IMG/VR virus record: IMGVR_UViG_3300030333_005542
Span: 1-30,605 of that record
Strand: one strand, 5' to 3'
From: a virus
Length of the DNA stretch: 30,605 nucleotides
Part shown: positions 1-30,605 of the stretch, one piece after another
Numbering within the stretch: the first letter of the stretch is position 1
Layout of the letters: each line of letters begins with the position of its first letter
Position numbers and translations under genes: made by a program
The notes under the pieces: generated by a model
Told to the model about the DNA's origin: nothing
Database searches by the model: none
The model's input: only the letters and a program-made list of their open reading frames with translations

Positions 1-56
1 ATCAATTAGTGTGGAAATAATGTGGAATTAATGTTAGTTTTTATAGTGATCTTACC

Positions 57-81
57 GAGCAGATTATAACACGAACTGCTC
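57..81 (+). repeat. inverted repeat / hairpin, 6-bp arms, 13-nt loop
   Basis: GAGCAG (57-62) and CTGCTC (76-81) are perfect reverse complements around a 13-nt A/T-rich loop. There is no T-run after the second arm, so a simple intrinsic terminator is unlikely. It is the first of several inverted repeats of the same geometry in this segment and lies about 85 bp upstream of a sigma70-type promoter. Confidence 0.55.
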
Positions 82-92
82 TAAATTGTCAA

Positions 93-117
93 ACCCTCGT
101 TTATATTTTGTGAGGGT
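93..117 (+). repeat. inverted repeat / hairpin, 6-bp arms, 13-nt loop
   Basis: ACCCTC (93-98) pairs with GAGGGT (112-117) around a 13-nt loop rich in T. It sits 11 bp after the previous hairpin and has the same arm and loop lengths. It could be the end of an upstream transcript, a regulator-binding palindrome, or part of a stem-loop/promoter cassette. The sequence alone does not decide between these. Confidence 0.55.
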
Positions 118-166
118 ATTGCAATTTTTAAAATATCAAGATTTATACATAATATTATCATAATTC

Positions 167-195
167 TTGACATTTTTCCACAGGTGATTTAGAAT
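167..195 (+). promoter_or_regulatory. sigma70-type promoter P1
   Basis: The perfect -35 hexamer TTGACA (167-172) is separated by 17 bp from TAGAAT (190-195), one mismatch from the TATAAT consensus. Transcription would start near 202, giving a leader of about 24 nt before the ATG at 226. Cyanobacterial and other host RNA polymerases recognise this class, and T4-like phages use it for early genes. Confidence 0.75.
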
Positions 196-225
196 ACAAA
201 GTAACACTCTTACCCCTCTAATCTC

Positions 226-405
226 ATGTCAGTTTCTTACAATTACGGACAGAAGAGAAAGTATAGAATAACGTTAGAATTAGACGTGGAAGATGACTTA
301 AACCCACGGCAAATTGACTGGAAGAAAGTATTAGAAATTCATGAGAATGAGGACTGTAAGTGTTACATAGAGGATGTAGATTGTCCATTGAATTATTATA
401 ACTGA
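226..405 (+). CDS. small hypothetical protein, 59 aa
   Basis: This ORF runs ATG (226) to TGA (403-405) and encodes 59 residues beginning MSVSYNYGQKRKYRI. It has a basic N-terminus, an acidic middle (LDVEDDLNPRQIDW) and a Cys-containing C-terminus (CKCYIEDVDC, three Cys). No known domain is recognised. Support comes from its position immediately downstream of a near-consensus sigma70 promoter, a hairpin closely following the stop codon, and its resemblance in size and style to small accessory ORFs of marine T4-like phages. There is no Shine-Dalgarno sequence, which is common for this phage group. Being promoter-proximal, it is probably an early accessory protein (inference). Confidence 0.6.
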   Translation: MSVSYNYGQKRKYRITLELDVEDDLNPRQIDWKKVLEIHENEDCKCYIEDVDCPLNYYN

Positions 406-414
406 AGCGCATAA

Positions 415-444
415 AGTGTCCCTCTTATGTAAGGGTCAGACACT
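415..444 (+). repeat. two-part hairpin after the 59-aa ORF
   Basis: AGTGTC (415-420) pairs with GACACT (439-444). Inside it, CCCT and AGGG can form a second short helix, giving a stem interrupted by a small bulge. The element begins 9 nt after the stop codon at 405 and is followed by CTTAATTT, only a weak T-tract. It may act as a 3' stabilising or termination structure for the 59-aa ORF. Confidence 0.5.
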
Positions 445-476
445 CTTAATTTACTCACAGTTATTATCAATTTATT

Positions 477-602
477 ATGGCAGATTACGTGAACAATGTA
501 TCACCGAACTTTGCAGAATTCTTGCTAGAAAATGCAAACAATGGTGAGGAAATATTGGCAGTTCTGGATGATATTGTGGAGGTGAAAGATACAGCACTAT
601 AA
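477..602 (+). CDS. small acidic hypothetical protein, 41 aa
   Basis: ATG at 477 to TAA at 600-602 gives a 41-residue acidic protein, MADYVNNVSPNFAEFLLENA at the N-terminus, followed by NNGEEILAVLDDIVEV. The pattern suggests two short amphipathic helices. From memory, very similar tiny ORFs occur in cyanophage genomes, but no function is known to me. There is no clear Shine-Dalgarno sequence and no separate promoter, so it is probably transcribed from P1 together with the 59-aa ORF. A strong 8-bp hairpin follows about 20 nt after the stop. It could be a small inhibitor or adaptor of a host protein, but nothing in the sequence shows this. Confidence 0.6.
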   Translation: MADYVNNVSPNFAEFLLENANNGEEILAVLDDIVEVKDTAL

Positions 603-623
603 GTAACAATTAGTAAACGTAAT

Positions 624-652
624 ATGGGCAGGGTTATTGACACTCTGCCCAT
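624..652 (+). repeat. 8-bp stem hairpin overlapping promoter P2
   Basis: ATGGGCAG (624-631) pairs perfectly with CTGCCCAT (645-652) around a 13-nt loop (632-644). The flanking AATA/ATATT extends the pairing with one bulged C. The -35 hexamer of the following promoter lies entirely within the loop. No T-run follows, so any terminating role would be weak. Confidence 0.7.
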
Positions 653-665
653 CATATTGTATAAT
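637..665 (+). promoter_or_regulatory. perfect consensus sigma70 promoter P2
   Basis: TTGACA (637-642), exactly 17 bp, then TATAAT (660-665): a full-consensus sigma70 promoter. Expected start is near 672. The first substantial gene downstream is the 79-aa ORF at 876, so the transcript would carry a leader of about 200 nt. The -35 box sits in the loop of an 8-bp inverted repeat, the arrangement expected of a stem-loop/early-promoter cassette. Confidence 0.85.
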
Positions 666-795
666 AATAATATACACTTAGTGTGCTTATGAGTTCTTGA
701 CAGTTTAGACAGTTATTATGCCCCCTATGTTATATTGTGCGGTGCGGGCGTTGCGTTTATAAAAATCGAAAGTGTCTAACCTACAACGAACCGAA

Positions 796-833
796 TTCGA
801 GAGCTATATATAAATTTCTCGAAAAATTTTTTT
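796..833 (+). terminator. hairpin plus T-run, possible weak terminator
   Basis: TTCGAGA (796-802) pairs with TCTCGAA (817-823) around a 14-nt loop, followed by AAA and then seven T (827-833). The T-run is three bases off the stem, so termination may be partial. The loop contains TATATAAAT, close to a T4-type late promoter box, so the element could instead be promoter-associated. If it terminates, it would attenuate P2 transcripts before the 79-aa gene. Confidence 0.4.
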
Positions 834-860
834 GACCTTCTCAGGTTTGCTATATAAAAA
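832..860 (+). promoter_or_regulatory. possible promoter before the 79-aa gene
   Basis: TTGACC (832-837) is followed by an extended -10-like TGCTATATA (848-856) that also reads as the late-type box TATATAAAA. Spacing between the two hexamers is shorter than ideal, so this is a weak sigma70 candidate; the late-type reading also departs from NATAAATA. It is listed because it is the only promoter-like element close to the start at 876. Confidence 0.3.
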
Positions 861-875
861 AATCCCCCAGAAAAA

Positions 876-1115
876 ATGGAGTCTGAAAAGGAAAATATTA
901 TAACGTATCACATATATGCAAAAGACAGGTGCTTATACCATAATTTAAAACAAGACGAATTTGAGGAGACATGGGAACTACTCAACGTCATGGTAGGATT
1001 GTTAAAGACAGATTACGACGCAGATGATTTAAGTTATGAGAGAGCTGCCCCCACTGTAGGTGTTGGTGGACCTGTGAGAATATTCGCAGAACCTCCAGGA
1101 GGAGATTCTTACTAA
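876..1115 (+). CDS. conserved-type small phage protein, 79 aa
   Basis: This is a 79-residue protein with an N-terminal part (ITYHIYAKDRCLYHNLKQDE, then EFEETWELLNVMVGLL) of the kind found as short stand-alone ORFs in many marine T4-like phages; its function is unknown to me. The predicted fold is a short beta segment followed by a helix. The C-terminal 20 residues are low-complexity and Gly/Pro rich (VGVGGPVRIFAEPPGGDSY) and look like an appended linker. The last codons, GGDSY, are encoded by AGGAGGAGATTCTTAC, which doubles as the Shine-Dalgarno sequence of the next gene. The stop TAA overlaps the next ATG by one base, so translation is coupled. Confidence 0.75.
   Translation: MESEKENIITYHIYAKDRCLYHNLKQDEFEETWELLNVMVGLLKTDYDADDLSYERAAPTVGVGGPVRIFAEPPGGDSY
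1097..1108 (+). promoter_or_regulatory. strong Shine-Dalgarno embedded in the end of the 79-aa gene
   Basis: AGGAGGAGATTC lies before the ATG at 1115 and is a near-perfect anti-16S match, unlike most starts in this window, which have no Shine-Dalgarno. The same 13 bases including the preceding C recur at 1653-1665 before the second oxygenase gene. Confidence 0.7.
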
Positions 1116-1672
1116 TGGAATTACATACATTATTTGCAACTCCTTTATGGGTATCTGAAAATTCTTTACCAGAGGGTGCATATGATTGGGCATTAGAATA
1201 TAAGAAAAAAAATCCTAATAATGTAAAGATATCTAATAGAGGAGGATATCAAAGTACTTCTAAAGAATGGAAAGATTTTAAATATAATTCATACATACAA
1301 AAGATTTTAAACAAATATTCACCATTCAGAAACTTTAAAGTAACGAATTGGTGGTTAAATGTAAATGGAAAAGGAGACTATAATTTACAACACACACATG
1401 GTAATTCAGACTTATCATGTATATGGTATATTACCAATAACGAAAATTTATTAATATTTGAAGATTCTTTAATTCATAATAGAATACCTTTATATCAATC
1501 AATCCTTAATAACTTTGATGATTTTCCAAGTAAAAATATAAATTGCTCTGCAGGAACTTTACTGATATTTCCTTCTGATGTACCTCATCGTGTAGAAGAG
1601 CATACTTTAGATTCTCCTCGTATCTCAATATCTTTTAATTTATCGAGAAAGGCAGGAGGAGATTCATATTGA
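1115..1672 (+). CDS. 2OG-Fe(II) oxygenase, PF13759-like
   Basis: The 185-aa protein begins MELHTLFATPLW, the typical opening of the 2OG-FeII_Oxy_5 family (prolyl-4-hydroxylase-like fold). Visible family features are NWWLNVNGKGDYNLQHTHG (about 78-96), with His93/His95 as candidates for the first iron ligand; SCIWYI after it; AGTLLIFPSDVPHRV (146-160), giving the distal His158; and SPRISISFNL (167-176), with Arg169 placed to bind the 2-oxoglutarate carboxylate. Such enzymes hydroxylate protein or small-molecule substrates; this one's substrate is unknown. In cyanophages these genes commonly sit near structural genes. It overlaps the preceding gene by one base and the next by four, and its last residues GGDSY repeat those of the upstream protein because both encode the next gene's Shine-Dalgarno. 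Confidence 0.88.
   Translation: MELHTLFATPLWVSENSLPEGAYDWALEYKKKNPNNVKISNRGGYQSTSKEWKDFKYNSYIQKILNKYSPFRNFKVTNWWLNVNGKGDYNLQHTHGNSDLSCIWYITNNENLLIFEDSLIHNRIPLYQSILNNFDDFPSKNINCSAGTLLIFPSDVPHRVEEHTLDSPRISISFNLSRKAGGDSY
1654..1665 (+). promoter_or_regulatory. second copy of the coupling Shine-Dalgarno block
   Basis: AGGAGGAGATTC precedes a TTG codon at 1669 that overlaps the TGA stop of the upstream gene. The strong Shine-Dalgarno decides this unusual TTG start; no ATG or GTG in the following codons would keep the conserved N-terminus. Confidence 0.7.
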
Positions 1673-2298
1673 ATAACTGTATTGGAATTTATGATAATGC
1701 ACTTAGTTCTAAAAAATGCAAAGAACTGATTGAATATTTTGAAAGAAAGGATGTTATAAAAAAACCTGGAACTTTTGATTATAATGGTGAGGGTATAGTA
1801 GATGAGAATATAAAAAAATCAATTGAGATGCCAGTAAGGTTTGGTAAGGATGGTGATCGTACTATTGTTTCTGAGACAATTCAATCTATACTATTTCCTT
1901 ATATTGAAAAGTATTGGAAAAAATATATAAAACCTTCTTTAGAATTTGATGATTTAATATTAGATTATAATTATGCATTTAAAAAATTAGAAGGTAATGA
2001 CGCTGGATTTAAGGTATGGCATACAGAACAAACTGGAGGAATTCCTAATAGAGTTTTAGTATGGATGGTATATTTAAATAATGCAAAGTCGGGTACAGAT
2101 TTTTTATATACTAATAATATAAAAGCAAAGGAAGGAAGATTAATTATATGGCCTGCATCTTTTACTCATACACATAGATCTCAAAAAAATAAAGGTTTGA
2201 AATATATTGTAAGTGGATGGATTACTTTAAATGGTAATGGAATATCAATGTTAGATTTAGAATATGATTTAATTAAAAAATCATTGACATATACATAG
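1669..2298 (+). CDS. second 2OG-Fe(II) oxygenase, prolyl-hydroxylase-like
   Basis: The 209-aa protein starts at TTG (1669) within the TGA of the preceding gene (4-base overlap), supported by AGGAGGAG a few bases upstream. The N-terminus (IGIYDNALSSKKCKELIEYF) is the usual lead-in of prolyl-4-hydroxylase-type 2OG oxygenases. The catalytic core reads FKVWHTEQ (114-121, giving H118-x-E120), then RVLVWMVYLNN, SGTDFLY, EGRLIIWPASFTHTHRS (155-171, distal His169 or His167) and LKYIVSGWITL, with Lys178 as possible 2OG anchor. The iron motif appears to be HxE rather than the common HxD, a tolerated but unusual variant. It is not a close duplicate of its neighbour; the two belong to different branches of the superfamily. 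Substrate unknown. Confidence 0.82.
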   Translation: MNNCIGIYDNALSSKKCKELIEYFERKDVIKKPGTFDYNGEGIVDENIKKSIEMPVRFGKDGDRTIVSETIQSILFPYIEKYWKKYIKPSLEFDDLILDYNYAFKKLEGNDAGFKVWHTEQTGGIPNRVLVWMVYLNNAKSGTDFLYTNNIKAKEGRLIIWPASFTHTHRSQKNKGLKYIVSGWITLNGNGISMLDLEYDLIKKSLTYT

Positions 2299-2312
2299 AA
2301 TTACTCTATAAT
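2284..2312 (+). promoter_or_regulatory. perfect consensus sigma70 promoter P3
   Basis: TTGACA (2284-2289), 17 bp, TATAAT (2307-2312). The -35 box lies inside the last codons of the second oxygenase gene and the -10 lies in the 36-nt gap before the ATG at 2335. Expected start is near 2319. With the terminator at 3254-3277 it defines a two-gene transcription unit. An AATTAC/GTAATT inverted repeat (2299-2304/2322-2327) brackets the -10. Confidence 0.85.
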
Positions 2313-2334
2313 TGAAATGAAGTAATTACAAGTT

Positions 2335-3102
2335 ATGGCAAAAGGATTTACTGTTAAAGCCAAGAACCCTACTAAGAAAGAACCTAGTTGGGACATCCCT
2401 GCAATTAAGCAAAGGATGAAAGGTAAGACAATTGTATTCTGTCTACCTGGCAGAGGTTGTTCTTATACCTTCTTGAAGAATTTTGTACAACTGTGCTTTG
2501 ATATGGTACAGTCAGGAATGAGCATTCAGATATCTCAAGATTATTCATCTATGGTTAACTTTGCAAGATGTAAGTGTCTTGGTGCAAATGTTCTTCGTGG
2601 ACCTAATCAAATACCTTGGGATGGTAAATTAGAATATGATTACCAACTCTGGATTGATAATGATATTGTGTTTACTGCTGAGAAGTTCTGGCAGTTATGT
2701 GATCTAGCAGTCCCTGCGGAAGGTGAGGAAAGACAGATCGCAGCTGGCTGGTATGCTACAGAGGATGGACATACTACCTCAGTTGCTCACTGGTTAGAAG
2801 AGGATGACTTCCGTAAGAATGGGGGAGTTATGAATCATGAGACTGTTGAGTCTATGGGCAAACGCAACAAACCTTTCACAGTTGACTATACTGGTTTCGG
2901 ATGGTTGTTAATTAAGAAGGGAGTGTTTGAGAATCTTGAATATCCTTGGTTTGCTCCTAAGATGCAAGTCTTTGAGTCTGGTGGAGTACAAGATATGTGT
3001 GGTGAGGACGTGTCTTTCTGCCTAGATGCTAAGGAAAAAGGCATTGAGACATGGTGCGACCCTCGCATACGTGTAGGTCATGAGAAAATGAGGGTTATTT
3101 AA
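2335..3102 (+). CDS. glycosyltransferase-like protein (GT-A type)
   Basis: The 255-aa protein has features of a GT-A nucleotide-sugar transferase. KTIVFCLPGR (31-40) is the start of a Rossmann-like strand. YQLWIDNDIVF (103-113) contains the D108-N-D110 motif expected to bind the divalent metal and sugar nucleotide. FTVDYTGFGWLLIKK (181-195) and CGEDVSFCLDAKEKGI (222-237) resemble the acceptor/GED region, and His249 in VGHEK is a typical late metal ligand. Similar genes occur in marine T4-like phages. It might glycosylate a virion or host-surface component; donor and acceptor are unknown. It is served by its own consensus sigma70 promoter. The ATG has no good Shine-Dalgarno. The stop overlaps the next start by one base (TAATG). 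Confidence 0.7.
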   Translation: MAKGFTVKAKNPTKKEPSWDIPAIKQRMKGKTIVFCLPGRGCSYTFLKNFVQLCFDMVQSGMSIQISQDYSSMVNFARCKCLGANVLRGPNQIPWDGKLEYDYQLWIDNDIVFTAEKFWQLCDLAVPAEGEERQIAAGWYATEDGHTTSVAHWLEEDDFRKNGGVMNHETVESMGKRNKPFTVDYTGFGWLLIKKGVFENLEYPWFAPKMQVFESGGVQDMCGEDVSFCLDAKEKGIETWCDPRIRVGHEKMRVI

Positions 3103-3248
3103 TGGCAAAATCCACTCAAGGAGCATGGGGAACCGTCAAACTCGTCTCGGTTCCTAAAAAAACTCGTCAAGGACGCTCGGTTAACACACTTTTATCCGCA
3201 ACTTCTCGCAATAAAGCAAAAAAGAAGTACCGAGGACAAGGAAAATAA
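3102..3248 (+). CDS. small basic protein, 48 aa
   Basis: ATG at 3102 overlaps the stop of the glycosyltransferase-like gene; a GAGG at 3090-3093 offers a weak Shine-Dalgarno. It encodes 48 residues, beginning MAKSTQGAWGTVKLVSVPKK and ending NKAKKKYRGQGK. The protein is strongly basic (many Lys/Arg), without Cys or acidic residues, and lacks hydrophobic segments, fitting a nucleic-acid- or ribosome-associated peptide. From memory, comparable short basic ORFs occur in cyanophage genomes as conserved hypotheticals. Its stop is followed 6 bases later by the stem of an intrinsic terminator, so it is the last gene of the P3 transcript. Function unknown. Confidence 0.7.
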   Translation: MAKSTQGAWGTVKLVSVPKKTRQGRSVNTLLSATSRNKAKKKYRGQGK

Positions 3249-3253
3249 GTTAC

Positions 3254-3277
3254 AGGGGGAGCAATCCCCCTTTTTTT
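3254..3277 (+). terminator. intrinsic (rho-independent) terminator
   Basis: AGGGGGA (3254-3260), GCAA tetraloop, TCCCCCT (3265-3271), continuing as an unbroken run of seven T (3271-3277). This is the strongest terminator in the window and separates the accessory gene block from the baseplate block. Confidence 0.93.
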
Positions 3278-3307
3278 ATTGTTAAATAGTAAAAACATAC
3301 TAAAATT

Positions 3308-3454
3308 ATGGAAAACTCCAAGAAAAAGATGCTAAGAGAGGTTTCAAACGATCATCTTACTCCTAAAAAACGTGATGATTTAGTGCAAAGTGAAATATTT
3401 GGAGATTTTGAAGAAGATGATCTCGAATATGACGATCAAATGATGATTATTTGA
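3308..3454 (+). CDS. small acidic protein, 48 aa
   Basis: ATG (3308) to TGA (3452-3454) encodes 48 residues: a basic start (MENSKKKMLREVSNDHLTPK) and a very acidic tail (DFEEDDLEYDDQMMII). It lies between the strong terminator and the late promoter of gp25, so it needs its own promoter; a TTAAATAG box at about 3282-3289 is one mismatch from the NATAAATA late motif and could serve. No domain is recognised and there is no Shine-Dalgarno. The charge-split layout and an intact frame in an otherwise gene-sized gap support a real gene, but a chance ORF cannot be excluded. Confidence 0.55.
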   Translation: MENSKKKMLREVSNDHLTPKKRDDLVQSEIFGDFEEDDLEYDDQMMII

Positions 3455-3474
3455 AACAATAGTTTGTAATCCTT

Positions 3475-3482
3475 AATAAATA
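3475..3482 (+). promoter_or_regulatory. late promoter box AATAAATA before gp25
   Basis: TTAATAAATAAAAGA (3473-3487) contains AATAAATA, matching the NATAAATA late-promoter motif described for T4-like cyanophages (T4 consensus TATAAATA). It lies about 22 nt before the GTG start of gp25. A nearly identical TTAATAAATAAAGA stands before gp8. Confidence 0.7.
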
Positions 3483-3503
3483 AAAGATAATTGCCGTATT
3501 AAC

Positions 3504-3905
3504 GTGCCGATAGAACGGGTCAGTCAAGGTTTTAAAGACATTAGTATGACATTTCAGTCTAATCCACTGAATGAAGACCTTATTGCGATCAAAAATGAAA
3601 ACGCAATTGCCCGTTCTTTACGAAATATTGTTTTTACAACACCTGGAGAGAAGTTTTTTAATGAATCTTTTGGTTCAAGGATTACCGAATCTCTTTTTGA
3701 GAATATAGATGAGATTACTGCTACTATTATTGTCGATGAAATTCGACAATCAATTGATAATTACGAGCCAAGAGTAGCAGTAGACGATGTAAAAGCATTT
3801 CCAAACTATGATAACAACAGTTTTGATGTAATTATTACATATGAAGTGATTGGATCACAAATTCCAACACAAGAATTACAGTTTGTTTTGCAGTCTAGTA
3901 GATAA
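3504..3905 (+). CDS. gp25: baseplate wedge protein gp25
   Basis: The 133-aa protein belongs to the GPW/gp25 family (PF04965; T4 gp25 is of almost identical length). It opens with PIERVSQGFKDISMTFQSNP, which I recognise from cyanophage gp25. The core shows AIKNENAIARSLRNIVFTTP then GEKFFNESFGSRI (about 26-60), including the family's PGEKFFNxxFGS loop, then a helix and the closing strand QELQFVLQ. gp25 nucleates sheath polymerisation at the inner baseplate and forms part of the wedge core with gp6. The start is GTG at 3504; the conserved N-terminal PIERVSQGF begins at the next codon, so this start is preferred over the internal ATG at 3547. It is followed by gp6 after 2 nt. Confidence 0.96.
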   Translation: MPIERVSQGFKDISMTFQSNPLNEDLIAIKNENAIARSLRNIVFTTPGEKFFNESFGSRITESLFENIDEITATIIVDEIRQSIDNYEPRVAVDDVKAFPNYDNNSFDVIITYEVIGSQIPTQELQFVLQSSR

Positions 3906-3907
3906 AA

Positions 3908-5905
3908 ATGCCATTAGCTAATTTTTCTAACTTGGATTTTGACCAAGTTAAGTCAACTTTACAAGAATATCTCAAATCTAACTCGAATTTCACAGATTAT
4001 GACTTCGAGGGATCTAACCTGTCAACAATTTTAGACGTTTTAGCATATAATACCTACATTACTTCATACAATGCCAACATGGTAACGAATGAAGTCTTCA
4101 TTGATACCGCAACTTTAAGAAAAAATATTGTTTCATTAGCAAGAAATATAGGTTATACACCCCGTCCAAGACAAGCAGCAAGAGCAACTATATCTTTCTT
4201 TGTTGATACTGGTTCAGTTTCTCCTCCACCTGCTTCTTTGACCCTTAAAAAGGGTCCAGTGGCAGCATCAACTGGTTCTTTTGGTGGACAATCCTTTATT
4301 TTTTCAATTTTAAGTGATATTACGGTTCCTGTTCTTGATGGAATTGCAACTTTTGATGATATTGAGATTTATGAAGGAACATTATTAACACAAACTTATA
4401 CATATTCTGCAAGAATTCCAAATCAAAAGTTTATTTTACCAAATATTGGTGTTGATACTGATTTGATCACAGTTACGGTAAATCCAACTGAAGCTTCTGC
4501 CACAGAAACAAAATATAATTCACAAAATAGTCTTTTTGATGTAAAATCTGACTCAAAAGTTTATTTTTTACAAGAAATTGAGGATGAAAGATATGAAATA
4601 TTCTTTGGAGATGGAATTTTTGGAGAAGCACTAGAAGATGGTAATTTTATCACAATTAATTACATAACTTCTAATGGTGATTCTGCAAATGGGGTAAGTT
4701 CTTTCAATTTTTCAGGAAGAATTCAATATACACGCAATGCAACCACTTATAATGTAACAACTGGCATTTCTTTACTTACAACTGGTATAACTGCTTCTGG
4801 TGGTGAGACAATTGAGTCGGTAGAGTCGGTTAGAAAGTTTGCTCCAAGAATTTATGCTTCACAAAACAGAGCAATTACAGCAAATGATTATGAATCATTA
4901 ATTCCAGCAAGAATTTATCCAGAAACAGAGTCAATTTCTGTTTTTGGAGGTGAAGATCTTGTTCCTCCTCAATATGGAAAGGTCTTTATTAGCATAAAAC
5001 CAAAAACTGGCGATTTTCTTCCAAATTTAGTTAAAGAACAATTAAAATTAAAATTGAAAAAGTATGCAGTAGCAGGAATTGTTCCCGAAATACTTGATTT
5101 GAAGTATCTTTATCTTGAAGTTGATTCAAAAGTTTATTTTAATTCAAATCTTGCAGAATCTGCAGAATCTGTTTCTAGTCTTATTCAAAATAATGCTAAT
5201 AAGTATGCAGAATCGACAGAAATGAATAAGTATGGTGCTAGGTTTAAATATAGTAAGTTTTTATCTCTTATTGACAATAGTAATGAATCTGTAACTTCTA
5301 ATATTACAACAATTAATATGAGAAGAGATTTGAGAGTTGTATTAAATTCTTTTGCAGAATATTCTATTGGTTTTGGTAATGAATTTTATATTAAGAGAAT
5401 GAGTGGATATAATATCAAATCATCTGCATTTAGAATTGCTGGAATAATAGATGATGTTTATATTTCAGATATTCCTAATACAAATAAATTAAATGGATCT
5501 TTATTTTTATTCACTGTTCCTTCAATCGATTCTCAATCTCCAAAAATTGTTAAAAGAAATGTAGGGACTATTAATTATAAACAAGGAGTTATTACTCTTA
5601 ATCCAATTAATGTCCAATCTGGAATGCTTAAAGATGGTCAAACTATTATTGAAATTTCAGCATGTCCTCTTTCTAATGATGTTATTGGATTACAGGATCT
5701 TTATTTGCAGCTAGATATTAATAACAGTAACTTTGAAATGGTTGTTGATGAAATTGCTTCTGGATTAGATCCTTCTGGTTCTAATTACATTACTTCTTCA
5801 AGTTATGCAAACGGCAGTTTAGTGCGTCCTGGTGGACGTAATGTTGCTGCAACAGGAGGATCTGCTATAGCTCCTACTACAACTACATCAACTACATCCT
5901 ACTAA
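3908..5905 (+). CDS. gp6: baseplate wedge protein gp6
   Basis: The 665-aa protein is close to T4 gp6 in length. The N-terminus (ANFSNLDFDQVKSTLQEYLK, then FTDYDFEGSNLSTILDVLAY) is the standard cyanophage gp6 opening, and the Baseplate_J-like core includes NEVFIDTATLRKNIVSLARN (about 59-78) and ARKFAPR/ITANDYESLIPARIYPE (about 310-340). gp6 forms the ring that joins the wedges and, with gp25 and the gp7-position protein, the conserved baseplate core. The C-terminus is an unusual low-complexity tail, GGSAIAPTTTTSTTSY, absent from what I recall of T4 gp6. It is co-transcribed with gp25 (2-nt gap) and lies 18 nt before the giant gene. No Shine-Dalgarno. Confidence 0.95.
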   Translation: MPLANFSNLDFDQVKSTLQEYLKSNSNFTDYDFEGSNLSTILDVLAYNTYITSYNANMVTNEVFIDTATLRKNIVSLARNIGYTPRPRQAARATISFFVDTGSVSPPPASLTLKKGPVAASTGSFGGQSFIFSILSDITVPVLDGIATFDDIEIYEGTLLTQTYTYSARIPNQKFILPNIGVDTDLITVTVNPTEASATETKYNSQNSLFDVKSDSKVYFLQEIEDERYEIFFGDGIFGEALEDGNFITINYITSNGDSANGVSSFNFSGRIQYTRNATTYNVTTGISLLTTGITASGGETIESVESVRKFAPRIYASQNRAITANDYESLIPARIYPETESISVFGGEDLVPPQYGKVFISIKPKTGDFLPNLVKEQLKLKLKKYAVAGIVPEILDLKYLYLEVDSKVYFNSNLAESAESVSSLIQNNANKYAESTEMNKYGARFKYSKFLSLIDNSNESVTSNITTINMRRDLRVVLNSFAEYSIGFGNEFYIKRMSGYNIKSSAFRIAGIIDDVYISDIPNTNKLNGSLFLFTVPSIDSQSPKIVKRNVGTINYKQGVITLNPINVQSGMLKDGQTIIEISACPLSNDVIGLQDLYLQLDINNSNFEMVVDEIASGLDPSGSNYITSSSYANGSLVRPGGRNVAATGGSAIAPTTTTSTTSY

Positions 5906-5923
5906 GATAGAAAAAACTATAAA

Positions 5924-8900
5924 ATGTCTACAAAAAGAATTCAGCTTAATAACGTTGTTCAAAATCAGCTTCCTGGATATGTTAGATCCAACTATCCATT
6001 GGTTGCTGAATTTTTAAAGTCATATTATCAGGGACAGGAATATCAAGGTGGTCCAATTGATTTAGTTAATAATATTGATCAATATACTAAAGTTGATGAA
6101 CAAGTTGGTCTTACTGAATATGTTGGATTGGGTGCTTCTGTAGGTGTTTCTAATGATACAATTCAAGTTGATATGCAAAAAAATCCAACAGGAACGTTGG
6201 GTTTTCCAGATTCATATGGATTGATAAAAATTAATGATGAGATTATTACATATACTGGAATAACTACTTTTGCTTTTACTGGATGTATTAGAGGATTTGT
6301 TGGTGTTAGTTCATATCAAAGTGATACTAATCCTGAAGAATTAGTATTTAAATCTACAACTGCACAAAAACATGATAAAGGGACTAGCATACAAAATTTA
6401 AGTTCTCTTTTTCTTAAAGAATTTTTAGTTAAAACAAAACATCAACTTACACCTGGATTTGAAAAAAGAAAATTTTCCGAAGATCTTGATCAAAATCTTT
6501 TTATAAAACAAGCAAAAGATTTTTACTTAAGTAAAGGAACTGATAGAGGTTTTGAGATTTTATTCAAATCTTTATATAATGAAAATGTAAAAATTATAAG
6601 ACCTTCTGAGTTTCTTTTTACACCCTCTAATGCAAATTATCAGGTTACAAAGGACTTTGTTGTAGAACCAATATCTGGTGATCCAATGAACTTGGAATTA
6701 TCAACATTATTCCAAGATCCATATGAAGATAATAATATTGAGAGAGCATATGCTCCTATAACACATGTTGAGGCTATCAATGTTAGTGCAGGAAATACAT
6801 TTTATAAATTAAGTATTGATGCAGGATATAACAAAGATTCTAGAGTGGAAGGGTCTATATATGGAACTTTTTTAACTAGTCCAAGAACTAGATTAATTGG
6901 AGAAGTTGGTGCAGGTATTAGTGTTATTGATGTAGATTCAACTGTTGGATTTGGAACTACTGGAGAATTGCATTTTAAATATATTGACAATACTGTAGGA
7001 ATATCTTCATATACATCAAAAAGTTTAACTCAATTTTTTGGACTTAGTGGAATTGGTAAAACTATACTAAGTGGTGAGACTATTGGTATTAATACTTTTG
7101 CATATGGAAAATCTGTTATTGATCAAGATGAAACTATTGAAGTAAGAATTACATCAGTTATTGATACTTTTGATTATGATAATAGTAATTGTCTTTTTGA
7201 GGCGGATGATACTGTAAAAATTAAAACTTTAGGAATTGGAGATACTGGGTATAAAATTAGAGAATGGTTTTATAATATATCTCCTGTATATGAAGTTGAC
7301 AGCATTACCCTTCAAGATAGTTCTGACTGGACATATGAAATAATTTTAACTACAGATCACGACTTTAAATTGGGTGATAAATCTGTTGCTATTTTGGTTG
7401 GTAGTGATGGTAGAAATTTACCAGTATCTGATATAACGCAATTAACTTCTGCGCGTGGATTTATTATAAGGGGTCAGGGAGAAATTGATACTTCTTTAAA
7501 ATATACAGTTGAAAGGCAAATTTTAAAAGCAAATGCAATTAATTTTCCTGAAGCATCAAATTATTCTACAAATATACAAAATGTATATAAAGAAAAAAAT
7601 ACACAAAAATTACTTGTAACATCCCCATCCATCCCCACTTATGGTTCTCAAGCACTTGGAGTTAATGATGGAAAAATTATTTTTAGTGGAAGTTTTTCAG
7701 GTGATGAATTTGAAATTGTAACTAACTCAACAACAACTCCATCTGGAGTCCCCATTTTCGATCATGGATTATATACTGGTGATGCTGTTTATTATACACC
7801 ACAGATAGTTAATGATGCATATGTAGATCCTACAAGTGGATCATCACTTGACAATTTTGTTATTAAATCATCTTTAATGGATGAGGGTTTATATTTTGTA
7901 AAGAGAGTAAACAAAACTACAGTTAAATTTGCAAAAAGTGGTTCTAATCTTTATAATGGCAAATTTATTAATATTGATACTGATGGATCAAGGACTGGTA
8001 TTGTAACTGATAATAAAATATCCCCATACAAATTTAATAATAAGACTTTACAATCTCAGAAACTTGTAAGAGAAATTTCTCCCCCTGTTAATAGTGGATC
8101 TGTTAGTGAAACTGTTCCTGGACGTACTGGTATATTAGTAAATGGTGTAGAAATATTAAATTATAAATCTTTTGATCAGGTTCATTATGGAAAACTTACA
8201 GGTATAGATGTTCTTTCTGGTGGAAGAAACTATGACGTAATTAATCCACCATTTGTACATATTAAAGATTCTGTTGGTAGTGGAGCTACTGGATATGCTG
8301 CTGTATCTGGAATACTAAAAGACATTAGAATTATTGATACTGGATTTGATTATCAAGAAACACCTACGGTAAAAATTACTGGTGGAAATGGATCAGGTGC
8401 TCGTGTATCTGTAAATATGGAATCTGTAGATCATTCTGTTTCCTTTGAGGCAGATTCTCCTAGAGTGGGTCTTGGAACAACTGGTGTTTTAGCTTCTACA
8501 ATTGGATTCACTACTTATCATAAGTTTAAAAATGCAGAGCAAGTTGTATATATTACAAATAATCAAGAAGTTGTTGGTGGATTAACTACTAGTGCAACTT
8601 ATTATGCTGCGCTTGTTGGAACTGGTGGAACTACAATAAGACTTCATAAAGATGAAGCAGGTGTTCTTGCAGGAATTAATACAATTACTTTAACTTCTAA
8701 AGGTATAGGAAAGCAATTTATAAAGTCAACTGAAAAAAAATCCATAGTTGAATCTATTAATATAATTTCAGGTGGAACTGGATATCAAAACAAAAAAAGA
8801 ACCACTGTTCCTGCAGGTATAAACACAGCTTTAAATCAAATAAAGATTGAAAATCATGATTACGAATCTGGAGAGATTGTTACATATACTTGTGATGGAA

Positions 8901-11900
8901 CTCCAATATCAGGACTTACTACCTCTACTGATTTTTATGTAACTAAAGTAGATAATGATAATTTTAAATTATCAAGTGTTGGGATAGGAAGTACGGCTAG
9001 TGATTTTTATCATAAAACAAAACAATATAGATCTTTTTCTAGTATTGGTGTAGGAACTCATATTTTTAATTATCAAGATATTAGTGTAAATATTAGTGGA
9101 GATGTTGGTATTAATTCAGTAGGATCTGAAACTTTTGAACTTAAAGTTCAACCAATAATCAGAGGTGAAATAACATCTGTTCATTTATCAAATAATGGTG
9201 TTGGATATGGTGCATCTGAAATTATTAATTTTATTAGAGAACCAGAAGTAACTTTATTATCTGGATCTAATGCACAATTAACACCCATCATTAATCCTGA
9301 AGGTAAACTTAGTGAAGTTATTGTAGAAAATAAAGGTAGTAACTACAATTCACCTCCAAATTTACAAATAAATGGTGATGGAATAGGTGCTGTTATAACA
9401 CCTATTCTAAAAGTAGTTGATCTTAATGGGAATGCTTCATCAGTCGGTATTGGAACCACTATTAATTATGTTTTAGATAGTGTTAATATAATTCATGGAG
9501 GATCTGGATATTCTAGAGATAATACATCCATTGATGTTGTGAATTCTGGAACTGACTGTAAAGTAAGATCTAATATTCAAAAATGGAATGTTAATTTATT
9601 TGAGAAATATTATCAGACTGAACAAATTACTGATGATGATGGAATTATATGTGATGGTAACTTTGATCTTCAGTATAGTCACTTATATGCCCCTAGAAAA
9701 TTAAGACAAACAATTTATGCTACCAATCAAGAAGGAAAATCTTTATATGGTGAACCAGATTTAAAAAAGGTTAATGGGCAAGAAGTTATATCCGACAACC
9801 ATTCTCCAATAATTGGTTATGCATATGATGGTAACCCAATTTATGGTCCATATGGTTATATTAAGAAAGCAGGTGGTACAGTAACTCAGATGAAATCTGG
9901 GTATATTGAAGAAGCTGTCCTTAAGGAAAATAGACCACCTTTAAGTGTTTTTCCTGCAGGATTTTTTACGGATGATTATACTTATAAAGCAGTAAGTGAT
10001 GAAACTGTTCTTGATGAAAATAATGGAAGATTTTGTGTTACTCCACAATTCCCATCTGGAACTTATGCTTATTTTGCGACTATTGATGATTCTGGTTCAG
10101 AGCAGGGAGGACAATTTAATACTTATAAATTGCCAGTATTCCCTTATTTAATAGGTAAAAATTATTATTCGGCTCCAAATCAGTTTAATTTCTTAGTCTC
10201 TTCAAATCAAGATAATTATAAACTGCAAGGTAGTAAATGGGGTAGAGTTACAACTCCATATAATTTAATTCATGCTGATGAAGTATATTATCCATATATT
10301 CCATTACCTAATAAATTATCACAAACAATAGATATTGTTGCAACGAAACCAGGTTTTGTTGATAGTATTGGAATTGAGACTGGTGGTAAAAATTATAAAA
10401 TGGGGGATAAGGTAGTATTTAATAATACTGGTACTAAGGGAATGAATGCTGGTGCTAGAGTTTCATTACTTAAGGGAAAACCTGTAAGTAGTGTAAGTGC
10501 TGCAACTAGTAGTATAACAAGTGTTGAAATATACCCTTCAAGTCAAAAAGGGATTTATAGTATTGTTTCTACAGAACCTCATAATTGGGTTAATCTTGAT
10601 ATTATTACGGTTACTGGATTATCTACAACTTCTTCAGAAATTGGAGGAATTTATAATGCTGGAATAACTTCTACTAAACTTAATGTAGTTGGATTAGGAA
10701 CTACTGCAGTTGCTATAGGAACGGATGGTGTTACTGGTATAGTAACTCATTTTGATGTTCGTGGAGATTTATCAAAACTTCAATCCAATGATCTTCTTGG
10801 AATTGGAACAGAAACTATAAAGGTATTAAATATAGAACCTCTTCTTTCAAGAATTAGAGTTTTAAGAGCTGTTAATGGAGTTACAGGAGTTTCTCATACA
10901 GTAACAACTGAAATTCTTGAAAAACCTAGAAGACTTACTATTAATTCTGGATTTAGTTCAGATTATGAATATAGAGTAAATAATCAAATTTATTTCAATC
11001 CATCTGATTCAGTGGGATTGGGTACAAGATCTGGGGTTGGTATTGGAACTACAATTGCATTTAGTAATCCTGGAATTGGTATAACTCAGAAGTTTATTCA
11101 AACAAAAGCAATTTATATTCCTGATCATGGATTAAAGACAGGTGATAAACTAACTTATTCTCCTAATGGTGGAACTGGTCTTAATGTTAGATGGGATGGA
11201 TCAGATGCTGTTGATACGGGTATATCAACATTTACAGATGGCCAAACACTTTATGCTGGAGTTATCACAGAAGACTTAATAGGTATATCCACTGTTAAGG
11301 TAGGTTTAGGTAGTACGGGTACTTTTGTCGGTATTGCAAGCACACAGAGAGGTAGTACAACTGTATTCTTCTCTGGACTTGGTACTGGTGTTTATCATAG
11401 CTTCAAGACTAATTATGATGTAATTACTGGAGAAATTCGTAGAACAACTGCCACGGTTTCAACTGGTCAAAGTCATGGTTTATTGAATTATGAAAACGTT
11501 TATATGAATGTAGTTTCTGGTCTTGTAACGACTGTAACCGTTAAGTATAATGATTATAATAGGAGAATTATAATTGATCCAAAATCATTTACTGCTGCAG
11601 GAGTTAATACTACTACTAATGCAATTACAATAACTGATCATGGATATAAAACAGGAGATAAAATCATTCATACCGCATCTAGTCCTGTTGGTGGTTTAGA
11701 TGATAATGGAATTTATTATATTGTAAAAATTGATTCTAATAGGTTTAAATTAAGTCAAACTGAATATGATTCTAAAGAATCTAAACCAGTGGTTGTTGGT
11801 TTAGGGAGCACTTCTGCAGGAACAATAAATCCAATTAATCCATCAATAAAAGTATATAAAAATTCTGTAGTTGAATTTAATCTTTCTGATAGTTCATTAG

Positions 11901-14900
11901 GATATGTTTCACAATCCACTAGTTATCCAGCATTTGCTTTAAATTTCTATACTGATAAAAATTTAACACAACAGTGGAGTACCTCTCCAGAATCTTTAAC
12001 CTTTAATGTTACAAGAAATGGGACTGTGGGAGTAACAACTGATGCTAAAGTATCTTTAGCAGTTACCAAAGATATTCCAGAAACACTATATTATACTTTA
12101 GACCCTATTATCGAAGGTACAATACCCACTGTAAAAAGAGAAGTAATTGTTGATTCTGAAGTTATTTCTGGAAATGAAATAGAACTATCTGAGAGTGATT
12201 TTAATGGAAAGCATAGAGTTACAATAGGTGGTACAAATCAATTTGAATATACTTTAAGAGAACCTCCAGAAAGGCTTTCTTATGGAACAACTTCCTTTGT
12301 ATCTTATGAAACTGATAGTCCAACTGCGTATGGTGCTATTTCTAATTTTGAAATAACTGATCGTGGAAAAAATTATTATTCACTTCCTGGAATTTCAACA
12401 ATTAATAGTGAATTAGGTAGTAGTGCTATTATTGAAGCAAAAAGTACTTCAATAGGAAAAATTAAAAAAGTAAAAGTTAAGGATATTGGATATGATTTCC
12501 CATATGATAGTACAATAAAACCAGATACTGCATTACCGCAGATTATTAAGATAGATGCTTTAATGTCTCTTGAATCTGTTGGAATAACTTCTTTTGGAAG
12601 AGGATATATTTCTGCACCAGATTTAATTCTTATTGATGGAAAAACTAATAAACCAGTCTTAGATGCTGATTTAAAATATACATTAGGAAATCCTAATATA
12701 GAAATTTTAAACAATACTAAGGGTGTTAGTAATGCACCTGCTAAAATTATTACTGATAGAAATAGTAATGGTATTGGAATTGCTACTGTTGGATTTAATA
12801 CAGAAAATTATGACGTAACAGTAGAACTATCTGTTGGATTTAGTACTGCCACTACTTTCCCAATTGCAGTTGGTGATAAAGTATTTGTAGAAGGTGTTAG
12901 TGTAGGAATTGGTACATCATTTAAAGGATATAATTCTAAGGATTATGATTATGAACTCTTTACCATAACAGCAGTTGATGAAAATTATGGTGGTATTGGA
13001 ACTGTTACATACAATCTTTCTGATTACTTTATAGGATTAGCTCCTGGAACTTCAGCTGGTGCATTTGATTTTGTTAATTCTTCTGGAAGAATTGTTCCTG
13101 AGAAGTTTATGCCAACTTTTGATATTAAATTAAAACCTAATGATTTTGCTAAAGGTGAGGTAGTTGAAGGATCAATTAGTAGCACTAGAGGAACTGTTCA
13201 AAATTGGAATCCAAATACAGGTATTTTAAGAGTTACTAATACTGATGGATTTGTAACTAATGATGTTTTGAAAGGGTTGAGTTCTGGAACTCAAGGACTT
13301 GCTTCATCTATAAAAACTTTTGATTCATATATTAAACTAAATGCAACTTCTAGGGTAGAAAAAGGACACGAAACTGATTCTGGATATCTTAATACCAATT
13401 TACAAAGAGTTCAGGATAGTGATTATTATCAAAATCTTTCATACTCTATAAGCTCTAGAGTTGATATGGAAACATGGAATGATCCTGTTTCTTCTTTAAA
13501 TCATACAATAGGATTTAAGAAATTTTCTGATTATCAGTTAGAATCAACTGCTTCTGTTAGAGTTGGATTATCTACAGAATTATCTGATGTTGCTGCAGTT
13601 AATGACATATATTCTACTGGTAATTTAAATTGTGTATATGATTTTGATTTGGTAACCGAGAATGCTTTACAAGTTAATGTAGATGATGCAGTCTCAGACG
13701 AAATAACCTTCTCAAATAGAATACTACAAGATTATACCGAATCTGTTGGAAATAGGGTTGTATCAATAGATGACTTTAGTGGAACATTTAATAGCAATCC
13801 AAGAGCAACTAGATTTAGCACTGTTGCTAGATGGACATTAGCAGAAAGAAGAGCAGTAAAATATTTTACATATGTTAGAGATAAAAGATATGGTGGTCAA
13901 AGACAATTTATGATTGTTGATATTATTCATGATAGTAATTTTGGATATATTAATCAATACGGAAGAGTTGAGACAACTTATGAACAAGGTGATTTTGATT
14001 TTGCTATTTCTGGTAATGATGGAATATTAAACTTCTATCCACAAAAATATTCTGTTAATGATTATTTTGTTTCTAGTATTTCCTACAATCTTGATGATAA
14101 TTTATTGAGTGTTGGTAGTACTGTAATTGGTAGAACTTTAATTGATTCTGAAAGTGTTACAATTGGTACTGGAACAGGTACAACAACAATTGTAGGTATT
14201 GCAAGTACTTATAGGTCTGCCAAAGTAATTATTAATATTAATCCTGACATTAGTGGTAAAGAGCATGAATATAATCAATTAAATATCATCCATAATGGTG
14301 ATGAAGTTGATTTGATGGAATATGGTAGATTGACTACTGTTAACGATCCAGATTCTATTAATGGTTTAGGAACTTATCGTGGTTATATTGATGGAACAGA
14401 ATTAAAAGTTGATTTTATTGCCAATTCAAATGTTGGTATAGGAACAACTGGTGTTATTAATACTATTCTTGTTGGTATGGCAGATTCTGCTTATACTGGT
14501 ATTGGAACAGTTGATCTTAAACATGCAAGATTAGAATCTAGAACAACAGCAATTGATTCCTCATCTTCTCCTGGTGTTACTACTGTTAGTCAGTGGCCAG
14601 TTGAATATGAAGCTGGTTATGGAGTTATTCAGGTTACTGACGCTACAAATCAAGTCTATGAAATGTTTGAGTTTGCTGCTATCACTGATTACGTATCAGA
14701 TACTTCAACAGAAACCTATGATATAGAATTTGGTAATGTTGCATCTGGAGTTTCTCCTAGTGGACTTGGAACATTCGGAACAAAAGTATCTTCTGCAGGA
14801 ACTGTTTCATTACTCTTTACTCCCGTAGCAAGTATTAATACGCAAGTTAATGTATACTTAAATGCTCAAAGAATTCAGGATGATACTAAGGATACTATTA

Positions 14901-17900
14901 GTTTTAATAATGGAGCCATAGAAAGTGGATTTGGTGAATATACTGGAACTGAAAGTGCTGTATTAAGAGCATTTGGATTATCACATCAAACTGATCCAAT
15001 TTTCAGAAAACCATTTGATGGTAGTAGTACTGGTGTTTTAAATTTAGATACCAATTCTATCAATCTTCCAAATCATTTCTTTGTTACTGGTGAAGAGCTT
15101 GTTTATACTAATCCTGGTAGTGGTTATACTATGGCAATTGGAGTAGCAAGCACTGATGGATTTGTTGGTGTTGGTACAACTACTTTATTACCAAGTAAAG
15201 TATTTGCCGTTAAGATTGATGATGAAACCATTAAGCTTGCAGAAAGTGCTGCTAAGGCACTTCAGACCGTCCCAGAGGTGGTTGATCTTACAAGTGTGGG
15301 TATTGGAACCTCTCACTGTTTTAATGCTATTAATCAGAATAAGAAAGCACTAGTTACTTTAGATAATATTATTCAATCTCCCATCGTATCTACTTCTGTA
15401 ACCACACATTTAGCAGACATTGTATATACTACTTCTGATCTTATTGAATTTGCAGGAATTACTTCATTCTATGGTGGTGATTTGATTCAGATTGGTAATG
15501 AAATTATTAGAATTGATGCATTGGGTATTACTGGAAATCCAAATCTTATAAGAGTTAGAAGACCTTGGGCAGGAACTACTTTAGCAGGATATGGGACAGG
15601 TACTTTAGTCACTAAGGTAGATGGTAATTATAATATTGTTGATAATACAATACATTTTGTAGAAGCACCTTATGGTAATGTTCCTTTAAGTACGTCTACA
15701 AACGCACCTGATTCAAGAGATTGGGTAGGGATTGCAACTGGGTCTAGTTTTGAAGGAAGAATATTTATGCGTTCTGGTATTCCTGATACTGCAAATGAAC
15801 CATATTATAGAAATTATGTTTTTGATAGTTTATCTGCTCAATTTACAGGAAAGAAATCTGAGTTTGTTTTAAAATCTGATGGATCTAATGTTTCTGGAAT
15901 TGTTACAGATACTGCTATTGTTCTTATTAATGATGTATTCCAAACTCCAGGATCAACCAATGAGTTTACAATAACAGAAGATTCTACTGTTGGTGTTACA
16001 ACAATTTCATTTACTGGAACAGCAAGTTCTACAACTGATGTAAATGTTGGTAATTTACCTAAAGGTGGAATAATAGTCTCTGTTGGTTCTAGTGAAGGAT
16101 TTGGATATCAACCTTTAGTTGCTGCTGGTGGAACAGTCACTGTTGCTGCTGGTGGAACCATTAAATCTATTAGTATTGGTAATACTGGTTCTGGTTATAG
16201 AGCAGGTATTCAAACGGTTAATGTTGGTATACAAACTCTAAGTAGAGTTGGTACAAATGTAATTGGAATAGGAACAGCACAAATTACAACTGGACATATT
16301 ACAGGAATTGCTGTTACTAATGCAGATCATATTTTCTATTCACCTAGAAAAGTTGCAAATGTTGGATACAGTTCAGTTACTGGTATTTCTACAATAACAA
16401 CTCAAACTGATCATGGATTATCATCTGGTGATGAAGTAGTATTATCAGGTATTGCATTTACTTGTGATTACTCTCCTAGAATTGGTATTCATACTGCGGT
16501 CTATGATAATGTTTCTGGTATTATGACAGTTACGACTGCTGTTGGTCATGGATTATCAACCAGTGGACAGAAGAGTGTTGTTATCTTTACTGGATTAGCA
16601 TTTACATGTGGTTTAGATGGTGGAGCATCCACTCATTACTATCCAAGAGGTCAAGATCCTGCATATCACACAGCAGTTAAGATTACTAAGGATGGTACTA
16701 AGAAAACCATAACAAATGCAGTTTATAATCCTACTACAGGTATTATGACTTGCACATCTGCTAGTCATGGAATCTCTAATGGTGATAAAGTTAAATTTGG
16801 ACTTAATTCATTAACATTTACTTGTGATAAAGATGATCATGCTACTTCACACACTTATCCTAGAGAATCAGATACTATTGCTGGTAAGTGGATAACTGTT
16901 TCTAACGTAACTACAAATACTTTTAGAGTTAATGTCCTTCCAATAGCACCTTCTACTAATACAGGAATTCACACTTTTGTTAGCGCACTTGCTGATGGAC
17001 TTACTCATAATGATGGAGATATTGCAATTGATGTAGGATATGCTGCTAATGGAGATCAGTTTACTCATCAGTTTGTATCTGCTACTTCTGGTGCTGTAGT
17101 TGCTGGTGGGTCTTATGCACATAGGTATGTGGGTTCTACTTCTGGTGCTGTAGTTGCTGGTGGTAACTATGCTCACACATTTGTTAGTGCTACTGCTGGT
17201 GGTGTAACTGTTACTGGAATAGGCACTACAACCCCTACAGATGCTACCTACGATGCTTCAACGGGTGATTTAGTACTAACTATACCTTCACACTCTTATT
17301 CAACTGATGATACGGTTGGAATTTCTACTAATGCTATAACATTTAAGTGTGCATTTGATAGATATACTTCTAATCATGCATATCCTCGTAATACGGATCC
17401 TATAATAGGAATAACTACCGCAATTACTTCTAAGACTGCCGATACAATTACTATTAACGTTGGTATGTCTACTTTGGTTAGTTACAATGTTTCTGATGCA
17501 ACTTACAACCCAGATCAAGGCGAACTTACATTAACTATTGGTAGTCATAGTTTACGTGGACCAAGTTACTATACAGTAACAGATGCTGAGTATAGTCCAA
17601 CAACTGGTATTATGACTTGTACTGTTGGATCGGGTGTTACCTTATCAAGTGGAGAGAAGATTAGGTTTGCTTATGATTCTTTAACCTTTACTTGTGCTAA
17701 GGATGGACATGCAACAAATCATACTTATCCAAGATCTGGTGCTGGTGGTACAGCAGATGCTGTAGGTGCTAGATGGCTACCAATTTCTGGTGTAACTACT
17801 AATCAGTTTGAGGTTCAGGTTTTAGATACTATTCCTTCATCAAATACAGGTGTTCATACCTTTGTTTCAGCAACTACAGGTGGACTTATTGTTGCTGGTG

Positions 17901-20443
17901 AATCTGTTAAGGTTAATCAGGATAGTTTGAAATTTAGATGTGAGATGGATGATTATGCAACGGTTCATACTTATCCAAGATATACTGATCCAGGGTTTAG
18001 TACTTCTTTAGGAATTACTTCAACAACACCTACTTCTATTACACTTAATGTAGGAACATCTAGAACTACTAATTATAGTATTTCTACTGCTGTATATAAT
18101 GCTTCTGTAGGTATATTGACAGTAAGTATTGGTGCAGGTCATAGTTTACTTAAGGGACAAAGTATTGGTATAAAAACTGAATCTTTATCCTTTAGATGTT
18201 CAAGAGATAATTATGCAAGTGTACATAGATATCCTAGAAAACCAGATCCTTATTATACAGGAACACAAGTTACTGCTGTTGGTGTAGGAACTACTACATT
18301 TGAGTGTAATATTGGAGTATCCACTGTCCCAACTTTCTATGTTGGATTGGGATCTGTTCAGTCTGCAATTATAGCTCCTAGATTAACTAATAATTCTGGA
18401 AGCAAGTTTGATGTTGCAGCAAACGGAAGTGAAGTTTTACGTGTTATTGATAGTAAGACGTTTGAAACTCAAACTGGAATATCAACTAGAAATCATGAAT
18501 ATGCTAGGGGTGGAGTTGTTGAAGGATATAATAAAGTAGTATTTGATGATCCATTATCATATTCTGGTATTGGTCTAACCTATAGTAACACATCTGCTGG
18601 AATTGGAGATGGTGCTACTATTGATGTTGTTGTTGGTCAAGGTTCTAGTGTAGTTCAATTTACTATTCAGAATACTGGTAGTGGTTATGGTAATCTTGAA
18701 AAATTAACAGTTCCTATTGGTGGTACTACTGGTATTCCAACTGATCCAAGTAAAACTTTTACGGAGTTTATAGTTGATATTGAAAAAGTCTTTAGTGATG
18801 AATTTACTGGATGGTCTGTAGGTCAATTGGAAGTTCTTGATAATATTGAAAGATATATTGATGGATCTAAACAAGAGTTCCGATTATCACTTAACAATGA
18901 AATAGTTTCTATTGTTGCTAAAAAGGGATCTAAGATTAATGTTCAAGATCTTCTATTAGTATTCGTTAATAACATTCCTCAAGTTCCTGGTAAAGGATAT
19001 AAGTTCCCTGGTGGTAGTGTAATAACATTTACAGAAGCACCTAAGATTGGTGATACAATAGAGATTATTTTCTATAAGGGAACTGGTAGTCAGGATGTTG
19101 TTGAGAGGAAAATTATTGAAACTGTAAAACAGGGTGATGAATTGACCATTGGACGTTTGCAAACTCAAGATACTTGGTTGCAAGAAACTACAAGGGTTCC
19201 TATTAGTGTTGATTCTACTGATATTGTTTCAACTCCACCATATTATGGTCCAGGTAATAGTTCAAATCCTGAGTTAGAAAGACCAATTAATTGGTGTAGA
19301 CAAACTGAAGATAAAATTATTAATGAGAAGGGTGTGGGTAAAGATAGAGAACTCTATGAACCAGTTATTAATCCTTATTCACCTATTATTAAGTCTGTTG
19401 GAATAGGTTCAACTGTCATTTATGTAGAAAGTGTAAGACCATACTTTGATCCATATGATGAAGTTGATAATGTAGCACCAACATCTGATGACTTTACTTT
19501 CCAGAAGAAAGTTAAGATAATCTCTCAGGAGGATAAGATTGGTGCTGCTGGTACTGCAATCGTATCTGGTCTAGGAACAATTTCTTCTGTTGCTATTTCT
19601 ACTGGTGGTGTTGGTTATAGTACTGCTACAGTTAGTTTTGCTACTACGTCATTAAGTGGTAATGAAGTTGGTGTTGGTACAACATCTACTCTTGCCTACG
19701 GTACTCCAATAATTGGTGCTGCTGGAACTATTACTGGTATCGCACTTACAAGTGTTGGTGCTGGATATACATCATCTAATCCACCTATGGTTCTTATCAG
19801 TCCTCCTGTTTGGTCTGAAGAAGAAAATAAAGTTGATTACTATCAAGGAGATTCTGGTATTATTGTTGGATTTGGTACTACTACAATTGGAGCTGGTTCA
19901 ACTAACTATCAATTAATATTTGACTTACATATTCCTCTTACATCAGATTTAAGAGATTCTAATATTACTGGTACTGCAGTTACTATTAGTGGAATATCTA
20001 CTGGTGATTTCTTTATAGTTAACAACTCTACAGTTGGTAGTGCAACTACATCAATTAATTCTGTTGATACTGGTGGTGCTGTTATTGGAGTGGGAACTCA
20101 ATTCCTAAATAACGTTTATGAAGTTAATAATTATGAAATAGTTCAAGCTCCAACTGGAGTGGGAACTACAGGTGTTGGAATAGGCACAACTCATCTTAAT
20201 AGGGTGTTTGTTAAAGTAACTAACTTTAATACTTGGAGTGGTCAATGGCCATCTTTCAGTGGTGCTGGTATTCAAACTGGTAATTATTTTGGATCATATA
20301 GTTGGGGTAAAGTTAATTTAACTTCCCGAACTGAGAGTAATACTTATACCGCATATACTTTAGGAGGAACAGGTGGAATTTCTACTTCCCCAGTAGTAAG
20401 AAGATCTGCTTCCCTTAAATATAAGCAATATAAAACTCCTTGA
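5924..20443 (+). CDS. giant modular baseplate protein in the gp7 position
   Basis: A single uninterrupted 4839-aa frame lies between gp6 and gp8, where T4 has gene 7 (about 1030 aa). The N-terminus (STKRIQLNNVVQNQLPGYVR to about residue 270, with AKDFYLSKGTDRGFEILF) is the conserved cyanophage-type anchor, probably docking on the wedge. The rest is beta-rich and modular: at least six HGLxTGDxVxY modules (about 612-690, 864-933, 973-1050, 1729-1803, 1901-1971, 3045-3133); many GxGY...G(S)GA hairpin modules; a YHYH-like domain (about 1290-1415); a plastocyanin-like stretch ending DIPETLYYTLDP (about 1975-2065); QDSDYYQNLSYSISS (about 2497-2511); and a Cys/His repeat block (3483-4146). The conserved C-terminus contains NPELERPINWCRQTEDKI and LKYKQY. 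I infer a peripheral baseplate or fibre-like role. The annotation VrlC-like is used for similar proteins. Confidence 0.85.
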   Translation: MSTKRIQLNNVVQNQLPGYVRSNYPLVAEFLKSYYQGQEYQGGPIDLVNNIDQYTKVDEQVGLTEYVGLGASVGVSNDTIQVDMQKNPTGTLGFPDSYGLIKINDEIITYTGITTFAFTGCIRGFVGVSSYQSDTNPEELVFKSTTAQKHDKGTSIQNLSSLFLKEFLVKTKHQLTPGFEKRKFSEDLDQNLFIKQAKDFYLSKGTDRGFEILFKSLYNENVKIIRPSEFLFTPSNANYQVTKDFVVEPISGDPMNLELSTLFQDPYEDNNIERAYAPITHVEAINVSAGNTFYKLSIDAGYNKDSRVEGSIYGTFLTSPRTRLIGEVGAGISVIDVDSTVGFGTTGELHFKYIDNTVGISSYTSKSLTQFFGLSGIGKTILSGETIGINTFAYGKSVIDQDETIEVRITSVIDTFDYDNSNCLFEADDTVKIKTLGIGDTGYKIREWFYNISPVYEVDSITLQDSSDWTYEIILTTDHDFKLGDKSVAILVGSDGRNLPVSDITQLTSARGFIIRGQGEIDTSLKYTVERQILKANAINFPEASNYSTNIQNVYKEKNTQKLLVTSPSIPTYGSQALGVNDGKIIFSGSFSGDEFEIVTNSTTTPSGVPIFDHGLYTGDAVYYTPQIVNDAYVDPTSGSSLDNFVIKSSLMDEGLYFVKRVNKTTVKFAKSGSNLYNGKFINIDTDGSRTGIVTDNKISPYKFNNKTLQSQKLVREISPPVNSGSVSETVPGRTGILVNGVEILNYKSFDQVHYGKLTGIDVLSGGRNYDVINPPFVHIKDSVGSGATGYAAVSGILKDIRIIDTGFDYQETPTVKITGGNGSGARVSVNMESVDHSVSFEADSPRVGLGTTGVLASTIGFTTYHKFKNAEQVVYITNNQEVVGGLTTSATYYAALVGTGGTTIRLHKDEAGVLAGINTITLTSKGIGKQFIKSTEKKSIVESINIISGGTGYQNKKRTTVPAGINTALNQIKIENHDYESGEIVTYTCDGTPISGLTTSTDFYVTKVDNDNFKLSSVGIGSTASDFYHKTKQYRSFSSIGVGTHIFNYQDISVNISGDVGINSVGSETFELKVQPIIRGEITSVHLSNNGVGYGASEIINFIREPEVTLLSGSNAQLTPIINPEGKLSEVIVENKGSNYNSPPNLQINGDGIGAVITPILKVVDLNGNASSVGIGTTINYVLDSVNIIHGGSGYSRDNTSIDVVNSGTDCKVRSNIQKWNVNLFEKYYQTEQITDDDGIICDGNFDLQYSHLYAPRKLRQTIYATNQEGKSLYGEPDLKKVNGQEVISDNHSPIIGYAYDGNPIYGPYGYIKKAGGTVTQMKSGYIEEAVLKENRPPLSVFPAGFFTDDYTYKAVSDETVLDENNGRFCVTPQFPSGTYAYFATIDDSGSEQGGQFNTYKLPVFPYLIGKNYYSAPNQFNFLVSSNQDNYKLQGSKWGRVTTPYNLIHADEVYYPYIPLPNKLSQTIDIVATKPGFVDSIGIETGGKNYKMGDKVVFNNTGTKGMNAGARVSLLKGKPVSSVSAATSSITSVEIYPSSQKGIYSIVSTEPHNWVNLDIITVTGLSTTSSEIGGIYNAGITSTKLNVVGLGTTAVAIGTDGVTGIVTHFDVRGDLSKLQSNDLLGIGTETIKVLNIEPLLSRIRVLRAVNGVTGVSHTVTTEILEKPRRLTINSGFSSDYEYRVNNQIYFNPSDSVGLGTRSGVGIGTTIAFSNPGIGITQKFIQTKAIYIPDHGLKTGDKLTYSPNGGTGLNVRWDGSDAVDTGISTFTDGQTLYAGVITEDLIGISTVKVGLGSTGTFVGIASTQRGSTTVFFSGLGTGVYHSFKTNYDVITGEIRRTTATVSTGQSHGLLNYENVYMNVVSGLVTTVTVKYNDYNRRIIIDPKSFTAAGVNTTTNAITITDHGYKTGDKIIHTASSPVGGLDDNGIYYIVKIDSNRFKLSQTEYDSKESKPVVVGLGSTSAGTINPINPSIKVYKNSVVEFNLSDSSLGYVSQSTSYPAFALNFYTDKNLTQQWSTSPESLTFNVTRNGTVGVTTDAKVSLAVTKDIPETLYYTLDPIIEGTIPTVKREVIVDSEVISGNEIELSESDFNGKHRVTIGGTNQFEYTLREPPERLSYGTTSFVSYETDSPTAYGAISNFEITDRGKNYYSLPGISTINSELGSSAIIEAKSTSIGKIKKVKVKDIGYDFPYDSTIKPDTALPQIIKIDALMSLESVGITSFGRGYISAPDLILIDGKTNKPVLDADLKYTLGNPNIEILNNTKGVSNAPAKIITDRNSNGIGIATVGFNTENYDVTVELSVGFSTATTFPIAVGDKVFVEGVSVGIGTSFKGYNSKDYDYELFTITAVDENYGGIGTVTYNLSDYFIGLAPGTSAGAFDFVNSSGRIVPEKFMPTFDIKLKPNDFAKGEVVEGSISSTRGTVQNWNPNTGILRVTNTDGFVTNDVLKGLSSGTQGLASSIKTFDSYIKLNATSRVEKGHETDSGYLNTNLQRVQDSDYYQNLSYSISSRVDMETWNDPVSSLNHTIGFKKFSDYQLESTASVRVGLSTELSDVAAVNDIYSTGNLNCVYDFDLVTENALQVNVDDAVSDEITFSNRILQDYTESVGNRVVSIDDFSGTFNSNPRATRFSTVARWTLAERRAVKYFTYVRDKRYGGQRQFMIVDIIHDSNFGYINQYGRVETTYEQGDFDFAISGNDGILNFYPQKYSVNDYFVSSISYNLDDNLLSVGSTVIGRTLIDSESVTIGTGTGTTTIVGIASTYRSAKVIININPDISGKEHEYNQLNIIHNGDEVDLMEYGRLTTVNDPDSINGLGTYRGYIDGTELKVDFIANSNVGIGTTGVINTILVGMADSAYTGIGTVDLKHARLESRTTAIDSSSSPGVTTVSQWPVEYEAGYGVIQVTDATNQVYEMFEFAAITDYVSDTSTETYDIEFGNVASGVSPSGLGTFGTKVSSAGTVSLLFTPVASINTQVNVYLNAQRIQDDTKDTISFNNGAIESGFGEYTGTESAVLRAFGLSHQTDPIFRKPFDGSSTGVLNLDTNSINLPNHFFVTGEELVYTNPGSGYTMAIGVASTDGFVGVGTTTLLPSKVFAVKIDDETIKLAESAAKALQTVPEVVDLTSVGIGTSHCFNAINQNKKALVTLDNIIQSPIVSTSVTTHLADIVYTTSDLIEFAGITSFYGGDLIQIGNEIIRIDALGITGNPNLIRVRRPWAGTTLAGYGTGTLVTKVDGNYNIVDNTIHFVEAPYGNVPLSTSTNAPDSRDWVGIATGSSFEGRIFMRSGIPDTANEPYYRNYVFDSLSAQFTGKKSEFVLKSDGSNVSGIVTDTAIVLINDVFQTPGSTNEFTITEDSTVGVTTISFTGTASSTTDVNVGNLPKGGIIVSVGSSEGFGYQPLVAAGGTVTVAAGGTIKSISIGNTGSGYRAGIQTVNVGIQTLSRVGTNVIGIGTAQITTGHITGIAVTNADHIFYSPRKVANVGYSSVTGISTITTQTDHGLSSGDEVVLSGIAFTCDYSPRIGIHTAVYDNVSGIMTVTTAVGHGLSTSGQKSVVIFTGLAFTCGLDGGASTHYYPRGQDPAYHTAVKITKDGTKKTITNAVYNPTTGIMTCTSASHGISNGDKVKFGLNSLTFTCDKDDHATSHTYPRESDTIAGKWITVSNVTTNTFRVNVLPIAPSTNTGIHTFVSALADGLTHNDGDIAIDVGYAANGDQFTHQFVSATSGAVVAGGSYAHRYVGSTSGAVVAGGNYAHTFVSATAGGVTVTGIGTTTPTDATYDASTGDLVLTIPSHSYSTDDTVGISTNAITFKCAFDRYTSNHAYPRNTDPIIGITTAITSKTADTITINVGMSTLVSYNVSDATYNPDQGELTLTIGSHSLRGPSYYTVTDAEYSPTTGIMTCTVGSGVTLSSGEKIRFAYDSLTFTCAKDGHATNHTYPRSGAGGTADAVGARWLPISGVTTNQFEVQVLDTIPSSNTGVHTFVSATTGGLIVAGESVKVNQDSLKFRCEMDDYATVHTYPRYTDPGFSTSLGITSTTPTSITLNVGTSRTTNYSISTAVYNASVGILTVSIGAGHSLLKGQSIGIKTESLSFRCSRDNYASVHRYPRKPDPYYTGTQVTAVGVGTTTFECNIGVSTVPTFYVGLGSVQSAIIAPRLTNNSGSKFDVAANGSEVLRVIDSKTFETQTGISTRNHEYARGGVVEGYNKVVFDDPLSYSGIGLTYSNTSAGIGDGATIDVVVGQGSSVVQFTIQNTGSGYGNLEKLTVPIGGTTGIPTDPSKTFTEFIVDIEKVFSDEFTGWSVGQLEVLDNIERYIDGSKQEFRLSLNNEIVSIVAKKGSKINVQDLLLVFVNNIPQVPGKGYKFPGGSVITFTEAPKIGDTIEIIFYKGTGSQDVVERKIIETVKQGDELTIGRLQTQDTWLQETTRVPISVDSTDIVSTPPYYGPGNSSNPELERPINWCRQTEDKIINEKGVGKDRELYEPVINPYSPIIKSVGIGSTVIYVESVRPYFDPYDEVDNVAPTSDDFTFQKKVKIISQEDKIGAAGTAIVSGLGTISSVAISTGGVGYSTATVSFATTSLSGNEVGVGTTSTLAYGTPIIGAAGTITGIALTSVGAGYTSSNPPMVLISPPVWSEEENKVDYYQGDSGIIVGFGTTTIGAGSTNYQLIFDLHIPLTSDLRDSNITGTAVTISGISTGDFFIVNNSTVGSATTSINSVDTGGAVIGVGTQFLNNVYEVNNYEIVQAPTGVGTTGVGIGTTHLNRVFVKVTNFNTWSGQWPSFSGAGIQTGNYFGSYSWGKVNLTSRTESNTYTAYTLGGTGGISTSPVVRRSASLKYKQYKTP
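9790..10165 (+). other. YHYH-type domain within the giant protein
   Basis: Residues about 1290-1415 contain SPIIGYAYDGNPIYGPYGY, then FVTPQ-like GRFCVTPQFPSGTYAYF and PVFPYLIG. The GYAxDGxPIYGP and TPxxPxGTYAYF signatures are those of the YHYH domain (PF14240), found in secreted bacterial proteins and large phage structural proteins. Its biochemical role is not established. Coordinates are approximate. Confidence 0.7.
16372..18360 (+). repeat. six-copy Cys-Asp-His-YPR repeat block in the giant protein
   Basis: The motif F-x-C-x2-D-x2-[AT]-[ST]-x-H-x-Y-P-R recurs with Phe at residues 3560, 3632, 3807, 3922, 4004 and 4090; examples are FTCDKDDHATSHTYPR and FRCSRDNYASVHRYPR. A degenerate copy without His (FTCDYSPR) is at 3512. 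Each copy is preceded by a strand of the type AVYNPTTGIMTCT and a HGL/SGD turn. The Cys, Asp and His are invariant in the six full copies. Confidence 0.85.
17072..17233 (+). repeat. tandem 18-residue (54-bp) repeat, three units
   Basis: Three consecutive units read FVSATSGAVVAGGSYAHR, YVGSTSGAVVAGGNYAHT and FVSATAGGVTVTGIGTTT. The first two share 28 identical bases (17082-17109 and 17136-17163), so the duplication is recent compared with the other modules; the third unit has diverged. Confidence 0.85.
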
Positions 20444-20453
20444 TCAAATCATT

Positions 20454-20461
20454 AATAAATA
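20454..20461 (+). promoter_or_regulatory. late promoter box AATAAATA before gp8
   Basis: TTAATAAATAAAGA (20452-20465) lies in the 37-nt gap between the giant gene and gp8, about 20 nt before the ATG. It repeats almost exactly the box before gp25 and matches the NATAAATA late motif. It would allow gp8 and the following genes to be transcribed independently of the 14.5-kb gene. Confidence 0.7.
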
Positions 20462-20480
20462 AAGAAAAATCTCTGTCCAA

Positions 20481-22037
20481 ATGGCTGCTATAATAACTGA
20501 TCAGATTAGAATATTGAATGCGAAAAATTTTGTCGCTGGTGTAAGTTCTAGTACAAATGCATATTATTCTTTTGTTGGATTACCCAATCCTACTGATGTT
20601 GCAACTGATTGGAACACAACACCCCCTTCCCCTAAAGATAGTTTTTCAGAAGAAACTGATTATTGGGATACTATGATTGCATTGAAGAAAATTAATTCTT
20701 CTGATGTAAAGCAAATTGTTAGTAAAAGAGTATGGTCATCAGGTACTACCTATGACATGTATAGGGGAGATTATAGTAGAACAAATACAGCTCCTGTCTC
20801 AGGTGCAACTAATTTGTATACGGCAACATATTATGTTGTAAACAGTGATTATAGGGTTTATGAGTGTCTTCAAAATGGTACTGATCCTGATAATCCTAAT
20901 GGAAGACCATCATTAGATGAACCAACCTTTACTGATTTAGAACCAAGGTCTGCTGGAAGTAGTGGTGATAATTATATTTGGAAATATCTTTATACAATTA
21001 AACCTTCTGATATTGTAAAATTTGATTCTACAGATTTTATGCCAGTCCCTAGAGATTGGGAAACGTCTAATGATAATGCTTCTGTTAGAGATAATGCAGT
21101 AGATGGATCTATTAAAATTGTAACTATTACTAATAGAGGAATAAGTATTGGTCCTGTAGGTGGTACTGAATATCGCAATGTTCCTATTAAAGGGGATGGT
21201 TCTGGTGCAGAATGTACTATTACAACTACTAATGATCAACAAGTAGATACCGTAGTTATTTCTAAGCAAGGTTCAGGATACACTTATGGTAGTGTTGACT
21301 TAGAAGCAGGTGGTGTTCCTACAGGAAGCACAAGACCTTTATTTGATGTTATTATTCCCCCTCAAGGTGGGCATGGATCTAATATTTACAGAGAACTTGG
21401 TGCTTATAATGTTTTATTATATTCTAGAATAGAAAATGATAATGAAAATCCTGATTTTATAGTTGGTAATGATATTGCAAGAGTTGGTGTTGTTTGCAAC
21501 CCACAACAATTTGATTCTACATCACTTTTAAATTCAGATAAAGCAAGTGCTCTTGGAGCATTGAGGTTGACTGGAACTGGTTATAGTTCTGCTACTTTTA
21601 CTGCAGATTCTTATGTTACTCAAACAATTGCTACTGGATCTACCGCAGTGGGAAGAGTTGTTCATTATGATCAAACAACAGGAGTATTGAAATATTGGCA
21701 AGATAGATCTCTTGCTGGTTTTAATACTGTTGGAACGGGAATAACAGATCCTCAATATGGATTTAATCTAAATGCTTTTACACCTTCTCCTAGCACTGGT
21801 GGAAGTGTAGAAATTACTCCTTCATCTGGATCTACTTTGGAGATTGATACTAGTTTTTCAGGTCTATCTACCTCTCTAAATAATAGAACATATTATCTTG
21901 GTCAGAGTTTTACTGAAGGTGTTGCAAATCCCGAAGTTAAAAAATACTCAGGAAATATTATTTTTGTTGATAATAGACCAGCTATTACTCGGTCAACAAA
22001 CCAAAAAGAAGATATCAAAATAGTATTGCAGTTCTAA
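20481..22037 (+). CDS. gp8: baseplate wedge protein gp8
   Basis: The 518-aa protein begins MAAIITDQIRILNAKNFVAG, the recognisable start of cyanophage gp8. Family landmarks are YYSFVGLPNPT, VWSSGTTYDMYRGDYS, YYVVNSDYRVYECLQNG, then EPTFTDLEPRSAGSSGDNYI and WKYLYTIKPSDIVKFDST (about 26-187). gp8 is a wedge protein that binds the gp7-position protein and gp6 arms. It is clearly longer than T4 gp8 (334 aa). Part of the extra length is a beta module at about 233-277 (VPIKGDGSGAECTI followed by VVISKQGSGYTYGSVDL) of the same kind as those in the two giant neighbours. A late promoter box lies just upstream; 6 nt separate it from the next gene. Confidence 0.93.
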   Translation: MAAIITDQIRILNAKNFVAGVSSSTNAYYSFVGLPNPTDVATDWNTTPPSPKDSFSEETDYWDTMIALKKINSSDVKQIVSKRVWSSGTTYDMYRGDYSRTNTAPVSGATNLYTATYYVVNSDYRVYECLQNGTDPDNPNGRPSLDEPTFTDLEPRSAGSSGDNYIWKYLYTIKPSDIVKFDSTDFMPVPRDWETSNDNASVRDNAVDGSIKIVTITNRGISIGPVGGTEYRNVPIKGDGSGAECTITTTNDQQVDTVVISKQGSGYTYGSVDLEAGGVPTGSTRPLFDVIIPPQGGHGSNIYRELGAYNVLLYSRIENDNENPDFIVGNDIARVGVVCNPQQFDSTSLLNSDKASALGALRLTGTGYSSATFTADSYVTQTIATGSTAVGRVVHYDQTTGVLKYWQDRSLAGFNTVGTGITDPQYGFNLNAFTPSPSTGGSVEITPSSGSTLEIDTSFSGLSTSLNNRTYYLGQSFTEGVANPEVKKYSGNIIFVDNRPAITRSTNQKEDIKIVLQF

Positions 22038-22043
22038 AAAATC

Positions 22044-25000
22044 ATGCCACAGCAAACCAATTTAAATGTATCGCCATATTTTGACGATTATGATCCGACG
22101 GATGATTTTTATCGGGTTTTGTTTAAGCCTGGATATCCTGTTCAAGCTAGAGAGTTAACTGCTCTTCAATCAATACTACAGAATCAAATTGAAAAATTTG
22201 GTCAACATTTCTTTAAAGAAGGTGCGAAAGTAATACCTGGTAATACTGGATATAATAGACTTTATTATGGTATTCAAATTAATAATAATTATCAAGGAGT
22301 TCCTGTAAGTGCATATGTTGATCAATTAATTGGAACAAAAATAACAGGACAAAGATCTGGGGTAACTGCTGTTGTAGATAAAGTTTTATTGGCAGAAGAT
22401 TCTGAAAGGGGACAATTAACTCTTTATATAAATTACTTAACGTCTAATACATCTAATAACTCTACTCAAGTATTTTCTGATGGAGAAGAATTAACATGTT
22501 CGGAAATAATAACTTCTGGATTACTAGGTAGTACTGCCATTGCTGCAGGTGCTCCATTTGCTCAAACAATATCTAATAATGCTGCTGTAACTGGATCTTC
22601 TTTCCAAATTCAAGAAGGAGTATATTTTGTTAGAGGTCAGTTTTGTAGAGTAAATCAAGAAACTCTTATACTTAGTCAATATAGTAGTGCTCCTGAAGCA
22701 AGGGTTGGTTTATATGTAAATGAGGAAATAATAAACGCAGATATAGATGAAAGTTTAAATGATAATTCTCAGGGATTTAATAATTATTCTGCACCAGGTG
22801 CTGATAGATTAAAAATATCTCTTAGTTTGTTTCAAAAACCTCTAGATGATTTTGATGATAATAGTTTTGTTGAATTAGCAACTATTGGTTCTAATAATCA
22901 ACCAGGAGTTTTAAAAACTGCAAGAAAAGGATCTGCTGGAGGTGCTGCTCTTGGTGGATTTAGTGGAGTATATTCAAAGAATTTTGATTTAACTGATACT
23001 CTTGCAAGAAGAACTTTTGATGAAAGTGGTAATTATGATGTAAGACCTTTTGATGTTACTCTTTTAGAATCCCTAAATGATAATATAGGAAATAGGGGAG
23101 TATTTAAAGCAGGTCAATTTACACCAGGTGGAGAAACTCCAAGTGATGATTTAGCATTATATAAAATTGCTCCAGGTAAAGCTTATGTTAAGGGTTATGA
23201 AATCGAAACACTTAATCCAACATTCCTCGATGTACCAAAACCTAGAGAATTACGTACTTTAAAAAATCAATCAATAATTTACAACACTGGTCCCACATTT
23301 AAAATTAATAGTGTTTTTAGAACTCCGACAGTAGGTATTGGTAGTACATATGTTCTAAGTTTAAGGGATGAAAGAGTTGGTGTAAACTCTGAAAGTGCTC
23401 CAGGACAAGAAATTGGTCTTGCAAGAGTATATGATTTTAGACTCGAATCAGGAACTTATGAAGTTGCAGAAAGTGATAGAGCTAAAAATCAATGGGACAT
23501 TTCATTATATGATGTACAAACTTTTAGTGAAATTGAATTAAATCAACCCATTACTCAATCTGTTCCTGCTTTTATTGAAGGAAAGAATAGTGGGGCTACT
23601 GCTTTTCTTGTAGGTTCTGTTACTTCTGGAGTAGGGTTAACTGTATATGAGAAAAATGGTAATTTTATTGCAAATGAACCATTAATTATTAATGGAATTA
23701 ATAATGGTAGAACCGCAATAGGAATTACTGATTATACAGTTTCTGATGTTAAGTCTCTTTATGGAACTGATGATAATAATATTGGTCTTAATACGTTTAG
23801 TGCAAATATAATTCCATCTACTTTATTTGATGTTGGTATTGCTACTGTTGGTATAGACAAAGGAGCAGCAGGAACTTTAATAAAAAGTACTAATCCTAAT
23901 TTCCCAGGTATTACTACTATTGGTAATCTTATTCAGTATAGTGATCTTAGTATATCAGAAGATCCTATTTTAACAAGAGTAGTTAGTGTAACTTCAAATT
24001 CAGTTTCTGTTGTTGGTGTGGCTACTGTTCCTGGAGTATGTAATGGTGGATTACCTGTTGTTGGTCTAAATTCAGAAGGAGAATCATTAACTGGTATTAC
24101 AACAGCAGCAGCATTTAAAAATGTAAGTGATTTAAAAGTTCTAGCAACTCAATTTGATGTTTCTACTGATAATACTTTAGTTACAAGACTTTCTAAGACA
24201 AATATATCAAATGTTGATTTAACGGGTGCATCAGTTGTTATAAGAAAAACTTTCCCTGTTAATATTAGTGATGGGAGATTGGAGACTCCTCTTCCAACTA
24301 TACCAACAAACGAATCATTCCAACCATTTACTCCAAAGAGATATTCTTTGATTGGTGCAGATGGTAAGACTCATGATTTAACAGCAGATCAGTTTGATTT
24401 TGGGTCTGGAAATACTTGCCAAATTCGTGGTTTAACTGATCCTCCTGCTGCAAATAAAGGAGCAACTTTGATTGCTACTATTAAAAAGGAAAAGCCAAAA
24501 GCAAAAGAAAAAATAAGGAATAGAGTTAAGTCTATAGTTGTTAATTACTCTAAAGATGCTGCTTCTGGAATAGGAACTACGACATTAAATGATGGATTAA
24601 CTTATGGTACTTATCCATATGGAACAAGAGTTCAAGATAAAAATATTTCTATAAATGATGCTGATATTATAGAAGTATTGGCAATATATGAATCAGCTGA
24701 TACAAGTGATCCATCATCACCAAAAATTAATTTAGCTTCTATTGCAACACAATCTACAACAACAAATGAATTAATTATTGGTGAACAATTAATTGGACAA
24801 TCTAGTGATGCTGTTGCTATGGTAGCAGAAAAACCAAGTGACAGTCAAATTACTGTAATTTATCAAAATGAGCATTTATTTAAAGAAGGAGAAATTGTAA
24901 ACTTCCAAGAATCTGGTGCTAATGCAATAGTTTCATCTTTAGATTCACCAAGTTTTGATATATCTCCAAACTTCTCTTTTGTAGATGGACAACAATCTAG

Positions 25001-28000
25001 TATTTACAATATTGGATCAATCAAAAGAAAATCTGATTCAGATTCTCCATCTAAGAAAATAAAAATATATTATTCTAATGGATCTTTTGATGGTGGTGAT
25101 AATGGTGATTTTATAACTGCCAATTCTTATAATCAATATGATTATGGAATAGATATACCAAAATTAAATGGTACTTCTAACTCTGATATGATTGATATCA
25201 GACCAAGAGCAACTCAAATAGCATCTGTATCTGAAGGGGATAGATCTCCACTTGAATTTAAAGGAAGAAACTTTAATGCATCTGGAAACTCTGCTCCCAA
25301 TATATTAGCATCTGATGAATCTATAACAATTGATTATTCATTCTATCTTGGAAGAATTGATAGAATATTTTTAAGTAAGGAAGGTAAATTCCAAATAAAA
25401 TATGGAGATCCTGGAGAAGATCCACAAAAACCTGTTCCTGTTGATGGTGCTATTGAAATAGCAACTGTTAGACTTCCACCTTATCTTTATAATGTTGCTG
25501 GAGCTCAAATTGATTTCTTAGATCGTAAGAGATTTACGATGCAGGATATTAAAAATCTTGAGAATAGAATTAAAAATCTTGAGTATTATACAACTCTTTC
25601 TTTATTAGAAACCAATACAGCAAATATGTTTGTTGCTGATAATGATGGATTGAATAGGTTTAAATCTGGATTCTTTGTTGATAACTTTACTGGATTTAAA
25701 ACTCAAGAGCAAGCTACTCCTATTAATAATAGTATTGATCCAAAAAACAAAGAATTAAGACCACGACATTATACTAACTCTGTTGATTTAATTTTTGGTC
25801 CAGTTGTTGGCAATGATCCTACAGATGATCTTAATTTTGCTACAATTGAAGGAATAAATGTAAGGAAGAAAAATGATATTATAACTTTAGATTATTCTGA
25901 AGTTGAATGGTTAAAGCAGAGTTTTGCAACCAGATCTGAAAGTGTTACTCCTTTCTTAATTAGTTTCTGGCAAGGAACTATGGAAATAACACCTGCATCT
26001 GATACTTGGGTTGATACTGCTAGATTACAACCTAAGATTATTAATGTTGAAGGTGATTATACTTCTGTCTTTAATAGAATGGTTGATAATGGTGAAATAG
26101 ACGAACAGACAGGATTTGGTCCTGTTGTATGGGGTTCATGGCAGACTACATGGACTGGAACAACTACTAATGACAATACAAGAGATACTGTTATTTCTAA
26201 TCAAACTCGTGTCTTTGGAATGGGTGGTTGGATTAACCAATTTAGTGGTGGATTTGGAAACCCTGCTAGAAGAATTAGAGAGACAGTTAATAGAGTAACT
26301 AGAGAGACAACACGAACTACAACCGAACAAGGTGTTGAGAATAGGACAGGTACTCAGACATTAGTTACTGAATCATTTGAGAGAACATCTGTTGGTGATA
26401 GAGTTGTAAGTAGGGATCTAATTCCATTTATGAGATCTAGAAATGTTGAATTTATTGCTAAGAGAGTAAAACCTCTAACAAAACTTTATGCTTTCTTTGA
26501 TGGGCAGGATGTTACTAAGTATTGTGTACCTAAGATTCTTCAAATTAGTATGACATCTGGAACTTTCCAGGTTGGTGAAAAAGTTATAGGAATGGTTAAT
26601 CCAACTGGTCTTAGTCAGATAACTGCTGAAAGTTTACCTTCAATTGCTTTTAGGGTTGCTCAATCCAATCATAAGGAAGGTCCATATAATGTTCCTACAA
26701 AAACTTTTTCAGAAAATCCTTATACAAATCAGAGTTTCCCTTCATCTTATTCTTCCACTTCTAATGTGTTGAATGTTGATACATTCTCATTATCTAATGA
26801 ACCACAGGGAGAATATTTTGGATGGGTTGAAGCAGGAATGGTCTTAAGAGGTCAAAGTAGTGGAGCAATTGCAACTATTGAAGAAGTTCAACTTCTTTCT
26901 GATATTGGTGCATTCTGTGGTGGATCTTTTTATATTCCTAATCCTAATAATATTAGTTTCCCAAGATTTGAAACAGGAAGTAAAGTTCTTTCATTAACTA
27001 ATGATCCTGAAAATAATCCAGATAATGCTACTACTCTTGCAGATGAAACATTTACATCAGCTGGAACATTAGAATCAGTTCAGGAAAATATTATATCTGT
27101 TAGAAATGCAAGAGTTGAACAAAGACAACAATTCCAAGAGCAAAATGTTAATAGAACTCTGGGAACTGAAGTTGTTGGATCTGAAGTAATTAATGAATCT
27201 GTAGAGCAACAAATTATTGGATGGTATGATCCTCTTGCTCAATCATTCTTAGTAGAAGATACTGGTGGAATATTTGTCACCAAATGTGATGTATTCTTCA
27301 GGACTAAAGATGATATGGATATACCTGTGGTATTCCAAATCAGATCTATGAAGAATGGATTACCAACACAACACGTACTTCCTTTCTCTGAAATTGTATT
27401 AGATCCAGCAGAAGTTAATACTTCAGCAGATGGATCTGTTGCAACTACAATTGAATTTAAAGCACCTGTTTATCTTGAGGGTGATAGTACTGAATATGCA
27501 ATTGCTCTTGCATCCAACTCAACAAAATATAGTGTTTATATCTCAAGGATTGGTGAAACTGATCTATTAACTGATACATTTATTTCTAACCAACCATACT
27601 TAGGTTCTCTCTTTAAGTCACAAAATGCTTCTACATGGGAACCAAGTCAATGGGAAGATCTTAAGTTTACTCTTTATAGAGCAGAATTTGAAACATCAGG
27701 TACTATTGAATTCTATAATCCAGAATTAACTGAAGGAAATAATCAAATTCCTACATTAGCACCAGATTCAATAATTCTAAGTTCTAGAAAAATAAGAGTT
27801 GGACTAGGAACAACTGTTGGTGATAGTTATGAATTAGGTAATACCATCATTCAAGATGGAACAATGGCTGAAGGTAATATTGTTGGTGCTGGTGGATCTA
27901 TTATTCCTGCTGGTTTAAGTATTACTAATGCTGGTATTGGTTATACACCTCTTGATGGAAATCAAACCTTTGCTAGTGTAAATTTAGAAACAATTACTGG

Positions 28001-29690
28001 TACTGGAAAGGGAGCAGTTGCTAATGTCTATGTTAATAATGGAGTTGCAGCTGCTGCTACTATCACTAATGGTGGAACGGGATATTCTGTAGGTGATGTT
28101 CTTGGTATTACTACTATTGGAATTTCCACTGGTGGTAGTGGAACTGTTGGACGTAATGCTAGATTTAGTATTACTGGTATAGGAATGACTAATGAATTGA
28201 CTATTGATAATGTTCAAGGTGAATTTGTTGTTGGTACTGCTAATACTCTCTTCTATACAAATAGTTCTGGAATTAAAACTGAATTAAATTATAGTCATGG
28301 TGGAGATGTTCAGATTGGTTCTATTGATGTTGAATCTGATGGTTTACATATTCAGGTGAACCATAAGAATCATGGAATGTATTCTACTCAAAATAGAGTT
28401 AAATTATCTGATATTCAATCTGATATTAAACCAACTAAATTAAGTATTGCTTTAGAAACTAGCAATGAATCTTCATTTACTGTTGATGATGCAACCTCAT
28501 TTACAAATTTTGAAAATGTTGGAGTTGGCACAACCAATAGAGGTTATGTTAAGATTGGAAAAGAACTTATTGAATATAACAATGTAACTGGTAATGTAAT
28601 TACTATTTCTGCTAGAGGTGATGATAAAGTTGATTACTCTGTAGGAACACCTGTTTATAAGTATGAACTTGGTGGAGTTAGTTTAAAGAGAATAAACACA
28701 ACTCACGGACTTTCAACTACCACAGCAACCGCTACTTCTGGAGCAATTACTTTTGATTCTTATAATATCAAACTTGATATGACTGGAATTGGTACTATTA
28801 ATGATGATAGAAGTAATGATGTTGGATTCCCTAAATTATACTTGAATCAAACTAAGTCATGTGGTGGATATCAAACAAAGGCAACACAAAATATGCCATT
28901 TGAAATTATTACTCCAATAGTTGAAAATGTTACTACTACAGGAACTAATATATCATGTGAAGTAAGAACTACTTCTGCACCAAGCATTAGTGGGGATGAA
29001 ATTCCATATCTTGATGAGGGATTTGAAACTATTGCAATAGGTGAACCAAATTATCTTGATACACCAAGAGCAATTTACTCTAAAATTAATGAAGATGAAA
29101 AATTAGATCAACTTGAGGGTAATAAGTCTCTTCAAATGAGATTAACTCTTTCTACTGTTGATCCTAAAGTAAGTCCAGTAATTGATGGTCAAAGAGTAAG
29201 CACTATTCTTACAAATAATAGAGTAAATAGTGTGGTTAGTGACTATACTACTGATAGTAGAGTAAAAACTATTACTGATGATCCTACTTCTTGCCAATAT
29301 ATTACAAAAGAACTCCAATTAGAAAGTCCTGCGACTTCAATTAAAATAATATTATCTGGTCATGTAAATCCATATGCTAGAATTAGAGCATTCTATGCTG
29401 TTGGAAATGATCCTGGATTTGAACCAATTTTTACACCTTTCCCTGGATTTGATAATTTGAATAGTAGAGGTGAAATGATTACTCAAGAAAATAGTGATGG
29501 ATTACCTGATAGGACTATTATTCCATCAAGTCAATATGGATTTGGTGATAATGCATCATTCAAAGAGTTTACATACACAGCAGATAAATTACCAACCTTT
29601 AGATATTATAGAATAAAACTTCTATTAACATCAACAAATCAAGTATTTGTACCAAAGGTTAAGGATTTACGTGTAATGGCTCTTGCTTAA
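22044..29690 (+). CDS. giant DUF4815-type baseplate/tail-fibre protein
   Basis: The 2548-aa protein starts QQTNLNVSPYFDDYDPTDDF then LFKPGYPVQARELTALQSIL, the hallmark of the DUF4815 family (PF16075) of phage structural proteins. This region appears to run to about residue 1310, ending with RFTMQDIKNLENRIKNLEYY (about 1163-1182), a short helical segment. The middle has an Arg/Thr-rich stretch around the RRIRETVNRVTRETTRTTTE motif (about 1409-1430) and DVTKYC. A conserved block follows from about 1590 to 1910 (GWVEAGMVLRGQSSGAIATI, GWYDPLAQSFLVEDTGGIFV, SQWEDLKFTLYRAEF). The C-terminal third has GxGY/GSG hairpin modules (1955-2049) and a KIGKELIEYN module (about 2166-2208). It sits between gp8 and the neck gene, where T4 has genes 9-12, and is likely a peripheral baseplate or fibre component (inference). 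Confidence 0.88.
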   Translation: MPQQTNLNVSPYFDDYDPTDDFYRVLFKPGYPVQARELTALQSILQNQIEKFGQHFFKEGAKVIPGNTGYNRLYYGIQINNNYQGVPVSAYVDQLIGTKITGQRSGVTAVVDKVLLAEDSERGQLTLYINYLTSNTSNNSTQVFSDGEELTCSEIITSGLLGSTAIAAGAPFAQTISNNAAVTGSSFQIQEGVYFVRGQFCRVNQETLILSQYSSAPEARVGLYVNEEIINADIDESLNDNSQGFNNYSAPGADRLKISLSLFQKPLDDFDDNSFVELATIGSNNQPGVLKTARKGSAGGAALGGFSGVYSKNFDLTDTLARRTFDESGNYDVRPFDVTLLESLNDNIGNRGVFKAGQFTPGGETPSDDLALYKIAPGKAYVKGYEIETLNPTFLDVPKPRELRTLKNQSIIYNTGPTFKINSVFRTPTVGIGSTYVLSLRDERVGVNSESAPGQEIGLARVYDFRLESGTYEVAESDRAKNQWDISLYDVQTFSEIELNQPITQSVPAFIEGKNSGATAFLVGSVTSGVGLTVYEKNGNFIANEPLIINGINNGRTAIGITDYTVSDVKSLYGTDDNNIGLNTFSANIIPSTLFDVGIATVGIDKGAAGTLIKSTNPNFPGITTIGNLIQYSDLSISEDPILTRVVSVTSNSVSVVGVATVPGVCNGGLPVVGLNSEGESLTGITTAAAFKNVSDLKVLATQFDVSTDNTLVTRLSKTNISNVDLTGASVVIRKTFPVNISDGRLETPLPTIPTNESFQPFTPKRYSLIGADGKTHDLTADQFDFGSGNTCQIRGLTDPPAANKGATLIATIKKEKPKAKEKIRNRVKSIVVNYSKDAASGIGTTTLNDGLTYGTYPYGTRVQDKNISINDADIIEVLAIYESADTSDPSSPKINLASIATQSTTTNELIIGEQLIGQSSDAVAMVAEKPSDSQITVIYQNEHLFKEGEIVNFQESGANAIVSSLDSPSFDISPNFSFVDGQQSSIYNIGSIKRKSDSDSPSKKIKIYYSNGSFDGGDNGDFITANSYNQYDYGIDIPKLNGTSNSDMIDIRPRATQIASVSEGDRSPLEFKGRNFNASGNSAPNILASDESITIDYSFYLGRIDRIFLSKEGKFQIKYGDPGEDPQKPVPVDGAIEIATVRLPPYLYNVAGAQIDFLDRKRFTMQDIKNLENRIKNLEYYTTLSLLETNTANMFVADNDGLNRFKSGFFVDNFTGFKTQEQATPINNSIDPKNKELRPRHYTNSVDLIFGPVVGNDPTDDLNFATIEGINVRKKNDIITLDYSEVEWLKQSFATRSESVTPFLISFWQGTMEITPASDTWVDTARLQPKIINVEGDYTSVFNRMVDNGEIDEQTGFGPVVWGSWQTTWTGTTTNDNTRDTVISNQTRVFGMGGWINQFSGGFGNPARRIRETVNRVTRETTRTTTEQGVENRTGTQTLVTESFERTSVGDRVVSRDLIPFMRSRNVEFIAKRVKPLTKLYAFFDGQDVTKYCVPKILQISMTSGTFQVGEKVIGMVNPTGLSQITAESLPSIAFRVAQSNHKEGPYNVPTKTFSENPYTNQSFPSSYSSTSNVLNVDTFSLSNEPQGEYFGWVEAGMVLRGQSSGAIATIEEVQLLSDIGAFCGGSFYIPNPNNISFPRFETGSKVLSLTNDPENNPDNATTLADETFTSAGTLESVQENIISVRNARVEQRQQFQEQNVNRTLGTEVVGSEVINESVEQQIIGWYDPLAQSFLVEDTGGIFVTKCDVFFRTKDDMDIPVVFQIRSMKNGLPTQHVLPFSEIVLDPAEVNTSADGSVATTIEFKAPVYLEGDSTEYAIALASNSTKYSVYISRIGETDLLTDTFISNQPYLGSLFKSQNASTWEPSQWEDLKFTLYRAEFETSGTIEFYNPELTEGNNQIPTLAPDSIILSSRKIRVGLGTTVGDSYELGNTIIQDGTMAEGNIVGAGGSIIPAGLSITNAGIGYTPLDGNQTFASVNLETITGTGKGAVANVYVNNGVAAAATITNGGTGYSVGDVLGITTIGISTGGSGTVGRNARFSITGIGMTNELTIDNVQGEFVVGTANTLFYTNSSGIKTELNYSHGGDVQIGSIDVESDGLHIQVNHKNHGMYSTQNRVKLSDIQSDIKPTKLSIALETSNESSFTVDDATSFTNFENVGVGTTNRGYVKIGKELIEYNNVTGNVITISARGDDKVDYSVGTPVYKYELGGVSLKRINTTHGLSTTTATATSGAITFDSYNIKLDMTGIGTINDDRSNDVGFPKLYLNQTKSCGGYQTKATQNMPFEIITPIVENVTTTGTNISCEVRTTSAPSISGDEIPYLDEGFETIAIGEPNYLDTPRAIYSKINEDEKLDQLEGNKSLQMRLTLSTVDPKVSPVIDGQRVSTILTNNRVNSVVSDYTTDSRVKTITDDPTSCQYITKELQLESPATSIKIILSGHVNPYARIRAFYAVGNDPGFEPIFTPFPGFDNLNSRGEMITQENSDGLPDRTIIPSSQYGFGDNASFKEFTYTADKLPTFRYYRIKLLLTSTNQVFVPKVKDLRVMALA

Positions 29691-29691
29691 T

Positions 29692-29916
29692 ATGGAACCT
29701 TACAATATTGAAGGACATAAGGATCTCGCACGGGATCCTCATACAGGTACAATTATCAATGTAAATTCTTTGGATTATCAACATTACATTGCATCTAGAA
29801 GTGCAAAAAATCTAAAAAATGAAAGAGTGGAATCTATGGAACAAGATCTTGCTAATTTAAAAGGTGAGATTGGTGAAATAAAATCTCTATTAAAGGAACT
29901 GGTCAATGGCAAGTAA
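29692..29916 (+). CDS. small coiled-coil protein, 74 aa
   Basis: I chose ATG at 29692, one base after the upstream TAA; an in-frame TTG at 29683 would add only three residues inside the previous gene and has no Shine-Dalgarno. The 74-aa protein has a polar N-terminus (MEPYNIEGHKDLARDPHTGT, then IINVNSLDYQHYIASR) and a helical C-terminus, ERVESMEQDLANLKGEIGEI continuing to residue 72, with hydrophobic heptad positions typical of a coiled coil. Similar short proteins occur next to this gene set in marine T4-like phages. A trimeric or dimeric linker or chaperone for fibre/neck assembly is possible, but not shown. It overlaps the next gene by 11 nt. Confidence 0.8.
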   Translation: MEPYNIEGHKDLARDPHTGTIINVNSLDYQHYIASRSAKNLKNERVESMEQDLANLKGEIGEIKSLLKELVNGK

Positions 29917-30310
29917 AAATTTAACATTTGACCCATCAGCAGGTGTACCATATGCTGCTAATTTAACACTTTATACTGGTACAGATTTTAAAACTACATT
30001 TAATGTAGTTGATACTTCTGATGTTGCTTTTGATTTTCAAGGATTAACTACAACATCAGTTTGGACAGGATCTGCTCAAATGCAAAAGAGTGCTGGTGTA
30101 GCAGCAACAACAGTAGCAGCAGGAACCTTTACAGTAGGGTTTACAAGTGCTGGTGGGGGTATTTTTGAAATATCTTTGGGTTCTACTGCAACTACAAGTC
30201 TTTCGGAAGGAAGATATGAATATAATGTTTTAGTAAGTTCTGGAGCATCAATTTATAATATCGTAAATGGAAATATTATGGTTTATACTGGTATAGCTTC
30301 CGCACCATAA
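29906..30310 (+). CDS. conserved phage structural-type protein, 134 aa
   Basis: The 134-aa protein starts at ATG 29906 inside the previous gene, with AAAGGA (29892-29897) as Shine-Dalgarno. It reads as an all-beta domain: LTLYTGTDFKTTFNV, SAQMQKSAGVAAT, FTVGFTSAGGGIFEISL, LSEGRYEYNVLVSSG, YNIVNGNIMVYTGIA. The TGTDFxxxF...LxxGRYxYxVLV...NGxIxVY layout is that of a conserved hypothetical of marine T4-like phages and resembles small Ig-like/BppU-type tail accessory domains. Its position before the neck gene suggests a virion component. No catalytic residues are evident. Confidence 0.75.
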   Translation: MASKNLTFDPSAGVPYAANLTLYTGTDFKTTFNVVDTSDVAFDFQGLTTTSVWTGSAQMQKSAGVAATTVAAGTFTVGFTSAGGGIFEISLGSTATTSLSEGRYEYNVLVSSGASIYNIVNGNIMVYTGIASAP

Positions 30311-30313
30311 ATA
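30306..30313 (+). promoter_or_regulatory. late promoter box CATAAATA before the neck gene
   Basis: CATAAATA overlaps the TAA stop of the 134-aa gene and lies about 22 nt before the ATG at 30335, the same distance as the gp25 box. It matches NATAAATA. Because it overlaps a stop codon, chance occurrence is somewhat more likely than for the other two. Confidence 0.55.
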
Positions 30314-30334
30314 CATCAAGGGGTAATTGTATAA

Positions 30335-30605
30335 ATGGCATCTCCATCAAGTAGATCAGAATTAGCGGATTATTGTAGAAGGCAATTGGGTGCTCCCGTG
30401 CTGGAAATTAATGTTGCTGATGAGCAAGTAGATGATATTATAGATGACGCAGTTCAATTTTTTCAAGAAAGACATTTTGACGGTGTTTCTCAGGCATATT
30501 TAAAATATAAAATAACTGATGAAGATATTGATCGAGGCAGAGCTTCGATGGCATCAGGTAAAGATAGTACTGGAATAACAACTACAACAGCAACTGCTGA
30601 TATTG
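30335..30605 (+). CDS. gp13: neck protein gp13-like, 5' part only
   Basis: The gene starts at ATG 30335 (AAGGGG at 30318-30323 as weak Shine-Dalgarno) and runs off the window end after 90 codons. The N-terminus MASPSSRSELADYCRRQLGA, followed by PVLEINVADEQVDDIIDDAV and FFQERHFDGVSQAYLKYKIT, matches what I know of the cyanophage neck protein gp13 opening: a helical pair with an acidic D-x-Q-x-D-D-x-I-D-D segment. gp13 forms part of the collar that closes the head and joins the tail. The segment at about 75-90 becomes Thr-rich (TGITTTTATADI). The assignment rests on this partial sequence and on position after the gp8-fibre block. Confidence 0.8.
   Translation, partial: MASPSSRSELADYCRRQLGAPVLEINVADEQVDDIIDDAVQFFQERHFDGVSQAYLKYKITDEDIDRGRASMASGKDSTGITTTTATADI

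Follow-up and report, generated by a model that had tools for sequence, protein, structure and literature searches.

A hairpin superimposed on an early-type promoter as a putative 3'-end/5'-start unit between accessory modules of marine T4-like cyanophages

Within about 45 bp, positions 624 to 665 of a virus record of 30,605 bases (the window, that is, the whole stretch of DNA analysed here) hold both a stem-loop and a sigma70-type promoter, and the locus raises the question of whether the two form one regulatory unit, what such a unit would do between small accessory genes, and whether it resembles the hairpin-promoters of other T4-type phages. The lineage of the window can be read from its gene order: gp25 and gp6 (3504-5905) are followed by an ORF of 4839 aa in the gp7 position, an arrangement (giant gp7 baseplate order) that is also found in S-SM2 and Bellamy. 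Because of these genes, and because its DNA relatives include the cyanophages P-SSM2, S-SSM7 and SynMITS9220M01 together with single-cell marine viruses, the window is assigned to the Kyanoviridae, the T4-like cyanophages.

A promoter and a hairpin on the same DNA

The promoter (637-665, plus strand) matches the sigma70 consensus at 12/12 positions, with the -35 hexamer TTGACA at 637-642, a spacer of 17 nt and the -10 hexamer TATAAT at 660-665; from sigma70 geometry, transcription is predicted to start near 672, about 7 nt past the -10. The sequence-only reading had described a full-consensus promoter with its -35 in a hairpin loop and TATAAT 17 bp further on, and the scan confirmed this description; across the hairpin alignments the -35 varies little or not at all. 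The 8-bp stem that it had proposed (624-631/645-652) is likewise present and extends to 11 pairs including one G-U (arms 624-634/642-652, loop 635-641, plus strand), a form in which the final A of the -35 is drawn into the stem. The RNA of positions 603-670 folds with -18.6 kcal/mol (z -3.45), and none of 200 dinucleotide shuffles was equally stable. Perfect promoters are not a product of chance in this lineage, since TTGACA-N16-18-TATAAT occurs 8 times in P-SSM2, 7 times in S-SSM7 and 10 times in SynMITS9220M01 (25 in total) and its backwards control not once. According to the accessible parts of two genomic studies, cyanomyoviruses have none of the T4 genes for polymerase modification and presumably rely on host sigma70 to transcribe their early genes (PMC2984593), their sigma70 early promoters being presumed to be read by the unmodified host polymerase, and intrinsic terminators are predicted in their intergenic regions (PMC3037559, PMC2984593).

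The setting is one of non-core genes, all encoded on the plus strand. Upstream, a small gene pair is preceded by an early-type promoter (TTGACA-17-TAGAAT, 167-195, 11/12 matches in the motif scan) and comprises an ORF of 59 aa (226-405, phrog_12516, function not assigned) and an ORF of 41 aa (477-602), which matches PSSM2_071 of P-SSM2 at the DNA level and for which no protein family was matched. The hairpin begins 21 nt past the stop codon of the latter and lies about 220 nt ahead of the first gene 3' of the promoter, an ORF of 79 aa (876-1115, phrog_2626), after which come two 2OG-Fe(II) oxygenase-like accessory genes (1115-1672 and 1669-2298) and, with gp25 (baseplate wedge, 3504-3905), the beginning of the late structural block. 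The unit had been placed at the left edge of an accessory block; we find it inside a series of accessory genes (226-2298), with gp25 about 2.8 kb further downstream. The window carries two further perfect promoters. One (2284-2312) lies directly ahead of the phrog_1574 gene (2335), with its -35 overlapping the 3' end of the preceding oxygenase gene, and is kept in many relatives without a strong hairpin. The other, on the minus strand (TTGACA-18-TATAAT, 92-63), has an inverted repeat, GAGCAG/CTGCTC, around its -10 and a further hairpin, ACCCTC/GAGGGT, just upstream; judged by eye, its arms differ in L003, L006 and L013 yet still pair.

We consider it probable that, in a T4-like cyanophage, the element at 624-665 serves as a composite 3'-end/5'-start unit, which insulates early modules from one another and possibly serves as an exchange junction. 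Transcripts of the small upstream early genes, initiated at the promoter near 167, would enter the hairpin at 624-652 and be ended or trimmed there. The same DNA would act as an early promoter, the hairpin loop providing the -35 and the 3' arm the spacer, from which the host sigma70-type RNA polymerase would start the next early transcript near 672. Superposition would in this way need only about 45 bp to insulate adjacent early modules from each other, and the unit would offer a junction at which modules could be exchanged without loss of either terminator or promoter. Promoter, hairpin, selection on pairing, position behind stop codons, T-richness, recurrence and mosaics are all read from the DNA itself; we infer termination, initiation, early timing and a unit that would cause rather than only tolerate exchange.

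Selection on pairing and terminator signs across cyanophages

A conserved non-coding block between the promoter and the next gene (690-840, plus strand, core CTAACCTACA at 776-785) was used as the anchor for gathering homologous loci by pattern scans. Among the matches listed, 245 block loci remained after removal of near-duplicates, 129 with and 116 without a promoter, and a further 29 had too little sequence; the 245 include a few fortuitous matches, for example one within purM of M01. Promoters were accepted with up to two mismatches at 60-190 nt upstream of the block and were picked by mismatches, not by hairpin. A -35-centred hairpin (score at least 18) was present at 61 of the 129 promoters among the matches listed, compared with 4.4% of control windows from the same loci. 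The overlap of hairpin and promoter is an option rather than a requirement, since the other 68 listed promoters have no strong -35-centred hairpin.

When the 5' flanks of the listed loci were re-dealt before the spacers of other loci (20 repeats), hairpins numbered 9.9 on average and 14 at most, against the 61 observed. Within a locus the two arms match, but they do not match those of other loci, so that pairing is conserved and letters are not: the arm types include GGGCAG, GTGCCCC, AACCCTCTTA, CACGGGG and GGCGGG, and the register of the hairpin relative to the -35 slides from one homologous locus to another. By this comparison, selection at the homologous locus acts on the pairing and not on the sequence, the stems themselves differing widely. 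In AG-345-E15, the nearest named relative, the -35, the end of the spacer and the -10 are unchanged, and the left arm is altered with the stem re-formed one base over. Changes on both sides were found at 11 of 12 pairs in one set of homologous sequences (A4) and at 8 of 11 in another (A5, both as ungapped alignments), counts that illustrate rather than prove compensation because the sequences were chosen for bearing a hairpin. The variability of the arms also bears on the idea of an operator, at which a dimeric regulator would bind the inverted repeat and cover the -35. The dyad is centred on the -35, a classic position for a repressor, and a perfect promoter may need to be shut off later in infection; a protein site, however, would be expected to conserve letters, whereas here the arms vary and the register slides with pairing kept, which makes an operator very unlikely.

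The arrangement is not confined to this locus. Hairpins were scored at 322 promoters with no more than one mismatch, drawn from 11 cyanophage genomes that are complete or almost so, and the score profile was maximal where the loop sits on the -35. Hairpins centred on the -35 occurred at 25 of the 322 promoters against 8.9 expected, an excess of about threefold, and at 9 of 65 perfect promoters against 1.75 expected; with a laxer score of 16 the excess was smaller (31 versus 19.5 expected). Short hairpins are common enough to suggest a chance meeting of promoter and palindrome, and 31 of 1190 control TTGACA sites lacking a -10 (2.6%) have one. Against such a coincidence stand the genome-wide enrichment, the excess of hairpins at the listed loci over their controls and the failure of all 200 shuffles to reach the stability of the window's fold, and for the homologous locus it is refuted by the re-dealing of flanks, so that we give it practically no weight. 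These data support the view that marine T4-like phages repeatedly place a hairpin on an early-type promoter and that selection maintains the arrangement.

Many of the recurrent units have the sequence of complete intrinsic terminators whose U-run continues into the -10. They include P-SSM4 1923, after gp32; P-SSM4 40542, in a gap of 61 nt ahead of a restriction-modification pair; P-SSM2 68535 and 142801; P-TIM68 152765; S-PM2 124309, before hli03; S-SM2 143550 and 167151, the latter again before hli03; and Bellamy 184228, before an hli gene. With the exception of the S-SM2/Bellamy pair, their stems appear unrelated. At the listed homologous loci, an upstream ORF stops within 0-30 nt of the hairpin in 47 of 58 cases, compared with 8 of 62 promoters without a hairpin, loci with too little upstream sequence being left out of the count; T makes up a mean of 4.1 of the 8 nt 3' of the 3' arm, where 2.5 would be expected. 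The hairpin thus bears the marks of a terminator in the stop codon just upstream and the T-rich tail; in the window the U-run 3' of the stem is weak (CATATTGTAT), and because of this weak tail, termination at 624-652 is a step that we infer.

A hairpin that protects the 3' end of the upstream mRNA or acts as a processing barrier, rather than a terminator, would be in keeping with the close spacing behind stop codons (2-29 nt in the 47 of 58 listed loci), and the promoter overlap would then only save space. A U-run that is weak in the window, and likewise in several relatives, agrees with this, but the T enrichment after the stems does not, nor do the complete terminators of the same geometry in P-SSM4 (both sites), P-SSM2 (68535), S-PM2 and S-SM2 (167151). 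We regard 3'-end protection alone as unlikely, though as deserving some weight, and prefer the composite unit.

Stop codons can also overlap the -35 itself. Over the 11 cyanophage genomes, the TGA contained in the -35 hexamer terminates an upstream ORF of at least 60 codons at 32 of 261 early-type promoters, compared with 100 of 4148 TTGAC controls, and stop codon, -35 and sometimes terminator loop coincide, for example at P-SSM2 142801 (L186), S-PM2 124309 and P-TIM68 152765.

Likeness to PeSLs and apparent exchange of modules

Promoter-early stem-loops (PeSLs) are reportedly carried by RB49, Phi1 and other T4-type phages. Each consists of a strong sigma70-like early promoter with a superimposed or adjoining terminator stem-loop between non-core genes of the hyperplastic region, and near-identical copies are present at several sites per genome, recombination between which exchanges modules. 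The window's unit is like them in placing a strong sigma70-type early promoter on a hairpin at an accessory-gene boundary, and in signs of module exchange at the unit. A direct search of the genomes showed that RB49 and Phi1 carry early promoters overlapped by hairpins, whose centres lie at +12 (in the spacer) or about +20 (around the -10) and whose stems, such as AGGGGATC/GATCCCCT, are reused near-identically at several sites; hairpins centred on the -35 are few in these T4-type genomes, examples being RB49 30176 and 18532 and KVP40 97800 and 34965. The cyanophage units, in contrast, have hairpin centres at 0-8, on the -35, with site-specific stems, and the window's unit is single-copy.

The window's unit was found once in the 30.6-kb record, and a search for the mobile cassette that the sequence-only reading had envisaged returned the GGGCAG-type unit once in each of 14 contigs, always at the same locus, these being partial genomes. 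A copied cassette is rejected for this unit, which is single-copy at one locus of these partial genomes and unrelated in stem to other sites. The PeSL concept invoked by that reading holds largely for mechanism and role (superposition, terminator signatures, apparent module exchange) and fails for the copied cassette and for the RB49/Phi1 geometry: judged by its sequence, the unit would be PeSL-like in its working, without repeated copies as far as partial genomes allow and with a geometry of its own.

The accessible text of Sullivan et al. 2010 (PMC3037559) and Clokie et al. 2010 (PMC2984593) treats the prediction of promoters and that of terminators as separate matters and does not mention superposition on the -35. 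Puxty et al. 2015 (PMC4503421), in the accessible part of that study, sought an early promoter and stem-loops in S-PM2, a phage of the same family, found them apart and judged a PeSL role unlikely for an ORFan region; S-PM2 has a superimposed unit at 124309, before hli03. In the open-access literature searched, nothing was found on superimposed hairpin-promoters in cyanophages, and the only discussion of PeSLs in cyanophages met there is in the last of these studies, which doubted them for one S-PM2 region.

Two kinds of mosaic bear on exchange. Measured back from the end of the -10, contigs L114 and L116 share 93-100% identity with the window in the bins between 90 and 30 nt and 87% in the final 30 nt; beyond the -10, identity falls to 57-67%. 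With L118 as the reference, they reach 50-57% in the 60 nt leading up to that point and mostly 77-100% thereafter. By these profiles, both mosaics switch at the promoter, and since L114 and L116 are near relatives, they may represent one event. The second case is a unit made up of AGGAACCCTTGACAGGGTTCCT, a U-run and TATAAT, which is near-identical in 20 contigs (L590-L609). The gene that follows belongs to one family, hli by annotation, in all 19 readable contigs, and the preceding gene to three unrelated families (7, 3 and 6 of 16 readable contigs); in L608 the hairpin is retained and the promoter part differs. Mosaics and hli unit fit a role of such units as exchange junctions, and a driving role goes beyond these data. 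The unit may be a passenger rather than the cause of exchange, because stems at the homologous loci are replaceable with the flanks kept. Among 109 pairs with downstream identity above 0.85, the core fell below 0.65 in 8 and an upstream control segment in 23, and two further controls gave 0 but overlap or adjoin the segment by which the pairs were selected; the comparison does no more than place the change point at the promoter or upstream of it. The 27 upstream and 22 downstream gene families counted at the homologous locus come from a crude ORF calling, in which the upstream ORF of the window was assigned a different frame, and no argument is built on them.

Among the genes that marine T4-like cyanophages carry and exchange are some of host origin, such as hli and pstS; the unit bears on how these, once transferred, keep correct expression. 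A terminator-like hairpin and an early promoter are combined in one 45-bp element, with pairing under selection at one locus across the family, and such elements recur before hli and restriction-modification genes and exactly at mosaic junctions. The principle of superposition is thereby seen to be independent of any copied sequence, and PeSL-like shuffling becomes testable in a lineage for which the accessible text of PMC4503421 had doubted it.

The conserved non-coding block downstream

Across the Kyanoviridae, the block headed by the window's promoter lies upstream of the gp25 region. Of 13 complete genomes, 9 have it as a single copy in a comparable position (M01 gives a second match, the one inside purM); in ACG-2014f it is present in degenerate form, judged by eye, and in P-SSM2 it is present but a promoter was not found ahead of it. 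Its matches in the annotated phage collection (10 records) are all to cyanophages apart from one marine single-cell virus. The core CTAACCTACA is invariant in 48 aligned sequences, all of which were collected by that word and necessarily contain it, and is followed by ACGAACC, GAGGTGACA, AAAGTGGGT or AAGGT variants. A structured non-coding RNA was rejected, as RNAalifold predicted no pair in the 48 block sequences, Rfam gave nothing at its curated cut-off (two weak chance matches fell below it) and the single-sequence fold was no better than shuffles (z -0.30). A short conserved peptide around CTAACCTACA (PNLQ then R/K in many variants, by eye) was also dropped, with an in-frame TAA just before it in S-SSM7 and no start codon.

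The block invites two other readings of the unit. In the first, termination and reinitiation would be coupled, the polymerase released in the spacer being recaptured by the adjacent promoter, and its product would be less an mRNA than the launch of a single-copy, cis-acting block with core CTAACCTACA, for instance a replication origin or genome-control site. Maxima of the detrended cumulative GC skew lie about 3-11 kb from the block in five of the nine genomes that have it (P-SSM2, S-SM2, Syn9, P-SSM4 and S-SM1), a proximity that an early-to-late gene switch would also give, and not near it in S-SSM7, M01, P-TIM68 and Bellamy. A single theta origin is predicted for Syn9 in the accessible part of PMC2984593. 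We consider this coupling rather unlikely.

In the second, the hairpin would be a DNA-level switch that, extruded or single-stranded, takes the -35 out of the duplex, for instance while DNA is replicated from an origin close by that is associated with the block. A single-copy, position-conserved non-coding block directly downstream, without conserved RNA structure, would suit such a switch, but the same geometry is found at many sites that lack the block, and the upstream stop codons and T-rich tails point to RNA 3' ends; we hold it to be highly improbable and retain the composite 3'-end/5'-start unit.

Hairpins are also found on the other side of the promoter. Over the 11 cyanophage genomes, a smaller second peak of hairpin scores lies about 40-44 nt past the start of the -35, just after the -10, with examples before the block in P-SSM4 and Syn9, an arrangement resembling a terminator placed at the very beginning of the transcript.

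Follow-up and report, generated by a model that had tools for sequence, protein, structure and literature searches.

A Cysteine-Containing Repeat Domain of Marine T4-like Phages, Arrayed in a Giant gp7-Position Baseplate Protein

The protein in which we analyzed a repeated cysteine motif has its closest described counterpart in gp7 of phage T4 (5iv5, 5hx2, 9f4a), a monomer of which each baseplate holds six copies (PMC3004832). The gene order gp25-gp6-gp7-gp8 is common to T4 and to the window analyzed here (the whole of a 30,605-base IMG/VR virus record), whereas T4 gp7 contains 1032 amino acids and the window protein 4839, including a YHYH domain and an array of repeat units. For the unit itself, the nearest named systems are the End_beta_barrel of phage endosialidases (with the phi92 endosialidase 4hiz) and the E1_FCCH domain of ubiquitin-activating enzymes. 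Unlike the former, the unit carries a Cys...YPR..DP signature, occurs in tandem and comes without a sialidase propeller; with the latter it would share a fold at most, ubiquitin chemistry being absent from the unit and the motif loop being, as far as tested, specific to the phage unit.

At the sequence level the family is already represented by PHROG 1276, 5342, 701 and 18802 (virion structural, tail fibre or unknown function), each of which was matched by 107 to 111 of 114 units. These clusters neither name a domain nor describe a motif or mechanism, and they mix the unit with many others in giant proteins. Searches of the literature found no description of the motif, and publications on Ferrojan (iron in phage tails), followed up as a lead, yielded no link to it. 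Although tail and baseplate proteins of marine T4-like cyanophages commonly contain the domain, no function has been stated for it and we found no Pfam or NCBIfam family that covers it, in agreement with a preliminary description of the window, which recognized no named family for the motif.

A repeat array within a probable gp7

The 4839-residue ORF matches phrog_2885 (baseplate wedge subunit, E = 0). Homologues of gp25 and gp6 are encoded upstream, and gp8 and a DUF4815 protein downstream (Pfam/PHROG), as in T4-like phages. The N-terminal 892 residues match cyanophage genes annotated as gp7 or baseplate wedge initiator, and a profile made from the first ~700 residues and two relatives matched solved T4 gp7 with an E value of 3.5e-5, over only ~35 residues. 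Because the ORF lies between gp6 and gp8, and because of the N-terminal profile match to T4 gp7, we assign it as gp7, the baseplate wedge protein, of a marine T4-like (Kyanoviridae-type) phage, rather than as a fibre. The fibre trimer that had been envisaged as the setting of the motif is not supported for a gp7, given the monomeric T4 counterpart (PMC3004832). The YHYH domain (PF14240, E = 8.5e-21) lies at 9785-10087 (aa 1288-1388) of the same protein. A pair of neighbouring 2OG-Fe(II) oxygenase genes occupies 1115-2298, upstream of the baseplate genes.

The motif F-x-C-x2-D-x5-H-x-YPR has six exact, in-frame matches in this ORF, at residues 3560, 3632, 3807, 3922, 4004 and 4090, and none in 100 dinucleotide shuffles, so that the six copies first noted are confirmed; from first to last base they span 16601-18238. 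As had also been stated, Cys is rare in the protein (19 in 4839 residues, six of them in the motif), and a seventh, at residue 3514, belongs to the FTC of a degenerate copy that precedes the six and lacks the loop. The motif proved to be the core of a longer unit, the six copies aligning over ~83 residues and sharing, in addition, Y-x-P-x-T-G before the motif and DP plus a closing strand after it. The copies share only 49-58% DNA identity (120-nt core) and their codons vary, which indicates that the constraint acts on the protein. The features are as follows.

5924-20443 (+): giant baseplate wedge protein at the gp7 position, 4839 aa, holding the array (ORF; phrog_2885; neighbours)
16322-18535 (+): accessory insert with the array, aa 3467-4204 (flanks colinear by blastp in five relatives)
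16358-16474 (+): degenerate copy, loop missing, then ...FTCDYSPR (profile match, 1.7e-9)
16493-16714 (+): unit 1, motif at 16601-16648 (motif and profile match)
16712-16942 (+): unit 2, motif at 16817-16864 (motif and profile match)
17066-17227 (+): linker from unit 2 to unit 3, with three H-x-[FY]-V-[SG] repeats (direct repeats D4/D6; translation)
17237-17485 (+): unit 3, motif at 17342-17389, modelled with AlphaFold2 (motif and profile match)
17495-17560 (+): half unit with the first strands only, DATYNPDQGELTLTIGSHSLRG (profile match, 8e-5)
17579-17827 (+): unit 4, motif at 17687-17734 (motif and profile match)
17840-18076 (+): unit 5, motif at 17933-17980, with an HTFVS-type stretch in place of the first strands (motif and profile match)
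18086-18337 (+): unit 6, motif at 18191-18238 (motif and profile match)

In blastp comparisons, gp7 of Bellamy, S-SM2, SynMITS9220M01, P-TIM68 and S-B05 aligned on both sides of approximately residues 3467-4204, and none of these five relatives has a repeat unit at that position. The array is, therefore, an accessory insert. The nearest relative found, the single-cell virus AG-345-E15, is 81% identical; in it the array begins and then the contig ends. Two metagenomic relatives (L341 and L345) have the six motif copies in unchanged order; their unit 4 has Lys where the window has His. We regard the unit as an interchangeable module at the host-contact end of the tail: some phages have it as a gp7 insert and close relatives lack it. 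Because of this difference, its role is directly testable on natural pairs. In S-SSM7 (L002, 34-19128) and Sf-FS3 (L004, 90-17619), the gp7-like N-terminal part and the array are encoded by two ORFs separated by a third gene; in the window they are fused into one ORF.

Compared in order with their orthologues, the units of the window show 54-73% identity; compared among themselves they mostly show 35-54%, units 2 and 4 being the most similar two. Since a unit generally resembles orthologous or foreign units more than the other units of the array, the array is old, and recent local duplication was ruled out as the origin of the six copies. The linker at 17066-17227 is a recent local duplication within this otherwise old array: its repeats, which read HQFVSATSG, HRYVGSTSG and HTFVSATAG, are 54-nt tandem repeats, two of which have one fully identical 27-nt stretch in common. 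HTFVS-like stretches also follow units 2 and 4.

Distribution of the unit

The domain is carried by marine T4-like phages, singly or in tandem, in baseplate and tail-fibre proteins. Using tblastn, matches to the array were obtained in 292 phage records, every one named as a cyanophage or marine virus, the matching genes being called gp7, short or long tail fibre, structural or hypothetical protein. Further loci were collected by scanning IMG/VR and GTDB contigs with degenerate DNA patterns; the first set of loci held ~900 copies, and in total there were at least 2086 profile matches, representing at least 1443 distinct units. An ORF piece contained from one to 30 units, and tandem units were usually two to four residues apart.

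The genome contigs (GTDB) were also checked for cellular copies. The domain occurred there in long, phage-like ORFs, except for a single marginal match (E = 0.013) in an ORF of 244 residues (L150). In an isolate assembly of Nonlabens xiamenensis (L152), a 188-kb contig encodes an array within an ORF of 7352 residues. This candidate cellular copy was set aside, because gp6-, gp7-, gp8- and DUF4815-like ORFs adjoin it; judged by its sequence and gene order, the contig appears to be a co-assembled T4-like phage.

Conservation, coupling and predicted fold

Across 1443 distinct units (numbering positions within the unit), Cys38 was conserved in 98.6%, the Pro of YPR in 99.2%, Tyr in 90.5%, Arg51 in 90.3%, Asp54 in 90.1% and Asp41 in 86.3%, whereas position 47 was His in 61.3% and Lys in 27.8%. 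As a control for bias, loci were also picked without the motif, by another stretch (YDPTTGxM); these gave very similar values (Cys 98.5%, His 59%, Lys 28%), and a half-profile blind to the Cys recovered it in 576 of 587 units. The invariance of Cys, Asp, His and YPR that had been described thus applies, as regards His, to the six copies in the window but not to the family. Such a near-invariant Cys in Cys-poor phage proteins is a sharp constraint. No second conserved Cys column was found, no other column containing Cys in more than 35 of the 1443 units, and isolated units retained the Cys in six of six cases, which speaks against the suggestion of a bond, at least as a disulfide within the unit.

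Two pairs of positions varied together. By weighted counts, 95% of the units with His also had Asp41, as did 81% of those with Lys and 34% of the remainder; Arg51 and Asp54 were both present in a weighted count of 801 and both absent in 67, with 35 mixed. Among 686 cluster representatives, the association of Asp41 with a basic residue at position 47 gave p = 4e-25 and that of Arg51 with Asp54 p = 3e-45 (these p values ignore remaining relatedness). Of 194 multi-unit ORF pieces, 150 contained both units with His and units with Lys. These associations, together with the co-occurrence of His and Lys, point to two ion pairs rather than to a metal site. In short-loop units Asp was lost and His sometimes lost, with the Cys kept, and 37% of cluster representatives retained the Cys without the Asp and His pair. 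The Cys was lost in none of 440 representatives with His and in 14 of 246 without it (p = 5e-7); since the loss was seen only where His was absent, Cys and position 47 are not independent.

Mean-field covariation (effective number 912) gave a register of 35-48 and 37-46 for the hairpin of strands 4 and 5, with couplings between Arg51 and Asp54 (11.9), Tyr49 and Asp54 (8.7) and Asp41 and Thr45 (7.1); Cys38 was coupled to His47, Pro50 and Arg51. Combined with secondary structure, this would put residues 34, 36, Cys38, 45, 47 and 49 on a common face and Asp41 near them. The preliminary description considered a metal site at Cys, Asp and His; the inferred register, with Cys38, His/Lys47 and Tyr49 together and Asp41 close by, agrees with their proximity, but such a site is not supported.

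AlphaFold2 predicted a small all-beta fold, in which the Cys ends strand 4 and is followed by a short helical turn, with pLDDT values of 89.9 for unit 3 alone and 87.2 for the pair of units 1 and 2. Searches of BFVD returned 26 viral matches at E<=0.001, those with names being cyanophage proteins, mostly structural or tail, whereas neither model had a match in the PDB at that threshold. For both models the most probable PDB match was the phi92 endosialidase 4hiz (probabilities 0.80 and 0.92), a weak one with a TM score of about 0.5 at best and E > 0.3, and the ubiquitin E1 proteins UBA1 and UBA6 recurred among the weak matches. With Pfam, nine of 114 units gave weak matches to End_beta_barrel (PF12195; best 0.0024), the whole protein scoring 14.1 bits against a gathering score of 35 bits, and 13 of 114 gave weak matches to E1_FCCH (PF16190; best 1.6e-4), with none reported for the window protein. 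Because the weak structural and weak Pfam signals name the same two groups, a small barrel of the endosialidase/E1_FCCH type is likely, although we do not claim membership of either family. Searching PDB sequences with the unit yielded no convincing relative; one candidate, iota-carbonic anhydrase (2.3e-4), was rejected, as no stretch passed on its own.

Possible roles of the array and of its cysteine

The reading that we prefer, to which we would give a probability of roughly 0.6, is that the motif is the core of an all-beta, small-barrel-like domain of ~83 residues, in which its residues build loops, the array being an add-on for host contact or spacing. Strand 4 would end in the Cys, whose side chain would lie on the hairpin's inner face (strands 4 and 5); after it, the Asp41-His/Lys47 pair would hold the loop and the Arg51-Asp54 pair the YPR-x2-DP turn. 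We propose that these residues, being ion-paired, build the loop rather than a metal site or a bond. The evidence favours a structural core Cys beneath ion-paired loops, but a thiol that is simply packed does not usually call for conservation as high as 98.6%, which leaves room for a chemical role.

The array itself most probably projects from the periphery of the baseplate as a string of modules for host-surface contact or spacing, whose variable outer residues would touch a glycan or protein of the cell surface. A contact role is suggested by its location, its accessory insertion and the distinctness of its unit positions. In support of such a role, mutations of host adaptation in the cyanophage S-TIM4 are dominated by tail and baseplate genes (PMC6224464), and in the K1F endosialidase loops of the barrel are hotspots of host discrimination (PMC12632334). 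Neither study names the array; ORF_101 of S-TIM4 carries units, and the main text of PMC6224464 does not mention it.

Whether the array is a passive spacer, with copy number setting reach and no contact with the host, is a question about its role, and such a spacer is compatible with the structural reading of the motif. The close spacing of tandem units, the range of copy number and the absence of the insert from relatives are all consistent with it. However, the greater identity of units to their orthologues in order than to one another means that the positions have each stayed different, a distinction unnecessary in a plain spacer, and we regard the passive spacer as a possible but rather improbable account.

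Alternatively, the Cys might be a working thiol, forming disulfides between proteins, either inside the baseplate or when the host is contacted, and so stabilizing the array or locking attachment. The adjoining basic residues (His/Lys47 and Arg51) could lower its pKa, and its couplings to His47, Pro50 and Arg51, its loss only where His is absent and its near-invariance in a Cys-poor setting (0.4% Cys outside the units) would all fit, as would the precedent of a gp10-gp7 disulfide suggested for T4 (PMC3004832). A conserved partner Cys is lacking, though, and isolated units keep theirs; covariation puts the side chain on the inner face, and the proteins that carry units differ in kind, with both odd and even numbers of units. 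On this evidence a working thiol is unlikely. Still more doubtful is the broader proposal that every unit has a chemically active Cys (a thiol switch, an inter-protein crosslink or, in the His-type subset, a metal site) that acts when the cyanobacterial surface is contacted; if it were true, the several units of each gp7 would together give one baseplate dozens of active Cys sites. Binding of a metal ion by Cys38, Asp41 and His47, for which the invariance of the three residues in the window and their placement in the inferred register had spoken, is very improbable: Lys replaces His in 28% of units, both residues occur within one protein and are exchanged at the orthologous unit 4, and the retention of Cys without Asp or without the Asp and His pair means that the three are not lost as a set.

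A natural test of the role of the Cys is offered by five loci (L220, L236, L273, L287 and L289), in some of whose units Thr replaces the motif Cys and Tyr replaces the His (TTAQDGG[AS]TQYAYPR). In these units Asp and YPR are kept, and a Cys is found instead in the last strand (ITC).
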